From an uncultured Planctomycetota bacterium (GTDB taxonomy: Bacteria > Planctomycetota > Phycisphaerae > UBA1845 > UTPLA1), in contig CAADGE010000023.1 of NCBI GenBank assembly GCA_900696465.1, forward strand, positions 62,001 to 126,000: a stretch of DNA of 64,000 nucleotides, in the 5' to 3' direction. Positions 1 through 64,000 of the stretch are shown one piece after another. Numbering within the stretch: position 1 is the first letter of the stretch; each line of letters begins with the position of its first letter. The notes beneath the pieces are model-generated. The model was not told where the DNA came from, made no database searches, and was given only the letters and a program-made list of their open reading frames with translations. The position numbers and the translations under genes were made by a program.

Positions 1-1830
1 CAGCTCCTGCGTGGCCGTCAGGATCAGGTTTTCGCGGATCGGGCCGACATCAATGGCGACAGTCTTCTCCACGGCGTCCCCCGGAACGAGGACCGGCCGC
101 TCGCTGAGCAGCACCTGGAGGTAATTCGTAAACTCTGCTGAGACGGGAGGCCCCAATCGGGCACTGATCGCCACCAACGGGCGAGCCATGAAGCCCTCGC
201 CGAGGGTGATGATGAACGGCGCCGTGTTTTCAAGCCGAAGGACGACGTTCACCGGCCCGACGTGGGGCAGCTCACTGCTTTCAAAGCGCAGCGTGAACTT
301 CATGAAATCCGCCGTGCGGCGGTAGTAGTCGAAGACGTCGCGCGGGAAACGATCCAGCGCGGCAACAATCTTGCTGTGCAGCGGGGGCTCACCGGCCTTC
401 TCTCCGTATTTTTCGAGCAGATCACGGATGAGCTTGTAGGCGATACCGGAGTACTGAATGCTCGCCGCCTTATGCAGCAGGGTGATTCCCTCGGACTTCT
501 CACCGCGCTGGATCATGCAGCGGGCCAGTTCAAGGGCCGCAAGCTGATCCGTCGCCGCCAGCGGGCGAAGGATATCCATTGCTTCATCCACGCGGCTGTT
601 GGCGCTGAGCGCATAGCCATACGCCAGCTTCGCCAGGTCGCTCGGCGCGCGGGCTTTCATGGCCTTCTCGGAGAGCTTGAGGGCGCGTTCTTTGTCGAGT
701 TTGTGATAGCAGTAGTACCATGCGATCTGGGCGGCTTCGCCTTCCGGCGCCTTCTCCAGCATTTCTTCCAGCCGCCCTTCGTAGGCCTTCTGGACGATCG
801 TCTCGTCCTCGACCGCGGCCTCTTCATCACCCAGTTTGCGCCGGGCATGGGCACGAAGCAGCCGGGCCGAATGTAGCGACTCGTCCGCCTTGAGAGCTTC
901 GTCGGCGGCCTCGACGGCCTTCGCGTAGTCCTCCGAGCAGACGTACGAGATCGCCAGCTTCTGCCAGAGGTCCGCTGCGATCGGCCCGGCCTCCGCGCGA
1001 CGGTGTAGATCGATGGCCCGATTGTACCACTCCTGTGCTTGCTTGTGCAGGGAAATGCGGTCAAGAAACTCAGCCAGGTCCCAGACCAGATTCACCTGGC
1101 TCGGGTTGATGGAGATGAGCTGCAAGGCCAGTTCGACGCGCTGCAGTTCCGGCTCAGTCTCGCCGAAGAGTTCATAGGCCACCTCACGCGCGGCGACGTT
1201 CATCGGATTGAGCCGCAGGGCGGTTTCCACTTCGCGACCGGCCGGCTCGCGCTCTTCACGTTCGTAATGGTGCCGCGCCAGCCAGCCGCGCAGGGCACTC
1301 TCGTAGATGCGCGTCATCGGCTTCTGCTGAAGTTCATCCTGAACGAAGCGGAAACGGGCATCCGCGGTCTGACGCTCGGCGAGTTCAATGTCCAGCCGCT
1401 TAAGGCGAGCGCCGTCGTCCATCGGGGCCAGCCGCACGTAGCGCGACAGCGCGGTACGCGCCGCCTGGCTGCGCCCCATGCGAAGGTGCAGGTCATACAG
1501 CCAGTAGTAGGCCTCGGCACAATCGGGTGCGACGATCGTGGCACTCTCGAGCAGGGCAATCACATGCAGCGACGCACTGCGCGGATCGCTTCGGCCGACC
1601 AGATGACCCTGATGCCGGGCCAAGTGGACCAGCCAGGCGCCGAGGTCGGTCGAAGAATTGGCCGCCGTCGTCGTCGATGGTTGAGCCGACGGTGCCGGCG
1701 TCGACGGCTCCTCGATTTGCAGCGTCGCCTCGGCGGCATCCTGCACGAGCAACGGATCCAACTGTTCATCCGGCAAGTCAGAAACTTGCCCGAAGAGCAA
1801 TATCCCCAAGGCCAGGAGCTTCGCGAGCAT
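1..1830 (-). CDS. TPR-repeat protein, C-terminus beyond window edge
   Basis: The frame is open from an ATG at 1830 to base 1, so at least 610 residues are present and the C-terminus is missing. A GGAGG ribosome binding site lies about 7 bases before the ATG. The N-terminus has a short hydrophobic stretch that could be a signal or anchor, then a low-complexity Ser/Thr/Pro linker at about residues 38-55. Helical repeats follow, with TPR-like spacing of Trp, Leu, Ala and Tyr residues (for example around EAYYWLYDLHLRMGRSQAAR and AQEWYNRAIDLHRRAEAGP). The last visible part looks like a beta-rich domain. TPRs usually mediate protein-protein contacts; I cannot name a partner. The upstream gene ilvC is divergent, so this gene starts its own leftward transcript. 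Confidence 0.75.
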   Translation of the reverse strand, partial: MLAKLLALGILLFGQVSDLPDEQLDPLLVQDAAEATLQIEEPSTPAPSAQPSTTTAANSSTDLGAWLVHLARHQGHLVGRSDPRSASLHVIALLESATIVAPDCAEAYYWLYDLHLRMGRSQAARTALSRYVRLAPMDDGARLKRLDIELAERQTADARFRFVQDELQQKPMTRIYESALRGWLARHHYEREEREPAGREVETALRLNPMNVAAREVAYELFGETEPELQRVELALQLISINPSQVNLVWDLAEFLDRISLHKQAQEWYNRAIDLHRRAEAGPIAADLWQKLAISYVCSEDYAKAVEAADEALKADESLHSARLLRAHARRKLGDEEAAVEDETIVQKAYEGRLEEMLEKAPEGEAAQIAWYYCYHKLDKERALKLSEKAMKARAPSDLAKLAYGYALSANSRVDEAMDILRPLAATDQLAALELARCMIQRGEKSEGITLLHKAASIQYSGIAYKLIRDLLEKYGEKAGEPPLHSKIVAALDRFPRDVFDYYRRTADFMKFTLRFESSELPHVGPVNVVLRLENTAPFIITLGEGFMARPLVAISARLGPPVSAEFTNYLQVLLSERPVLVPGDAVEKTVAIDVGPIRENLILTATQEL

Positions 1831-2123
1831 CACGTATCCTCCGATGAAAGTGTGCTACCACGCGAGATCGAGGTCTCCGTCGCCGCGACCGCACGCGACT
1901 GACGCCTCGCAGCCCGGTCGTTGCGGCACGGAACCCTCTTCGACATCGACACTTGTAATCTTCCGACAGAAATCTGGCAAGCCCCTGCGCTGAGCCAGTA
2001 CGTCGGCTATCATGATGCCGCCGTCGTCATCGCTGTAGTCGCCGCGTGCGACCTGCTGAATCTCTGCGTGCGACGTGCCGAAACGATCTGTGCCACGGCC
2101 GAATCTCTGCGAGCGATGCAACG

Positions 2124-3122
2124 ATGCCTCTGACGCTCTACTACGAAGCGGATGCCGATCTTTCACATCTTCGTACGAAGACGGTCGCGGTGCTGGGTTA
2201 CGGCAATCAGGGCCGCGCCCATGCCCTGAACCTGCGCGACGCCGGTTGCCGGGTGATCGTCGCACAGCGGCCGAGCGGACCGGGGCATGACGCGGCCGTG
2301 CGTGAAGGATTCGAGCCGATCAGGCTGGAGCAGGCCGCCGCCGGGGCCGATCTGCTGATCTTCGCATTGCCCGATGAGGTGATGGGCGACGTGTACGCCT
2401 CTGCGGTGGCGCAGCAGCTTCGCGCCGGGCAGACGCTGGGGTTTATTCATGGCTTTGCCATCCGCTTCGGGCTGATCGTGCCGCCACCGGACGTTGATGT
2501 CATCATGGTGGCACCCAAAGGCCCCGGCGCGCTTGTGCGTCAGGCCTGCGAACGCGGTGGCGGTCTCGCGTGTCTCGTGGCGGTGCAGCAGGACGCGAGC
2601 GGCGAGGCCCTGCGGACGGCGCTGGCCTGGGGAGCGGGCATCGGCGGCGGACGCGGCGGGATGATCGAAACGACCTTCGCGGCGGAGTGCGAGTCGGACC
2701 TCTTCGGCGAGCAGACCGTTCTGTGCGGCGGTGTCATTGAACTGATGAAGGCCGCGTTCGACGTGCTCGTGTCCGCGGGCTATCCGGAGGAGCTGGCGTA
2801 CTTTGAATGCATCCACGAAGTCAAGCAGATCGTGGACCTGCAATATGCCGCGGGGATCGCGGCTATGCGAAAGCGAATCTCCGCGACGGCGGCCTACGGC
2901 GGGTTGCTCGCCGGTCAGCGAATTGTCACCGACGAAGTCCGCCGGGAAATGCGGACGATCCTCGATGAGATTCGCTCGGGGCGATTTGCGCAGCGGTGGA
3001 TCGAGGAAAATCGGGCAGGAAAGCCGGAGTTCAAAAAGCTTCTGGCTGAGGAAGCCGCACACCGCAGCGAAGAGGCCGGACGCCGTGTTCGAGACATCAC
3101 GAGCCGGGCGAAAACGACCTGA
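2124..3122 (+). CDS. ilvC: Ketol-acid reductoisomerase, divergent
   Basis: Class I KARI catalyses the Mg-dependent isomerisation and NAD(P)H reduction of 2-acetolactate or 2-aceto-2-hydroxybutyrate in branched-chain amino acid synthesis. The ATG at 2124 gives 332 residues, the usual class I length; the frame extends 5' but that part matches nothing. The Rossmann motif is GYGNQGRAHALN. The metal-binding and catalytic acids are kept in the segments SDLFGEQ and AYFECIHE, and the substrate serine is in RISATAAYGG. Departures from consensus are GYGN for GYGS, HGFAI for HGFNI and TAAYG for TAEYG. The cofactor loop reads QRPSGPGHD. No ilvB or ilvN is adjacent; the gene stands alone before a tRNA. 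The family is clear; activity of this divergent copy is inferred. Confidence 0.9.
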   Translation: MPLTLYYEADADLSHLRTKTVAVLGYGNQGRAHALNLRDAGCRVIVAQRPSGPGHDAAVREGFEPIRLEQAAAGADLLIFALPDEVMGDVYASAVAQQLRAGQTLGFIHGFAIRFGLIVPPPDVDVIMVAPKGPGALVRQACERGGGLACLVAVQQDASGEALRTALAWGAGIGGGRGGMIETTFAAECESDLFGEQTVLCGGVIELMKAAFDVLVSAGYPEELAYFECIHEVKQIVDLQYAAGIAAMRKRISATAAYGGLLAGQRIVTDEVRREMRTILDEIRSGRFAQRWIEENRAGKPEFKKLLAEEAAHRSEEAGRRVRDITSRAKTT

Positions 3123-3171
3123 CGCTTGTGACCTGCGACGCCGCCCTTTCTGATCGCCTCGCAACCCCGGC

Positions 3172-3200
3172 GTTGCAATCCCCAGCCACAGGGATAAGAT
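3172..3200 (+). promoter_or_regulatory. Sigma70-type promoter of tRNA-Ala
   Basis: A TTGCAA hexamer (3172-3177) and a TAAGAT hexamer (3195-3200) are separated by 17 bases. The pair ends 13 bases before the tRNA 5' end, which is right for a stable RNA promoter. Confidence 0.55.
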
Positions 3201-3213
3201 AAAGTCAAATTAC

Positions 3214-3286
<73 letters not shown>

Positions 3287-3293
3287 CGTCACG

Positions 3294-3330
3294 ACGCCCG
3301 CAGTCAGCGATTGACGGCGGGCGTTTTCCT
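3294..3330 (+). terminator. Intrinsic terminator after tRNA-Ala
   Basis: An 8-bp stem, ACGCCCGC (3294-3301) with GCGGGCGT (3317-3324), is followed by TTTCCTTT. It lies 8 bases after the tRNA. Confidence 0.75.
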
Positions 3331-3347
3331 TTGTCACCCGCGACACT

Positions 3348-3488
3348 TACTGCGGTATCCGGCGACCTGCCATACATCTCGTGCCAAGCCACTCTGTCCT
3401 GCGCACGGATGCGGGTTCCCGCAATACTGGCTTTGCCGCCGCAATCGCCCGGGGTGATGCTCTCAATGTGGTTAGTGAGCAGTGCCAT
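3348..3488 (-). pseudogene. DUF433-family (antitoxin-like) remnant
   Basis: Starting at ATG 3488 the minus frame encodes about 47 residues resembling the first half of DUF433 proteins, which are short VapB-like DNA-binding or antitoxin proteins. The segments HIESITPGDCGGKASIAGTR and WHEMYGRSPD match the family's CGGKP-IxGTR and SPDEI hallmarks. After this point similarity stops and the frame runs into the tRNA complement, so the second half of the domain is missing. It lies between atpD and tRNA-Ala, where the missing atpC might have been expected. I read it as a decayed gene; a very short functional protein cannot be excluded. Confidence 0.5.
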
Positions 3489-3559
3489 ACAGCGCGATCC
3501 CCTAACCAGGATGGCACAAGACGGCACGTGAATCCAATCCATTCTTCCGCCAGGAACCC

Positions 3560-5928
<2,369 letters not shown>

Positions 5929-6076
5929 TGCTTCAACTCAACATCGCAGCTCTTGCCGCATGGTCGTATCCGGCACCTTGGCCGAACGTTGATACTCGTA
6001 TCGCTTTACAGTCGTCGTAACCTAACAATCCATTGCGTGTTGCCTGCCAGGTCGCAGCCAACGCATGCCGAACCGG

Positions 6077-7723
<1,647 letters not shown>

Positions 7724-7731
7724 GCTGGTAT

Positions 7732-8334
7732 CTATCCTTCCGTCACGAATCGATCACCGCCCGCCAGCAGATGCTGCTCTGTTGAGGCCAGCAGGATCGA
7801 ACGAATCTTCCTGATGCGGCGGCGGATCGTGGTGTCATACAACTTGTCGCCGACCTGAACAGCCATGCCGCCCAACAGATCCGGGTCCACGGTTTCAAAG
7901 AGAACGGGCTCGCGGCGCGTCAGCCGGCGAATTTCCGCGCGGAGTTTCTCGCGCCGTGCGTCGTCCAGCGGCACGGCCGTGGACACAAAAACCGACTGCC
8001 GCCCGAGCTGGACCGCGAGCTTGCGCCGATAGCTGTCGCATACCGCCGCGAGGATCGAGGATCGCCGGTGCGCATTGAGCACCAGCAGCAGCTTCATGGT
8101 CAGCGGGCTCAAACGATCTGCGAAGATGCGCTTGAGACTATCCCGTCGGGCATCGACGTCGATCGCCGCGGAAAGCATCATGGCGGCGAAGCCGGGCTCG
8201 GCCTTCCAGATCGCGGCGAGGTCTTCCATTTCCTGGCCGACCGATTCGGCCTGACCGGCTTCGGTGGCCAGTTGCAGAAGACTCTCGGCGTAAATCGCCG
8301 CCGCGGCCTGCGAGATGTCAAATTCGGATGCCAT
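7732..8334 (-). CDS. atpH: F1Fo ATP synthase subunit delta
   Basis: Delta links F1 to the peripheral stalk. It has 200 residues. The N-terminal helical domain begins [20 protein letters not shown], and the C-terminal segment [20 protein letters not shown] carries the family's conserved GG and vGd-k-D-S/T-like pattern. The gene lies 11 bases after atpF and 8 bases before atpA. Confidence 0.93.
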
Positions 8335-8345
8335 GTTCGCTCGAC

Positions 8346-8954
8346 TCAGTTGTTCAACTGGCTCAGGTCCGCCAGGGCTTCATCCAGTAATCGCTGGTGA
8401 TCACCAATCGTCAGGTCCCGCTTGACGGCCTTCGAGGCAATGCTCGTTGCCAGGACGATCGCCTGATCATGCAACTGCTTGATCGCATCGTCGCGGGCGA
8501 TCTGGATATCGCGACGGGCACGCGCGACAATGGCGTCGGCCTCGTGCTTCGCTTCCGCGTGGATGCGCTTCCGCACTTCTTCCGCATCGCGGCGACCTTC
8601 TTCGACGATCGCCGTGGCCTCATCGCGGGCCTTGTGCAGCTTGTCCGTGTACTCCGCCAGCAGGCGCTCGCTCTGCTCGCGCTCGTGCCGGGCTTTCTCG
8701 ATCGAGTCGGCGATGAAGCGCTCGCGCTGCTGAAGTCCCAGCAGAATCGGCTTCCAGGCCGTCGTCCGGAGTACCAGGAGCAGCAGCACGAATACGACGA
8801 TCGACCAGAAGGCGGTGCCGATGTCCCATTGAAGCAGCGCGGGCTTGTCGGCCGCGTGCTCACCGGGCGCCGGATCGCCCGCCAGCGCCGGCATCGCGAC
8901 GAAGGCGATCGCCACAAGCATGAAGACAACGAGATAACCCATTCGCAATCGCAT
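8346..8954 (-). CDS. atpF: F1Fo ATP synthase subunit b
   Basis: Subunit b forms the peripheral stalk. It has 202 residues, longer than the E. coli protein (156). The extra part is an N-terminal hydrophobic segment (about residues 6-25) ending in AMPALAG, which looks like a cleavable signal peptide. It is followed by the real membrane anchor at about 47-63 and a long charged coiled coil rich in Arg, Glu and Ala. A GCGGAG site precedes the ATG at 8954. Confidence 0.92.
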   Translation of the reverse strand: MRLRMGYLVVFMLVAIAFVAMPALAGDPAPGEHAADKPALLQWDIGTAFWSIVVFVLLLLVLRTTAWKPILLGLQQRERFIADSIEKARHEREQSERLLAEYTDKLHKARDEATAIVEEGRRDAEEVRKRIHAEAKHEADAIVARARRDIQIARDDAIKQLHDQAIVLATSIASKAVKRDLTIGDHQRLLDEALADLSQLNN

Positions 8955-9082
8955 GACCGACTCCGCTGTATTCCACTCTCTCTACACCGGCAAGGCCGAT
9001 GTTCGATCTTCGTTTATCCATCTCCGGCCAAGTGCCGGGTGCGGAACCGGTTGTCGGCCGATTCCGCACATCGGCGCTGACC

Positions 9083-9346
9083 TCAGATCTTGCCCATGAT
9101 TCCGTTGCAGACGACGAGCGCGAAGAAGGTGAAACCTTCGATCAGCGCCGCCGCGATGATGAGCGAGGTAAAGATGCGGCCGCCCGCTTCGGGCTGCCGG
9201 GCGATGCCGCCCATCGCCTCACCGGCGAGGTGGCCGATGCCCTTGGCGGCGCCGAGCGTAACAATGCCGGCGCCCAGTCCGGCGCCGAGGGCGACCAGAC
9301 CCTTGTCACCCATAAGCTGGGTGCCTTCCGCAAGAATCTCCAACAT
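9083..9346 (-). CDS. atpE: F1Fo ATP synthase subunit c
   Basis: Subunit c forms the membrane rotor ring. The ATG at 9346 has an AGAGGAG site about 8 bases upstream and gives 87 residues; the longer open frame to 9487 is not used. Two membrane helices flank the polar loop ARQPEAGG. The ion-carrying glutamate is in ALIEGFTFFALVV. The glutamine in helix 1 and the ES pair in helix 2 that mark sodium-binding rings are absent, so proton coupling is inferred. Confidence 0.95.
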   Translation of the reverse strand: MLEILAEGTQLMGDKGLVALGAGLGAGIVTLGAAKGIGHLAGEAMGGIARQPEAGGRIFTSLIIAAALIEGFTFFALVVCNGIMGKI

Positions 9347-9522
9347 GATGCAACTCCTCTCAGGCGGCCTTTGTCGGGCCGCAACCCGGAAACCAATGCC
9401 GACATCGTCAAAGTATGGCCAGGACGTCGGCTGCCCCAACCGCTGTTCGTTTGACGTCCGGCGACACCTTCGCCGAGACGTGATCATTCAACATCGCGAA
9501 CACGTACTCCCTGCAACCACGC

Positions 9523-10608
9523 CTAGTGCTCCGGTGAGACCGAGGCACCAATGAACAGCGTGGTCAGGAACGTAAACACATACGCCTGCAGGAAGGCGAC
9601 GAACAACTCGAGACAGTTCAGGGCCGTCGCGCCGAGGGCGCTGATGACTCCCAGTCCGTAGTTCATGGCCACGGAACCTTGAAACGCAAAGATCAATCCG
9701 AGTATCGACGCCAGCACGACGTGCCCGGCGACCATGTTGGCAAAAAGACGAATCGCCAGCGCGAACGGCTTGATGACCGCGCCGATCATCTCCAGCACCA
9801 GCAGGATCAGCCACATGACGAAATCGAGAATCCAGAGCAACACATCGCCGATGCCGCGCGTCTGCGCCGGCTTGAAAACATGCGGGGCGAAGTTCCACAC
9901 GTAAAGCACCGGAGCCACGAGAAATGCTGCCGGCGGCGACATGCCCGCATGGTGCGAATGTCCGTGACCGTGTCCGTGTCCATGGTCATGCCCGTGGGAA
10001 TCGCCGTGGCCGTGGTCTTTGTCGTGATGATGATGTCCGTACGTCCCGGCAACGAGGGCGTGATAGACTTCCCGCGTGCCGGAAAAATGAATCATGACGA
10101 ATGCGCAGAAGGCCAGCCCTGCGGTGATCATAATGTTGGCGGTGGCTGTTCCTCCGATGTGCTGCAGCTTCCCGCCGCTGGTCAGGTAGATGATCGAATC
10201 CAGCGGGATCATGCCCAGCAGATTGCAGATCAGGATGTAGAAGAAGACGGTCCAGAGAAACGGCATGAAGCGGTCGGTCTTGTCCGCGAGTACCGGCCGG
10301 GCGACGTTCTCCCGGATGAACTGCATGACCGCCTCGATCAGGTTGGCGAAGCCCGTGGGGACGTTGCGATCGGGACCGGCCGCGGTGATCGCGGCGTAGC
10401 GACGACCGAGCATCGGAAAGATCAGCAGCATGATCAGCGCTGCCACGATGGTCATCAGGATCTGGTTGGTGAAATAGGTGTCATGCGGGCCGATGGAGAC
10501 GATGTCCAGCGGGGAGGTCCAGTTGATGCCCCAGTGTTTGATCGGCTTGCCGAAGCGATGCGGCAGGACGTGATCCAATGCGTCATGTGCTGCGAGAAGC
10601 GAGTACAT
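9523..10608 (-). CDS. atpB: F1Fo ATP synthase subunit a with His-rich insertion
   Basis: Subunit a provides the proton half-channels. It has 361 residues, about 90 more than usual. The essential arginine is R287 in IRLFANMVAGH. The membrane helices are in normal order. The surprise is at residues 192-220 (bases 9949-10035): 15 of 29 residues are His, mixed with Gly and Asp, in the loop after the helix ending VMIHFSG. By comparison with the E. coli topology this loop faces the cytoplasm. The start ATG overlaps the TGA of the upstream AtpI-like gene by one base (TGATG). Confidence 0.95.
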   Translation of the reverse strand: MYSLLAAHDALDHVLPHRFGKPIKHWGINWTSPLDIVSIGPHDTYFTNQILMTIVAALIMLLIFPMLGRRYAAITAAGPDRNVPTGFANLIEAVMQFIRENVARPVLADKTDRFMPFLWTVFFYILICNLLGMIPLDSIIYLTSGGKLQHIGGTATANIMITAGLAFCAFVMIHFSGTREVYHALVAGTYGHHHHDKDHGHGDSHGHDHGHGHGHGHSHHAGMSPPAAFLVAPVLYVWNFAPHVFKPAQTRGIGDVLLWILDFVMWLILLVLEMIGAVIKPFALAIRLFANMVAGHVVLASILGLIFAFQGSVAMNYGLGVISALGATALNCLELFVAFLQAYVFTFLTTLFIGASVSPEH

Positions 10609-11114
10609 CAGGCCGGAAACTCCGTGGGAAGTCGATGAGTTGCCTGTCCCCCGTTCGACCGCAGGGGATTGCGATAATGACGGCGGACAAGCAGCAGGTT
10701 GAAGCCGGTCTCCACTGCGAGCAGCAAACAGTAATAAATCACCGCCCAGAACAGAAACGACGTCAGGTGCGGCTTGTACATCACCTGGTAAATACCGGCC
10801 GCGCTCATGGTCAGAAGCAGGCGAATCGCCGTGGCCGCGACGGCGGCGTTGCCGATCTGGCCCGGCCAGCGGGCCGCGACCAGCGCGACCGGCAGAAACG
10901 CCGCGACGGCGGCGCCGAGACAGATCGCGCCCACCGCGTACATGCTGCGAATGCCGTCATCTCCCCAGCGCGTCGCGGTGTAGCCGTGGCCCGCAAGCGC
11001 AGCGCCGACGGCAACAGCAAAGAGGGCGATGATGCAGGCGGTGATGATTCTCACGGGGCTGATTCTGACTCCGCGTAGCTGCCGGCGGGTGCCACGGTTC
11101 TCAGGGTTTCCCAT
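10608..11114 (-). CDS. AtpI-like four-helix membrane protein of atp operon
   Basis: The protein has 168 residues with four hydrophobic segments (about residues 22-42, 62-82, 88-108 and 122-145) and short polar ends. Its size, topology and place directly before atpB fit AtpI (ATP synthase protein I), thought to help c-ring assembly, but the sequence itself is poorly conserved. It overlaps the atpZ-like gene by 14 bases and atpB by one. Another small membrane protein fixed in this position is possible. Confidence 0.6.
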   Translation of the reverse strand: MGNPENRGTRRQLRGVRISPVRIITACIIALFAVAVGAALAGHGYTATRWGDDGIRSMYAVGAICLGAAVAAFLPVALVAARWPGQIGNAAVAATAIRLLLTMSAAGIYQVMYKPHLTSFLFWAVIYYCLLLAVETGFNLLLVRRHYRNPLRSNGGQATHRLPTEFPA

Positions 11115-11355
11115 CCTGTTTATCGAGGCGCTGCAACTGCTTGAGCATGGACCACAGGCCGATGCTCATGCCCAGGAGGATGCCGACCAGCAATCCCCAC
11201 GGCGACCATCCGTATCGTTCATCCGCCTTCGCGCCGATGAAGCCGAAGATGGCGAGCGAGATGGCAAACTGACTGGCCACGGCCATGTATCGCATGCCGC
11301 GAACCAGAAAGGTCGCCTGATTGTCACGGTCCGGGGGTTGCGAGGAATCCTCCAT
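11101..11355 (-). CDS. AtpZ/AtpI-family small membrane protein
   Basis: I start this at ATG 11355 (84 residues); a TTG at 11370 in the same frame lacks a binding site. Two membrane helices, around residues 24-42 and 53-72, are separated by GAKADERYGWSPWG. This matches AtpZ (F0F1-ATPase gene 1) proteins, which often sit first in atp operons and have been linked to assembly or Mg/Ca transport. It is the first gene of the operon, and its frame runs 14 bases into the AtpI-like gene. Confidence 0.7.
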   Translation of the reverse strand: MEDSSQPPDRDNQATFLVRGMRYMAVASQFAISLAIFGFIGAKADERYGWSPWGLLVGILLGMSIGLWSMLKQLQRLDKQDGKP

Positions 11356-11390
11356 CGGACTTTGTGCCAAAATGGTACGAAGTCTGCGAC

Positions 11391-11417
11391 AAAAAAAGGC
11401 GAAAGGTGCACTTCGCC
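11391..11417 (-). terminator. Intrinsic terminator in atp leader (candidate attenuator)
   Basis: Read leftward, GGCGAA (11417-11412), an 8-base loop, TTCGCC (11403-11398) and then seven T residues (11397-11391) form a classic intrinsic terminator. It lies 35 bases before the first atp start codon and downstream of a good promoter. No minus-strand gene lies upstream whose transcript it could end. Confidence 0.6.
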
Positions 11418-11455
11418 CGCGCTCTCCGGAGGGATCTCGCCCAACCGGATCGGCG

Positions 11456-11485
11456 AGTCTAGCGACCTCGGGCAGCGGATGTCAA
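11456..11485 (-). promoter_or_regulatory. Sigma70-type promoter of the atp operon
   Basis: On the minus strand TTGACA (11485-11480) and TAGACT (11461-11456) are 18 bases apart. The predicted transcription start is near 11449, about 95 bases before the AtpZ-like start codon. Confidence 0.55.
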
Positions 11486-11585
11486 CGGCATCGGGAGACC
11501 AAAAAGACGGGGGACCTGAAGGCCGGAGCCGCCCTCTCGTAACCTAGGATAAGCAGGCCAGTTGCCTACCCGGTACAATAAACTG

Positions 11586-12677
11586 ATGAACGTACCCACG
11601 GCAGCTCTGGAGGCCCTTACTCAGCGGCTCTCGAAGCTCGCCACCCACTACGACATGACCGGCCAATGGCCCCGGGATTCCCTCGAACATCTGACCCGAG
11701 CCGGTGCATGGACCTGGATCATTCCTGCAGTCTACGGAGGGATGGGGCTGGAACCGGTCTCGCAGACGTGGGCCTACGAGGCAGTCGCCTCAGGGTGCAT
11801 GTCCTGTCTGCTCATCCTCACCCAGCGGGATGCCGCCTGTGAGCTGATCGCGGCAGGCGAGAACCTCGCCCTGCGGGAGCAGCTCCTTCCGCGCCTTGCA
11901 CGCCATGAGCTGCTCACCAGCGTCGGCATCAGTCAGCTCACGACCAGCCGCCAGGATGGCCGCCCGGCCATGACCGCCCGCAAAGACGGCGACGGGTACG
12001 TTCTCTCCGGCTGCATGCCCTGGGTGACCGGGGCCACGCAGTGCCAGATCGTTGTCACCGGCGCCGTTCTGCCCGACGGGCTGCAACTGCTCGCCGTCGT
12101 TCCGCTGGACCGGCCAGGCGTGATCATCGACCCGCCGATGCAGTTAGCCGCGTTGCAGAGCGCCCTGACCAGTGAGATACATCTGAAGAGCGTTCGCATC
12201 GAGCCGGAGCTGCTGATTCGCGGCCCCGTCGAGCATGTGCTGGCGACGCGCAGCCCGATCAAGCCGCTGGTCGTGGCCACGGCGGGCATCGGCCTCGCCG
12301 GTGCGATGGTCCGGCTGATGCGGCCGCTGGCGATGAAGACTACGGCGGCGCTCATGGAATCGTTCGACGATCTGGAGGCCCGGTACGAGGCCGTCCGTGA
12401 GCGGCTCTACGGCGTGGCGCAGTCGCTCTCGCACGAAGGCGCCGAAGTGCCGAAGACGCAGATCCGCGTCGCAGTGAACGATCTGCTGATGCGCTGTGCC
12501 GTGGGACTCATGACCTTCGCCAAGGGCTCCGGCTTCCTGCGGCAGATGGACGCCCAGCGTCTGGTCCGCGAGGCGATGTTCTTCCTCGTTTGGTCGGCCC
12601 CCGACGACGTCCGCGCAGGAACGCTGGCGAAGTTCCTCGAACGACCCACCCCGCAGCCAAGATCGATGGATGTGTAA
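11586..12677 (+). CDS. Acyl-CoA dehydrogenase-like protein
   Basis: The protein has 363 residues from ATG 11586. It is colinear with acyl-CoA dehydrogenases: the N-terminal helices contain the segment IPAVYGGMGLEPVSQTWAYE, the middle beta domain has YVLSGCMPWVTGATQCQIVV (normally KxWITNG), and a C-terminal helical domain follows. The usual catalytic glutamate region near the C-terminus (YEG-T) is not recognisable, so its chemistry is uncertain. It could be a flavin enzyme of another substrate class or a non-catalytic relative. It is divergent from the atp operon and monocistronic. Confidence 0.7.
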   Translation: MNVPTAALEALTQRLSKLATHYDMTGQWPRDSLEHLTRAGAWTWIIPAVYGGMGLEPVSQTWAYEAVASGCMSCLLILTQRDAACELIAAGENLALREQLLPRLARHELLTSVGISQLTTSRQDGRPAMTARKDGDGYVLSGCMPWVTGATQCQIVVTGAVLPDGLQLLAVVPLDRPGVIIDPPMQLAALQSALTSEIHLKSVRIEPELLIRGPVEHVLATRSPIKPLVVATAGIGLAGAMVRLMRPLAMKTTAALMESFDDLEARYEAVRERLYGVAQSLSHEGAEVPKTQIRVAVNDLLMRCAVGLMTFAKGSGFLRQMDAQRLVREAMFFLVWSAPDDVRAGTLAKFLERPTPQPRSMDV

Positions 12678-13120
12678 GACCGCGGCCAAGTCCGACATGG
12701 CCTGCCGCTGCGAGGTTGAATTTTCGTAGGGTGGGCATTGCCCACCTTTCTTGCGTCACGGGGAATGCAAGGGTGGGCAATGCCCACCCTACCAAAACTG
12801 TGTCTGACAGAATTCGGTTGTTCTTGCTGCGTCTTCTATTGAACGGCCACATGAACGTGCTCCTCCTTTTGTAATCTGCAGGCTATGTCGTCGATTCGAC
12901 GTCCCAGCGGCAACGCACAATGGTACACAACATGTTTCCCCGAGTTTGCGTCTTATAAAAACTGCGATTCCACACATCCAAATCAAATTATTGACGCCCT
13001 GTGACTTCCGCTGTTTTGAATCGTATAGTCCATTAAGAACAGATCGGGGGGTGGTCTCTGCGCGTCGCGGGGACCGGATTATGACTCCGATCTCGAAGAC
13101 GAGCAGCAGGGGGAGTAGCA
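12678..13120. other. Intergenic region with palindromic repeat
   Basis: This 443-base gap holds the 67-bp repeat described separately and a weak promoter before the PEP-CTERM gene: GTGACT (13001-13006), 17 bases, TATAGT (13024-13029). I see no gene in it. Confidence 0.5.
12726..12792. repeat. 67-bp palindromic dispersed repeat, copy 1
   Basis: The ends are inverted repeats: GTAGGGTGGGCATTGCCCAC at the left, GTGGGCAATGCCCACCCTAC at the right. Each end is itself partly palindromic (GTGGGCATTGCCCAC), so the element can form nested hairpins. The same 67 bases with three differences occur at 42673-42739, including the flanking TTTCG and CAAAACTG. It may act as a terminator for the dehydrogenase-like gene. 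Confidence 0.85.
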
Positions 13121-13885
13121 ATGTGCCTGCGCGCAGGGATCATCGCAACCGTACTCGCGCTGAGTTCAACGGTCGCCGCCTGGTCGGCCACCATCACCGT
13201 ACAGTACACGGTGGATGCCGGCGGCTCGAACAACAAGCCGCTCAACGGCCTGTCGGCGATGGCCACGTTCATTGCCAGTGGAAACCAGTTGAACGTTCTC
13301 CTGAAGAACACCAGCACGGGCTTGCCGGTCGGCTTCGACGTGTCCGATTCGCTTCTGGTCTCGCTGGGTTTCAACCTGCCGACGAACATCAGCATCGTCA
13401 GCGGCAGCGCCGCTGTGATCGGCTCCGGCTCGGTCGGACTCGGCCAGTGGAGCTCGCGCGGGCCGGGAGCCAGCGTGGCGGAAGAATGGGCATGGACGAA
13501 CGGCACGGGTGGTGACCTGCTCTCGACCTATCGACAGATCATCACCACCAGCCAGGGCAATCACGGCTTGAAGAAGTTCAACGGCACGACGGGTACTGTC
13601 GGCGGGCCTTTCGGAGGAATCGCTGCCAGTCCGGTGCTCGCGGCCATCCCCGGACCTCAGCGGGCGGTGAGCAACTCGATTGAGTTCTCGCTGCTGCTCT
13701 CCGGCCTGTTGACGGAAGCGCAACTGAAGTACATGGCAGACAACAGCATCGTCGAGTACGGTTCTGACGTACGATACCTGAAGACGCCCGACTCGGATCC
13801 GCGAGTGCCGGAACCGGCATCGCTCGCCCTGGTGGCCATCGCCGCGGTGTCGCTCATGCGACGCCGACTTCGTGCCCGTGCGTAA
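13121..13885 (+). CDS. PEP-CTERM exported protein
   Basis: The protein has 254 residues from an ATG with a GGGGGAG site. The N-terminal signal peptide has the hydrophobic run AGIIATVLALSSTVAAWSA. The body is Gly-, Ser-, Asn- and Thr-rich and probably all-beta. The C-terminus is VPEPASLALVAIAAVSLMRR followed by RLRARA. That is a PEP-CTERM sorting signal (PEP, membrane helix, arginine cluster), cut by an exosortase and usually linked to surface or extracellular matrix. No exosortase gene is in this window. The function of the body is unknown. Confidence 0.9.
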   Translation: MCLRAGIIATVLALSSTVAAWSATITVQYTVDAGGSNNKPLNGLSAMATFIASGNQLNVLLKNTSTGLPVGFDVSDSLLVSLGFNLPTNISIVSGSAAVIGSGSVGLGQWSSRGPGASVAEEWAWTNGTGGDLLSTYRQIITTSQGNHGLKKFNGTTGTVGGPFGGIAASPVLAAIPGPQRAVSNSIEFSLLLSGLLTEAQLKYMADNSIVEYGSDVRYLKTPDSDPRVPEPASLALVAIAAVSLMRRRLRARA

Positions 13886-13931
13886 CGCGACGGCGCGCAC
13901 GCAACACAATCTGACCCACGCCCGGAAAGAT

Positions 13932-13962
13932 AGCCCGCGAGCGCATGTTCGCGGGCTTCTTC
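13932..13962 (+). terminator. Terminator-like hairpin between convergent genes
   Basis: The 9-bp stem AGCCCGCGA (13932-13940) with TCGCGGGCT (13949-13957) is followed by TCTTC. It separates the rightward PEP-CTERM gene from the leftward phosphatase-like gene. Confidence 0.6.
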
Positions 13963-13989
13963 ATGCGCGCGACGGTGCCGGTCCGTGGC

Positions 13990-14535
13990 CTATTCCGTCT
14001 GTTTGCGGTTTCGCAGTGATGTTTCCAAGTCCTTTTCAAGCTTCTCGTTTCGCAGGCCGGCGGCCCTGGCTCGCTGGATGGCCTCGTCGAGCGGGCATTT
14101 CCCGTCCGCCCCGAGATACAGGCCGTACATGGCCCCGGCACGGCTGCCGCCCGCACAGTGCACGAGGACGGGCTCTTTGTCGCATTCGCGCATGATGCGA
14201 ATGAACGTTTCGGCCTGCTGATCGGTGAGTTGATCGCTCTGCATGGGCAGGTGGTAGTATGCCATGCCGCGCTGCCGCGCCGCTTCGGCTTCATCGCCGC
14301 AAAGTTCCTCGGACTGTCGAAGGTCGATCACCGTCCTGACGCCACGTGCCTTGAGGGCGTTCAACCCTTCTTGATTCGGCGTACCGCCGATGTAGATCCG
14401 GCCGTCCCGACTGAGGTTCTTCAAACCGGAGACATCCTCCACCTTTTTCGGGCCCTCCGGGCCGGCGCAGCCCGCCGCCAACCAGAGGGAAACGAAAGCA
14501 ATCAAACTCTTGCGATTCGTGTGCATGGTCTTCAT
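13990..14535 (-). CDS. Phosphatase-like lipoprotein (PTP/DUF442-like)
   Basis: The protein has 181 residues. A lipoprotein signal ends in LWLAAGC, with Cys23 as the lipidation site. The fold signatures follow the tyrosine/dual-specificity phosphatase superfamily: IYIGGTPNQEGLNALKARGV, then TVIDLRQSEE, then the active-site-like loop VHCAGGSRAG with Cys127 and Arg132. The loop is C-x4-R rather than the classical C-x5-R. The same spacing (HCASGNR) occurs in the DUF442 group. Phosphatase activity is therefore inferred only from the superfamily. It is separated from phaR by about 30 bases, in the same direction. Confidence 0.75.
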   Translation of the reverse strand: MKTMHTNRKSLIAFVSLWLAAGCAGPEGPKKVEDVSGLKNLSRDGRIYIGGTPNQEGLNALKARGVRTVIDLRQSEELCGDEAEAARQRGMAYYHLPMQSDQLTDQQAETFIRIMRECDKEPVLVHCAGGSRAGAMYGLYLGADGKCPLDEAIQRARAAGLRNEKLEKDLETSLRNRKQTE

Positions 14536-14566
14536 TCTGCGCTCCCGATGCGAAACACCATAACCG

Positions 14567-15166
14567 TTACAGCTTCTTGCGAGTTTTCTTCTTCTTTCGC
14601 GCTGCCGATGCCTTCGCCGACGGCCTGAGACGGGCCAGTTCGGCTTTCAGCGCATCGAGTTCCTGCCGCATTTCTCGAGCAGTGCCATCGGTCTCCGAGC
14701 TTGCGGCCTGCGGAGTCGTCTCGCGAGCGGCAGACTTGCCACTGCCGGGGATCAGCATGCGAACCCAGTCAAACGGCGCCGAGGGCGACAAGGCGCTGAA
14801 GCCCGAGCGAGACAGAAATTCGTCGAACTGCTGCCGCGATCTGGTGAAGGCGTCCATCGCCTGAGCGAAGTACTGCTCGATGAACCCGCGGATCATCTGC
14901 TGATTGCTCTGGATCGCCTGGTGCAGGAGCGAGGCAGGAAAAAGGTCGAGCTTGGGAGGGTCGTGCTCGAGGATGATCTGGGTAAGGACGACGTTGGTGA
15001 TGTCCGCGCCGGTCTTCGAGTCGTGGACGACGATCTGATGACCGTCGCGGACCAGCTCGAAGAGATCGTTGAGGGTGACGTGCCGGCTGCGGGTGACGTC
15101 ATAGAAACGCCGGTTGGGGTATTTCTTGATTTCGTAGATGCCGGAAGGGCTGGGGGGGCTGGCCAT
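14567..15166 (-). CDS. phaR: Polyhydroxyalkanoate synthesis regulator PhaR
   Basis: PhaR binds both DNA and PHA granules and represses phasin genes until polymer forms. The protein has 199 residues. The N-terminal DNA-binding domain is clear: IYEIKKYPNRRFYDVTRSRH followed by VTLNDLFELVRDGHQIVVHD. The PHA-accumulation domain follows (QIILEHDPPKLDLFPASLLH). The C-terminal 50 residues are Ala-, Glu- and Lys-rich, ending in KKKKTRKKL. It is divergent from the phasin gene, with an AT-rich control region between them. Confidence 0.92.
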   Translation of the reverse strand: MASPPSPSGIYEIKKYPNRRFYDVTRSRHVTLNDLFELVRDGHQIVVHDSKTGADITNVVLTQIILEHDPPKLDLFPASLLHQAIQSNQQMIRGFIEQYFAQAMDAFTRSRQQFDEFLSRSGFSALSPSAPFDWVRMLIPGSGKSAARETTPQAASSETDGTAREMRQELDALKAELARLRPSAKASAARKKKKTRKKL

Positions 15167-15277
15167 GGGATCCGCCTTTTCGCGTTTGCGTTATAAAAAT
15201 AATGCTCCGGCAACACACTTACCGTCAGTTATTCTATAACTATCATATTTATAATAATTTACATTTCAACAAGTTTT

Positions 15278-15293
15278 TTGTGCATTTGCACAA
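15278..15293. promoter_or_regulatory. Candidate PhaR operator
   Basis: TTGTGCATTTGCACAA is a perfect 7-bp inverted repeat around TT. PhaR regulators of other bacteria bind TGC-containing inverted repeats upstream of phasin genes. The site ends 7 bases before the -35 box of the phasin promoter, in the phaR-phasin intergenic region. Confidence 0.5.
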
Positions 15294-15300
15294 TTTTCTG

Positions 15301-15329
15301 TTGCCATCGCTACTTTTGGCCGATATACT
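15301..15329 (+). promoter_or_regulatory. Sigma70-type promoter of the phasin gene
   Basis: TTGCCA (15301-15306) and TATACT (15324-15329) are separated by 17 bases, about 60 bases before the phasin start codon. Confidence 0.55.
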
Positions 15330-15389
15330 CTGGTCGAAGTCAGTGGACCGCACTGATGCGAACTGGACCGTTTTCGCGAGGATATCACG

Positions 15390-15875
15390 ATGACCGCACA
15401 AACAATGGACAAGACCGTCGAAACCGTCAAGAACCAGACCGAGGGCATGTTCAAGCATGCCACCGAGACCTTCAAGTCCGCCATGGACGCCGGCATCCGC
15501 TTCCAGCAGGACGCCTTCAAGTGCATGTCGGAAATGATGTCCCGAACGGACTCCTGCGAGAACTTGACGACCCGCATCGAGAGCGTTGCCGCGGACACGA
15601 TCAATCTGGTCCGCAAGAACGCCGAGCAGGCCCAGAAGGCCTTCGACGAGGGCTGCAAGACCGGGCTCGAGGTCATCCGCAAGTCCTTCGACACCGGCAA
15701 TGGCCATGGCAGCAAGGATGCCATGACCTACACCCGCGACGTCTGGCAGAACGCCTTCGACGCCATGCGGAACAACCTCGAAACCGCCAGCCGCACCAGC
15801 GCCCAGTGCATCGAGAACTGGTCGAGCTTTATGAGCAAGACGATGACGGTCGCTGAGAAGAAGGCCGGCAAGTAA
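15390..15875 (+). CDS. Phasin (PHA granule-associated protein)
   Basis: The protein has 161 residues, is almost entirely predicted helix and has no signal peptide. Heptad-like amphipathic stretches (TVETVKNQTEGMFKHATETF, TTRIESVAADTINLVRKNAE) and its size fit the phasin family, which coats polyhydroxyalkanoate granules. Its position, divergent from phaR and just before phaEC, supports this. A GC-rich hairpin (15893-15930) without a T tract lies 17 bases after the stop, and a better terminator lies further on. Confidence 0.82.
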   Translation: MTAQTMDKTVETVKNQTEGMFKHATETFKSAMDAGIRFQQDAFKCMSEMMSRTDSCENLTTRIESVAADTINLVRKNAEQAQKAFDEGCKTGLEVIRKSFDTGNGHGSKDAMTYTRDVWQNAFDAMRNNLETASRTSAQCIENWSSFMSKTMTVAEKKAGK

Positions 15876-16051
15876 CCGACTCCACCCTTCGTGGCTCGGC
15901 GACAGGACTTCGCGGTCCGGTCGCCGAGCCCGAACCCATTCACGCCGGCATTGCAGATTGACACCGTCGCTTGTCTCTACACCGCGAGACACACCATGAA
16001 GCCGCAAGCGACAATTCGACGACGCACCATCAATGCCGGTGTGGTATACTC

Positions 16052-16098
16052 AAAGACCACGGAGTCGGGCCGACCCCTGCTTCGTGGTCTTTCTTTTA
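16052..16098 (+). terminator. Intrinsic terminator between phasin and phaE
   Basis: The 10-bp stem AAAGACCACG (16052-16061) with CGTGGTCTTT (16083-16092) is followed by CTTTTAT. It separates the phasin transcript from phaEC. Confidence 0.75.
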
Positions 16099-16185
16099 TC
16101 CGATGGGGTGCTCGCCCGGCCGCCCGGCGCCTTCGAGAGACCGTGCTGACCGCCGGGCGAGTTATCCCGAACCAGGCAGCTTCGA

Positions 16186-16686
16186 ATGTCCGACAACCAT
16201 ACACAAACCGCCACCGACCCCTTCACGCAGTTCTGGGGTGACATGTTTTCACGGATGAACACGGCCACGGGCGGCAGCAGCGCCGGCGGGCCGATGTCAG
16301 CCGAGGCGACGCGGCAGATGCAGCGGATCTTCCTCGACGCGCTGGCCAAGTACTTCGATGACTTCATGCGTTCCGAGCAGTTCCTCGGGATGCTGAAGGA
16401 GACGATGGATCGTTCGCTGGCCCTCAAGCAGCAGGTCGACCAGTTTCTGACGCAGCTTCATCGCGGCGTGCAGGCTCCGGCCAAGACGGACGTGGACGAT
16501 ATCTCCGGTCTGCTCCGGTCCATCGAAGCCAATGTTCTGGATCGACTCGCAAAACTGGAATCCAAGGTCGCAGCAGTGGAAGCACCACGACGGACGGGAG
16601 GCAGCGCCAGGGCGAGCCGGGCGCCGCGCCCGTCGCGTCGAGGTGGTCGTGCCGCGGCACCCAAACGGAGCAAACCAGGTCGCTGA
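16186..16686 (+). CDS. phaE: Class III PHA synthase subunit PhaE-like
   Basis: The protein has 166 residues and lies 38 bases before phaC. An N-terminal segment, TDPFTQFWGDMFSRM, is followed by helical regions and a C-terminal tail very rich in Arg, Ala, Ser and Pro (from about residue 133). Class III synthases are PhaC-PhaE heteromers; PhaE subunits are helical and weakly conserved, so the call rests on position before a class III phaC and on general character. It is much shorter than the Allochromatium PhaE (about 355 residues). Confidence 0.7.
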   Translation: MSDNHTQTATDPFTQFWGDMFSRMNTATGGSSAGGPMSAEATRQMQRIFLDALAKYFDDFMRSEQFLGMLKETMDRSLALKQQVDQFLTQLHRGVQAPAKTDVDDISGLLRSIEANVLDRLAKLESKVAAVEAPRRTGGSARASRAPRPSRRGGRAAAPKRSKPGR

Positions 16687-16724
16687 CAAGTACCGATTCA
16701 CGCCCAGAGAAAGGCACCTGATCC

Positions 16725-17894
16725 ATGGCCACCCGCGCCCCGAGCCCGAATCCCTTTCTGACGATGCTTCCTTCGATGCCGGCCTTTATGCCGAGCTATG
16801 AGGAACTTCAGGCGAAACTGGCCGCGATGCCGAAGGTCATGGATGCCGCTCGCAATGTGAAGGTCGGCGCCACACCGCGGGAAGTCATCTACCTCGAAGA
16901 CAAGCTGTCGCTTCTGCACTATCAATCCGACGTCGAAAAGAAATATCGCACGCCGCTGCTTCTGGTCTTTGCCCTCGTTAATCGGCCGTACATTCTCGAC
17001 CTGCTCCCGCACAAGAGCGTGGTGCAGCAATTCCTCCGCGCCGGCTTCGATGTCTACATGATCGACTGGGGCGTGCCCACCGAGGCCGACCGTCATCTGA
17101 CCCTCGAGCACTACATTGAGCGGTACATGCACAATGTCGTGAACCACCTGCGGGAATACACCGGCGAGGACCAGGTCTCCCTGCTGGGCTACTGCATGGG
17201 CGGCACGATGAGTGCCATGTACACGGCGCTGCACCAGGAACTCATCCGAAACTTCATTCTGATGGCGGCGCCGGTGGACTGGTCCGACCGCGAAGCCCTG
17301 CTCTGCGTCTGGACAGACCCGAAGTGGTTCGACGTGGACAAGGTCATCGACACCTTCGGCAACGCACCGCCGGCCTGGCTGCAGGGCTCCTTCGCCGTGC
17401 TCAAGCCCGTGGCCAACCTGATCGAGAAGTACATGACCTTCTACGACAAGATGGACGACGAGAAGTTCCTCGAGGACTTCTTCGCCATGGAGACGTGGGT
17501 CAATGACAACATCCCCGTCGCCGGCGAGACGTTCCGCCAGTTCGTGAAGGATTGCTTCCAGCGAAATCTGCTCATGCAGGGCAAGCTCCGCCTGGGTAAG
17601 AAGCTGGTGAACCTGAATGAGATCACCTGCCCGATCCTGAACCTGATGGCCACGGCGGACCATCTGGTTCCCTGCGGGCAAAGCGCGCCGTTCAACGACG
17701 TGGTCAGTTCGCGCGATCGCAAGTCGATCACCTTCCCGGCTGGTCACATCGGCCTGTCGGTGGGCAGCAAGGCCCAGCGCGATCTTTGGCCGCAGGTCTG
17801 CCAGTGGCTGGCGGAGCGATCAGACCCGGTTCGTGGCGCGTCGATCAGGGGCGGTCGCGGGCGTGTCGAGTCCGCGGGTCGCCGCCGCCGATGA
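16725..17894 (+). CDS. phaC: Class III poly(3-hydroxyalkanoate) synthase PhaC
   Basis: PhaC polymerises hydroxyacyl-CoA into PHA. It has 389 residues, close to the roughly 355 of class III enzymes. The lipase-like box is GYCMGG with nucleophile Cys157. The other triad members are Asp312 in ATADHLVP and His341 in PAGHIGLSVGS. The C-terminus after about residue 365 is an Arg/Gly-rich extension. It is in one operon with phaE upstream and the SDR gene 47 bases downstream. Confidence 0.95.
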   Translation: MATRAPSPNPFLTMLPSMPAFMPSYEELQAKLAAMPKVMDAARNVKVGATPREVIYLEDKLSLLHYQSDVEKKYRTPLLLVFALVNRPYILDLLPHKSVVQQFLRAGFDVYMIDWGVPTEADRHLTLEHYIERYMHNVVNHLREYTGEDQVSLLGYCMGGTMSAMYTALHQELIRNFILMAAPVDWSDREALLCVWTDPKWFDVDKVIDTFGNAPPAWLQGSFAVLKPVANLIEKYMTFYDKMDDEKFLEDFFAMETWVNDNIPVAGETFRQFVKDCFQRNLLMQGKLRLGKKLVNLNEITCPILNLMATADHLVPCGQSAPFNDVVSSRDRKSITFPAGHIGLSVGSKAQRDLWPQVCQWLAERSDPVRGASIRGGRGRVESAGRRRR

Positions 17895-17941
17895 AGAGAG
17901 TGGAGTAAGAACGTGGCTGGCACGTTCTGGGGAGTGTCACC

Positions 17942-18760
17942 ATGCAACTGTACGGAAAAGTAGCTGTCATCACCGGAGCGGCCAGCGGTATCGGCCGCGC
18001 CACCTGCATCGCCATGATGGACCTCGGCATCGAGGCCATCGCCGCGGTGGATCGCAGTTCTCAGATCATTGAACAATGCAACACGCTTAACCACGAAGTC
18101 GGACGCAGCGTGCTGGTTCCCTATGTCGGCGATGTCACGTCGGATGAATTCCGTCGGAGCGTCTTCGCGGACCTGCGCCACCGCTTCGGTGTGGTGCATA
18201 TCTGCGTACCGGCTGCGGGCATCACCCGAGACCGTCTCGCCGTGAAACATCACAAGGACAACGGCGGCGGGGTGGATATCTATCCGCGATCGGACTTCGA
18301 AGATGTCATGCAGATCAACCTGATCGCGCCGATCTACTGGGCCCTGGAAACCATTGCCACCGTCGCGGAAGATCGGACCCGTCGAGGCATGCCCAAATGG
18401 GAGCCCTCGGAAGGAACGCAGGGCGGCGTGGTGTTCATCGGTTCGGTATCGTCGATGGGCAACAAGGGGCAGATTTCTTACGCCACGGCAAAGGCCGGGC
18501 TGGCCGGCGCTCAGGCCACGCTGGCCAAGGAAGCCATCTTTTACGGCATCCGCTGCAACATCATCCACCCCGGCTACACCGACACGCCGATGGTTCGAGC
18601 GCTGGGCGAGGACCTGATCCGACAGGTCATACTCCCGCAGACGCAACTCCGCCGTCTGCTGCGTCCGGAAGAAGTCGCCGACGCCATCTGCTTCCTGCTG
18701 CGAAACTCCGCGGTGAGCGGATCGCTCTGGGTGGATGCGGGCTGGCATCCGGCCGCCTGA
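17942..18760 (+). CDS. SDR oxidoreductase of PHA cluster (acetoacetyl-CoA reductase-like)
   Basis: This is a short-chain dehydrogenase/reductase of 272 residues. The cofactor motif is TGAASGIG, the catalytic serine lies in IGSVSSMG and the YxxxK pair is YATAK. Its place after phaC suggests it supplies (R)-3-hydroxyacyl-CoA like PhaB. However, it has an insertion of about 20 residues after the AAGIT segment (KHHKDNGGGVDIYPRSDF) and another near residue 145, so substrate identity is inferred from context only. No thiolase gene (phaA) is nearby. Confidence 0.85.
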   Translation: MQLYGKVAVITGAASGIGRATCIAMMDLGIEAIAAVDRSSQIIEQCNTLNHEVGRSVLVPYVGDVTSDEFRRSVFADLRHRFGVVHICVPAAGITRDRLAVKHHKDNGGGVDIYPRSDFEDVMQINLIAPIYWALETIATVAEDRTRRGMPKWEPSEGTQGGVVFIGSVSSMGNKGQISYATAKAGLAGAQATLAKEAIFYGIRCNIIHPGYTDTPMVRALGEDLIRQVILPQTQLRRLLRPEEVADAICFLLRNSAVSGSLWVDAGWHPAA

Positions 18761-18839
18761 GCTACGTCTTCAGCTCATCACGCGCCACTACACTCAAGCA
18801 GAGCGGCCGGCGCATGACCTGCACGGCGAACGCGTTGCA

Positions 18840-19415
18840 TCATCCGGCAGCTTTTCGCGCGTGTGCCATGTGGTTCTCAAAACTCTCCCGGTAGGCCTGA
18901 AAAACGGATCGATCTTGCACGATCAACACGTTCTCCGCGTTCTTTTCCTCGGCGGCCTTGGTGAAGTTGTATGAACCGGTGATAACAACCCGGTCATCAA
19001 TCAGCACGATCTTGCTGTTGGCCGTCTCATGATCGGAATCAAAATAAACGTTCACGCCGTCGCGGCGCATGGTGCGCCATGGACCGTAGGTGGCCTTCTC
19101 CTGGGACTTATCGAGAATGACCTCAACGGACACGCCCCGCTTGGCGGCCTGACAAAGTGCTTCGGCGATTCGCTTCGACGTGAAGATATACATCTGCACG
19201 CGAATCTGCTTCCGGGCAGCGCCGATTTCTTCAACGATCCGGCTCTCGATGCCGCCACCGGGGGAAAAAAGCGCTTCGAGCCGGTTCGCGCGAGACTTCT
19301 CCTTCGGCGTCATGGCCAATGCGGAATAGGAGTAAATCGCCGGCACCGCGAACGTCGTCAGCAATGCCACCGAGAAGACGGCACGACCATAAAAGAGATG
19401 CGATCGAACCTGCAT
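18840..19415 (-). CDS. Phospholipase D-like exported protein, His-substituted HKD
   Basis: Starting at ATG 19415 the protein has 191 residues with an N-terminal signal or anchor segment (FSVALLTTFAVPAIYSYSALA-like). An ATG at 19454 is an alternative start. The rest is a single PLD domain of the Nuc type: LFSPGGGIESRIVEEI, IRVQMYIFTSKRIAEAL, then TANSKIVLIDDRVVITGSYN and FTKAAEEKNAEN. In the HKD motif the His position reads Asn (ANSK for xHxK) while Lys, Asp and the GSxNFT region are intact. The histidine is the nucleophile in active family members, so this copy may be inactive or altered. Confidence 0.8.
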   Translation of the reverse strand: MQVRSHLFYGRAVFSVALLTTFAVPAIYSYSALAMTPKEKSRANRLEALFSPGGGIESRIVEEIGAARKQIRVQMYIFTSKRIAEALCQAAKRGVSVEVILDKSQEKATYGPWRTMRRDGVNVYFDSDHETANSKIVLIDDRVVITGSYNFTKAAEEKNAENVLIVQDRSVFQAYRESFENHMAHARKAAG

Positions 19416-19552
19416 GGGTTGGCCTTCGACATGAACCGAAACACCGGCCCCCATGGCGGAATGCTACCGAGAAAAAGGAAGGTTTGTCGAGCGCGCTTTC
19501 GTATCGCCGTCGACGGCCCGCAAGTTGCGAAAGGACATGCCTTACCGGCAGC

Positions 19553-20812
19553 TCAGTGCATCGCCTTGGAGATGGTGAAGATCGGCAGCAGGAGCGCCAG
19601 CACCAGTCCGCCGACGACGACTCCCAGGAACATGACGATGGCCGGCTCGATCATGCTGGTCATCGTCTTGATGGCGGCATTGAGTTCGAATTCGCAATAG
19701 CCGGCTACGCGTTCCATGACCGGTCCGAGCTGGCCGCTGCGCTCACCGGCGGAGAGCATCTTGTTGACCGCCTTGGGGATGCATTTGTGTTCGGCGAGGG
19801 CTTCGGAAACCTGCTTGCCGGTCTCCAGCCGCTCAGACACCTGACGCCACATTGCTTCGTACTGCTTGCTTCCGCAGACACCTGCGGTGAGCTGCACGCT
19901 GTCCAGCATCGACACGCCGGACTGGATCATCGTTCCCAGGGTTCGCAGACTGCGGGCAAGATAGGTCTTGTGAAATAAGGGACCGAAGATCGGCAGCGCC
20001 AGTCGGATAGATTCGAACTTCATCGCCCCGGCGGGCGTCCGGAAAAAGTAGACACATCCGCCTGCGACCAGCCCGAGAAAGCCGACCAGGTACAGGCCGT
20101 AGGTCATCAGATTGTCGCTGAAGCTCAGGAGCATTCGCGTAATGGCGGGCAGCGAATCTTCACGACCGGCATAGATCGCCGTGAACTTCGGCAGGACGAA
20201 GGTCATCAGGAAGATCGTGACTCCGATGGCGAAGACGAACATGACGATCGGGTAGGTGATCGCCCCCTTGATCTTCTTCTTCATCTCGCGCTGGGCCTGA
20301 AGGTGCTCCGCAAGTCGACGGAGGATCGGTGCCATCATGCCGGACGCCTCAGAGGCCTTGATGAGACTCACATACAACGCCGGGAAGACCTTGGGATGCT
20401 CAGCCAGCGCCGCGGAGAACTCACTGCCGCCTTCGACTCGCTCAATGACCTCGTCCAGTGCCGAAGCAAAGCGCGGCGAATTGCCATCGTGTCGGCAGGC
20501 CTCCAGCGCTTCCGCCATCGACACGCCGGTCTCCGTCATCACCGCGAGCTGATTCGTGAAGTAAATCAGATCATCCGGCTTGTACTTGTTCTTGCGGCTT
20601 GTAGATGCCGCGGGTTTCACCGAGGCCAGAGATGCTACGGTCGCCGCCGGCTTGCGCGTCGTGGAAGCGGCTTTACCCTTGGGAGCCACCTTGACGACGA
20701 AGCGGCCCTCGTTGCGGACGATCTTCGCCGCCTCGGTCGGGCTCGTCGCGGTAACGTCGCCCTCGACGAGCTTCCCCGCGCTGTCTCTCGCTACATAGGT
20801 AAAGACGGCCAT
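19553..20812 (-). CDS. pilC: Pilus/type II secretion platform protein PilC/GspF
   Basis: The protein has 419 residues. It has an N-terminal extension (FTYVARDSAGKLVEGDVTAT) typical of PilC/GspF, then an Ala/Lys/Ser/Thr-rich linker, and two copies of the T2SSF domain with the paired hydrophobic segments and ADxPKVFPxLYVSLIKASE-like motif (here EHPKVFPALYVSLIKASEAS). It anchors the assembly ATPase in the inner membrane. It is the last gene of the operon, 36 bases after the PilT-like gene. Confidence 0.95.
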   Translation of the reverse strand: MAVFTYVARDSAGKLVEGDVTATSPTEAAKIVRNEGRFVVKVAPKGKAASTTRKPAATVASLASVKPAASTSRKNKYKPDDLIYFTNQLAVMTETGVSMAEALEACRHDGNSPRFASALDEVIERVEGGSEFSAALAEHPKVFPALYVSLIKASEASGMMAPILRRLAEHLQAQREMKKKIKGAITYPIVMFVFAIGVTIFLMTFVLPKFTAIYAGREDSLPAITRMLLSFSDNLMTYGLYLVGFLGLVAGGCVYFFRTPAGAMKFESIRLALPIFGPLFHKTYLARSLRTLGTMIQSGVSMLDSVQLTAGVCGSKQYEAMWRQVSERLETGKQVSEALAEHKCIPKAVNKMLSAGERSGQLGPVMERVAGYCEFELNAAIKTMTSMIEPAIVMFLGVVVGGLVLALLLPIFTISKAMH

Positions 20813-20848
20813 GATGGTGATCCCGAATGCCCGACGCGACGTCGGACG

Positions 20849-22099
20849 CTAGTGTGACGATTCCGCCCAGGGAATTTCCGTCGTATGTGCGTCTTTGGGC
20901 AGCATCGCGGCGGTCAATGCGTCGTCCGATCGCGCGGAGATTCCCAGGATGCGAGCGAGCCGACCGCGATCGGTTGTAGCAGCGAGCGCCTCGTCGGTCT
21001 CGATGCGACCTGCCTTGACGAGGTCGGCTAATGATTGTTCCAGGGTGTGCATGCCATGCGTGCGACCGGTCTCGATCATCGAGTAAATCAGGTGGGCCTC
21101 GTTGTCCCGCAGAGCGCGACGGACGGCCGACGTGGCGACGAGTATTTCCGTCGCCGGCACCAGCGATTCATTCAGACGATCGCGCACGAGTGTCTGGCAG
21201 ACGATCGCGCGCAGCGAGGCGGCAAGCTGCACGCGAATCTGCGGCTGCTGGACCGGCGGAAAGACATCAATAATTCGTGCCAGCGTCTGTGCCGTGCAAG
21301 ATGTATGGAGACTGCCGAGGACGAGGTGACCGGTCTCCGCAGCGGTCAGGGCGGTGGAGATCGTCTCCAGATCGCGCATCTCGCCGATCACGATGACATC
21401 CGGCCGCTGACGCAGCACGTGTCGCAAGGCGGAGGCAAACGACGGGCTGTCATCGCCGATCTCGCGCTGTTCAATCAGACTGCGATGGCTGGTCAGCGTG
21501 AACTCGACCGGATCTTCGATGGTGATGATGTGCGCCGACCGCGTTTGATTGATGTGATCGACGAGAGTGGCCAGCGTGGTGCTCTTGCCCTGTCCGGTGC
21601 CGCCGGTGATGAGGACGAGGCCGTTCGGATAGTCTGCAAACGAAAGCACGTGACGCGGGAGGTTCAACGATTCGAAATCGGGGATGTCGGCCGGAATCGC
21701 GCGAAACGCCGCCGCCAGCGTGCCGCGCTGATAGTGCAGGTTGACACGGTAACGCCCGGCGTCCGGCAGCACGATCGCCAGATCCAGGTCACGATGTTCA
21801 TCGAGCTGGGCCTGCTGTTCTTCGCTGAGCAGGTCGCGCAGCGTAGCGCAGAGCGTATGGGCGTCGATGGGCCGGTCTTCCAATGCGAGCCAGGTCCCGC
21901 TGACGAAACAGGTGGGAGGACAATCTGCCACGAGGATCAGATCGCTCGCTCCTCGAGCGGCAGCGCCTGCCAGCAGATTGCCGACGAAAGAGCCGCCGGC
22001 CGGACCGGCCTGCGTGTGGATGATCGCCGCTGGTGCGATGTCCGTCAGGCCATGCGCGCCTGCTGACGAGTGGTGTGCATGATTATGCGGCGGAGACAC
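20849..22099 (-). CDS. pilT: PilT-like pilus retraction/secretion ATPase
   Basis: I place the start at GTG 22099, which has AGGAGG 6 bases upstream and overlaps the end of pilB by 17 bases. No ATG is available, and the frame further upstream lies inside pilB. This gives 416 residues. Walker A is GGTGQGKST (Gln in place of the usual Ser). The Asp box is IITIEDPVEF, Walker B is DVIVIGEMRD and the His box is AAETGHLVLGSLHTS; the last two match the PilT/PilU branch. The N-terminal 30 residues are His- and Ala-rich. Confidence 0.88.
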   Translation of the reverse strand: MSPPHNHAHHSSAGAHGLTDIAPAAIIHTQAGPAGGSFVGNLLAGAAARGASDLILVADCPPTCFVSGTWLALEDRPIDAHTLCATLRDLLSEEQQAQLDEHRDLDLAIVLPDAGRYRVNLHYQRGTLAAAFRAIPADIPDFESLNLPRHVLSFADYPNGLVLITGGTGQGKSTTLATLVDHINQTRSAHIITIEDPVEFTLTSHRSLIEQREIGDDSPSFASALRHVLRQRPDVIVIGEMRDLETISTALTAAETGHLVLGSLHTSCTAQTLARIIDVFPPVQQPQIRVQLAASLRAIVCQTLVRDRLNESLVPATEILVATSAVRRALRDNEAHLIYSMIETGRTHGMHTLEQSLADLVKAGRIETDEALAATTDRGRLARILGISARSDDALTAAMLPKDAHTTEIPWAESSH

Positions 22100-23798
22100 G
22101 GAACACCTCCTCGACGGTGGTAATGCCGGCTTTGACTTTTGCCATGCCGTCTTCATAAAGCGTGGGCAGTTTGAGAGCGCGTGACATGCGTCGCAGCTCC
22201 TGCAACGTGACGCCGTCGCTGATGGCCTGTCGCAGTTCTTCATCCGGCACAAACAATTCGTAGATGCCGATGCGACCGCTGTAGCCCGTACCGTGGCATC
22301 GACCGCAGCCCTGCCCCACGATGATTTCCTCGGTCTCCTGTCCCGCTTTCTGCAGGGCGCGGCGGACCGCGGGCGGCGCGGGTACGGCCTCCTTGCAATG
22401 CGGGCAGATCTTGCGAACGAGTCGCTGGGCGAGCACCGCGTCCAGCGCGGCGCTGATGAGGTAGGTTTCCACGCCGATGTTGTTCAGCCGGGTCACCGCC
22501 GACACGGCGTCGTTTGTGTGCAACGTCGAGAGCACCATGTGGCCGGTGAGCGCCGCCTGCACGGCCGTGCGCGCCGTGTCCTCGTCGCGGATTTCGCCGA
22601 CCATGATGACGTCCGGGTCCTGCCGCAGCAGGGCACGCAGCACGGTAGCGAACTTGAGACCGATCTTTTCGTTAACCTGGAACTGGTTGATCCTACGCAG
22701 GTTGTATTCAATCGGATCCTCGACCGTGCAGACATTGCGCTCGGGTGAGTTGATCTCCGACAGGGCAGCGTAGAGCGTCGTGCTTTTGCCGGAGCCCGTC
22801 GGACCGGTGACGAGTACCAGCCCGTGCGGATGGGCCAATTGCTGGCGGAAGGCCTTGAGCATCTCGACGGAGAAGCCGAGGGTTTCAAGATTTGCCATCA
22901 CCTGCGAGTTGTCGATGATTCGAATCACGACTTTTTCGCCCTGCATGTTGGGCAGCGTCGAGACGCGCAGGTCGATCGGTCGGCCTTCCATGAGGACGTG
23001 AATGCCGCCATCCTGCGGAAGACGTCGCTCGGCAATGTCGAGGCCGGCCATGATCTTGATGCGGGAGACAATCGGAGCCATCATCTGCGCCGGCGGCGTG
23101 AGCTTCTCGTACAATACACCGTCGACGCGGTAGCGCACGCGCAGACATGTATCATCCGGCTCGATGTGGATGTCGCTGGCGCCTTCTTTCACCGCGGAAT
23201 AGACCAGGTAGTTCACCAGCTTGATGACCGGCGAGTCCCCTGCCATGCCTTCCAGACTGGTAATGTCGTCGGCCTTGGCTTCGATCAGCTCGAACGTCTC
23301 CGTCGACACATCCTCGATGATGTCGTCGATGACGAAGACGTTGGCGCTCTTGACGTACTGGGCGAGGATTGCCTGGATGTCCGCTCCGGAGACGGCCACG
23401 ACCTGCACGAGGCAGCCCGTCGAGCGGGCCACTTCTTCGATCAGAAAGACGTTGGCCGGCTCGCTCATCGCCATGGTGAGGACGTTGTGCACCTTGAAGA
23501 GCGGCAGTACGCCATGCTTCTCAAGGAATTCGCGGGGCATCAACTCGATGACTTTGGGATCGACGAAGCGTGGTGTGAGCTTGGCATAAGGGACGTTGTA
23601 GGCCTCGGCAAGCGCTTCAACGACCTGATCTTCCGACGCCAGACCGAGCTCGATCAGCACCTCGCCCAGCAGCTTGCTGTGCCGGTGGGCCTGCTGCTCC
23701 TCAATGGCGCGCTCCAGCTGCTCAACGGTCAACACCCGCTTGGACAGCAGAATCTGTCCCAACTGCTTTCGTGTGCTGGTTGCCGTGGCCGTCGTCAT
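22083..23798 (-). CDS. pilB: Pilus/type II secretion assembly ATPase PilB/GspE
   Basis: The protein has 571 residues. The N-terminal 140 residues are an MshEN-type domain with two half-repeats (KQLGQILLSKRVLTVEQLER and LGEVLIELGLASEDQVVEAL). MshEN domains can bind cyclic di-GMP, though here the first motif lacks the usual Arg and one Gly. The ATPase domain has Walker A GPTGSGKST, Asp box CTVEDPIEY, Walker B DVIMVGEIRD and His box STLHTNDA. Two zinc-binding pairs, CPHC and CGRC, are near the C-terminus. It is the motor for pseudopilus or pilus extension. Confidence 0.95.
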   Translation of the reverse strand: MTTATATSTRKQLGQILLSKRVLTVEQLERAIEEQQAHRHSKLLGEVLIELGLASEDQVVEALAEAYNVPYAKLTPRFVDPKVIELMPREFLEKHGVLPLFKVHNVLTMAMSEPANVFLIEEVARSTGCLVQVVAVSGADIQAILAQYVKSANVFVIDDIIEDVSTETFELIEAKADDITSLEGMAGDSPVIKLVNYLVYSAVKEGASDIHIEPDDTCLRVRYRVDGVLYEKLTPPAQMMAPIVSRIKIMAGLDIAERRLPQDGGIHVLMEGRPIDLRVSTLPNMQGEKVVIRIIDNSQVMANLETLGFSVEMLKAFRQQLAHPHGLVLVTGPTGSGKSTTLYAALSEINSPERNVCTVEDPIEYNLRRINQFQVNEKIGLKFATVLRALLRQDPDVIMVGEIRDEDTARTAVQAALTGHMVLSTLHTNDAVSAVTRLNNIGVETYLISAALDAVLAQRLVRKICPHCKEAVPAPPAVRRALQKAGQETEEIIVGQGCGRCHGTGYSGRIGIYELFVPDEELRQAISDGVTLQELRRMSRALKLPTLYEDGMAKVKAGITTVEEVFRVSAA

Positions 23799-23845
23799 GA
23801 TTCAACCCATCCGCAAGTCAACTTCAATCCTGTGCTGGTTACCGC

Positions 23846-24184
23846 CTAGTAGGTAAAGCTGCGAACCGCACTCTCCAGGTCGGGCAGCAACTCGAACCTC
23901 CGGGCAAGGCGTGTGATTTCCAGGATCTTTGCACAGGTCGGGCTCAGCCCGCAGAGTTTGACCGTACCGAGACCTTCCTCACACTGCGCCTGCATGTCGA
24001 GCAGAACTTCCAGGGCGCGGCTGTCGAAACCATCAATCTCCGCGCAATCAACAACGAGTTCGCGTCGTCCCTTCCCGACCAGTTCCATTGCCTTTTCATG
24101 CAATACCTCAGCGGCATCCCCAAGCAGGTCCTCACTGGGCGCCAGAACGGTAACGTTTTCGTAGTTACTGATCTTTACGGACAT
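23846..24184 (-). CDS. STAS-domain protein (anti-anti-sigma type)
   Basis: The protein has 112 residues and is a single STAS domain. The typical phosphorylation site is Ser55 in DGFDSRALEVLL, and the ELVVDCAEIDGFDS strand-turn is conserved. Such proteins act as switch partners of anti-sigma factors or as scaffolds for signalling complexes. No anti-sigma kinase of the RsbW type is adjacent. It lies between the HD-GYP gene (about 30 bases) and pilB (47 bases), all in one direction, so it may tune the pilus machinery. Confidence 0.88.
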   Translation of the reverse strand: MSVKISNYENVTVLAPSEDLLGDAAEVLHEKAMELVGKGRRELVVDCAEIDGFDSRALEVLLDMQAQCEEGLGTVKLCGLSPTCAKILEITRLARRFELLPDLESAVRSFTY

Positions 24185-24214
24185 CCTCGTCTCCGTTCAT
24201 TCGCCGCGGCCGGG

Positions 24215-26086
24215 TCATTGCGTGATCTGGCGGTCGAGTACGGCATGCAGGGCGCCGATGTGGGCCATTGTGGCGTCCTGTCCGATGCAGGTTCTCGCTT
24301 CGTGGAAGAGCCGTTCGAGATCAAGCTCCAGAAAGAGCGACGCCAGCCGGGGATCAAACTGCGTCCCCGCGCACCTTCGCACTTCGCTGATCGCCGAAGC
24401 AATCGGCAGGGCCGCGCGATAGGTGCGATTCGTCGTCATGGCATCGAAGCAATCCGCAAGGCAGATGATGCGACCCAGCAGCGGGATGCCGTCTCCGGCA
24501 AGTTGCTCGGGATAGCCGCGACCGTCCATGCGCTCGTGGTGGTAGAGCACACCGGGCAGGAGGTCGCGCATCTGCCGGACCGGCGAGAGAATCCTCACGC
24601 CGATCTCCGGGTGTTTCTTGAGAGTTTCGAATTCCTCAGGCGTGAGCTTTCCCGGCTTGGTCAGGACGGCATCCGGTACGCCGATCTTACCGACGTCGTG
24701 CATCAGCCCTGCCAGATACACGCGCTCACATTCCGTCGGTGTCAGTTTCGCGGCCCGTGCCAGCGCCCGACTGAGATAAGCGACGCGCTCGGAGTGTCCA
24801 TAGGTGTACGGGTCCTTGGCATCGACGCTGTTGACGACGGCATGCAGCAGGCCCATCAGCAGGTCGGCGAGGTCATCGTAGAGCCGTTGATTCTCCAGAA
24901 AGGCCGTCAGGCGATCGGCCACCGCTCGGAAAAGCTGCACATCCACGGAAGTAAAGTCACCCCCGTCGTTGCAGTTGATCGCCAGCATCACGCCGAGCAG
25001 CTTCTCGTGATGCCAAAGCGGGAGTGCCACCAGGTGTTCCAGCCAGTCGGAGGTCCAGTTCAGCTCGGGTCGGCTTGGTGCACTGTTGATCAGCAGGTGG
25101 TGCGGCGTCGAAACCGGATCGAGCTGCAGAGTTTCGGCGAGGCGCAGCAGGTCGATGGGCTTGACTCCCGCGCTGCCGGGCTTGCGGTCGCTGCTCCCAC
25201 GATTGACCTGCACAACGCGATCAACGAGTGAGTTCGTCGATAGCGCGCCCGGGACATTGCGATCTGCACCGTCCGTGTCCTGCTCGGAGAGCACGAAGGC
25301 CACGACGGCGGCGCGGGAGATCGCCGTGACCTGAAGTCCGACTCGCGCCAACATGACCTGCGGCTTCTGTGGAAGGCTCATGTTCGCGCTGATGCGGTAG
25401 ATCAGGTTGAGTTCTTCGTATGTATTCTCAAGATTCTGTGTGAGTACGGCAGATTCTTCGCATGCGACATCCAACTCACCGGCCTGCTCAACCGTGAGCC
25501 GCAGCAGGCGGGCGGTTGTCGATACGGAATCAGGCGTCCATCGAGGGACTGTCGCACTGAATCCGAGCATGGCCGAATGATCCAGTCCGCACGAATTGCA
25601 GAGCCGTACAAAGTCCTCACCGCGCAGATCAGAGGTCACGAACCCCGCAACAACAGCGCCGAGAACGCTCCGACGGCGCACGACCGGAACCACGAAGAAC
25701 ATCAGATCGGGTTGGTAGCAATCCAACCTAATGGGAGCGATGTTACGGGCCTCGTGATTCTCGTCCGACCGCTGTTCGCCCGAAATCCCGGCCGGGCTGG
25801 TCGAGGCGGAACGGATGACGCGTTGCACCGATTCGCCCAGTGATGCCGCCCATTCGTTGCGGCGACTTCCAAGTGAATGCCAGAACTGCGGCGCCTGTTC
25901 ATCCCAGCGCACCATCTGGCCCTTGCCGTTCCACAGCGTCAGCCAGACACCGCATTCCCGCCATCGGCCGGCCAGTGATGCGAATCGCTCCGCCGAAATG
26001 GGAGAGATCACCTGCGGCGCGGGAATTCGCCCCTGGTGCTCCCGGGTCGTCGAGCAGATGGTCGGTTGCATTTCTGTTCGCTGCAT
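24215..26086 (-). CDS. GAF-like/HD-GYP cyclic di-GMP phosphodiesterase candidate
   Basis: The protein has 623 residues from ATG 26086, which has a GAGGTGA site. The N-terminal half has a sensory region with a GAF-like domain at about residues 235-420. The C-terminal 190 residues are an HD-GYP domain with GHSERVAYLSRALARAA, LAGLMHDVGKIGVPD, KKHPEIGVRIL and VLYHHERMDGRGYPEQL, followed by ICLADCFDAMTTNRTYR. The HD and GYP signatures are complete, so hydrolysis of cyclic di-GMP is likely. It follows a receiver-only protein by 37 bases. Confidence 0.92.
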   Translation of the reverse strand: MQRTEMQPTICSTTREHQGRIPAPQVISPISAERFASLAGRWRECGVWLTLWNGKGQMVRWDEQAPQFWHSLGSRRNEWAASLGESVQRVIRSASTSPAGISGEQRSDENHEARNIAPIRLDCYQPDLMFFVVPVVRRRSVLGAVVAGFVTSDLRGEDFVRLCNSCGLDHSAMLGFSATVPRWTPDSVSTTARLLRLTVEQAGELDVACEESAVLTQNLENTYEELNLIYRISANMSLPQKPQVMLARVGLQVTAISRAAVVAFVLSEQDTDGADRNVPGALSTNSLVDRVVQVNRGSSDRKPGSAGVKPIDLLRLAETLQLDPVSTPHHLLINSAPSRPELNWTSDWLEHLVALPLWHHEKLLGVMLAINCNDGGDFTSVDVQLFRAVADRLTAFLENQRLYDDLADLLMGLLHAVVNSVDAKDPYTYGHSERVAYLSRALARAAKLTPTECERVYLAGLMHDVGKIGVPDAVLTKPGKLTPEEFETLKKHPEIGVRILSPVRQMRDLLPGVLYHHERMDGRGYPEQLAGDGIPLLGRIICLADCFDAMTTNRTYRAALPIASAISEVRRCAGTQFDPRLASLFLELDLERLFHEARTCIGQDATMAHIGALHAVLDRQITQ

Positions 26087-26123
26087 CACTGTCACCTCGC
26101 GCCGGCAGAAGCCGCGCGTCGTG

Positions 26124-26546
26124 CTAGCCCAGGTATGTTCCGTTCGCACCGGCCGGGCATGCCGCCGGAGCGATCTCCTGCCCTTCAAGAATCTGCCGCG
26201 CAGTGGCCAGCACTTCCCGCGGGCTGAAGGGCTTGACAAGCACCTTGCGAATGTTGGTATTGGCCAGTTCCGAAGCGGAGAGGGAATAACCTCGCGCGGT
26301 CAGCATGACGGCCGGTATGTTCTTTGTGGTTTCGTCGCTGCGCAGCTTGGCACACAATTCAAGCCCGGAGAGCAGCGGCATCTGATAATCCGTGAATACC
26401 AGGTTTGGCCGATGGGCGAGCGCCAGATCAAAGCCCTCGGCGCCATCCGCGGCCGTGAAAACTTCAAAGCCGTTGTTACGCAGCTTCGCCGAAACCACGT
26501 GCAGAATGTGAGGTTCGTCATCACAGACCAGAATCTTGTAACTCAT
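26124..26546 (-). CDS. Receiver-domain response regulator
   Basis: The protein has 140 residues from ATG 26546 (a GTG lies one codon upstream). It is a lone receiver domain: the acidic pair Asp9-Asp10 in LVCDDEPH, phospho-acceptor Asp53 in VFTDYQMP, the switch Thr in AVMLTARG and Lys in KVLVKPFSP. There is no output domain, so it must act through a partner. The histidine kinase 42 bases upstream is its likely donor and the HD-GYP protein a likely target. Confidence 0.93.
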   Translation of the reverse strand: MSYKILVCDDEPHILHVVSAKLRNNGFEVFTAADGAEGFDLALAHRPNLVFTDYQMPLLSGLELCAKLRSDETTKNIPAVMLTARGYSLSASELANTNIRKVLVKPFSPREVLATARQILEGQEIAPAACPAGANGTYLG

Positions 26547-26588
26547 CACGAGACCCCCAATGAATGTTTGGATCCTGACCGTCCGCGA

Positions 26589-28178
26589 CTAAGCCAGCGG
26601 CAGGATCATGGTAAAGGTACTTCCCTTGCCCACTTCACTGGCCAAGGTCAGTTCGCCTCCGTGGACGACTTCGACAATCTGCTTGACCAGATTCAGGCCG
26701 AGCCCCGTGCCCTTAGCCATCTGTTTGTTCTGTTCGACGCGGAAGAACTTCTCGAACATCCGCGGCAGGTCTTCCTTCGGGATTCCGGCACCCGTGTCGC
26801 TGACTTCGATTCGCATTGTTCGATTTTCTTCCTGCGGCGTCATGCGCAGGTCGATGCGACCCCCGTTCGGCGTGTACTTCACCGCATTGGACAGCAGGTT
26901 CAGGATCGCCTGGTAAATCAGATCGCGGTCAGCCAGCACCTGGTAGATCACCGGCGGCAGTTCACGGTTGAACGTTATTCCCTTTTCCTCGGCGGCAGGT
27001 CGCATCACGTCGGCCGCTTCCTTGGCTACCACGGCGATCGAAATCGCTTCCTTGTTGATCCGTACGGTTCCCGCTTCGATGCGGCTGATGTTGAGCATGT
27101 TGTCGATGAGACGCCCGAGTCGCTCCGCGGAGGTCTGAATGATCTCGTAGTACTCACGCCGCGTCTTCTCGTCATCCGCTTCGCCGTCCACCAGCATCTC
27201 GACGTACGCACGAATCGAAGAAAGCGGCGTACGCAGTTCGTGTGCAACCTGGGCCACGAATTCGCTCTTCATCCGCGCCGCTTGTCGATCTTTCGTCACA
27301 TCCCGCAGGATGACGACGACCCCGTGGTTCTCCGGCGACGGCCCCGGCTCGGATGCCACCGGCGACATGGTCAGCGCGTATACTTCCTCGCCGATCTCAT
27401 GCTCCGTTCGGCGACGCGCCACGCGGGCGTCGGCCTCACGGGCCTGGCGGATCGTCGCCACCAGCTTCTCGTCCTGAATCAATTGATCGATCGGCTGACG
27501 ATACGCATCCGGACACCGGAATGAGAACAGCTCTTCGGCAGCGGGATTGGCCATCACCAGTTGGTCGTAGGCATCGGTGACGATGACCGGATCGGAGATC
27601 GAACGCAGGATCGCCTCGGCCTGTCGCTTCTGAACGTCGATGAGACTCAGCTCCAGCCCGAGTTCCTTGCGCTCGGCGAGCAACTCCTCAAGCTGACGCG
27701 ATACTTCCGCGGTCTGGCGCTCCACGGCCTCCCACAGCGGTTTGAGCTCGGCGCCGAGGGGAGTTGATTCGAGATCAAGCGAACTTCGCCGGGCATTGGC
27801 CGCCAACTCCTCGCGCAGACGAGCCAGTGAACTGCGTCGCCCCAGCCACGCCAGAACGAGAATGACTCCGCTGGCTACGAGCAAGACAAGAACACCGGCG
27901 AGTGACCAGCGGCTCAACACAGAGTGGTCGGCACCCGACCTGACAAGACCGACAAGCAACCAGACACCGGCGAGTGTCAACGGCAGTACGGCCCAGACCG
28001 ACCGGATCCGGGCCATCGAGAGCCGATGACCTGCATCGAACGAGACACCACTTTTCTGGCCAATGGTCGTGAACCGCGGCGTCGGCGCCGACTGTCTGGG
28101 CAACGGCGAAGACGCGGCCGACTCTGCCGCGTCGTCTTCGTCCACCTGAGACCAGGGTTTGAGTTCGCTCTGGATCAT
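26589..28178 (-). CDS. PhoR/WalK-like sensor histidine kinase
   Basis: The protein has 529 residues from ATG 28178, which overlaps the TGA of the upstream TPR gene (ATGA). A cytoplasmic N-terminus is followed by two membrane helices (about residues 57-76 and 84-104), a coiled linker, a PAS domain (ILRSISDPVIVTDAYDQLVM), a HisKA domain with the phospho-acceptor in VAQVAHELRTPLSSIR, and a HATPase domain with N box YQAILNLLSNAVKY, G1 box VSDTGAGIPKED and G2 box GTGLGLNLV. With almost no periplasmic loop it probably senses a membrane or cytoplasmic cue. Confidence 0.94.
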   Translation of the reverse strand: MIQSELKPWSQVDEDDAAESAASSPLPRQSAPTPRFTTIGQKSGVSFDAGHRLSMARIRSVWAVLPLTLAGVWLLVGLVRSGADHSVLSRWSLAGVLVLLVASGVILVLAWLGRRSSLARLREELAANARRSSLDLESTPLGAELKPLWEAVERQTAEVSRQLEELLAERKELGLELSLIDVQKRQAEAILRSISDPVIVTDAYDQLVMANPAAEELFSFRCPDAYRQPIDQLIQDEKLVATIRQAREADARVARRRTEHEIGEEVYALTMSPVASEPGPSPENHGVVVILRDVTKDRQAARMKSEFVAQVAHELRTPLSSIRAYVEMLVDGEADDEKTRREYYEIIQTSAERLGRLIDNMLNISRIEAGTVRINKEAISIAVVAKEAADVMRPAAEEKGITFNRELPPVIYQVLADRDLIYQAILNLLSNAVKYTPNGGRIDLRMTPQEENRTMRIEVSDTGAGIPKEDLPRMFEKFFRVEQNKQMAKGTGLGLNLVKQIVEVVHGGELTLASEVGKGSTFTMILPLA

Positions 28179-29545
28179 GGCGTCCGTCCGTCCATTCCTT
28201 CCCCACACGCGTCCTCGCCGACCCGGGCAGCGGCATCTGCCTGGAGCTGAAGCACATTGAGCCGCTGCTGCGCGGCCCAAAACGTCGGATCGAGCCGCAA
28301 CGCCTCGGTGTAGGCCGAACGTGCATCGGTCAGATCACCCAGCGCCGCAGCCGTCTCTCCCAGCAGGAAATGAGCGGCCGCCAGCGAGGCATCTTCCATG
28401 ATGGCGCGCCGACCGGCGTCCAGCGCCGCAAACAGATCTCCGCGCCGCAGGGCCACATAGCCGGCCAGCATCCACGTTTCCGCGGTCATCTCGCCGTGCT
28501 CCCTGAGCTTGCTCAGCGCTTCCGCCGCCGCCTCCAGATCACCTGTTCGCACACTCACGTGCGCAAAAAGCCGCCAGGACATTTGGTCATCCGGGCAGTC
28601 GCGCATCACGCGACGCAACACTTTCATGGCTGCTTCGAACTGACCGGTTTGCAGGTACGCACGGGCCAGCGCGCAAGCCGTGCTGGGCAGCACGCGCGAC
28701 GCTGTGGCGGCGGCATCCGCTTCACCGCAGGCCATCCCCTCGCCACGTTCGACCTGCGGGCCGAGTACGACGATCGCCTCTCGGTATCGCTCTGCCCAGA
28801 TCAGCGCCAGGCCAAGCTCGATGGCCAGTTCGGGAGCTTCCCGGCCGAGGCGAAATGCCTCACGCGCGTATTCGATGGTCGGCCCGCGCAACCCGAGGAT
28901 CCGCGTGATGCGAGCTGCCAGTTGTCGCAGGGAGGCGTTCTGATCGAAGTCTCTGAGCCGCGGCTCGATCAACTCGAGCGCGTCGATCGGCCGATCCAGC
29001 GCGATGAGCACCTCGGTTTGAGCGACCAGAAAGGCCGCGTTCTGCGGCGCGAGCTGTGCCGCGCTGCTGTAATGTTCGTATGCCCCGGCCAGATCACCGT
29101 AACGTTGCGAAACCAGCCCGGCAAGAAACTGAATCTCCGGATCGTCGGTCTTTAACAGAGTGGCAAGCGTGATCGCCTGACGCGCCTCGCCGAGCTGACC
29201 TTGCTCGAGCTTGAGCTGTGTGGCAGTGACGTAGGCCTGCGGGTCATTCGGCGAGATTGACAGGGCCTCTTCGAGGGCGCGCTGCGCCTCTTCCAGCCGG
29301 CCGCTCTTGAGGTGTTGTCGGGCGAGTTGCAACTTCACGCCGCCACGGACCGTATCCCAGCGCTCCTTCGCTTCGTGGCGGCCACCTTTACCGAAGTGCG
29401 TGTTGAGCAGTTTTGAATTGAGCCCCTCGCATCCGCAGAGCATCGGTATCAGCAGCGCAGCGAAAGCAATCCGCTTCCAAGCGCAAGCGAACTTGAGCAT
29501 TCGTGCAGCTGGTCGAAACTCGAAGGCAGGATGGAGTGCGCTCAT
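28175..29545 (-). CDS. TPR lipoprotein of pilus/secretion operon
   Basis: The protein has 456 residues. The start ATG overlaps the TGA of the secretin gene (ATGA). A lipoprotein signal ends in LLIPMLCGC. Ten or more TPR-like units follow, for example QLARQHLKSGRLEEAQRALE and AAHFLLGETAAALGDLTDAR. An outer-membrane TPR lipoprotein next to a secretin suggests a pilotin-like or assembly role similar to PilF/PilW, but this is inferred from context; it is larger than those proteins. Confidence 0.8.
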   Translation of the reverse strand: MSALHPAFEFRPAARMLKFACAWKRIAFAALLIPMLCGCEGLNSKLLNTHFGKGGRHEAKERWDTVRGGVKLQLARQHLKSGRLEEAQRALEEALSISPNDPQAYVTATQLKLEQGQLGEARQAITLATLLKTDDPEIQFLAGLVSQRYGDLAGAYEHYSSAAQLAPQNAAFLVAQTEVLIALDRPIDALELIEPRLRDFDQNASLRQLAARITRILGLRGPTIEYAREAFRLGREAPELAIELGLALIWAERYREAIVVLGPQVERGEGMACGEADAAATASRVLPSTACALARAYLQTGQFEAAMKVLRRVMRDCPDDQMSWRLFAHVSVRTGDLEAAAEALSKLREHGEMTAETWMLAGYVALRRGDLFAALDAGRRAIMEDASLAAAHFLLGETAAALGDLTDARSAYTEALRLDPTFWAAQQRLNVLQLQADAAARVGEDACGEGMDGRTP

Positions 29546-31647
29546 GGCCGGTCATCCTCCGGTGAACCTGTCCGATGGCGCAACTCGACTGAACGAGCCA
29601 GACGGCTCGTTTCCTTTGGCTGCGTATCAAACCGGCTGATCGGCTCGCCCTCTTCGAGTCCTGTCGGACCTTCGATGCCCTCAGGCAGGGAGAACGGCGG
29701 TCCCGGTCGGCCGTAGGGCGGCGTGATCGGTCCGGATTCTTCCAGGATGCGATCGCGCATGAAGGTTCTTACGCTGGAGGCCTCGGATTCCCACTCACGC
29801 CGGCCGATGAGCTGTTCCTTGAGTTTCATGGCATGCACATGCTGCGGATAAATGTGCGTCGCGAGCTGCGCATCCCAGATCGCCTTCTCAGTATCTCCTC
29901 GGGCAAGATGATCCATCGCCCAGCGATAATGGGCCTGGCTGAGGCGCTCTCGGCCGAACCACTGCATGCCCTGTCGCGATCCATAGCGGAAGCGCTCAAT
30001 GTCTTCGAGCATCTCCTCACCGGCCTTCTCGTCGGGGTCCCCTTTGAGGATGTGGACGGTCAGCAGGATGATGACTTCCTCGCGCGTCGTGGAGTCGCGC
30101 GTCCGCCGGAACAAAGCGCCGGCAATCGGAATGTTTCCCAGAAAAGGTGTCTGTCCGCGCGTCGCCGTGCCCACTTCGCGGAACAGTCCGCCGATCAGAA
30201 TCGTCTTGCCGTCTCGCACCAGGATGTTCGTCGTCACTTCCGTCGTTTGTTCAAACGGCAGGTTCGCGTCGGTCAGGCCGCCGGTCGAATCCTTCGGATG
30301 AATCTCCATGCGGACCGTTCCGTCTTCACCGATGAACGGGCGGAACGTCAGCACGGTACCCGTCTCGAGGAACTCCACAGTCTGAATGGCGGTCGTTTCG
30401 GTGATCGTCGTGGTGAGATAGCCGTCGCGGCGGCCGACGATGACCTGTCCGACCTGCTTGTTGAGCGCAAGGAGCTTGGGATTTGCCAGGATGTCAGTAT
30501 CCGTGATCTGTTCGAGGGCACGCACGAAGACGCCCACCTGATCCTTGAGAATGCCAAACGTGAAACCGCCGTCCGGCAGGGCGCCGTTCAGATCGGTCCG
30601 CACCGTGAAGTTCGTATTGTTCAGTTCCGCGTTGGGGATGATGCCCGTCGTCACGGACTGCGCGCCCGGACTCACCGATGAGAGCGTGGCAAAGTCCACA
30701 CCGCCGACGGTGGTGAAGTCGATGCCGAGGGCGTTATCTTCGTTGAGCGTCGCGCGGAGGATCGTCGCTTCGATCAGCACCTGACGGGGGCGGGCGTCGA
30801 GTTCCTTAATGACTTTGTCGACCTGTTCGAGCACGTCTTCATAGTCGGTCACGATCAGCGTGTCGACGGCCGCCGGTGCGTCGCCTTCGGTGTCGCCGAT
30901 GCCCGATGTGCCGCCCAGGCCTTTGCTCGACGGCGGCGTGGTGGCGATCTTTCCGGCAATCGGACTGCTGCGGGTCAGCATCGGCTCGATCAACCCTTTG
31001 GCCGATGCGGCGTTGATGTAGGTCAGGCGGTAGACGCGCGTGGCCACGCGGCGCTTGGATTGTTCGATCCGAGCCAGCTCCTCAAGCACATGCACATAAA
31101 TGAATTCACCCTCCTGCCGATAGCCGAGCCCGTTGGCAACCAGCATGGCATCGAGGGCCTGCTCGAAGGAGACGTTGTACAAACTCGCCGTGACCGTGCC
31201 GTCGACACCGCCGGCAAGAATGATGTTCTTTTTCGTCGGCTCCGACAGCATTCGCAGCGCATCAGCAAGCGGCAGACCGGAAACGTGCATGGTCACGCGC
31301 TGATCCAGCCCGACTCGAACGAATTGTTCACGTGGTGCTTCACCGACATCGGCGGGCCGTGCCGCAGCATCCTGTACCGGCGGCTCTTCGCCGCCGTCGG
31401 CCGTCGATGCGACGTGCTCGCGGCCGGCGTCCAGCATCAATTGTATCTGAAGCGGTGACGGCGCATCGATCGGCTGCGCAGAGGCCAGTGTTGCACCACA
31501 GGTCGCAACCATCGCAATGAAGCATCCGGCCGATCGCCGTGGCGCGCGTGCAGATCTCGGTGACGGCGCAGCGGCATCATCGCCAGGTGATGTACCGATC
31601 CCTGGCAAGAGTCGAACGAGGCATAAGCGGACTAAGGCAATATCCAT
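29542..31647 (-). CDS. pilQ: Secretin (PilQ/GspD family)
   Basis: The protein has 701 residues from ATG 31647, with GGAG 6 bases upstream. There is a signal segment with ATCGATLASAQ, then secretin N-domains (VTMHVSGLPLADALRMLSEP, ASLYNVSFEQALDAMLVANG) and the secretin core with VGVFVRALEQITDTDILANP, KLLALNKQVGQVIVG and the family signature TILIGGLFREV followed by TPFLGNIPIAGALFRR. After the core there are about 150 extra residues with a TPR-like helical hairpin (AHYRWAMDHLARGDTEKAIW) and a Pro-rich tail. It forms the outer-membrane channel of the machine. Confidence 0.95.
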   Translation of the reverse strand: MDIALVRLCLVRLLPGIGTSPGDDAAAPSPRSARAPRRSAGCFIAMVATCGATLASAQPIDAPSPLQIQLMLDAGREHVASTADGGEEPPVQDAAARPADVGEAPREQFVRVGLDQRVTMHVSGLPLADALRMLSEPTKKNIILAGGVDGTVTASLYNVSFEQALDAMLVANGLGYRQEGEFIYVHVLEELARIEQSKRRVATRVYRLTYINAASAKGLIEPMLTRSSPIAGKIATTPPSSKGLGGTSGIGDTEGDAPAAVDTLIVTDYEDVLEQVDKVIKELDARPRQVLIEATILRATLNEDNALGIDFTTVGGVDFATLSSVSPGAQSVTTGIIPNAELNNTNFTVRTDLNGALPDGGFTFGILKDQVGVFVRALEQITDTDILANPKLLALNKQVGQVIVGRRDGYLTTTITETTAIQTVEFLETGTVLTFRPFIGEDGTVRMEIHPKDSTGGLTDANLPFEQTTEVTTNILVRDGKTILIGGLFREVGTATRGQTPFLGNIPIAGALFRRTRDSTTREEVIILLTVHILKGDPDEKAGEEMLEDIERFRYGSRQGMQWFGRERLSQAHYRWAMDHLARGDTEKAIWDAQLATHIYPQHVHAMKLKEQLIGRREWESEASSVRTFMRDRILEESGPITPPYGRPGPPFSLPEGIEGPTGLEEGEPISRFDTQPKETSRLARSVELRHRTGSPEDDRP

Positions 31648-31705
31648 ACCGACTCCGGACTGATTCCCGGATATCAATCGGTTGTCGGACCCAACGGGTT
31701 GTGTT

Positions 31706-32413
31706 CTAAGGCATGCGCAGGACGCGGCGAATGCCGGATTTCTCCAGAATCACGCGACGATCCTCGATTCGTACGACCGAAAACCCATGAATGGAGTCAC
31801 CGGGGTGAACCACGCGTCCGGAAATATGCGCCAAGGGTACGGCGCCGGTCATGGTTGAGAGCAGCGCCAGCTCGGAGATCTCCTGCTCGATGCTTTCGAG
31901 CAGCCGTCGACGCTCCTCCTGCTGTTCGCTCATTCGCTTCCCGAGTGTCGACCAGAAGTCGTCTTCCTCACGCTTCCCGCGCAACGGATTGGCCTTCGGC
32001 GCCTCCGGAAGGATGGCCGGCGGAAACTGCGCCCAGGCCGACGTTGCGAAGAGATCACGATGAGGTGAGCGAGACATGCCTCGCGTGCTCACGATCTGCT
32101 GATTCTCTTCATGCTCCGGCGCTTCCTGGAACTGCGCAACGGATTCCGACGCAACCGCTTGACCCGACAACTCGTCAGCAAGAGCCACGGCGCTGGCGGC
32201 TGGACGTATGAGTTCCGTCGAAGACGGCGCCGGAGCCACGGCCAGATCGGCGGCCTCAGTTGCATTCGGTGCGGTATTCGAACCCGAAAAGCCCTTGATT
32301 GCGGCCACGATGAGCAGCACGACGAAGAGCACACCCAGCACGGCGGACTTCTTCTTGTCCGCCATGAGTTGCTCTCGAAACCGCATCCAGATGGCCGTCG
32401 ACTGTTCGTTCAT
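31706..32413 (-). CDS. PilP/GspC-like inner-membrane periplasmic protein
   Basis: The protein has 235 residues from ATG 32413. A single membrane helix lies at about residues 22-41 (AVLGVLFVVLLIVAAIKGF), followed by an Ala/Pro/Glu-rich linker. The C-terminal 45 residues (ISGRVVHPGDSIHGFSVVRI, then EDRRVILEKSGIRRVLRM) have the pattern of PilP and GspC homology regions that contact the secretin. It lies between pilO and the secretin gene, where pilP is expected. Confidence 0.75.
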   Translation of the reverse strand: MNEQSTAIWMRFREQLMADKKKSAVLGVLFVVLLIVAAIKGFSGSNTAPNATEAADLAVAPAPSSTELIRPAASAVALADELSGQAVASESVAQFQEAPEHEENQQIVSTRGMSRSPHRDLFATSAWAQFPPAILPEAPKANPLRGKREEDDFWSTLGKRMSEQQEERRRLLESIEQEISELALLSTMTGAVPLAHISGRVVHPGDSIHGFSVVRIEDRRVILEKSGIRRVLRMP

Positions 32414-32478
32414 TGCTTCCTCGTGCTGACCGTCCGCATCGTTTCGCATGGTTGCTGAGCACCATGCGCTCCAATCGC

Positions 32479-33048
32479 TCAGTTCTCCGGGTGATAGTAG
32501 GTGTGAATCATCAGTTCTACGCCGATGCGGCCCGGTTGCGACTCGCGGTTGACCATCTCGATCTTCTCGACGTGCGAGAGTCGCGGCAGATCTTCCATCC
32601 GCCGGATGAAATCCACGACGGCCTCGAACCTGCCCTCAAACACCACACGCACCGGCAGCAGCACCGTACCGCGTACAATCTTCAGTTCTTCCGGCAGCCG
32701 GCTTTCATCAATGTCCATCGCGGGACGCGGCTCGACGGAATAGTTTTCGATCTCTGCCAGGCGCAGATGCTCTGCCAGCTGATTCAGAAATTCGCCGAAC
32801 TCGCGCCCCTCCGGCAGGCGCTGGCGAAAATTAAGCATCCGTCGATTGAGTTCGACGATCTCCGCGTACAGGTCCGCAATGTTGCCGACCGCTTCCTGCT
32901 GCGTGCGAACCTGATCTACCTCGGTGGAGAGTAGCTCGCGCTGTTCCTCCACTTCTCGGATGCCGGGACGTACAACGGCCAGGCCAAAACCCGCCGTCAG
33001 GAAAATCACCGTGCCGATGGCGATCAGGTTCAGCTTTGTCGAACTCAT
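32479..33048 (-). CDS. pilO: Pilus assembly protein PilO
   Basis: The protein has 189 residues. One N-terminal membrane helix (AIGTVIFLTAGFGLAVV) is followed by a coiled coil and a ferredoxin-like domain with the segments FGEFLNQLAEHLRLAEIENY and RVVFEGRFEAVVDFIRRMED. This is the PilO architecture of the inner-membrane alignment complex. Its ATG overlaps the TGA of pilN (ATGA). Confidence 0.85.
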   Translation of the reverse strand: MSSTKLNLIAIGTVIFLTAGFGLAVVRPGIREVEEQRELLSTEVDQVRTQQEAVGNIADLYAEIVELNRRMLNFRQRLPEGREFGEFLNQLAEHLRLAEIENYSVEPRPAMDIDESRLPEELKIVRGTVLLPVRVVFEGRFEAVVDFIRRMEDLPRLSHVEKIEMVNRESQPGRIGVELMIHTYYHPEN

Positions 33049-33734
33049 CGTTCGTCTCCCCGTTGATCGAAAAACTGGCAGATGATGACAAAGGCCTGAC
33101 CTCGACGGCCGGCCCAGACCACCGAGCCCTGCTGTTCCAGTTGAACCTGCGAGATCAGCCGAGATTCCTCCAGCTTCTTGACGAAGCCGATCACCTCCGG
33201 AGTATCTGTCGCAATGCCTTTGAACACTGCACGCGCCAACTGGGGGTATGCATCCGAAGACGAAGCCGCCGCGCCGGCTCCATGCATGGACGAGCTGCCA
33301 GCCGTCGGGATCGCCGCAGCCCCGTTGGCCGATTCCGTCTTGACCAGTGGACGCGCATAGAGCGCAACCGACGGACTTTCAAACACCACCTCCGTCAGAA
33401 CCACCCGCTCACCCATGCAGCGGCTGACTTCAGTCAGGATCACCGTCGGAATGGCTCGCATCTTCAGGTGGTGCAGGAGCTGCTCGCGTGCGCGGAGTCG
33501 GGCCTGTTCGGCCTGCATCTGTGCTTTTCGCGACTCGTGAATGCTCACCTGCTCGCGCTGCTGCTGAACTTCACAGAGCATCGCCTGCGCCGTGGCGATT
33601 TCGTTGCGATTCGCGACCACCCACAGAACCATGATCACCAGCATCGTCGCGATCAGCGAGGCGCGCAGCCGAATCGCGCTGCGCAGGCATCGCGCTTCGT
33701 GAAAATTCGGAGGTGTGAAATCAAGGTCCAGCAT
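33045..33734 (-). CDS. pilN: Pilus assembly protein PilN-like
   Basis: The protein has 229 residues. A short cytoplasmic N-terminus, LDLDFTPPNFHEARCLR, corresponds to the PilM-binding tail of PilN (usually INLLP). One membrane helix follows (ASLIATMLVIMVLWVVA), then a coiled coil and a periplasmic domain interrupted by an Ala/Ser-rich linker at about residues 140-165. It lies between pilM (18 bases) and pilO (4-base overlap). Confidence 0.82.
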   Translation of the reverse strand: MLDLDFTPPNFHEARCLRSAIRLRASLIATMLVIMVLWVVANRNEIATAQAMLCEVQQQREQVSIHESRKAQMQAEQARLRAREQLLHHLKMRAIPTVILTEVSRCMGERVVLTEVVFESPSVALYARPLVKTESANGAAAIPTAGSSSMHGAGAAASSSDAYPQLARAVFKGIATDTPEVIGFVKKLEESRLISQVQLEQQGSVVWAGRRGQAFVIICQFFDQRGDER

Positions 33735-33752
33735 CGGGTCCTCTGTCGTAAA

Positions 33753-34910
33753 TTATCCGACGACGGCTGCCAGTCGATTCTGCGAAGCCGCGCCGGCCGG
33801 CCGACTCGATCGAATCCACGGTGAGCCGCGCAGGGCCAAACCCATCGCCACCGACCACGCCGGCTGCAGCGTCTTCTGCTCGCGGGTGGCGGTCAGTTCC
33901 GCCCGCCCCACGCCGCGAAGCGGATTGCCGATCGTGCAGGGGATGTCGACCTCTCGTGTGAGCACATTCATCAGCACCGGTTCGTGCGCCTCACCACCGA
34001 TGAGCGTCAAGCTGTCGGGCCGCTGACCTCGGAAAGTCACCGCGAAATAGCGCAGACAGAGCTGCACGTCGCGACTGATTCGCTCGGCAAGCGGACGGAG
34101 CGCGTCCTGAACCCGCGCCTGGATTTCCGATGAGGCCGTATGCCCAGGGTCGCCCTTGCGACCCGCGCTGTCCCGCATGATTCGTACGCGCAGTTCGGCG
34201 GCCTCGGTAGCGGAGAGCTTCATCGCCCGAGCCACGGCGGCGTTCATCTCGTCTCCGCCGATGTCGATCAACTTGATGAAGACGATCTCCGTGCCCCGGG
34301 TGATCACCACGCACGAACCGCGCCGACCGATCTCCATGAACACGTTGACCGCAGAGGCGTCTTCGCTGCGGCGGAGATAGCGAATGAAACTGCGGGCCAC
34401 GGCGCAGGGCGTCAGGTCGATGGCCACAGGTCGCAGTCCCAGCTCCACGACCTGGCCGAGGCGCTGTGCCACCAGCTCATCGCGAGCTGCGAAGACGATG
34501 ACCTCTTCCTTGACCTCATTTCCGTGGCGAACTTCACCGGCGGGAAGGTAGCGCAACTGGGCCGCGCAGTCGCCCAGTTCGAAGCGATCCTGGGCCTCGA
34601 ACTGCACAGCGGCCTCCATTTCGTCGGGCGGCATCTTCGGCAGGCGGATGTTCTTAAGTTGAAACTCTCCCGTACCAAGCGCGATGACGACGTCTCGCCC
34701 GAAAAAGGGTTGCGACGAGAGGGCGTCACGAATCCCTCGAAGGATGAGTGGCCAGCGCTCCTCCCATGATTCAACGGCCGACGGAAACTCAAGATGCGCC
34801 GCCGCCTGCACGGCCGGCTCGCCGTCACGGTCGGCGAGTTGCAGCATGCGCATGCCCGTCGCGCCGATATCCAGACCGATGTGTGTGTATCTCCCCTGAC
34901 GTCTGATCAC
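33753..34910 (-). CDS. pilM: Pilus assembly actin-like protein PilM
   Basis: The protein has 385 residues. It is actin/FtsA-like with phosphate-1 motif HIGLDIGATGMRMLQLA, a region FMEIGRRGSCVVITRGTEIV and IKLIDIGGDEMNAAVA, and an adenosine-type motif SLTLIGGEAHEP. The segment KNIRLPKMPPDEMEAAVQFE is highly typical of PilM (LPxMPxxELxxAIxWE). It binds the PilN tail on the cytoplasmic side of the inner membrane. Confidence 0.93.
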   Translation of the reverse strand: MIRRQGRYTHIGLDIGATGMRMLQLADRDGEPAVQAAAHLEFPSAVESWEERWPLILRGIRDALSSQPFFGRDVVIALGTGEFQLKNIRLPKMPPDEMEAAVQFEAQDRFELGDCAAQLRYLPAGEVRHGNEVKEEVIVFAARDELVAQRLGQVVELGLRPVAIDLTPCAVARSFIRYLRRSEDASAVNVFMEIGRRGSCVVITRGTEIVFIKLIDIGGDEMNAAVARAMKLSATEAAELRVRIMRDSAGRKGDPGHTASSEIQARVQDALRPLAERISRDVQLCLRYFAVTFRGQRPDSLTLIGGEAHEPVLMNVLTREVDIPCTIGNPLRGVGRAELTATREQKTLQPAWSVAMGLALRGSPWIRSSRPAGAASQNRLAAVVG

Positions 34911-34950
34911 CTGGACATCCCCCGGGCCGCGGCGATGAATTCACTGATCA

Positions 34951-35628
34951 TCATTTCAGTTGCAGATCAATCGAATTCATAAAAATATCTTCTCCGACAT
35001 CGTCATCATCGTCTTCAGGCGCTTCCGATAAGCTATTGAGAACAAGTGTGGTCGTAGCCGTCTCCGCGAGCAGTTTCGTGAACTTGTTCGTGGTATTCGT
35101 GGTACCGGTCACGGGCTTGATCGTAAGCTCCGATTTTGCGTTGTTTGAGGCCAATTGAATGACAGCATCACCTTCTTTGGTGATACCCCCGCGGCCGTCG
35201 AACTCAATCACGCCGTTGCTGCCGGTGTCCGCAGCTTGGAGCACAACGCGCTCCATACCCGGCAATCCTCCCTCGCCGAACTGAACCACGTATCCGTTCT
35301 TGTACTCATCACGATAAAGAAAACTCGGAAATCGGAATCCGCCGTGCGGATGCTCCAGCGGCTTGCCTTTGTCGCTGCGCTTCGCCAGCCAGTAACGGTT
35401 CTTGGCGGTGTCCACCACGATCACAGCCGGGTCGTCAGGCCGGGCAATCGAGTAGTTTCGCGCGAATTCAACATCGGCTGCGAGGCGGGCCGTGGCCTGC
35501 TTCACCGGCCCCTCGTCCGCCAGAATCGCCGCGGTGTTGCGATCGGGAAGGGCGATCATGGCCACAACCGCCAGCACCACGAGCGTGATAAACAGTTCGA
35601 CAAAGGTAAAACCCCGTCTGCAATGCAT
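34951..35628 (-). CDS. Type II/IV pseudopilin (GspH-like)
   Basis: The protein has 225 residues. A prepilin peptidase leader MHCRRG precedes FTFVELFITLVVLAVVAMIA; the glutamate at mature position 5 is kept. The C-terminal globular part contains DVEFARNYSIARPDDPAVIV, recalling GspH/FimT proteins, and ends in an acidic stretch with five consecutive Asp. Minor pseudopilins of this type prime or cap the pseudopilus. Confidence 0.85.
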   Translation of the reverse strand: MHCRRGFTFVELFITLVVLAVVAMIALPDRNTAAILADEGPVKQATARLAADVEFARNYSIARPDDPAVIVVDTAKNRYWLAKRSDKGKPLEHPHGGFRFPSFLYRDEYKNGYVVQFGEGGLPGMERVVLQAADTGSNGVIEFDGRGGITKEGDAVIQLASNNAKSELTIKPVTGTTNTTNKFTKLLAETATTTLVLNSLSEAPEDDDDDVGEDIFMNSIDLQLK

Positions 35629-35697
35629 TCTGCACCCCCCTGACTAGTTCAGCTCCGGCTCACGCTAAAGCTGCCCACCGCGCCAGCACGAAATCCT

Positions 35698-36006
35698 TCA
35701 GTGTCCGGACGACCGTTTCACAGCGCCGCCGGACCTCGGGTTATCCCTTTCATCGGCGGCTATTCGCACCTGAATCGGCTTGGATTGCAGATGTTTAAGG
35801 ATCTGTTCCAGTAACTCGTTGGTCCGCTGGCCCTCATCGAGAATCTGCTTACGCTGCATGGCCGTGTCCGGTATCTGGGCATGCGCCGCAGGCAGATCAC
35901 TCGGCCGCCCGGCCCATAACTCGAAGGCAATGATCGTGAGCAGGACGACCAGAGCCGTCAGAAGCAGCCGAGTGTATCGATCCAGTGTGACAGTCGTGGC
36001 ATGCAT
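35698..36006 (-). CDS. Small single-helix membrane protein in pilus operon
   Basis: The protein has 102 residues. One membrane helix (LLLTALVVLLTIIAFELWAG) lies near the N-terminus, then a helical region (MQRKQILDEGQRTNELLEQI) and a charged tail. I do not recognise a family. It lies between the GspH-like gene and the GspK/PilX-like gene in the same direction, so it may be a structural or accessory part of the machine. Confidence 0.65.
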   Translation of the reverse strand: MHATTVTLDRYTRLLLTALVVLLTIIAFELWAGRPSDLPAAHAQIPDTAMQRKQILDEGQRTNELLEQILKHLQSKPIQVRIAADERDNPRSGGAVKRSSGH

Positions 36007-36020
36007 GATCCGACTCTCCG

Positions 36021-37304
36021 TTATTGTTCCTTCCAGCTCAGAACCGTGATCGGCAGCGGATCGCTCTCCAGATCCCAGAATGTGCTGTTGACGCTCTGCT
36101 TGATGTCAATCCTGCCGCTGTTGCTTCCGGTTCGAATGTTGATGAAAGACCCGGTCTTAATCAATGGGCCGTTGATCTCCAGACTGGCATTCCTTCGAGA
36201 ATCAAGATCGAGGTCGCCGACACAGAGCACCGGGCCGTTGACGACAACAGACACGTTGTCACTGCTGAGTTTCAGGTTCTGCGAGAGGATCAGCGCCGGG
36301 AAGCCCTCCACTCCATTGATAACATATGTGCCGGCATCAAAAAATTCCAAATCACCGTTCGGTATGATCAGTGAACCGTTCAACGCCACTGAGCCGCTGT
36401 TGGCGCGCAGTCTCAGACTGCCGCCCTTGTAAGTAATGAAACGTCCAGGATTCGTCGACGACATGTCCATCGAGTTGATCGCGGCCGCGTTGGGCTGGTT
36501 CATCGTGCTGCTGCCGTAGACGTATGCGGAATAGTATCTGCCGTTGAGAACATAATTCTCATACTTCGATGCCTGTCCTGTAGGAATGATGAACGCCGCA
36601 GTGTTGCAGAAATGCTTCGCATTAAGGCAGCTGTTCGTGAAGATATTCAGCACCAGTTCGCTGCGTATGCTACCCGTGGAAGAGACGCTGCCGGAGTAGT
36701 ATGATCCATAGTGTAGGTCCACATTGCCGTTGGCATGAATGTCACCCGTGACGCTGACCCCGGAAATGACATTGAGCGCGTCACGATCGAGCAGGGCATA
36801 TGGTATCTGCCACTTTCGTTGCGGTGAAACGACGACCTCGGTAACGAGACTCCGCTTGGCCAGAACTTCACCCTTGGAAGCATCCCGCACCACGCCGACC
36901 GACGTTATGCGATAGAGATTCAGATCTGTTTGAGGTGGGGACCATGTGTCGGATCTCGCCACGGTCACGCTCGCATAATCCGAACTTGCATCAACAGCCA
37001 GCGCACTGTCTCCGGTGTAGTACGAATTCTGAGGCACTCCCTGAGGCGGGTACATCAGAAAGCGCTTCGCGATGTCCACACCGGATTCCGCCACATAATT
37101 CGCCCGCGCGGCCGCGGCACGGTTCTTCGCATCGGGAATCACCATGCTGTACGACTCGAGAAACGTCAGGCCCATTCCTGTAACGACCACGGCAAGCCCA
37201 AGCACGACGAGCAGGATATAAGCCCGGCGCGGCGCCGCACGACTTCGACCGACGTCGTGCCGAAACATCACCGCTTCATTCGACTTGATGCTGAATGTTT
37301 TCAT
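36021..37304 (-). CDS. Large minor pseudopilin-like protein (GspK/PilX-like)
   Basis: The protein has 427 residues. After a positively charged N-terminus the segment RRAYILLVVLGLAVVVTGMG resembles the hydrophobic N-helix of PilX and GspK, without the usual GF/E cleavage motif. Residues 55-110 keep the ANYVAESGVDIAKRFLMYPP pattern of PilX-type proteins. From about residue 175 a repetitive beta-rich region follows (SVTGDIHANGNVDLHYGSYY, GSLRLRANSGSVALNGSLII), like a solenoid. It may cap the pseudopilus with an adhesive or binding domain. A second ATG at 37268 is possible. Confidence 0.72.
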   Translation of the reverse strand: MKTFSIKSNEAVMFRHDVGRSRAAPRRAYILLVVLGLAVVVTGMGLTFLESYSMVIPDAKNRAAAARANYVAESGVDIAKRFLMYPPQGVPQNSYYTGDSALAVDASSDYASVTVARSDTWSPPQTDLNLYRITSVGVVRDASKGEVLAKRSLVTEVVVSPQRKWQIPYALLDRDALNVISGVSVTGDIHANGNVDLHYGSYYSGSVSSTGSIRSELVLNIFTNSCLNAKHFCNTAAFIIPTGQASKYENYVLNGRYYSAYVYGSSTMNQPNAAAINSMDMSSTNPGRFITYKGGSLRLRANSGSVALNGSLIIPNGDLEFFDAGTYVINGVEGFPALILSQNLKLSSDNVSVVVNGPVLCVGDLDLDSRRNASLEINGPLIKTGSFINIRTGSNSGRIDIKQSVNSTFWDLESDPLPITVLSWKEQ

Positions 37305-37313
37305 CGATCTCGC

Positions 37314-37988
37314 TCAATCCAGACCCGTCCACTTTGAGATTTTCTTCCGCACTTTTCGCGTCGAAGTCGGCGGTGGAGATTCGGAAGCCGTGGGGCTGAA
37401 CAGGTAGTCCGCCGACGCCTTCGGGCTCATGGCGCCACGGAAGTCCAGCGATCCTCCGCCTGTCTGGATGGTGAATGCGATCTCCGCGATCCGCGTCTCC
37501 GTGTAGTTCGGGTAACCGGTGAAGTTGCACTGCGTCACGTCATCCGCCCAGATCACGGTCTTCCGGTCCGTCGTCCCCATCGCTGCATCGAGCGACGCCG
37601 TGTTCTTAAAAGTCGTATTGTTGACCGTCGTAGAGGGCGGTGGCTCGGTCGCGGATTGCAGGTATTCGAAGCGAAGCTGCTTGGCGGTCGTGTCGTATCG
37701 GATAATGCCACACTCATAGAGATTGACTTGGTCGTCGTTGTTGGCGTCCCTGAGCCACAGGCCGATCGAATTGCTCGTCACTTCGCCGATGCCTCGCGAC
37801 TCACTCACCGTTCGGCTGACATTGGCCAGCGCGAAGTTTCCCGTCGTGCGAATCTGACGGAAATCCTTCGTCTGGCTCGATGCATTCGACACCGCAACAG
37901 TCATCGTGGTGGCGGCCGTGGCCACCAGGGCCGTCACCGCCGCGGCGATCAGCATCTCGGTCAGCGTAAAGCCAGGTCTTCGCAACAT
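37314..37988 (-). CDS. Type II/IV pseudopilin (GspJ-like)
   Basis: The protein has 224 residues from ATG 37988; the frame continues upstream but without need. The leader MLRRPG precedes FTLTEMLIAAAVTALVATAA. The body has SQTKDFRQIRTTGNFALANV, then SRTVSESRGIG, which is the GspJ/PilW pattern (QAxARxxLxxIxRdLRxA). It sits between the GspI-like and GspK-like genes, matching the I-J-K order of type II secretion operons. Confidence 0.82.
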   Translation of the reverse strand: MLRRPGFTLTEMLIAAAVTALVATAATTMTVAVSNASSQTKDFRQIRTTGNFALANVSRTVSESRGIGEVTSNSIGLWLRDANNDDQVNLYECGIIRYDTTAKQLRFEYLQSATEPPPSTTVNNTTFKNTASLDAAMGTTDRKTVIWADDVTQCNFTGYPNYTETRIAEIAFTIQTGGGSLDFRGAMSPKASADYLFSPTASESPPPTSTRKVRKKISKWTGLD

Positions 37989-38095
37989 CGGCTCATCCCT
38001 ACGAGCTTCCAGTGTTTTTTCTACTACTATCACGGCTCATTGTCGTCCGACTCATGTTTGAAAAACTTTACCGCCGGTGGTCGCACACCTATCGA

Positions 38096-38626
38096 CTAGT
38101 CCTCCCGACTGGCAATACGGGTTAACTCCAGTAACTTTTCAGTTCCGGAGAAAACCCGAACGCGGATGCGAACGAACACATGGACCTCACCCGCTGACTG
38201 CTTCGGAAAGCTGATGTACTCCACAGACACGTCCCGCCAGAAATCCTTGGCCCCCTCCACGGTGAACGGCTGATTTTTGTAATTCCGCAGATCACCCGGT
38301 GTCTCCGCGTAGCCGTGGAAATCGTCGATGTTGTCAAACAGGTCGCGCGTCTTTCCGGCATCCGGACCGGGCGATGGTGTGCGATCATCCGGCGTGAAAA
38401 ACGGTCGCGCGAGGATTTCCTCCATCATCGCCTGCCCGAGAAAGCCAGCCAGCTCGAGGCGCGCCGCCTCGTTGACATGCTGCATGCCGGATGCGAACGG
38501 AAGCGTCGCGGACGCGGCGACGACCGCTAGCAAGGTTGATGCCACCAGGGCCTCCACGAGCGTCAGCCCGCGAACATGGTGGCGTGCCCGTCGTCGATGG
38601 TTTGCTTTGCAGGCGTGTCCCATCAT
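38096..38626 (-). CDS. Type II/IV pseudopilin (GspI-like)
   Basis: The protein has 176 residues. A longer basic leader ending RHHVRG precedes LTLVEALVASTLLAVVAASA; the position-5 glutamate is present. The body includes LAGFLGQAMMEEILARPFFT, typical of PilV/GspI (AxxLAxxxmEeil). It is separated from the GspG-like gene by 257 bases that hold no visible gene, so it may have its own promoter. Confidence 0.82.
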   Translation of the reverse strand: MMGHACKANHRRRARHHVRGLTLVEALVASTLLAVVAASATLPFASGMQHVNEAARLELAGFLGQAMMEEILARPFFTPDDRTPSPGPDAGKTRDLFDNIDDFHGYAETPGDLRNYKNQPFTVEGAKDFWRDVSVEYISFPKQSAGEVHVFVRIRVRVFSGTEKLLELTRIASRED

Positions 38627-38883
38627 TCATCCGACCTCCGAAGGCGGGAGCAGCAGTCCGGATAAACCGAAGCGGTCCGGACGTGACCCAAACCGATCAG
38701 GGCGATGCTGCGTCGGTCATTACCATACGATTCAGTCAGGTCGCATCCAAACACAGCGTGATGTGCGACCGGAAATATCCCGCCAAACGACAAGGACCGA
38801 ACGGAGTCGGCTCCTCCACCAACTCCGCCGGTCCCTGGTGCATTTCCCCAGTCCGCTCGATGAGGACCGGTATCACGTCAGCA

Positions 38884-39324
38884 TTACATGCTGTCGTGGG
38901 CCACGCCGTTGGTCGTGCCGCCGTCGTTGGCCTTGAATTCGCCGGTCGCCTCTGTGTAGTGCCATGCCTTATTGGCCGCGGCGGCCGTGTTGGTCACGTC
39001 ATTGCCCGTGCCGCCGACGGTGAACGGGTTCGTCGGAATCCGCTGGAGGTAAGGACCGAACTTGCCGGTCGGGCTGACGGTGCCGTCCGCGTTGGTCTTC
39101 TGCGTCATCTGAGCAGCGAAGTTGGCCAGCGTAGGCGGAGTGCCGTTGTGCTGGTGCTTGTACAGCTCGATCTGGCCGCGGATCGTCTGCAGGTTCGTCT
39201 GCAGCGAGCTCAGCCGGGCATCCGTGCTGGCATCGGAAAACTGCGGGATGACCACCGCGGCGAGAATGCCGAGGATGATCACCACAATCAGCAACTCGAC
39301 AAGGGTAAATGCACTTCGTTTCAT
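38884..39324 (-). CDS. gspG: Major pseudopilin GspG-like
   Basis: The protein has 146 residues. The very short leader MKRSA precedes FTLVELLIVVIILGILAAVV, the standard type IV pilin N-terminus with Glu5. The rest resembles GspG (TNLQTIRGQIELYKHQHNGT, GPYLQRIPTNPF). A strong TTGGAGG site precedes the ATG. This is the first gene of the long minus-strand block and probably encodes the main subunit of the fibre. Confidence 0.92.
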   Translation of the reverse strand: MKRSAFTLVELLIVVIILGILAAVVIPQFSDASTDARLSSLQTNLQTIRGQIELYKHQHNGTPPTLANFAAQMTQKTNADGTVSPTGKFGPYLQRIPTNPFTVGGTGNDVTNTAAAANKAWHYTEATGEFKANDGGTTNGVAHDSM

Positions 39325-39595
39325 TGTTTTTCCTCCAAGTGTCCGATCGATTCTTCGGCGGACGGTTTCCTGTATTTCTTCCCTGGCGGATGCCAGACAC
39401 CTGCGGTCTGCGGCCGCAGCGTTTGCGGTCCGTTGTGGTGGACCTATCGGGTCGTCAGGGAATGTCCTTTAGGAGGCAGACTGAAGTTAAGAAATGTTCA
39501 CACGGCTGATCATGCAGGTTGCGATAATAGCAGCCGTCGGTTCCGCGACTGGGTCCGCGAACCTCATCGGCACAATGCCGGTGCGTCGAATTCGA

Positions 39596-40033
39596 TCAAA
39601 CGCCGATGTCTTCGTTCCAGAGCTGCGGCTTCTCAGCGATGAAACGCTCCATCAATTCTATGCAGGTCGGATCGTTCACAATCTCCAGCACGACGCCGCG
39701 ACTTCGCACGTAGTCCTCCGGCCCGCGGAAGGTCCGATTCTCTCCGATGACGATTCTCGGAATCTTGTAGAGCAGCGCCGTGCCGCTGCACATATCGCAG
39801 GGCGATAGCGTGGAATAAAGCGTCGCTCGCTGATAATCGCGCGCCGTGAGACGACCGGCATTCTCCAGGCAGTCCATCTCCGCATGAAGGATCGTACTGC
39901 CCTTCTGCACGCGCCGATTATGGCCGCGCCCGACGATGCGGCCGTCAATCACCAGCACCGAACCGATCGGTATGCCGCCCTCGCTCTGTCCGAGCTTCGC
40001 TTCTTCGATCGCCGCGGCGAGAAACGGATCCAT
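39596..40033 (-). CDS. Cytosine deaminase, yeast FCY1 type
   Basis: The protein has 145 residues. It is a zinc nucleoside/cytosine deaminase fold with His50 and Glu52 (LHAEMDCLEN) and Cys79, Cys82 (SPCDMC). Long stretches match my recollection of the yeast Fcy1 protein: the GGxPIG, GRGHNxRxQKGS and TLxSTLSPCDMC segments, a VIGENxxF segment and the C-terminal WxEDIG. That favours cytosine deamination over adenosine or guanine deamination. No cytosine permease is next to it. It stands alone between convergent control regions. Confidence 0.88.
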   Translation of the reverse strand: MDPFLAAAIEEAKLGQSEGGIPIGSVLVIDGRIVGRGHNRRVQKGSTILHAEMDCLENAGRLTARDYQRATLYSTLSPCDMCSGTALLYKIPRIVIGENRTFRGPEDYVRSRGVVLEIVNDPTCIELMERFIAEKPQLWNEDIGV

Positions 40034-40197
40034 ACGTCAACTCCTCAGTCTACCCTGCTCCGCGCGACTCGCGACTCGATTTCTCTCGCCCCCTCGGGCC
40101 GCCACGCATCATGCAGCACGGCCGCATGCCGCACTGAAAAGCAGTCTGTAGCGAATTGTCACCCCGCCGCCGACCGGTTAATCTAGCCGCCGACGCG

Positions 40198-41466
40198 ATG
40201 AACCACACTTCCCCCGATGATAATCGAAAACCCTCCCGGACGAGGAAGTATCTCTCCCTGCTGCTCAAGTTCGCCTTCTGTGCCGGCGCCGTCTGGTACC
40301 TGAGCGACAAAGTAACCTATTACGATTACGTGCGCCTGAAGGATGCGCCCGAGCTGCCCGTCCGCCTGATTTCGGAAACCGGCAACGAACTGATCGTCGC
40401 CGACGGCCCCGACGGCGCCACCCGGTGCGTGTCGCGCGACGAGCTTGCCCGCCCCGACCAGCTCACCAGCGGCCAGCGCGACGTGGAGCGCGGAATCCGT
40501 TCGCTCGCCGTCGCCGTCGACTGGACCTGGGCGACGCTGGCCTTTCTCACCCTCGGTCCGGTCACCTTCCTGATCGCGTGGCGACTGCAATGCCTTCTGG
40601 CCACGCAGGAGATCGGCCTCAGTTACCGCGATGCTCTGCTGCTCACCTTCGCCGGAAACTTCTTCAACTTCGCCATGCCCGGCACGACCGGCGGCGATAT
40701 CTACAAGGCCTACCACATCGCTCGGATCACCCACAAGCGCACCGAGGGCATCACCGTCGTCCTGCTCGATCGTGTCATCGGGCTGGTGAGTTTCCTCCTC
40801 CTCGCCGCCGGCACGATTCTCGCCCTCTGGCGCACCGACCTGATCGGCTTCTACGGCCGCTGGGTCGGCTACCTCACGATCGCCTTCTTTCTCTGCTTCG
40901 GGCTCTTCTTCTCTCACCGGCTCCGGCGGCTGATCCGCTACGATGACTTGCTCAAGCGGCTGCCGCTGGCCGACAAGATCAAACGCATCGACGACACCAC
41001 GTTCAGCTTCCGCTATCACCGCAAGCCCGCCGCCCTCTCGCTCCTCTACACCGTCGTCAGCCACTTCCTGGTCGTGACGGCCATGTACTTCACCGCCCGT
41101 GGACTGGGCATCGACAAATCCACGCTGCACGAGGAAATCCATCTCTACTGGGCCATCCTGCTGGCATCGGTCGTTGGCTTCCTCCTCGCCGCCGTGCCGA
41201 TCAGCATTCAGGGATTCGGCCTCCTTGAAGCGGTCTTCTACAAGGTGCTCGTCGACGGCGGCTGGTCCACACCCTCGCAGATGCTGGCACTGACCCTGGG
41301 ATTCCGACTCATCCAGATCACCTGGTCCCTGCCCGGCATCGTCGTCCCCTGGCTCGGCTTCGCCAAGCCCGCAACATCGGGCGCAACCGCGCTACCGTCC
41401 GACACTCCCGCGCCGGATGATCCCGTGCCAACGAAACAAACATCGCACAATACACGGCACGCATGA
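40198..41466 (+). CDS. Flippase-like membrane protein (UPF0104/AglD-MprF type)
   Basis: The protein has 422 residues from ATG 40198. It belongs to the lysylphosphatidylglycerol synthase transmembrane-region family: LLLTFAGNFFNFAMPGTTGG, then DIYKAYHIAR, VVLLDRVIGLVSFLLLAAGT and AAVPISIQGFGLLEAVFYKV. About 8 membrane helices are present. After the first helix there is an unusual soluble insert of about 60 residues (45-110). Members translocate lipids or lipid-linked sugars. Its stop overlaps the start of the amidase gene, suggesting a cell-envelope pair. Confidence 0.88.
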   Translation: MNHTSPDDNRKPSRTRKYLSLLLKFAFCAGAVWYLSDKVTYYDYVRLKDAPELPVRLISETGNELIVADGPDGATRCVSRDELARPDQLTSGQRDVERGIRSLAVAVDWTWATLAFLTLGPVTFLIAWRLQCLLATQEIGLSYRDALLLTFAGNFFNFAMPGTTGGDIYKAYHIARITHKRTEGITVVLLDRVIGLVSFLLLAAGTILALWRTDLIGFYGRWVGYLTIAFFLCFGLFFSHRLRRLIRYDDLLKRLPLADKIKRIDDTTFSFRYHRKPAALSLLYTVVSHFLVVTAMYFTARGLGIDKSTLHEEIHLYWAILLASVVGFLLAAVPISIQGFGLLEAVFYKVLVDGGWSTPSQMLALTLGFRLIQITWSLPGIVVPWLGFAKPATSGATALPSDTPAPDDPVPTKQTSHNTRHA

Positions 41467-42521
41467 AGCGCGGCCACCCGGAGCCGGTCAACGTGAAGAA
41501 GCTCTCATGTGTCACCATGCCTGCCGACTGCCGCCGAAGGCATCGTCGCCGATCCATACCTGCGACGATCCTGCCGACAGTCGTCGGCGCGGCGCTCTGC
41601 GGCTGTCTGGCACCTCAACCGCCCGCAAAGCTTGAGCGGCGCGGTGACGAAATCGTCGCCTGCGGACAATTCTTCCATATCGGCGCGCCGGTCGTGCTCT
41701 GGCTCGATCCGGGCGGATACGACGCCTACCGCATCGAGTGTCGATTTACCCCCGATCAGATGCTGCCCGTCGATGCGCCGGAAGGCGCTTCACTGGCGCG
41801 ATACGGCACCTTCCGACGCCACCTGCCGGAGGAGGACGCGGCGATCGTTCGCTCACGCGGGTGGGACCTCGACCTGCTGGCAAAGCACGTCGATCTTTTC
41901 GTTCTGCATTACGACGTCTGCGGCTCGGCTCGCCGCTGCTTCAAGGTGTTGCACGACATCCGCGGCCTGAGCGTCCATTTCCTGCTCGACGTCGACGGCA
42001 CCATCTACCAGACCCTCGACCTCAAGGAGCGCGCCTGGCATGCCGGACCAGCCAACGACCGCAGCATCGGCATCGAGATCGCCAACATGGGCGCCTACGA
42101 AGATCGCGCCAAACTCGATGACTGGTACATGCCCGATCCGCAGGGACGCATCCACTTCGTGCCACCGCTGACCGACGGCAGCACCGGCATTCGCACGACC
42201 GGCTTCATCGCCCGACCGGCGCGAAACGAACCAATCCTCGGCACGATCCACGGCCGCACGCTCTGGCAATACGATCTAACAGATGCGCAGTACGAATCGC
42301 TCATCAAGCTGACGGCCGCGCTGGGACGTATCCTGCCGCGCATTCGCATGGATGTCCCCCGCGCACACGATCGCTCCGTTCGCAGCCATGCGCTCTCTCC
42401 CGACGAACTCGCCCGCTACAGCGGCCTCATCGGTCACTACCATCTCACAAAGGAGAAGATCGATCCCGGCCCGGCTCTCGATTGGCACCGGCTGCTTGCC
42501 GGCATCGCCGCGCGACCCTGA
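41463..42521 (+). CDS. N-acetylmuramoyl-L-alanine amidase lipoprotein (Amidase_2)
   Basis: The protein has 352 residues; its ATG overlaps the previous TGA (ATGA). A lipoprotein signal ends in VVGAALCGC. The Amidase_2 domain runs from about residue 125: zinc histidine in LFVLHYDVC, SVHFLLDVDGTIYQTLDLKE, the AWHAGPANDRSIGIEIANMG core, and the second His/Asp site in IGHYHLTKEKIDPGPALDWH. It cleaves the bond between muramic acid and the stem peptide. It could serve peptidoglycan turnover or recycling at the outer membrane. Confidence 0.92.
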   Translation: MKRGHPEPVNVKKLSCVTMPADCRRRHRRRSIPATILPTVVGAALCGCLAPQPPAKLERRGDEIVACGQFFHIGAPVVLWLDPGGYDAYRIECRFTPDQMLPVDAPEGASLARYGTFRRHLPEEDAAIVRSRGWDLDLLAKHVDLFVLHYDVCGSARRCFKVLHDIRGLSVHFLLDVDGTIYQTLDLKERAWHAGPANDRSIGIEIANMGAYEDRAKLDDWYMPDPQGRIHFVPPLTDGSTGIRTTGFIARPARNEPILGTIHGRTLWQYDLTDAQYESLIKLTAALGRILPRIRMDVPRAHDRSVRSHALSPDELARYSGLIGHYHLTKEKIDPGPALDWHRLLAGIAARP

Positions 42522-42672
42522 AAATCCAACTCAATACTGGTGTGAGGGAGTTTCGCCTGTCTCATGCTAAGTTGGTATTGGCATCTCGCCTGTAGATCAA
42601 ATATGTGGTACGGCTGTCCCGCGCTTGATCGCACTTAGCCGCGTAACCCGGGTAATCGACCTGACAAGTTTC

Positions 42673-42739
42673 GTAGGGTGGGCATTGCCCACCTTTCTTG
42701 CATCACGGGGAATGCATGGGTGAGCAATGCCCACCCTAC
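42673..42739. repeat. 67-bp palindromic dispersed repeat, copy 2
   Basis: It matches 12726-12792 at 64 of 67 positions and in the immediate flanks TTTCG and CAAAACTG. Inverted ends surround an unpaired middle (TTTCTTGCATCACGGGGAATG). It has no coding capacity. Confidence 0.85.
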
Positions 42740-42756
42740 CAAAACTGGGACGGCAT

Positions 42757-43042
42757 GAGTCACGACATGACCACGACGGAACAAGCCGCCCACGAGCCGG
42801 GCATCGGGTCGTTTGATTATGCGGAGAGCGCCGCCAGCTACCGGCATGGCGACCAGATCGGCTCGACGCGGGCAATTACCGGCGAGGGTAGCATGGGCGT
42901 CCCGCCCGTGACCGGCCGGATCGTCTACACCGCCTTCGGCGAGCGCGTCTGGTCGGACGGCACGATCGGCACGCGCTACCAATACGTGGGATCATGGGGC
43001 TATCAGAGCGACATGTATGACGACGCCAGCGCCTTCAGCTGA
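42757..43042 (+). pseudogene. RHS-repeat core fragment
   Basis: The frame encodes about 95 residues that match the RHS-associated core: YRHGDQIGSTRAITGEG, then GRIVYTAFGERVWSDGTIGT, then RYQYVGSWGYQSD. In intact proteins this is followed by the GLxYxxARYYDPxxGRF segment, which is absent here because a stop follows soon after. No upstream RHS repeats are present; the frame enters the 67-bp repeat instead. Inside it, bases around 42893-42915 read like another planctomycete-type palindrome (ATGGGCGTCCCGCCCGTG). I regard it as a broken or displaced end of a polymorphic-toxin gene. Confidence 0.65.
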
Positions 43043-43278
43043 CGCATCCCCCAATAGCTCTTGTTCTCATCTCGCCTTCGCAGGCGCGCACATGGAGCAA
43101 GACTCTGCCGGGCGACCATGCTGCGCGCCGGTTCTGCGTACGAGATGCAATGCACAACCGGCCTCGCGTTTTTCCGGATTTCTCAGTACTTTTCAGGAGC
43201 GCGCCCCGCTTTTTCAGCCCCCGGTCGATGGTCATGGCCGCAATCGGTTGTCATTCCCGCAGCCATGTGAGGCCGCGC

Positions 43279-44241
43279 TCACGCACCCTTACGATACATC
43301 ACCGTCACCGAGTGTCGCGGGCTGTACCAGTATCCAAACAGCCCGTGCAGCAGCAGGACCGGCGAGCGGAGGATGAGCCCGACGCGCGGCGGCTCGACCA
43401 GCGAGTCGATGCAGTCGTCCAGCCGCGACAGGTAGGCCCGGCAGAAGGCCTCATTCATCCCGAATAAAGGCGTCTCCGCGTAGTAGCGGCGATACGTGGC
43501 CATGGCGGTCAGGCCGGCCTCGCGACCCAGGTCCACCAGCGCCTGCCGCGTATACAGGTGCAGATGGTAAGGTGCATGAAGCTGGTGCAGATGCTTGCGT
43601 GTATCTTCCAGCACGATTTCATCGGCGCTGGGCGTGCCCACCATCAGAACGCCGCCGGGCCGAAGCAGCGCGGCCAGTCGTGCCAGCAGCTCGCGCGGGT
43701 CCTCCACGTGCTCGATGACATCCTGCAGCGTCACGAAGTCGTAGGCCCCCGCTTCGAGCAGCGCCGGGTCACCGGATGCGGCGGGCGAGGCGACGGAGTC
43801 CGGCGCGCGTCGGCTCGCGGAGTCGGTCCGCGTCGATCCGGCCTGCGATTCGCCAGACTCGGCCGGTCGATACGGGTCATAGCCGACGGCGCGATCAAAG
43901 CCGTGCTGTCGCAGATACATCACCAGGTTTCCGGAGCCGCAGCCATAATCAAGCAGGCGATGCGAAGGCCGCAGGCCGGCTGCGCGAAGTCGCCTGGACA
44001 GCCGCGAGTAGGCCAGCCGCGAGAAAAAATCCAGCCGCTGATCCTTCGTGCCATAGCCCTCGTAGTAGCGCGGCAGGTCCACGATCTGCCGGCAGTGAAT
44101 GCAGCGGCAGCGCGTACATCGCCAGAGATCAAAAGTCTCACGGGCAAATCTGCGGATGTTGCACCGCACCTCGACGAGGCGATCCCGCGCCGCGTCGAAC
44201 AACGTGCCACATACATTGCACACACTTCGCTCACCGATCAT
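43279..44241 (-). CDS. Class I SAM-dependent methyltransferase with zinc-ribbon N-terminus
   Basis: The protein has 320 residues. The N-terminal zinc-ribbon pattern CNVCG, then RCTRCRCIHCR, is followed by a methyltransferase_11/23-type domain: motif I LDYGCGSGNLVMYL, motif II YDFVTLQDVIEHVEDP and LRPGGVLMVGTPSADE. An insert of about 35 Ser/Ala-rich residues lies between motifs I and II. CxxC-headed methyltransferases of this kind often occur in sugar or natural product clusters, but none of these neighbours sets the substrate. Conserved SDYxxL-like ends are not visible. Confidence 0.85.
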   Translation of the reverse strand: MIGERSVCNVCGTLFDAARDRLVEVRCNIRRFARETFDLWRCTRCRCIHCRQIVDLPRYYEGYGTKDQRLDFFSRLAYSRLSRRLRAAGLRPSHRLLDYGCGSGNLVMYLRQHGFDRAVGYDPYRPAESGESQAGSTRTDSASRRAPDSVASPAASGDPALLEAGAYDFVTLQDVIEHVEDPRELLARLAALLRPGGVLMVGTPSADEIVLEDTRKHLHQLHAPYHLHLYTRQALVDLGREAGLTAMATYRRYYAETPLFGMNEAFCRAYLSRLDDCIDSLVEPPRVGLILRSPVLLLHGLFGYWYSPRHSVTVMYRKGA

Positions 44242-44835
44242 CCGCCACCATCCGCACGCCGTGTCTCACCAGGAGCTGAACCATGTCCGTTGCCGACGTG
44301 GGTGCCGGCACGGCTCCACGGAAACCTCAGCAGTTCTCCGAACACGCTTGCCGTCGCCGGCCGCCGCGCTGCTGATCCAGCATTACGCCGAACAGACACT
44401 GAATATCCAACTGTCATAAGCGCAGTCGTGGCTGTAGTCGAGAGCAGGCCCGACGAACACGACTTTTCCCCCTGGTTGAGCACCGTCGCCACGTGAGTCC
44501 AACACCGGCCGCAACACACGCCGTGGGCGGGCGCAGTCTGCCCTCGGTGGCGCGGCCGGTCCATCCGCCATCTATTCTGTTGGCTCGACAAATCAGACGT
44601 TGTCGACTCAGCAAGCGAACTGTTTGATACGCCCTGTGCCCCATTCAGACGTGACGTCGCCTCCGCATGGTGCCGTCGCATCATCCGATGGTGTCCGAGA
44701 CACCCGCGAGTCCGCCAGCACTTCCGGACAGTCTATAATCCTCCCGTCGCAGGATATACTCTTATGCATCAACTCCGCCGGGCGATGGGCGGAGCGATGA
44801 TCCGCTGGTACATCCGACCAGGGAGGAGATTCATC
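44242..44835. other. Long intergenic region
   Basis: This 594-base gap shows no gene I can support. Several short open frames exist on both strands but none has family resemblance or normal composition. TATAAT at 44734-44739 may be a -10 box for the downstream gene, about 97 bases before its start, although no good -35 is seen. Confidence 0.4.
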
Positions 44836-46332
44836 ATGACTACGCGACGTAACCGATTCGGCTGTGCACTTCTGATTGCAACCGCCTGCATCGGGCTGCC
44901 CGGCTTCTCGGGGACGGCACGGGCCACCACGAGCGATCTTCGCGAATTCCAGCACACGGAGCGCCAGATGCTCAAGGACTACCGTGCGGGCCGCTTTGAT
45001 AAAGCGCTGGACACTGCGAACAAGCTGCACGAGATGCGACCGGAGGATCCGTCGGTGATGTACAACATCGCCTGTCTCCACTGCCTGCTCGGGCATAAAG
45101 ATAAGTCCTACGACTGGCTGGAAAAGGCCGTGCAGGCCGGCTACCGCGACGCGGACCACATGCAGCGTGATTTTGATCTTCGAACGATCTGGGGAGAGGA
45201 TCGCTTTCGATCCATCGTCCGCCGCATCCGGGAACAATCGGCGACGACGGGTGTCGAGAAAGCCGAATCGGACAGGTCTGCAACCAAAGAGAACGGTGAA
45301 GCCGCGCAAGACGAAGACAGGTCCAAGGCGGACGCACCGCGTAAATCCGCGCCGGCCTCTGATCGCGAGATGATTGCAGAGATCGAGAAGCTGACCGATC
45401 AGGTCATCCATCGCGCGGAGCGGAAAGATTATCGCAAGGCGCTGGAGTTTGCGAAACAGGCCGCTGAACTTGCGGAGAAACTTGGTGACGCCCGCCGCAA
45501 AGCGCTGACCAGGTACAACATCGCCTGCATGGAATCGCGGCTCGGCAATGCCGACGAGGCCATTCGGCAGATCTCTGAAAGCATCTCGCTCGGCGGCTTC
45601 CGGGACGACATGGCCCGGCAGATGGAGGAAGACGGAGACCTTGAGCCCCTCCGAGCCGATGCACGTTTCAAGGAACTCGTCGAGAAGGCCCGACGGCTCA
45701 AAGATGATCGCGTCGAACCAGCATTCAAGGTCGTGCTCCCGAAACGATATGACAAGGACCGTGCCGCACCGCTGCTGGTGGTGCTTCATCCGTGGGGGGG
45801 CGACATGAACGAGACCGCCGAGCGCTGGAAGCAGGCCGCCGATCGGATCGGCGCGATCCTGCTGGTCCCGCAGGGCACACTCCGTGTGGCCGATGGCGGT
45901 TATCGATGGGACGAATCCTTCGCAAAAGTGGAATCACAGGTGATCGAAGCGATCGAGGAAATCAGCCGCAAACACAAGATCGACGAATCGAAAATCATCG
46001 TTGCCGGTTTCAGCCAGGGCGGCTGGGCGGCCTTCGGACTCGCACGGAAGCACCCGACTAGGTTCCGGGGCGCGCTAACCATCGGCGGCAAGTTCGATGA
46101 CGAATTCGCATCCGCATCGCGCGACAAGGCCCTGAAGAAACTTCGCGTGGTCATCATGATCGGCGAGGAAGACGAGCAGGAGATTCTTGAGTCGAATCGC
46201 GCCGCCGAAAAACATTTCAACGAGGTCGGCTCAAAGGTGCGAAAGCTCTCTTACGAAAACCTCGGGCACGACTTTCCTCGAAATCTGAACACCGAACTGG
46301 CCAAGGCCCTTGATTTCCTGCTTGAAGAATGA
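44836..46332 (+). CDS. Exported TPR protein with alpha/beta-hydrolase (esterase) domain
   Basis: The protein has 498 residues from ATG 44836, with GGAGGAG upstream; the frame begins earlier but that part is not needed. The signal peptide contains ALLIATACIGLPGFSGTARA. Two TPR-like segments (GRFDKALDTANKLHEMRPED and RKALTRYNIACMESRLGNAD) are followed by a C-terminal hydrolase domain from about residue 295: PLLVVLHPWGGDMNE, nucleophile serine in VAGFSQGGWAAFGLA, an acid in IMIGEEDEQ and the histidine in NLGHDFPRNL. This is the carboxylesterase/PHB depolymerase-like group. The substrate is unknown. Confidence 0.85.
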   Translation: MTTRRNRFGCALLIATACIGLPGFSGTARATTSDLREFQHTERQMLKDYRAGRFDKALDTANKLHEMRPEDPSVMYNIACLHCLLGHKDKSYDWLEKAVQAGYRDADHMQRDFDLRTIWGEDRFRSIVRRIREQSATTGVEKAESDRSATKENGEAAQDEDRSKADAPRKSAPASDREMIAEIEKLTDQVIHRAERKDYRKALEFAKQAAELAEKLGDARRKALTRYNIACMESRLGNADEAIRQISESISLGGFRDDMARQMEEDGDLEPLRADARFKELVEKARRLKDDRVEPAFKVVLPKRYDKDRAAPLLVVLHPWGGDMNETAERWKQAADRIGAILLVPQGTLRVADGGYRWDESFAKVESQVIEAIEEISRKHKIDESKIIVAGFSQGGWAAFGLARKHPTRFRGALTIGGKFDDEFASASRDKALKKLRVVIMIGEEDEQEILESNRAAEKHFNEVGSKVRKLSYENLGHDFPRNLNTELAKALDFLLEE

Positions 46333-46527
46333 ACCTCGCTCCAGACCGATAAGGCCCTGATAAGATATCGCCAACTGCAATTTCGCATAGTCATTGATGG
46401 CCTGAATTAATCCCCGTACACGAAACGACCGAAAACACTCCACAGCGCTGCGATCCTGCCGGTGGCGGCTCATCGGCGATTGCAGGATGCGAAATCTCGC
46501 TCCATTCCCGCGATCAGGAGTCGTGTC

Positions 46528-48537
46528 GTGCCTTCTGCCGCGCAACATGAACGCGTCGAAACCCCGAGTGCAGAGGAACTGAGCGCGTGGCTCCGCACCC
46601 CCTCGGCGTCATCCGATGCGTCTTCGAGAATAGTGCCATGGCCTCGGCACAGAATCGCCCGGTCAGACCTGCTGCTGGCCGCTGTCTTCTTCGTTCTGGC
46701 GATCGCCGCCCGCTGGCCGCTGATCCATCGCGGTGAGACCCTGCTGCATTCGGATGAAGCCATTGTCGGCCTCATGGCGCAGGACATCTCGGAGGGCCGC
46801 CGGTATCCGATCTACTTCTACGGCCAGCGTTACATGGGCGCGCTGGAGGCCTACGTCATCGCGGCGTTGCTGCCGTTGTTCGCAGACCCGATTCACGCGC
46901 TTCGAGCCGGCCCGGCCATTTTTTTCGGCGCACTCGTCGCCGTTCAGTACCTCATGCTCACGAGATGGTTTACGCGGCGCGGCGGATTGATCGGCGCACT
47001 GATGCTGCTCGCCGCCCCGCCCATGTTCGCGCAGTGGTCAATCTCGGCTCGGGGCGGGTACATCGAAATCCTGCTCGTCGGCTCGCTGTTACTCTGGATG
47101 TATGGCGAGTGGTTCGTGGGTTCTACCTCAGTGGCAACTGGCCGCGAATCGACGAGCGCACGCATGCTGAAGCGAATGCTCTTCGGCGTGATCCTCGGCC
47201 TCGGACTCTGGATCAACCCGTCCATCGCACTGTTCGTCCTGCCGATCGCCGCGCACGCGTCGTTGCAACGGCTGCCATCACGATTTGCCGATCGCTCGCG
47301 ACTGGGTATTGCGACGCTTCCGCTTGCAGTCATCGCCGCCGTCCTGGGGATGAACGGCATCTGGACGGTCCACGTCGATCAGGGCCGTGTGCATTCAATT
47401 TTGCTGCTCGGCCTGCTTCCGAAACCGCTAGCCGCCGTGGTCATCATCACGACCTTGGCCGTGCTGGGGATTTATTTGCAGCACCGATTCCAAGCACTCG
47501 CCCGACTTCGTCGTGGACTGCCCGTTGCCGGGCCGATGATTCTCGGCATCCTGATCGGCGCGAGCCCGGCGCTGTGGTACGTGATGCGATCGGCGCTCGG
47601 CTTGCGAACACTAGAGCCGGCCCTGCCACTGGGCTTGCGGCCATTGTGGACAATCGACGCGACGCTGACATATCTCTGGCACGGCCTGCCGCTGCTCTTC
47701 GGTGCAGACATACGGCCGTTTCTCGAACTCGTCACCATCGGACGCCCCTCGTCAATCCGGCCGCTGGAAATCTTGACCAGCGGAATGTCGTCCGGGGCAA
47801 ACTGGCTCGTCCTCGGTGCCGGCATTACGGCGACGATCGCCTTGATCCTTCATGGTCGCTATGAACTCGTTCGGCTGCTCCGCATGGAGCCCGCACAATA
47901 CAGTCCGACCATTCTGCTCGTCATAGGTGCCGTTGGAATGACTCTGCTTTTTCTGCTGTCCGGGGCCACCCACGACTTCAACACCATTCGCTACCTCATC
48001 CCGCTCTGGGCGTTTCTGCCGGGCCTGGCCGCAGCGATCTTCACGCAGTCGAAGCTGCGGCTCGCCGGACGTGCGGCGCCAATCGCCCTTTCACTTGCAT
48101 GGGCCTTCGGTCAATATGCCCTGTGGCTGCAACTGGGCAGCCCGCACCCCCTTCGCCCGCTCGCACAGGAAATGATCGCCCGACGGATCGACCCTGCCGT
48201 CGCCGAAATCTTCGATGCGCATCTGCTCTCTTATCTGACGCAGCAGAAGTGTCGCGTGGCGGAGTTCAATCCATTCTGGTCGCGACTTGCTCATTACGAG
48301 CCGATCGTCCGGTCAGGCGAGCGGATCACCTTCATCGTCCGTACAAACCTTGATGAGGAATCCGACGTTCGCTCGACCTGGCGATTCCCCGGTCCGCCGC
48401 CGCCGGAGCTGCATCATCCGCTATGGACGCACTTGCGCGACGCCTTCAAAAACGATCCATCCATGCCGGTGGATCGAGACCCGCTCCCCGATGGCTACGA
48501 ACGAATCGTGCTTCGCAACGAGCGACCTTCGCGATAA
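46528..48537 (+). CDS. GT39-like membrane glycosyltransferase
   Basis: I choose GTG 46528 because AGGAG lies 7 bases before it; a GTG at 46462 in the same frame has no site. This gives 669 residues with about 11 membrane helices. The first large loop contains LLHSDEAIVGLMAQDISEGR followed by YPIYFYGQRYMGALEAYV, the DE-containing motif and YGQ-Y-G pattern of dolichyl-phosphate-mannose-type (GT39/ArnT/PMT) transferases. The C-terminal 120 residues are soluble and presumably periplasmic. It probably moves sugars from polyprenyl phosphate carriers to protein or lipid. HldE-like synthesis of heptose is encoded next to it on the opposite strand. Confidence 0.82.
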   Translation: MPSAAQHERVETPSAEELSAWLRTPSASSDASSRIVPWPRHRIARSDLLLAAVFFVLAIAARWPLIHRGETLLHSDEAIVGLMAQDISEGRRYPIYFYGQRYMGALEAYVIAALLPLFADPIHALRAGPAIFFGALVAVQYLMLTRWFTRRGGLIGALMLLAAPPMFAQWSISARGGYIEILLVGSLLLWMYGEWFVGSTSVATGRESTSARMLKRMLFGVILGLGLWINPSIALFVLPIAAHASLQRLPSRFADRSRLGIATLPLAVIAAVLGMNGIWTVHVDQGRVHSILLLGLLPKPLAAVVIITTLAVLGIYLQHRFQALARLRRGLPVAGPMILGILIGASPALWYVMRSALGLRTLEPALPLGLRPLWTIDATLTYLWHGLPLLFGADIRPFLELVTIGRPSSIRPLEILTSGMSSGANWLVLGAGITATIALILHGRYELVRLLRMEPAQYSPTILLVIGAVGMTLLFLLSGATHDFNTIRYLIPLWAFLPGLAAAIFTQSKLRLAGRAAPIALSLAWAFGQYALWLQLGSPHPLRPLAQEMIARRIDPAVAEIFDAHLLSYLTQQKCRVAEFNPFWSRLAHYEPIVRSGERITFIVRTNLDEESDVRSTWRFPGPPPPELHHPLWTHLRDAFKNDPSMPVDRDPLPDGYERIVLRNERPSR

Positions 48538-48569
48538 AACGTGAACGATAAGTAAGAGTTGGCCGGCTG

Positions 48570-50048
48570 CTACAGCTTCCGGATTCGCTCGATCAGGTCC
48601 GTCGTGCTTCGCCCTTCAAGCAAGGGCACGAAGAGCACCTTGCCTCCGTACTTCTCGACGAACTCCTGACCGGCCACCGGCCTGCCCGCCCAGTCACCGC
48701 CCTTCAGAAGTACATCCGGCCGAATCGCCTCGATCAGCTTCTGCGGTGTGTCGTCATCAAAAACGACAACGTAGTCGACGTCGGCCAGCGCGGCGAGCAC
48801 GGCGGCGCGATCCTCCTGACCGACGATCGGACGATTGCCGCCCTTGTTCAGCGCACGGACGGATGCATCCGAATTCAGTCCGACGACAAGCACATCGGCC
48901 TGCTTCCTGCAAAAGGCGAAGTTCGCAATGTGGCCGGCGTGTACCAAATCGAAGCAGCCGTTGGTGAATGCGATCTTCTCATGCCGGGCGCGTCGGCGCG
49001 CCAGTTCGGGCAGCAGTTGATCCAGCGTTCGCACTTTGCCGAGCGTCTTGTGATGCTCAAGTAGAATCTCGCCGATCACCTCCTCACGGGTAATCGGCAC
49101 GCAGCCGAACTTCTCAACTTCAAGGCCGCCGGCCACGTTGGCCAGTGCCGCGGCCTCGCGGAGCGTCGCTCCCGCAGCGACGGCAACTGCCATGGCAGCG
49201 AGCACTTCGTCGCCCGCGCCGGTCACGTCATAAACGTCTCGCGACTTGGTGGGGATGTGCTCAAACGTTCCGCCCGGCTCGATGAGTGCCGCGCCTTCGG
49301 CATCGAGCGTCACGCAGACGCACTTTGTCCGGCAGCGGCTGAGGATCTCGGAAGCGGCCTCGCGAACCGCATCCAGTGAGCGCAGCCGCCGACCGATGAG
49401 TCGCTCCGTCTCTGTCCGGTTAGGGGTGACCACCGTGGCGCCGGCGTAGCGGCTGTAATTATCGGTGTTGGCGGGATCGACCAGGACCGGCACACCGCGT
49501 GCGCGGGCCGCCTCGATGATCCCCTGGGCCAGCCGCTCGGTCACCACGCCTTTGCCGTAATCTTCAAGGCAGACGGCGCGACAGGTGTCAAGTAGGCGGC
49601 ACGCAGCGGAAATCAATGCGTCGGCCGTTGCGTCAGAAACCGGATCGGCATTTTCATCGTCGATGCGAATGAGCTGCTGCCGATGGCGGTGCTGCGCCAT
49701 ACCCACAAGCCGGGTCTTGCGCGTGGTCGGTCGCTCGGCAACGACCGTCAAGCCGCCGGTATCGGCCCCGCACCGATCGAGCAACTCGCGCAGCCGTTCG
49801 CCGTCGGCATCCCGACCGGTGATCCCGACACAGTGCGGCACGGCACCCAGCGCTGCGATGTCGGCGGCAACGGAACCGGCGCCGCCGAGCGCTTCCTCCT
49901 GACGAACGACCCGAAGCACCGGCACCGGCGCCTCCGGGCTGATACGCTCTGCATCGCCGTAGAGATAGCGATCCAGCATGTAATCGCCCACCACGAGGAC
50001 ATGCCGGCCGACACCTGCGTCCAACAATTCACAAAGCCGTTCCCACAT
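48570..50048 (-). CDS. hldE: Bifunctional heptose 7-phosphate kinase/1-phosphate adenylyltransferase (HldE/RfaE)
   Basis: The ATG at 50048 gives 492 residues, near the 477 of E. coli HldE; the frame extends to a TTG at 50141 but homology starts after residue 10 of my version. The N-terminal kinase domain is of the PfkB type: VVGDYMLDRYLYGDAERISP, EEALGGAGSVAADIAALGAV, and the anion hole/catalytic motif DVTGAGDEVLAAMAVA. The C-terminal nucleotidyltransferase has FTNGCFDLVHAGHIANF and the GRSTTDLIERI end. The product, ADP-heptose, feeds lipopolysaccharide or S-layer glycans. Confidence 0.92.
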   Translation of the reverse strand: MWERLCELLDAGVGRHVLVVGDYMLDRYLYGDAERISPEAPVPVLRVVRQEEALGGAGSVAADIAALGAVPHCVGITGRDADGERLRELLDRCGADTGGLTVVAERPTTRKTRLVGMAQHRHRQQLIRIDDENADPVSDATADALISAACRLLDTCRAVCLEDYGKGVVTERLAQGIIEAARARGVPVLVDPANTDNYSRYAGATVVTPNRTETERLIGRRLRSLDAVREAASEILSRCRTKCVCVTLDAEGAALIEPGGTFEHIPTKSRDVYDVTGAGDEVLAAMAVAVAAGATLREAAALANVAGGLEVEKFGCVPITREEVIGEILLEHHKTLGKVRTLDQLLPELARRRARHEKIAFTNGCFDLVHAGHIANFAFCRKQADVLVVGLNSDASVRALNKGGNRPIVGQEDRAAVLAALADVDYVVVFDDDTPQKLIEAIRPDVLLKGGDWAGRPVAGQEFVEKYGGKVLFVPLLEGRSTTDLIERIRKL

Positions 50049-50449
50049 CTCGAAATCCGCCCAAACCCGTCGCAGTTCATCAATGACGCGAAACGCCGAA
50101 TGGTACTTCTGCCGCCTTGCTCCATCAAGAAACCGAACCAATCACAATGGTCAGGTACCCTGCATAAGTCCGCTCACGCAAAACTGATTTAACTTTATAC
50201 TGTTCCGAAGTTTGAGTGCGTATCTCGTCACAGAAAAGTGTTCCCTTTTGTCTGGAAGCCCGAGGAGTTCGGCAACAAACTGCCTTTTCAGCGCTGGAAA
50301 TGCCACTTCGTCTCATAACTCCTCAAGAATTCAACGTTAGGAAGCCGAAGACCGATTATCGGGTGTTTACGACACTCCCCGGTCGGCCGGCGGTGGCCGC
50401 CAGTCAGCCGGGGCGCAAATTCTACGTATCGTGCCAGAGGATCTGAACG
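50049..50449. other. Divergent promoter region hldE / parA-CBM48
   Basis: This 401-base gap holds no gene I can support. Bases 50185-50205 are AT-rich and include TATACT (50196-50201). The region should contain the promoters of both flanking divergent genes. Confidence 0.4.
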
Positions 50450-51799
50450 ATGAGGATCATCGCGATCGCGAATCAAAAGGGAGGATGCGGAAAGACAACG
50501 ATCGTCATCAATCTGGCGGCCTGCCTGGCGCGCGAAGGCCAGCGGACGCTCGCCGTAGACCTCGATCCGCAGGGACACTGTGCCCTGGGCCTCCTCGTCC
50601 CGGAGGAGCAGGTCGAAGTCAGTGTCGCCGATGTCCTCCTGGCTCAGCAGGACCAAGAACCGGTCGACCTGGGCCGCGTGACATGGCAGATCTCCAGCCA
50701 CTTTGACCTCATTCCTGCGAAGATCGATCTCTCCAAGCTCGAGCAGAAGCTTGCCGGCGTGCCGGGGCGCGAACAGCGGCTGGCCCGTATGCTCGATCAA
50801 GTTCGCGACAAGTATGACTTCGCCCTGATCGACACACCGCCGACCGTCGGCTTTCTGACGCAAAGCGCGCTCGCCGCGGCGGATGAAGTGATCGTCCCTG
50901 TCGACACCGGTTACTTCTCGCTTCATGGGCTTTCCAAGCAACTCGATACGATCCGCGAACTCCGCGCGGAGACGGGGCGGCATCTGTCCGTGCGCATCGT
51001 CGCCAACCTGTACGATGTTCGCACCAAGCTGGCCCGCGAAATCCTCGCCGAATTGCGAAAGCGCCACGGCGATGCGATGTTCGCGAGCTTCATCAACTTC
51101 AACACCAAGCTCAAAGAGAGCACCAGTCTCGGTCAGCCGATCACCGAGTACGACCCTGCCAGCAGCGGCTGCCGAGATTTCGTCAAATTCGCGCGCGAGC
51201 TTATCGCGCTGGGCAACGGCAAGTCAGCCGCCACCATGCCCGCTGCCGCACTGAGCACAGCGAATGCGCTCGACACGATCACACCGGCCACGCCGACGCC
51301 GTCCATTGGAACGGCCGCTGTCGCCAGCCCGCGCAGCGCTCCTGCCGCTGCGGCCTCATCAAGCGGCCAGCAGGTCCTGCTCGAACGCGCCGAGGCCCTG
51401 GCGGCCAACGCCAGCAAGCTCCTGGCTACCACTGAGACGCTCCTGGGACCCGGCCGCAAGAGCGGCTTGCCGGCTTCGACAGGCACCTCCGCTCAGCGTA
51501 CTGAGGAAAAAATCGAGTTGATCTACGGGCCTCGCGCCGTCGAACACGGCGTGGTTTTCGTCGTGGCTGCAGCCGGTGCGAACAGCGTCCGCATCGCGGG
51601 CGACTTCAACGACTGGAATCCCGATCGCACACCAATGCAACCGCTCCGCGACGGCGCCTTCTTCGCCAGACTTCCGCTGGGTCCGGGTAGATACAACTAC
51701 CGCTACGTCGTCGACGGTCACTGGATGCGCGATCCGGCCAATCCGCGAATGGAAATGAATCCCTACGGCGAGATGAACAGCGTCCTCGAACTCGTCTGA
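50450..51799 (+). CDS. ParA-type ATPase fused to a CBM48 glycogen-binding domain
   Basis: The protein has 449 residues. The first 255 are a ParA/MinD-type ATPase: deviant Walker A KGGCGKTT at residues 10-17, LDPQGHCALGLL and the IDTPPTVGFLTQSALAAADE region. An Ala/Pro/Ser/Thr linker of about 90 residues follows. The last 85 residues are a CBM48/AMPK-beta-like domain with SVRIAGDFNDWNPDRTPM, LPLGPGRYNYRYVVDGHW and MRDPANPRMEMNPYGEMNSV. ParA proteins position DNA or cell structures; CBM48 binds glycogen or starch. No parB is nearby. The fusion is seen directly in one uninterrupted frame; its role is unknown. Confidence 0.9.
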   Translation: MRIIAIANQKGGCGKTTIVINLAACLAREGQRTLAVDLDPQGHCALGLLVPEEQVEVSVADVLLAQQDQEPVDLGRVTWQISSHFDLIPAKIDLSKLEQKLAGVPGREQRLARMLDQVRDKYDFALIDTPPTVGFLTQSALAAADEVIVPVDTGYFSLHGLSKQLDTIRELRAETGRHLSVRIVANLYDVRTKLAREILAELRKRHGDAMFASFINFNTKLKESTSLGQPITEYDPASSGCRDFVKFARELIALGNGKSAATMPAAALSTANALDTITPATPTPSIGTAAVASPRSAPAAAASSSGQQVLLERAEALAANASKLLATTETLLGPGRKSGLPASTGTSAQRTEEKIELIYGPRAVEHGVVFVVAAAGANSVRIAGDFNDWNPDRTPMQPLRDGAFFARLPLGPGRYNYRYVVDGHWMRDPANPRMEMNPYGEMNSVLELV

Positions 51800-51878
51800 T
51801 CCGGCCCCATTCTCCAATTGGAATGCAACCGACACATCGGTCATCGCGCCGTGATCGCCACGCCCGCTTCTTGTCCGT

Positions 51879-53693
51879 TCACACCGTTATGCTTGTGCCA
51901 TCGAAGCGAGTGAACGTAAAGCCCTCGAACGGCTCGTTATAGCAGCCGCGCTGATCCTCCAGCAGGCGGATGGCGACCATCTCGCCGAGCTTCAGCGACT
52001 CCGTGGCGTCGGATCGCCAGTGAACTCCGGCGATGTTCCGACCCATCGCAACGTTGCTGGCGAGTTTGTTCAACTCTCCGCCGACAGTGAGCGGCGGACC
52101 AACGTAAGGAATCAATTGAGTCGGATCACTCGGATTCGGCATAACGGGATTCGGAATGACAAAGCTCTCGTCGAACATCGCCTTCAGAATCGTCACGCAG
52201 GCGCCGGCCACCGTCGCATGACCCGCCCCATAAGCTGGGTGCATCGGTGATCCCTCCGGAAACTCCATCGGCAGCAGATAGCTGCCGTACTGGCTGAATA
52301 CCTGATGCACGGCTTGCGCATTGAGCGCCTCGGAATGAATCGGATAGCTGGCAAGACCGATCAGATGATTGTGAATGCGCCCTGCGAACTCCTCCGGCCG
52401 AAGCTTGCGATGCACGAACCACTTTTGATACCAGACGGTCTTGAGCGCTCGCGTGGCGACTTCGCACACAATGGTCTTTATATACGGCGGCCCAAACGTG
52501 CCGAATCCTTCCTGCGTCTGAGAAACGAAATAGGGATTACCCGGGTTGACCGGCGCACCGATGCCGCTGGAGAGAGGATCCACGCCGGTGCCGACCGGCG
52601 TCCCGAGAATCTGGCAGGCATGGAAATACGCCTGAAACAGAACGTCGATATGAACCCACTGGCCCAGGTCGCGACCGTTGAAGATGAATCGTCGCACCGG
52701 ATCAAACAATTCCGGCTGGGAGGGCACGCAGCCGTTCTGGACATTGAGCCACTGAGCATAGTGGGTCATGTAATTGTGCCCGGCTACATGAGTTCGCATC
52801 CGCTGCTCAATGTAGGCAGCGCCGAACGGACAAGGTAAGTACAGAAACTGTGAGATGTACGGCCCGGTATGGTCACCAGGCGTAAGACCTCGGAATAGCA
52901 CCTGAGGCGTTACCTGTCCGCCGATCTTCGGGCCGCGGAAATCCGACAGACCCGACAGTTCGGCGCATGCCTGCTGTGTGAGCGGGTTTGTTTCGTAAGT
53001 ATGAAAAGGCACATCGCGACACAGGGCCATCCAGTAATTTTCGACGATCTCCGCGGCCTGTTCAGCGCTGGCGAATGCGGGCGCCGGCGTCTGTGTGAGG
53101 TGCTGCGCGTCTGCGCCTTCCAGATCAAAGGCCAGCCCTGCCTGCGGATTGACAAGCCGTCTGCGAAAACTGGGCGTCGAACATCCAAGCGGTATTACCT
53201 CAAAGTCCGCCGGGTTGCCGGTGGTCAGCGCATGGAGAAACAGATTGTAAGCCGCAGGATTTACTTCTCCTCGAACGTTGTGCGGCAGTCCCTTCGTGTA
53301 ACTCCCGATCCGATTGGGATACAGCGCCTCATCCCCGTTGGAAAGATGAACCGGCAGCGGACGATCTCGTTGATTCTGCGCCGCCTTGGCGCGAACGGTG
53401 AATGCCTTGTCGGCACGCAACTCGGTATCGCCGCTGCGCACCTGAGGCGCGGATGCATTGTCACCCGACTGCCCCGAATCAGTATCTCGGTGGGAGACGC
53501 CCGGTAGTCGTTCGATTGCCGGCGAATTTTCGACGGCACCCGTGACCACGGCTGCGGCCGTCGCACTGAGAAAGGCGCGACGGGTTAATTCATTGAAGGA
53601 TGCACTCGGGGAAGCGCCGGATGCGTCAGTCGGCACGAGGGGCGGGGATACCTCGGGCTGTGAGTCGGATGGATGATCGGCTCGTCGAGACAT
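51879..53693 (-). CDS. Vanadium-dependent haloperoxidase-like protein
   Basis: The protein has 604 residues from ATG 53693. A twin-arginine signal TRRAFLSATAAAVVTG suggests folded export. The vanadate-binding regions of the algal bromoperoxidase/PAP2 type are recognisable: KWFVHRKLRPEEF (Lys and Arg), EGSPMHPAYGAGHATVAGA (general His, then AGHA where SGHA is usual) and GRNIAGVHWRSDATES (Arg and axial His). Such enzymes oxidise halides with peroxide, or act as phosphatases. The Ser to Ala change in the SGH site leaves the exact chemistry open. It is divergent from the FG-GAP gene. Confidence 0.85.
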   Translation of the reverse strand: MSRRADHPSDSQPEVSPPLVPTDASGASPSASFNELTRRAFLSATAAAVVTGAVENSPAIERLPGVSHRDTDSGQSGDNASAPQVRSGDTELRADKAFTVRAKAAQNQRDRPLPVHLSNGDEALYPNRIGSYTKGLPHNVRGEVNPAAYNLFLHALTTGNPADFEVIPLGCSTPSFRRRLVNPQAGLAFDLEGADAQHLTQTPAPAFASAEQAAEIVENYWMALCRDVPFHTYETNPLTQQACAELSGLSDFRGPKIGGQVTPQVLFRGLTPGDHTGPYISQFLYLPCPFGAAYIEQRMRTHVAGHNYMTHYAQWLNVQNGCVPSQPELFDPVRRFIFNGRDLGQWVHIDVLFQAYFHACQILGTPVGTGVDPLSSGIGAPVNPGNPYFVSQTQEGFGTFGPPYIKTIVCEVATRALKTVWYQKWFVHRKLRPEEFAGRIHNHLIGLASYPIHSEALNAQAVHQVFSQYGSYLLPMEFPEGSPMHPAYGAGHATVAGACVTILKAMFDESFVIPNPVMPNPSDPTQLIPYVGPPLTVGGELNKLASNVAMGRNIAGVHWRSDATESLKLGEMVAIRLLEDQRGCYNEPFEGFTFTRFDGTSITV

Positions 53694-53824
53694 GGTTCTA
53701 CACGGAGTAGAAGGTCTCTTGCTGTCCCCTCGCGATGGACGGCACACTTCCCATCATAACGAACGAGGGCTGCTGAAACAAGTCGATCGCTGGCATCAGA
53801 ACCCGCATTGGAGGCACTGTGGCC

Positions 53825-53854
53825 TTGAATCTTACGTATTAAAATTGGTAAGAT
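53825..53854 (+). promoter_or_regulatory. Candidate promoter of FG-GAP gene
   Basis: TTGAAT (53825-53830), 18 bases and TAAGAT (53849-53854) lie in a locally AT-rich stretch. The predicted start of transcription would be within about 10 bases of the ATG at 53866, so the message may be nearly leaderless. Confidence 0.35.
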
Positions 53855-53865
53855 TTACACTCGTT

Positions 53866-55617
53866 ATGTTCCCAGGAACCGACTCTTCTACGGGAACGAT
53901 TCATCGAAACAGCGCGCGCCTCGCGCCGCAGTTGTGTTGGGCCATCCTCCTTATCGTCACCCTGCCTGCCGGCACATTTGCAGTGGACAGCGACGGTGAC
54001 GGCATCCCTGATGAATTCGACGCCTGCCCGGCAACGCCTCCTGGCACAATGGTTGATCCATCCGGTCGTCCTGCGGCGGATTTCAATCACGATTGTGTCG
54101 TTGATGCGATGGACCTTCACGGGTTCGTGCAGCAATTGCTGACGCCGCCGGGTGACCCCGCGCCAGTCATGTACCAGACGGGTTCGCCAACAGCAGAGAT
54201 CTCGGGATACTTCGGAATCACTCTCGCCGGCGTTCCTGACGTAGACGGCGATGGACTGACCGACCTCCTGGCAGGTGCCAAACTCGAAAACCCGTCGGGT
54301 GCTCCGAACGACGCCGGCCGAGCCCATTTGTACTCCGGCAGAAGCATGACGCTGCTTCGGAGCTTCGCGTCGCCCAATCAGCAGGCGGATGGTCGATTCG
54401 GCTGGGGCGTCGGTGCCGTGCCGGACATCGACGGCGACGGCTACGGTGATGTCATCATCGGTGCGCCGCTGGAAAGCCCTGCCGGCTTTCCTCCGCAGAG
54501 TGGCCGTGCATATCTCTTCTCGGGAGCGACCGGCGCGCACCTGCACACGCTCGTCTCGCCGACTCCGAGACAGGGCGGACTCTTCGGTTACGCTGTTGCC
54601 GGCATCCGCGACCTCGATGGCGACGGATTCGGCGATGCAATCGTGGGCGGCTGGCACGAAAGCCCCACCGGCAGCCCGATCGATTCGGGCCGTGCGCACG
54701 TCTTCTCTGGTGCAACAGGCACACTGCTCTACACGATGGCTTCTCCGCAACAAACGGTAGCCGGTTACTTCGGCATTTCGGTCAGCAGCGTTCCGGATGT
54801 CAACGGCGATGCAGTGGACGATATTGTGATCGGTGCCCCCGGCGACCCACCGGGCTTCATCGGCGCAGGTCGGGCCTATGTCTTTTCCGGATCGGATGGC
54901 TCCCACTTGTCGACCCTGATTTCCGTAAACGCGGAGCCGCTCGGAAACTTCGGCACCAGCGTGAGCGGTGTTCCAGATGTCAACGGCGACGGCAAAGGCG
55001 ACGTCCTGGTCGGTGCCTCTCAGGAGACCGCCGGCGGTGTGCACGACTTCGGCGGGCGGGCCTATCTCTACTCCGGCGCGACCGGCCTGCCGCTCAGGAC
55101 GTTTCAGGCCCCGACTCCGCAGAGTTTCTCGCTCTTCGGCAGTTCCGTCGCAGGCGTGGCGGATATCGATGGTGACGGATCGGGCGACCTGATTATCGGC
55201 GCGAGTGATGAGACAGCAAGCGGCAGTCCGGCGCAAAGCGGGCGAGCGTATGTCTTCTCCGGGGCGACGGGCGCTTTGATTCGCGCATTGACTTCGCCCA
55301 ACGCCGATACCGCCGGTAAGTTCGGCTTCGCCGTTGCCGGCCTCGCTGACGCGACAGGCGACCGCCGCGGTGACGTCGCCGTCTGCGGATTGTTCGAGAA
55401 TCCCGCGCCGTATCCGAACGATTCCGGAATGATTTACCTCTTCAACCTTGCGGACTCTGATGTCGACGGCGTGCCGGATACGAACGACGTCTGCGCCAAC
55501 ACGCCGCAGGGTACGCCGGTCGATCGGTTCGGCCGACCTGCCGCGGACTTCAGCGGTGACTGCCTCGTCACGCTTGATGATCTCGAAGGATTCGTCAATC
55601 TGCTGCTGGGGCTGTAG
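53866..55617 (+). CDS. Exported FG-GAP/integrin-alpha-like repeat protein with two TSP3/dockerin-like cassettes
   Basis: The protein has 583 residues from ATG 53866. After the signal peptide (LLIVTLPAGTFA) comes a cassette VDSDGDGIPDEFDACPATPP followed by PAADFNHDCVVDAMDLHGFV: a calcium-type TSP3 unit plus a dockerin-like loop. Seven FG-GAP blades of about 65 residues then repeat the pattern FG-x-VAGVPDxDGDGxxDxxIGA with GRAYxFSGATG. The C-terminus repeats the first cassette almost exactly (DSDVDGVPDTNDVC, PAADFSGDCLVTLDDLEGFV). This suggests a calcium-stabilised extracellular propeller, possibly adhesive. Confidence 0.88.
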   Translation: MFPGTDSSTGTIHRNSARLAPQLCWAILLIVTLPAGTFAVDSDGDGIPDEFDACPATPPGTMVDPSGRPAADFNHDCVVDAMDLHGFVQQLLTPPGDPAPVMYQTGSPTAEISGYFGITLAGVPDVDGDGLTDLLAGAKLENPSGAPNDAGRAHLYSGRSMTLLRSFASPNQQADGRFGWGVGAVPDIDGDGYGDVIIGAPLESPAGFPPQSGRAYLFSGATGAHLHTLVSPTPRQGGLFGYAVAGIRDLDGDGFGDAIVGGWHESPTGSPIDSGRAHVFSGATGTLLYTMASPQQTVAGYFGISVSSVPDVNGDAVDDIVIGAPGDPPGFIGAGRAYVFSGSDGSHLSTLISVNAEPLGNFGTSVSGVPDVNGDGKGDVLVGASQETAGGVHDFGGRAYLYSGATGLPLRTFQAPTPQSFSLFGSSVAGVADIDGDGSGDLIIGASDETASGSPAQSGRAYVFSGATGALIRALTSPNADTAGKFGFAVAGLADATGDRRGDVAVCGLFENPAPYPNDSGMIYLFNLADSDVDGVPDTNDVCANTPQGTPVDRFGRPAADFSGDCLVTLDDLEGFVNLLLGL

Positions 55618-55731
55618 TCCTCCGCCTCATTACCTGACGGCCACGCGCTTATCCCAGCGTCGCGCTACTCATCCATCCTCTTCACGACCAGTCGCCGAAC
55701 AGCGGGTTCCCACGGCGATGCAGCAATATCA

Positions 55732-58700
55732 TTATTCATCGTCATTGGGGTATTTCGTCTCCGCAGGCTTCAACTCCCGTCGCCATCTTTCAGCTTTCGC
55801 ATCGTGGCCGGCATTCGGATCGGATTCATGCCATGCCTCGTAGAGCGCGATTCGTCGCTCGATCAGCGCAGCACGTTGCTCAGTCGACAAAGAGTTACTC
55901 TGTTCATCATCGTCCAAGACGGTACTCAACAAGCTCTCGGCTTCGGCAAACTGCTGCCGCGAAGTCAGAACGGTCGCCAGGTTCTTCTGCGTCGTGATTG
56001 TCGCGGGATGGGTGCGACCGCTGACCTTGCGACGCAGTTCGAGCGCCTCCCGAAAATCGGGCTCGGCTTCCTCCCAACGACGCTCCATCATCAGGGCGAG
56101 CGCGACGTTCTCCATGGCCGTAAGCGTCAGAAGGTTCTCACTGCCGTAATTGGCCCGCAGTTTGTCCCTCGATTCGCGAAACAGCACGATGGCTTCATCG
56201 CGACGGCCTTTGCGAAACAGGAAGAAGCCCATGTTGTTGATCGAGGCGAGCGTATGAGGATGATGATCGGACAAGAGCTTACGCCGCCGCTCCAGCACCG
56301 TGCGATAATAATACTCGGCTTCATCCAGCTTGTTCTGCTCGCCGAGCAGGGCCCCCAGATTGTTCATGGCCGTCATCGTATTAAGATGCGTATCGCCGAG
56401 CACTCGGCTCATCAGCTCCAGCGCTTCGCGATAGTACGGTTCGGCTTCGGTGAGTCGACCTCGCTGCTTGAGGAAGTACCCGAAATTGCTGATCGACTTG
56501 AGCGTGTCGTGGTGTGTCTCACCCAGGACGCGCCGGCGTTTCTCAAGCACCTCCCGGTAGAGCGTCTCGGCCTCGGCGTACTCGCCCATCCCCTGGTGTA
56601 CCGCCGCAAGATTGCTCGCCGCGATCAGCGTATCGACGTGCGTTTCACCCAGTACTCGCCGGCGGATTTCCAGACACTGCTCGAGATGCTGGCGGGCCTC
56701 GCCGTACTTGCCCTGCGCATCCAAGATCGTGCCCAGGTTGGCCATGCTCCGAAGCGTCTCCGGCGCCTCAGCGCCGCGCGATCTTGATCGCTCCAGTGCT
56801 TCACAAATCAACGACTCCGCCTCGCCATGCCGCTGATTGGCCGACAGCAGGATGGCAACGTTGTTCATGGCCCGGATCACGCGCGAATCGCCTGTTTCGA
56901 GAAGCTGCCGTCGAACGGAAAGCGCCTGCTCCTGCAGCGACAGGGCGACGTCGTGCCGGCCGAGTTTTTCATAGATCAGCGCCAGCGTTTCGCGAAGATC
57001 AGCGGCCACGAGCGGCTGGTTCTCGAATTCCTGATCGATGGCAGCAATCGTCGGCTTCAGGATGGCATGATCGAGCATATCGGAGGCCGCGCCGGTAAAA
57101 TCGATCTGCCCGAGCTCCCTCTGAAACTGCTCAAGTCGCTGCGACCGACGGGCCTCATCCAACCCCGTACGATCGAACGCGGCTTCCAGCTTCGATATCA
57201 TCTCCTCTCGCAGGTGCAGCCCCAGTTCCATTGGGACCACCTGCTCCAGAATCCTCGATTGGAATTGGGAGACCTGTCGGGCCTCGGCCTCTCGCTTCTC
57301 CACTAGCTGGCGCTGCGCTGCTTCGACCAGCCGGGCGTTCTCGGCTTCTTCCCGCGCGGCGATGGCGTCGCGCTTTTCCTGGCCAGCCACGTAGGCCATG
57401 CCTGCCGTTCCGATCATGCCCAGGACCAGCGCACCAAAGGCCGCCGCGCACGCCACAACGCCCGCCCGGTGTCGCCGGACGAACTTTCGCAGCCGATAGC
57501 TGGTGCTCGGCGGACAGGCGAGCACCACTTCATGATTCAGATAGCGTCGAATATCCGCCGCGAACTCCGATGCGGACTGATAACGACGCGCTGGATCCTT
57601 CTCGATGGCCTTCATGGTGATCCAGTCGAGTTCGCCTTCGAGCTGGCGCCGACGCAAGGACGTATCCGGATGGTCACCGAGTGAAACACCGGACTTGGAT
57701 GTTCGACTCCAAGAACCATCAGCAAGGCATCGAGCACTGGGCCGCGGCGGATCGTCTTCGCGAATCATCCGCAGCATCTCCGAATGACCCAGTTGCCGGA
57801 GTTGCCGGGAATCGAATGGAAGCTGATCGGTCAGAAGCTCGTAAAGGACCACCCCCAGTGAGTAGATGTCCGTTCGTGTATCGACGGCCGGTCCCTGTCC
57901 CGCCTGCTCGGGGCTCATGTATTCGGGCGTGCCGACGAAAACACCTTCCAGCGTTTGTAGCGTGGAATCCGTCAGCGGCTTCTCGATCGCCTTGGCGATG
58001 CCGAAATCAATCACCTTCGGCAGCGGACGTGCCGCATCGACCGCGACGAGGATGTTCGAGGCCTTCAGATCACGATGGATGATTCCCTTCTGGTGTGCGT
58101 GCTGAACGGCGTCGCACACCTGCAGGAAAAGTTCGAGCCGATCGTGATAGTCAAGACGCTTTTGCGTGCAGAAGTTGGTGATCGGCACGCCGTCGACATA
58201 CTCCATAACGAAGAACGGTCGCCCGGACTCTGTCGTGCCGGCGTCGAAGACGCGAGCCACACAGGGGTGCTCCATCAGCGCCAGGGCCTGTCGTTCTGCT
58301 TCGAAGCGAGAGACGATCTGACGGGAATCCATGCCCGGCTTGAGCAGCTTGAGCGCAACGCGACGCCGAAGCGGCTTTTCCTGCTCCGCGAGATATACCA
58401 CGCCGAAGCCGCCCTCACCGAGCTTGCGGCCCAGGTGGTAGGCGCCGATCGACCGACCGGTGTGGGTATCTTCCGGGAAACGGGAAGCGCGTTGCGAAAC
58501 CACGTCACACGTTGATTCGCGCGTTGCCTTGGGAGATGGTCCGATGTGCTGCAACAGATTCCGGATCCCCCGCACGCGATTCAACAGGTCATCGTGTGCC
58601 GAAAGCATCTCGGAGCTGCGGCCATCGCATATCTGACATTCCTTAAGATGTTCGCCGAATCGAGCCGCGGCATCGCCGTCCAACTCGCCTGCGTGGAACC

Positions 58701-58743
58701 GCAGAAGATCGTTGTCCGTAAGACACGCCCCTGGAAGTTGCAT
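55732..58743 (-). CDS. ZAS anti-sigma-like Ser/Thr protein kinase with TPR domain
   Basis: The protein has 1003 residues from ATG 58743 (GGAG 6 bases upstream). Residues 7-40 form a zinc anti-sigma-like motif: LLRFHAGELDGD, then His32-x3-Cys36-x2-Cys39 (HLKECQIC). The kinase domain follows at about 101-400: GEGGFGVVYLAEQ, VALKLL (Lys132), IIHRDLKASNIL, DFGIAKA and GTPEYMSPEQ. A membrane helix lies at about 427-453, with a coiled region and then at least seven kinesin-light-chain-type TPRs outside or beyond it (EARQHLEQCLEIRRRVLGET and similar). Adjacent to an ECF sigma gene, it probably controls that factor. Confidence 0.94.
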   Translation of the reverse strand: MQLPGACLTDNDLLRFHAGELDGDAAARFGEHLKECQICDGRSSEMLSAHDDLLNRVRGIRNLLQHIGPSPKATRESTCDVVSQRASRFPEDTHTGRSIGAYHLGRKLGEGGFGVVYLAEQEKPLRRRVALKLLKPGMDSRQIVSRFEAERQALALMEHPCVARVFDAGTTESGRPFFVMEYVDGVPITNFCTQKRLDYHDRLELFLQVCDAVQHAHQKGIIHRDLKASNILVAVDAARPLPKVIDFGIAKAIEKPLTDSTLQTLEGVFVGTPEYMSPEQAGQGPAVDTRTDIYSLGVVLYELLTDQLPFDSRQLRQLGHSEMLRMIREDDPPRPSARCLADGSWSRTSKSGVSLGDHPDTSLRRRQLEGELDWITMKAIEKDPARRYQSASEFAADIRRYLNHEVVLACPPSTSYRLRKFVRRHRAGVVACAAAFGALVLGMIGTAGMAYVAGQEKRDAIAAREEAENARLVEAAQRQLVEKREAEARQVSQFQSRILEQVVPMELGLHLREEMISKLEAAFDRTGLDEARRSQRLEQFQRELGQIDFTGAASDMLDHAILKPTIAAIDQEFENQPLVAADLRETLALIYEKLGRHDVALSLQEQALSVRRQLLETGDSRVIRAMNNVAILLSANQRHGEAESLICEALERSRSRGAEAPETLRSMANLGTILDAQGKYGEARQHLEQCLEIRRRVLGETHVDTLIAASNLAAVHQGMGEYAEAETLYREVLEKRRRVLGETHHDTLKSISNFGYFLKQRGRLTEAEPYYREALELMSRVLGDTHLNTMTAMNNLGALLGEQNKLDEAEYYYRTVLERRRKLLSDHHPHTLASINNMGFFLFRKGRRDEAIVLFRESRDKLRANYGSENLLTLTAMENVALALMMERRWEEAEPDFREALELRRKVSGRTHPATITTQKNLATVLTSRQQFAEAESLLSTVLDDDEQSNSLSTEQRAALIERRIALYEAWHESDPNAGHDAKAERWRRELKPAETKYPNDDE

Positions 58744-58950
58744 TGCAGACTCCAACTTGACCCGAATACGACCACGGGACGTCTCGGGCAAGTAAAGACA
58801 GGTCACATTCAGCATACCAGCCACGCCTGCCAGGCACGAATCCGTACCCGGAAGGGCAATGTTTCTTCCAAATTCCACGCTCGAACCGGCCGGGAGGCGG
58901 GTTATCTGTGGAGTAAAAAACAGAAAAGCAGCGGAAGAAACTCCGAGTGG

Positions 58951-58968
58951 CGGGGTACCCCTGCTGTC
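58951..58968 (+). promoter_or_regulatory. Shared upstream motif, copy 1
   Basis: CGGGGTACCCCTGCTGTC lies 53 bases before the start of the small exported protein. Nearly the same block precedes the metacaspase-like gene at 60184-60203. It is a candidate ECF sigma promoter element; GGGGTACCCC is also a perfect palindrome. Confidence 0.45.
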
Positions 58969-59021
58969 AGGCGTTCGCTGGACGCCGCCGGAAACAAGGA
59001 ACCCAGACACGGGAGATAATC

Positions 59022-59303
59022 ATGAGATCGCTCAAGACAACGCTGAACTCACTGACCAGTAAGTTGGTCGTCTGTGTGGCCCTGCTGGGGCTCGTGGCCG
59101 GCACCGGATGTGAGATGGATGAACTCGAATATGTAACCGGTTATAGCGATCCCTGGGGCGTCGGGTCCACCGGTTCCGGGAGCAACTCGGTGCTCTACGG
59201 CTGGGGCGAGTACACGAACAGCAACAGCGGAAACTCGTTCACCCTGAGCAGCGGGACGAATATCTCTGAATCGCTCGACAACTACTTCAGCAGCCAGTGG
59301 TAG
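59022..59303 (+). CDS. Small exported Gly/Ser/Asn-rich protein
   Basis: The protein has 93 residues from ATG 59022, with GGGAG 7 bases upstream. The signal peptide KLVVCVALLGLVAGTGC ends in a Cys that could be a lipidation site, though GTGC is a poor lipobox. The mature part has acidic and aromatic residues, then a Gly/Ser/Asn-rich region (GVGSTGSGSNSVLYGWGEYT) and ends in YFSSQW. I recognise no family. It is divergent from the kinase gene and followed by a strong terminator, so it is transcribed alone, probably from the shared motif. Confidence 0.7.
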   Translation: MRSLKTTLNSLTSKLVVCVALLGLVAGTGCEMDELEYVTGYSDPWGVGSTGSGSNSVLYGWGEYTNSNSGNSFTLSSGTNISESLDNYFSSQW

Positions 59304-59326
59304 GAACTTTTCTCACCGCAACAACC

Positions 59327-59378
59327 ACCGCAATCGCCGCGGGGCCAGACCTCCGGCGGTTGCGGTTTACGTTTTATT
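59327..59378 (+). terminator. Strong intrinsic terminator
   Basis: A 13-bp stem, 59327-59339 with 59354-59366 (one G-U pair), is followed by TTACGTTTTATT. It lies between the small exported protein and the convergent sigma factor gene. Confidence 0.8.
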
Positions 59379-59397
59379 CGGTGAAGGTCTCCCGGAC

Positions 59398-59973
59398 CTA
59401 CTCATCTTCCCCGATGAGATTCTTCAACATCTCTGAAAGCCGCTGCGTGAGGCGCCACTTGATCTTGTAAAGCTGATTAGCCGTCAATTCGTACTGCTTA
59501 CAGACATCTTCGACCGGTTTGTCATCTATGGCATATGCCGTGAAAGCGGCATAGGTCGAATCCCCTACTTCCTTGTGCAGCGCTTCCATGGCATGTCGCA
59601 GATGCTCCTCCATCCACAGTTTGTCGAAGGCCTCATCCGGCGATGGTTCTCGATCCTGGCTGCGACGGAAATCCTGCGTCTTGGCCTCATCCTCATGGCG
59701 GTCGCGGTGCAGGTTGCGGATGCGATTGTTGACCATGGTTCGAAGCCAGGACTTGAAGCGCCCGCGGCTCGGGTCGTATTCAAAGCTGCGGATGTGCTGA
59801 TGAACGGATGCCATGCAGTGCTGCACAACGTCCTCGGCGGTCGAATCATCCAGCCCGCGGAGGGTCGCGAAGCGGTGAAGCATCGGCCGGTATATGGCGT
59901 CGAAGTCCCGCCATGCGGTCGCATTGGCTGGGTCCTTGATCCGCATCAGAAGACTGGCTCGCGTCGTATCCAT
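59398..59973 (-). CDS. ECF RNA polymerase sigma factor
   Basis: The protein has 191 residues from ATG 59973; the frame continues upstream to 60777 but that part overlaps the metacaspase-like gene and is not coding. The sigma-70 region 2 segment contains WRDFDAIYRPMLHRFATLRG, AEDVVQHCMASVHQHIRSFE and GRFKSWLRTMVNNRIRNLHR. Region 4 contains KPVEDVCKQYELTANQLYKI, a helix-turn-helix. No classical anti-sigma gene is adjacent. The zinc anti-sigma-like kinase 650 bases away is the likely regulator, as in the planctomycete ECF groups linked to protein kinases. Confidence 0.93.
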   Translation of the reverse strand: MDTTRASLLMRIKDPANATAWRDFDAIYRPMLHRFATLRGLDDSTAEDVVQHCMASVHQHIRSFEYDPSRGRFKSWLRTMVNNRIRNLHRDRHEDEAKTQDFRRSQDREPSPDEAFDKLWMEEHLRHAMEALHKEVGDSTYAAFTAYAIDDKPVEDVCKQYELTANQLYKIKWRLTQRLSEMLKNLIGEDE

Positions 59974-60183
59974 CGGGGGTTTCCGCCAGAAGATCAGATT
60001 ATCCGCGATCGGATACCGCTGCAAAGCCGGGTGAGGGGGGGACCGGACGACGCTCCAGGTGTTCGCCCGTCGTGACCGCCTCGCGCCCTGTTGGCTGCTC
60101 AAGCCGGGCCTTTGAAAGGAATCCGGACCCATACGTCGGCTAACCGGCAATTTTCTACAGAATCCGCGGCAGATTCTCTCTGT

Positions 60184-60203
60184 CGGGGTGTACCCCTGTT
60201 GTC
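60184..60203 (+). promoter_or_regulatory. Shared upstream motif, copy 2
   Basis: CGGGGTGTACCCCTGTTGTC lies 64 bases before the metacaspase-like start. It matches 58951-58968 apart from two inserted bases between GGGGT and ACCCC and one C/T change. Confidence 0.45.
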
Positions 60204-60267
60204 TGTTATGCCGCGTGGCATCGCAGCGAGCAGAAAGGACCACCCTGACAGACACGAGAGGTGAATC

Positions 60268-61437
60268 ATGAACGCGAACAAGAACACACAACGACTGAAG
60301 AGTGGACGAGCCCTGAAGCGAGACCATTCCCTGGCCGTGCTCGCCGCGGTCGTGGGACTGGGCCTCTCCGCCTCTGCGGCGTTCGGCCAGTACTATGTTG
60401 ATCCCGAGTTTCCGGGATGGGTCTTCGACGCGTACAACGGCGTGTGGATCTACGTCGGTGAGACGAACACGCAGCAGCCACCGGAACAACAGACGCAGCA
60501 GCCGCAAGCCCAGCAGCAGCCGGTGGGCGGCGGCGCGCATCGGATGGTCGCCGTCGGCATCGACAACTACCTTCAGGCAAGCAGTCTGCCTTCGTGCATC
60601 AACGACGTGGACGGCTTCATCGCCGGTCTGTCGCAGGATACCGAGCGATGGAACAGCAGCAACATCTCCCGGCTGACCGATTCTTCGGCGACCAAGCAAG
60701 GCATCCGCACCGCGCTCTACAACATGGCACTGTCCGCCGGCAGCGGTGATGTCTGCGTCTTCTTCCAGTCCAGCCATGGCGGCCAGGTGCAGGGAACCAG
60801 CATGTTTCTGAGCACCTACGACGGTCAGTACTCAGACACCGAGCTGGGAACCGACCTGGCGAACTGGTTCCGGGACGATGTCACGGTCGTCGTCATCGTG
60901 GATGCCTGCTTCTCGGGCGGCATCTTCAAGGGCGATCTCAGCGATAAGCAGGCGGCGGCACGGGCCTTGAGCAACTTCAGCCAGAACGTCCTGGCGGCCA
61001 TGCAGAACGTCAAAGCCGGTCAGGTCGCACGCTTCGGCGATGACCCGACCAAGGCCGCTGGCTCGAACGTCGGCTTCATCACCGCCAGCGACTTCGACGA
61101 GACCTCCGCGGCCGGTAGTCCATACAGTCTCTTTGCCGGCAAGATGATCGACGCACTTAAGGTGAGCGACAGCGACACCAACGGCGACGGCAAGCTGAGC
61201 TTCCTTGAGCTGTTCAACTATGCCGCTCCGCGTTCCGGCACCCGCCAGACGCCGCAAGTCGCAAACGAGTCGCTGTTGTCAAGCACGATCGCGACGATCC
61301 ACAAGCCGACGGGCTCGTCGCTGACCGGTGTGTCCGGTGGTGTGTGCGGGCTTGCCGGAATGGCCCCGATGCTGGCGTGCATCGCCATGATGTCAGCCGC
61401 TGCCGGCTTCAGGCGAGCACATCGCCGCCCGCGCTGA
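60268..61437 (+). CDS. Exported caspase-family (metacaspase-like) protease with EF-hand
   Basis: The protein has 389 residues, with a GAGAGGTGA site upstream. The signal peptide has LAVLAAVVGLGLSASAAFG. A Gln/Pro-rich linker lies at about residues 68-86, then a peptidase C14 (caspase-fold) domain: MVAVGIDNYLQASSLPSCIND, catalytic His170 in FFQSSHGGQV and Cys214 in VIVDACFSGG. Residues 303-314 form a complete EF-hand loop (DTNGDGKLSFLE), recalling calcium-activated metacaspases. The C-terminus has Gly-Cys, a hydrophobic stretch (MAPMLACIAMMSAAAG) and an Arg cluster, like a surface-sorting tail. Its upstream motif links it to the neighbouring ECF system. Confidence 0.88.
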   Translation: MNANKNTQRLKSGRALKRDHSLAVLAAVVGLGLSASAAFGQYYVDPEFPGWVFDAYNGVWIYVGETNTQQPPEQQTQQPQAQQQPVGGGAHRMVAVGIDNYLQASSLPSCINDVDGFIAGLSQDTERWNSSNISRLTDSSATKQGIRTALYNMALSAGSGDVCVFFQSSHGGQVQGTSMFLSTYDGQYSDTELGTDLANWFRDDVTVVVIVDACFSGGIFKGDLSDKQAAARALSNFSQNVLAAMQNVKAGQVARFGDDPTKAAGSNVGFITASDFDETSAAGSPYSLFAGKMIDALKVSDSDTNGDGKLSFLELFNYAAPRSGTRQTPQVANESLLSSTIATIHKPTGSSLTGVSGGVCGLAGMAPMLACIAMMSAAAGFRRAHRRPR

Positions 61438-61478
61438 AGCGGCCTACACACGGTCAATCGGATCACCCTGAGACTCGG

Positions 61479-61519
61479 ACGAGGGTTGTCGTACCATCGA
61501 CGACCCTCGTTTGCTTTTT
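61479..61519 (+). terminator. Intrinsic terminator after metacaspase-like gene
   Basis: A 13-bp stem, 61479-61491 with 61498-61510 (one G-U pair), is followed by TTGCTTTTTG. It ends the rightward transcript before the convergent DNA glycosylase gene. Confidence 0.8.
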
Positions 61520-61580
61520 GCCGGATGATTGCACGGCTGGCATTAACATGCTGACGGATGAGATGGCCGCCTCGATGCAC

Positions 61581-62375
61581 TCACGAAACCCCCGGCGGTA
61601 GGGGGATGCCAAGACGTGCCATGACCATTTTCAAATCCGCCCAGGCCTTGCCTTTCTCCGTCGGGTCGCGGAGCAGATATGCGGGGTGGTACGTTGGCAT
61701 GACCGGAATCGGTTCACCGATCATATCCGTGCCGCTCGGGTAGAAATCGTGCCAGCGCGAGCGCAGCCGGCCGATGCCTTCGCGCGTGTTCAGCAGCGTC
61801 TGCGCCGCCGGCGCGCCGAGGGCGATGATCACCTGCGGGCGGATGATCTCGATCTGCCGCAGCAGGTAATCCTTGCACGCGGCGATCTCGTCGGTCGCGG
61901 GGTTGCGATTGCCCGGCGGGCGGCATTTGACGACATTGGCGATGTAGACGTCGTCGCGCTTCAGCCCCATGCCCTTTTCGATCATGGCGGTGAGAAGCTG
62001 ACCGGCGCGGCCGACGAAGGGAATGCCGCTGGTATCCTCATCCTGCCCCGGGCCTTCACCGATGAACATGATCCTGGCAGTCGGATTGCCGACGCCAAAG
62101 ACGGTCTTCGTGCGCGTGGAATGCAGACCGCACTTCGTGCAGCCCTTTACTTCGTTATCGTCGATGACCTGTAGCGAGATGCGGCGCGATTCTGCCTCTT
62201 CGGCCGTGACATCCTGCGTTGCCACAAACGGCGGGAGCGCTGCCGCGGGCTTTGACGCTTCGGATTTCCCTGCTTCGAGTTTGATCGGCAGCTCCCGCGC
62301 GCCGAGGATCGCATCGGACTCGAAGCGATCGCGCAATGCTCGGACAAGCTCGATCTGTTGGGTGTCGGTCATCAT
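61581..62375 (-). CDS. Uracil-DNA glycosylase family 4 (iron-sulfur)
   Basis: The protein has 264 residues. It removes uracil from DNA at the start of base excision repair. The family signatures are IGEGPGQDEDTSGIPFVGRA (catalytic motif 1), the VVKCRPPGNRNP segment and motif 2 PTYHPAYLLRDP. The four cysteines for a 4Fe-4S cluster are Cys79, Cys82 (GCTKCGL), Cys151 and Cys167. The N-terminal 70 residues are a variable extension with Ala, Glu and Lys. The next gene upstream is 72 bases away in the same direction. Confidence 0.93.
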   Translation of the reverse strand: MMTDTQQIELVRALRDRFESDAILGARELPIKLEAGKSEASKPAAALPPFVATQDVTAEEAESRRISLQVIDDNEVKGCTKCGLHSTRTKTVFGVGNPTARIMFIGEGPGQDEDTSGIPFVGRAGQLLTAMIEKGMGLKRDDVYIANVVKCRPPGNRNPATDEIAACKDYLLRQIEIIRPQVIIALGAPAAQTLLNTREGIGRLRSRWHDFYPSGTDMIGEPIPVMPTYHPAYLLRDPTEKGKAWADLKMVMARLGIPLPPGVS

Positions 62376-62447
62376 CTGAAGTCCTACTGCGCGCGGGCGG
62401 ATTCATCAAGCGCAGGTCGCCCGGGCTGTGAAATGCAATGGCGTGAT

Positions 62448-63047
62448 TCAACTTGCCCGTCGGTAAATCTTCGAATCCACCGGGCGAATGTCAGAGTATT
62501 GGTCGAGACGGCCCGCAGCGGAGCGGTCGTCGATGAGCAGCCAGCCGCCGGGGCGGAGGGCAGCGACGATGTTCGCCAGACCGGCGTCGGGATCGTCGAG
62601 CCGGCAGACGACATTGAAGACGCTGATCACGTCGGCGCTCTCGGGCAACTTCTGGAACGAGATGTCAATACAGTAGCACTTCGCATCGGGAAGCTGCCGC
62701 GCAACGGCCGCGAGGATTCGCTGCGAACGATCCATCACGACCAACCGATGCGGCACAGTCAAAGCCGACTGCAATTCCACCGGCTCCAGCGTGCGCAGCG
62801 GCATACCGGGAATCCGTCGCAGTACCTGATCGCTGTAGCGTGCCGCATCCCCGATGAGCTTCCGCAGGCGCGGGGCCTTTGCGGCGGCGTCATTGAGCAG
62901 CCAGCTCGCAGGCACGGTCACACCGCCGGGGCCGACGACCATGACGGTCGGTTCGGCCGGTCCGTGTGCATGCAGAAGCTCATTCAGCCGACGAAAGCTG
63001 GACAGATGACGATTGTGCCAGGAGGTGGAACCGACCGGGTCAAGCAC
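62448..63047 (-). CDS. SAM-dependent methyltransferase-like protein
   Basis: I start this at GTG 63047 (GGAG 7 bases upstream), 13 bases after the preceding stop; the frame continues into that gene. The protein has 199 residues. Methyltransferase-like segments are VMVVGPGGVTVPA (motif I), RLVVMDRSQRILAAVARQLP (post-I acid), ADVISVFNVVCRLDDPDAGL and ALRPGGWLLIDDRSA. It is short, and no substrate domain is visible. The target is unknown. Confidence 0.72.
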   Translation of the reverse strand: MLDPVGSTSWHNRHLSSFRRLNELLHAHGPAEPTVMVVGPGGVTVPASWLLNDAAAKAPRLRKLIGDAARYSDQVLRRIPGMPLRTLEPVELQSALTVPHRLVVMDRSQRILAAVARQLPDAKCYCIDISFQKLPESADVISVFNVVCRLDDPDAGLANIVAALRPGGWLLIDDRSAAGRLDQYSDIRPVDSKIYRRAS

Positions 63048-63060
63048 GCCGCGACTCCGA

Positions 63061-64000
63061 TCACGGCAGCATCTTGAACTTGGCAAAGTTGCTTCCGATC
63101 TTGCCGCCGACGACATCCTCAACCTCGACCTTCATTACATATTCGCCGGGGCCGAGCGTCTTGGGAATCGCCAGCGGGCCGATGGTCAGAAAGAAATCGG
63201 ACCGCCGCTGCCGCGACAGGTCTTCGATGTTCTCGTCGCGCATGCTCCAGATTTCCTCGCCGCTCTTGTTGAGCAGACTGGCCCGGACCGACATCAGCGC
63301 GCGATACAGACCGGTGGACGTCTTCTCCGTCTGGAAGTTGTCCACCTCCATATAGACGATAACCTGATTTCGCCCGCCGACGGTGAACTGCGGCGGCACG
63401 ATCGGCTCGTATCGGCCGAAGCCATCGATCGCGCTGCACAACTCGACACGAGGCACGCGCAAATCGGCCTGTGCACGAACCAGGGCGCGAAGGTTCTCGA
63501 TCGCATCGAGCTGGCGGTTGGCCCACAGCGTGGGATCGCGCTCCGAGGTTCCCCGCGCCGTCATCAAAGCGGCTATTTGCCCCCGGACGATCTCCTGCAT
63601 CTGAGAATTGAGGCCGGGAATCGGGTCGGTCGCCCGGTCGTCCTGACCATCGATCAGATACATGAGCCGCAGGCGGAACTGCTCCTCGAGATTGTCCGGC
63701 TCGCGGGCTACCAGCTTCTCCTGCTCGGTGATGCGGGCCTTGATCGCATCCGCCGTCGAGATGGGCGTCGCCGGAATCGCGTTAACGAGTGCCCGTTCCG
63801 AACTTTGTGGCGCCGCATTGTCCGTCGACTTCGGTTGTGGACCGGTGGCACTTTCCTGCTTGGGGGATGCCGGTTCAATGCTGATTTCAGAAAGCACCGG
63901 CGGCTTTGCAGGCGGAGTCGACTCCGTCGAAGCGTTAGCCGATTCCGTTGAGCTCGATTCGGCCGTGCGCTCCGGCTCCGATCGAGTCGGCAGCTCAGAA
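63061..64000 (-). CDS. Planctomycete-type conserved protein of unknown function, N-terminus beyond window edge
   Basis: The frame is open from base 64000 leftward to the stop at 63061; at least 312 residues are present and the start lies outside. A GTG at 63897 is a possible internal start but the composition does not change there. The first 80 visible residues are Ser/Thr/Glu/Pro-rich, a likely linker. Then come helical segments (ITEQEKLVAREPDNLEEQFR, NLRALVRAQADL) and a beta-rich C-terminal domain (IVPPQFTVGGRNQVIVYMEV, GPGEYVMKVEVEDVVGG). It may be an exported or membrane-anchored protein; I do not recognise the family. Confidence 0.65.
   Translation of the reverse strand, partial: SELPTRSEPERTAESSSTESANASTESTPPAKPPVLSEISIEPASPKQESATGPQPKSTDNAAPQSSERALVNAIPATPISTADAIKARITEQEKLVAREPDNLEEQFRLRLMYLIDGQDDRATDPIPGLNSQMQEIVRGQIAALMTARGTSERDPTLWANRQLDAIENLRALVRAQADLRVPRVELCSAIDGFGRYEPIVPPQFTVGGRNQVIVYMEVDNFQTEKTSTGLYRALMSVRASLLNKSGEEIWSMRDENIEDLSRQRRSDFFLTIGPLAIPKTLGPGEYVMKVEVEDVVGGKIGSNFAKFKMLP

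What the first reader, a model, noticed from the sequence alone, without database searches (positions are those of the whole stretch)
55732..61437. Compact signalling locus: ZAS-kinase-TPR, ECF sigma, exported metacaspase and small exported protein
Four genes in 5.7 kb look like one regulatory unit. The kinase carries an exact His-x3-Cys-x2-Cys zinc anti-sigma motif at its N-terminus, then a complete Ser/Thr kinase, a membrane helix and TPRs. An ECF sigma gene with no separate anti-sigma lies close by. Two exported products share an upstream motif: a 93-residue protein of no known family and a caspase-fold protease with intact His/Cys dyad and an EF-hand. ECF factors linked to kinases are known in Planctomycetota; a link to a calcium-binding exported caspase-like protease is, as far as I know, not a described pathway.
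Basis: partly seen in the sequence, partly recalled or inferred. Interest (0 to 1): 0.72.

Follow-up and report, generated by a model that had tools for sequence, protein, structure and literature searches.

The report
Kinase-controlled sigma switch for exported caspase
A planctomycete carries what looks like a self-reinforcing gene switch, in which a membrane kinase with a built-in sigma-blocking domain would control a dedicated sigma factor whose few targets include an exported caspase-like protease; close relatives of the switch sit beside other exported proteins instead.

Summary
The four genes are real and as described. Sigma factor plus kinase is a common module: in the window and 40 related loci, 33 of 34 downstream kinases carry His-x3-Cys-x2-Cys; a fourth Cys completes the site, and the profile matches solved zinc anti-sigma domains. 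The "shared upstream motif" is half of a complete ECF-type promoter, GG(A/C)AGA-N16-GTAC, found three times in the 64-kb window: before kinase, small protein and caspase (0.11 expected). It also precedes their orthologs in a congener, where the small gene is unlinked, that congener's sigma-kinase operon, and a STAS-like gene in three of three congeneric genomes. So "one regulatory unit" is well supported, as a regulon rather than a conserved neighbourhood. The caspase link was found in two genomes only. In related sigma loci the divergent gene is often another exported protein (17 of 38, against 34 of 359 control genes), and a sister sigma clade has a symmetric two-way promoter, TGTGAG-N16-KGTA. 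That this sigma reads these promoters, sigma release, and protease function remain inferred. New variant of a known kind.

The parts
55732..58743 (-). ZAS - Ser/Thr kinase - membrane helix - TPR receptor (1003 aa)
   Evidence: Pfam Pkinase E 1e-42, TPR_12/TPR_10; start ATG 58743; motifs located
58627..58725 (-). ZAS (zinc anti-sigma) site: Cys7, His32, Cys36, Cys39
   Evidence: only four invariant columns among 26 kinase N-termini; zf-HC2 matched by 24 of 26 members at E<=0.5; profile hits DdvA, ChrR, RslA, RsiW in PDB, E 4.5e-6 to 2.9e-4
57769..58440 (-). Ser/Thr kinase domain
   Evidence: PF00069 residues 102-325; HRDLK, DFG
57400..57465 (-). membrane helix, N-in by flanking basic residues
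   Evidence: residues about 427-448 read from sequence; topology inferred
55864..56757 (-). TPR array, predicted extracytoplasmic
   Evidence: PF13374/PF13424, residues about 663-960; location inferred
58844..58869 (-). kinase promoter GGAAGA-N16-GTAC, starting 126 nt before the kinase ATG
58933..58961 (+). small-gene promoter GGAAGA-N16-GTACCCC; with the kinase promoter a back-to-back pair (GTTTCTTCC ... GGAAGAAAC)
59022..59303 (+). 93-aa exported protein of no known family, lipobox-like Cys (by eye)
   Evidence: no Pfam/NCBIfam hit; ortholog 47% in G001
59398..59973 (-). ECF sigma factor (191 aa)
   Evidence: TIGR02937 E 1.5e-18; 77% ortholog in G001
60168..60196 (+). caspase promoter GGCAGA-N16-GTACCCC
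60268..61437 (+). exported caspase-like (C14) protease, His170/Cys214, 389 aa
   Evidence: PF00656 E 6e-11
61174..61209 (+). EF-hand-type loop DTNGDGKLSFLE, residues 303-314
   Evidence: acidic positions invariant in 4 of 4 caspases aligned; Pfam EF-hand below cut-off
61336..61434 (+). C-terminal Cys-Gly / hydrophobic / Arg-rich tail, sorting-signal-like
   Evidence: same layout in caspases L036 and L100 and in several other cargo proteins; no NCBIfam sorting model matches the caspase

Best explanation
This is a dedicated ECF sigma system with positive feedback. The kinase is both receptor and anti-sigma factor: its cytoplasmic N-terminal ZAS domain holds the sigma factor, its kinase domain is next to it, and its TPRs lie outside the membrane as sensor. 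A signal at the TPRs activates the kinase, and phosphorylation near the ZAS domain or of sigma frees sigma. Free sigma directs RNA polymerase to GG(A/C)AGA-N16-GTAC promoters of few genes: the kinase itself, the small exported protein, the exported caspase and, elsewhere in the genome, a STAS-like protein that may feed back on the switch. The caspase is the genus-specific 'cargo' of a module that in relatives sits beside other exported proteins. Shown by sequence: domains, four-ligand ZAS site, promoter sequences, their position and conservation, the pairing of promoter class with sigma clade. Inferred: that this sigma reads these promoters, sequestration and release by the kinase, export of the products, proteolytic activity, role of STAS.
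For: ZAS: Cys7-His32-Cys36-Cys39 are the only invariant columns of 26 N-termini; PDB profile hits are anti-sigma factors at E 4.5e-6 to 2.9e-4 plus a CHAT protein, 8rot, at 1.1e-4; the model's five PDB matches are all ChrR or RslA, though at E 5.6-8. Module: 34 of 41 loci (window included, three near-duplicate pairs among them) have a kinase ORF downstream of sigma, 33 of the 34 with HxxxCxxC, 29 of 34 within 26 nt of the sigma stop. Promoter: 3 matches in 64 kb, 0.11 expected; two of these built the pattern, the third, before the kinase, came up and made me shorten GTACCCC to GTAC. With that pattern the congener locus L128 gives 3 matches, 0.01 expected: caspase (used to build it), sigma-kinase operon and second kinase (not used). 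Leave-one-out: each held-out site ranks first of 1.51 million positions. GGMAGA-N14-16-GTACCCC in the window genome and G001: 5 hits, all 5 at targets (caspase, small gene, STAS), reversed control 1 in each. STAS orthologs in G001 and G002 have the promoter; so has G002's sigma-adjacent small gene. Promoter class follows sigma clade.
Against: No transcript or binding data. In the window the sigma gene itself shows no such promoter within 700 nt, and the kinase is not adjacent to sigma; its best match in G001 is the second, non-operonic kinase (54% against 48%), so the sigma-kinase pairing is less certain than in relatives. The -35 half was recognised after the fact. Over 61 genomes GGMAGA-N14-16-GTACCCC has 31 hits against 30 for the reversed control, and GGMAGA-N16-GTACC in three congeners 18 hits (7 at targets) against 31 for the control: only position makes the motif meaningful. 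The four sites were chosen because they hold GTACCCC, which flatters the leave-one-out test, and one -35 block was set a base off in that script. With the earlier 31-mer, W_SML ranked only 19th. The regulon is seen in three genomes, in 4 to 70 contigs.
Confidence: 0.66

Rival explanations
1. The kinase activates sigma purely by phosphorylating it, as PknT/EcfP and PknS/EcfK (ECF43) do; the zinc domain is only a docking site and never sequesters sigma.
For: Same layout as Xanthomonas PknS: N-terminal extension, kinase, membrane helix, periplasmic TPRs, next to an ECF gene (PMC13147305 passages). ECF59, 61, 62 and 217, with planctomycete examples, are listed as phosphorylation-regulated (PMC8999054).
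Against: The sigma keeps an acidic region 2.2 motif that ECF43 lacks (TAED here, AAED in G001, read by eye), so it need not get a charge there by phosphorylation, and the Thr is not conserved. The four zinc ligands are conserved and the profile matches true anti-sigma domains.
Confidence: 0.25
2. Neighbours by chance: the kinase/sigma pair regulates something else, and the caspase and small gene are bystanders sharing a promoter for another factor.
For: The four-gene order is not conserved; the caspase was found next to this sigma in 2 genomes only. Genome-wide the motif is no commoner than its reversed control.
Against: Promoter before the kinase and both exported genes here and before the sigma-kinase operon, second kinase and caspase in G001, with 0.11 and 0.01 expected; it follows the small gene where that is unlinked; divergent exported genes are over-represented beside this sigma family, 17 of 38 against 34 of 359.
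Confidence: 0.1
3. Proteolytic loop: the exported caspase, with calcium, cuts the TPR ectodomain of the kinase and so tunes or ends the signal, an outside-the-cell counterpart of protease-triggered anti-sigma release (RseA, or Csx29-Csx30-CASP-sigma).
For: Protease and TPRs are predicted to share the extracytoplasmic compartment; both genes have the same promoter; protease control of anti-sigma factors is established (PMC10028731 passages). A related sigma locus is beside an exported subtilase (L038).
Against: No cleavage-site evidence; of the eight other cargo proteins scanned only one is a protease by Pfam.
Confidence: 0.07

Closest known systems
ECF sigma / Hanks-type kinase pairs (ECF43 PknT-EcfP, PknS-EcfK; groups ECF59, ECF61, ECF62, ECF217 with planctomycete examples)
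   Same: ECF sigma gene next to a transmembrane Ser/Thr kinase with extracytoplasmic sensor, TPRs in PknS
   Different: Kinase here has a four-ligand ZAS domain; sigma keeps an acidic 2.2 motif; group membership not assigned (the classification paper is not held)
ZAS anti-sigma factors ChrR, RslA, RsiW, DdvA
   Same: Zinc ligands and profile match; ChrR-like spacing of the first ligand to HxxxCxxC (recalled)
   Different: Fused to a kinase and TPRs; ChrR is fused to a cupin-like domain (PMC8999054)
Metacaspase / sigma-70 operons of Myxococcus, Sorangium, Ralstonia, Fibrobacter (PMC3501461)
   Same: C14-family protease gene beside a sigma factor gene
   Different: Here divergent, exported with a C-terminal tail, and with its own sigma-type promoter; those operons were not compared in detail
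Craspase (Cas7-11/Csx29, Csx30, CASP-sigma)
   Same: Caspase-clan protease, ECF sigma, anti-sigma and TPRs in one system
   Different: There the protease is RNA-triggered and cuts the anti-sigma protein Csx30; here the protease is a predicted exported product of the regulon

Membership tests
ECF sigma factor | Sigma-70 regions 2 and 4 only | tested here: met
   PF04542 E 8e-13; TIGR02937 spans 20-183 of 191; no separate Pfam region 4 hit up to E 1
ZAS anti-sigma domain | Four zinc ligands with HxxxCxxC | tested here: met
   C7, H32, C36, C39 only invariant columns in 26 sequences
ZAS anti-sigma domain | Detectable relation to solved ZAS domains | tested here: met
   hmmsearch hits DdvA, ChrR, RslA, RsiW; fold matches only to ChrR/RslA but at E 5.6-8; window domain alone is under Pfam's zf-HC2 cut-off (19.1 against 22.2)
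ZAS anti-sigma domain | Binds and inhibits the cognate sigma | not testable with these tools
   needs a binding assay
Hanks-type Ser/Thr kinase | Glycine loop, HRD, DFG | tested here: met
ECF43 (EcfP/EcfK) | Loss of acidic region 2.2 motif, conserved phospho-Thr | tested here: not met
   TAED in window, AAED in G001, acidic residues in most of the 41 rows by eye
STK-linked groups ECF59/61/62/217 | Group HMM score | not tested
   ECF classification models not available here
Caspase family C14 | Caspase fold profile and His/Cys dyad | tested here: met
   PF00656 42.8 bits, cut-off 21.4; H170, C214 invariant in 4 of 4
Caspase family C14 | Peptidase activity, calcium dependence | not testable with these tools
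   EF-type loop conserved, but EF-hand Pfam below cut-off
STAS domain (third target) | Pfam STAS/STAS_2 above cut-off | tested here: not met
   P0005 E 0.08; its homolog in L062 E 1.6e-5, 25.4 bits against 29.2; hence called STAS-like
MYXO-CTERM-type tail | TIGR03382/TIGR03901 match | tested here: not met
   no match for the caspase up to E 1; one related cargo (L058) reaches TIGR03382's cut-off, 17.4 against 15.85

The most novel reading that the evidence does not exclude
A new class of one-protein transmembrane sigma switch: anti-sigma domain, kinase and TPR sensor fused in a single receptor, working with a co-regulated STAS-like protein as partner switch, each copy dedicated to itself plus one or few exchangeable exported 'cargo' genes through back-to-back ECF promoters; in this genus the cargo is a secreted caspase, so a caspase is put under direct receptor-kinase transcriptional control.
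Probability: 0.3. Interest if true: 0.76.

Novelty: new variant of a known kind. Interest (0 to 1): 0.6.

Why it matters
ECF-kinase pairs are listed for planctomycetes, and a review predicts control by phosphorylation because they are usually found with a kinase and no anti-sigma gene (PMC8999054). Here the anti-sigma domain is found inside the kinase, promoter sequences are proposed for two sigma clades, and small regulons are named, so all of it can be tested in a heterologous reporter. It also offers a defined regulatory input for an exported bacterial caspase, a group whose functions are mostly unknown (general knowledge).

Tried and rejected
GTACCCC was first read as a -35 element with a CGTG -10 downstream; dropped when TGTGAG or CGTGAG was found exactly 23 nt upstream of GTA in 16 of 16 elements of the sister clade and GGMAGA sat at nearly the same distance (22 nt) in the window, making GTAC the -10. 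De novo motif sampling on 16 intergenic regions barely beat shuffled controls (10.9 against 9.9-10.3 bits; 11.5 against 10.5-11.1) and did not find GTAC. A test of the GKGTACCCC block on 14 other loci gave Fisher p 2.6e-4 with 5 of 14 under 0.05 (in L059 the best match is far from the promoter); the 31-nt version gave p 0.63. The first regulon pattern with up to 3 mismatches gave 23 hits in 61 genomes against 8 in the reversed control; the two further G001 hits (C8, C10) showed no convincing target gene. No relative of the caspase in viral contigs. The caspase structure model is poor (mean pLDDT 52) and was not used. The caspase loci of G011 and G020 hold no relative of this sigma or its ZAS domain (G020's contig is only 4.9 kb). 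Of 18 GGMAGA-N16-GTACC hits in G000-G002, the 11 away from named targets were not followed; two of them look alike (G000 C41, G001 C18) and are probably homologous sequence, unchecked.

Rows dropped: near-duplicates L040, L058, L065 were left out; L068-L071 (4 of 29 N-termini printed) were not given. The 19 loci with exported divergent gene used were picked by eye; one search is an automated version with a crude signal-peptide rule, it misses the window's own caspase, counts three loci (L043, L046, L066) that I had not picked, and includes near-duplicate pairs.
Full report
1. What is there. The window is positions 62001-126000 of contig C23 of a 4.14-Mb genome in 48 contigs. The genome has one C14 match at E 1e-3. 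The caspase has His170 and Cys214 and an EF-type loop at 303-314, invariant at those positions in the four caspases aligned. It ends in a Cys-Gly, hydrophobic, Arg-rich tail.

2. The sigma-kinase pair is a common module. Relatives of the sigma were found in 60 of 61 genomes searched. I fetched 40 loci from among the best matches. With the window, 34 of 41 have a kinase ORF within 1.5 kb downstream on the same strand; 33 of the 34 have HxxxCxxC near the N-terminus and 29 of the 34 start within 26 nt of the sigma stop. In the window the small gene lies between them on the other strand, so the usual operon is split.

3. The kinase N-terminus is an anti-sigma domain by sequence. Aligned with 25 others, exactly four columns are invariant: Cys7, His32, Cys36, Cys39. 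Of the 26 members, 24 match zf-HC2 at E up to 0.5; the window's own scores 19.1 against a cut-off of 22.2. The profile's best PDB hits are anti-sigma factors DdvA, ChrR, RslA and RsiW (E 4.5e-6 to 2.9e-4) and a CHAT-domain protein, 8rot. The AlphaFold model (pLDDT 84.6) finds only ChrR and RslA in PDB, with poor E-values (5.6-8).

4. The shared motif is a promoter. GTACCCCTGYTGTC occurs exactly twice in the genome, both here. Aligning the caspase upstream regions of window and G001 shows conserved islands in diverged sequence, GGCAGAT, GGTGTACCCC and ATGCCGYGTGG. The small gene's ortholog in G001 is unlinked, yet has the same element. All four sites read GG(A/C)AGA-N16-GTACCCC; in the window GTA lies 67 and 78 nt before the start codons. 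With a two-block model, each held-out site ranks first of 1.51 million positions; the sites had been picked for GTACCCC, so this is not fully independent. A relaxed scan then showed GGAAGA-N16-GTAC before the kinase. GGMAGA-N16-GTAC, shortened on seeing that, matches three times in the window (0.11 expected): caspase, small gene, kinase. In the 21-kb G001 locus it matches three times (0.01 expected): caspase, sigma-kinase operon and second kinase. In the window, kinase and small gene are divergent with mirror-image -35 elements GTTTCTTCC ... GGAAGAAAC. Controls against: over 61 genomes the GTACCCC form has 31 hits and its reversed control 30; in the three congeners the GTACC form has 18, 7 of them at targets, and its control 31.

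5. A further target. In the window genome GGMAGA-N14-16-GTACCCC has three hits: caspase, small gene, and one on contig C10, starting 70 nt before the ATG of a 139-aa STAS-like protein. Homologs in G001 (50%) and G002 (28%) have GGCAGA-N16-GTACT and GGAAGA-N16-GTACC upstream; in a scan of 30 STAS-like loci, four of them cut short by contig ends, these two alone showed it (the window copy, one of the four, was seen directly). STAS-like genes also lie inside five other sigma loci: L037, L045, L046, L062, L067; in L062 it sits between sigma and kinase, where the small gene sits in the window. Pfam support for STAS is weak.

6. Exported neighbours and promoter classes. Among 38 assessable sigma genes, 17 have a near, divergent, exported neighbour, against 34 of 359 other genes in the same loci (Fisher p 2e-7; crude export rule, near-duplicates included). 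Cargo differs: caspase only in window and G001 among the 41 loci, subtilase in L038, beta-helix, HYR-domain, HAF-repeat and MopE-repeat surface proteins elsewhere, several with the same kind of C-terminal tail. In eight of 19 loci TGTGAG (CGTGAG once) lies exactly 23 nt before GTA, on the cargo side and on the sigma side, 16 of 16 (L056 and L058 are near-copies). The full symmetric pattern occurs in 6 of 61 genomes, once each, always between sigma and cargo; the reversed control gave one match. [TC]GTGAG-N17-GTA occurs 17 times in 0.61 Mb of locus sequence (both strands), all 17 within 700 nt upstream of a sigma gene; the window's class, GG[AC]AG-N17-GTA, 41 times, 9 of them there, that stretch being 4.6% of the bases. 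The eight sigma factors with the TGTGAG class fall on one side of a branch with support 97/99, together with L047, which has that class facing sigma only; the window class lies on two other branches. The geometry, -35 hexamer then 16 nt then KGTA, is that of ECF promoters (AAC and CGT boxes: PMC8103513 passages; the sigmaW consensus TGAAAC-N16-CGTA is recalled). That promoter class follows sigma clade is the best evidence that these sigma factors read these promoters.

7. Distribution of the caspase link. Caspase relatives: 11 of 61 genomes at E 1e-3, 9 of 114 genomes of the order at E 1e-15, 108 in the named genome collection, of which 80 loci were kept. Beside a relative of this sigma (tblastn E 1e-4; other sigma families not tested; many loci are short contigs): only the window and G001/PLA2. 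So the link is real but was found in part of one genus; the second congener, G002, has sigma and ZAS kinase with a small, by eye exported, protein as neighbour, under the same promoter.

8. Mechanism. Most likely the kinase holds sigma by its ZAS domain, senses by TPRs outside, and frees sigma on activation, which raises kinase, caspase, small protein and STAS-like protein together. Steps shown: domains, ligands, promoter sequences, conservation. Steps inferred: promoter recognition, binding, release, export, activity. Phosphorylation of sigma as in ECF43 is the main rival; sigma here keeps an acidic 2.2 motif and the nearby Thr is not conserved in G001. PMC8999054 (section 12, on phosphorylation, read whole) notes that non-ECF43 groups keep such a motif and may work differently.

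9. Literature. Seen: PMC8999054 (section 12 whole, passages), PMC3501461 (section 13 whole, passages), passages of PMC8103513, PMC13147305, PMC8195603, PMC10028731, PMC7406223. The ECF classification of 2021, Jogler 2012 and Wiegand 2020 are not held, so I cannot say whether ZAS domains in these kinases were noted there. An exported caspase under an ECF/ZAS-kinase pair was not found in searches, all of one open-access library; some searches listed only part of their hits (20 of 22, 10 of 2,602, 10 of 25).

Noticed in passing
L051, L052, L054-L059 (sigma/cargo intergenic regions): Symmetric two-way promoter: TAC-N17-CTCACA ... TGTGAG-N17-GTA, one -35/-10 pair facing sigma and one facing the exported cargo, exact 23-nt spacing in 16 of 16; the full pattern is found once in each of six genomes.
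   Followed up: yes
L062:8686-9168: STAS-like gene (a likely regulatory protein) on the opposite strand between sigma and kinase of G014, the position the small gene has in the window.
   Followed up: partly
L038, L051, L052, L055, L057, L058 cargo C-termini; window 61336-61434: Divergent cargo proteins of different families share a Cys-rich / hydrophobic / Arg-rich tail; one matches MYXO-CTERM TIGR03382. Suggests one surface-sorting route.
   Followed up: partly
window 50450-51799 (+): ParA-type ATPase whose C-terminus looks like a CBM48/AMPK-beta-type domain (read by eye from the translation, no search made), an unusual fusion.
   Followed up: no
window 51879-53747 (-): Tat-signal protein with sub-threshold PAP2 similarity; its start overlaps the divergent FG-GAP repeat ORF 53692-55617.
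   Followed up: no
PDB 8rot/8rw5, found: A CHAT (caspase-clan) protein whose N-terminus matches the ZAS profile at E 1.1e-4: apparently an anti-sigma domain fused to a caspase-like protease; no paper found in the library.
   Followed up: partly
L054 (own genome, contig C46): Second ECF/ZAS-kinase locus of the window genome, of the TGTGAG promoter class, with a divergent exported 712-aa protein.
   Followed up: partly
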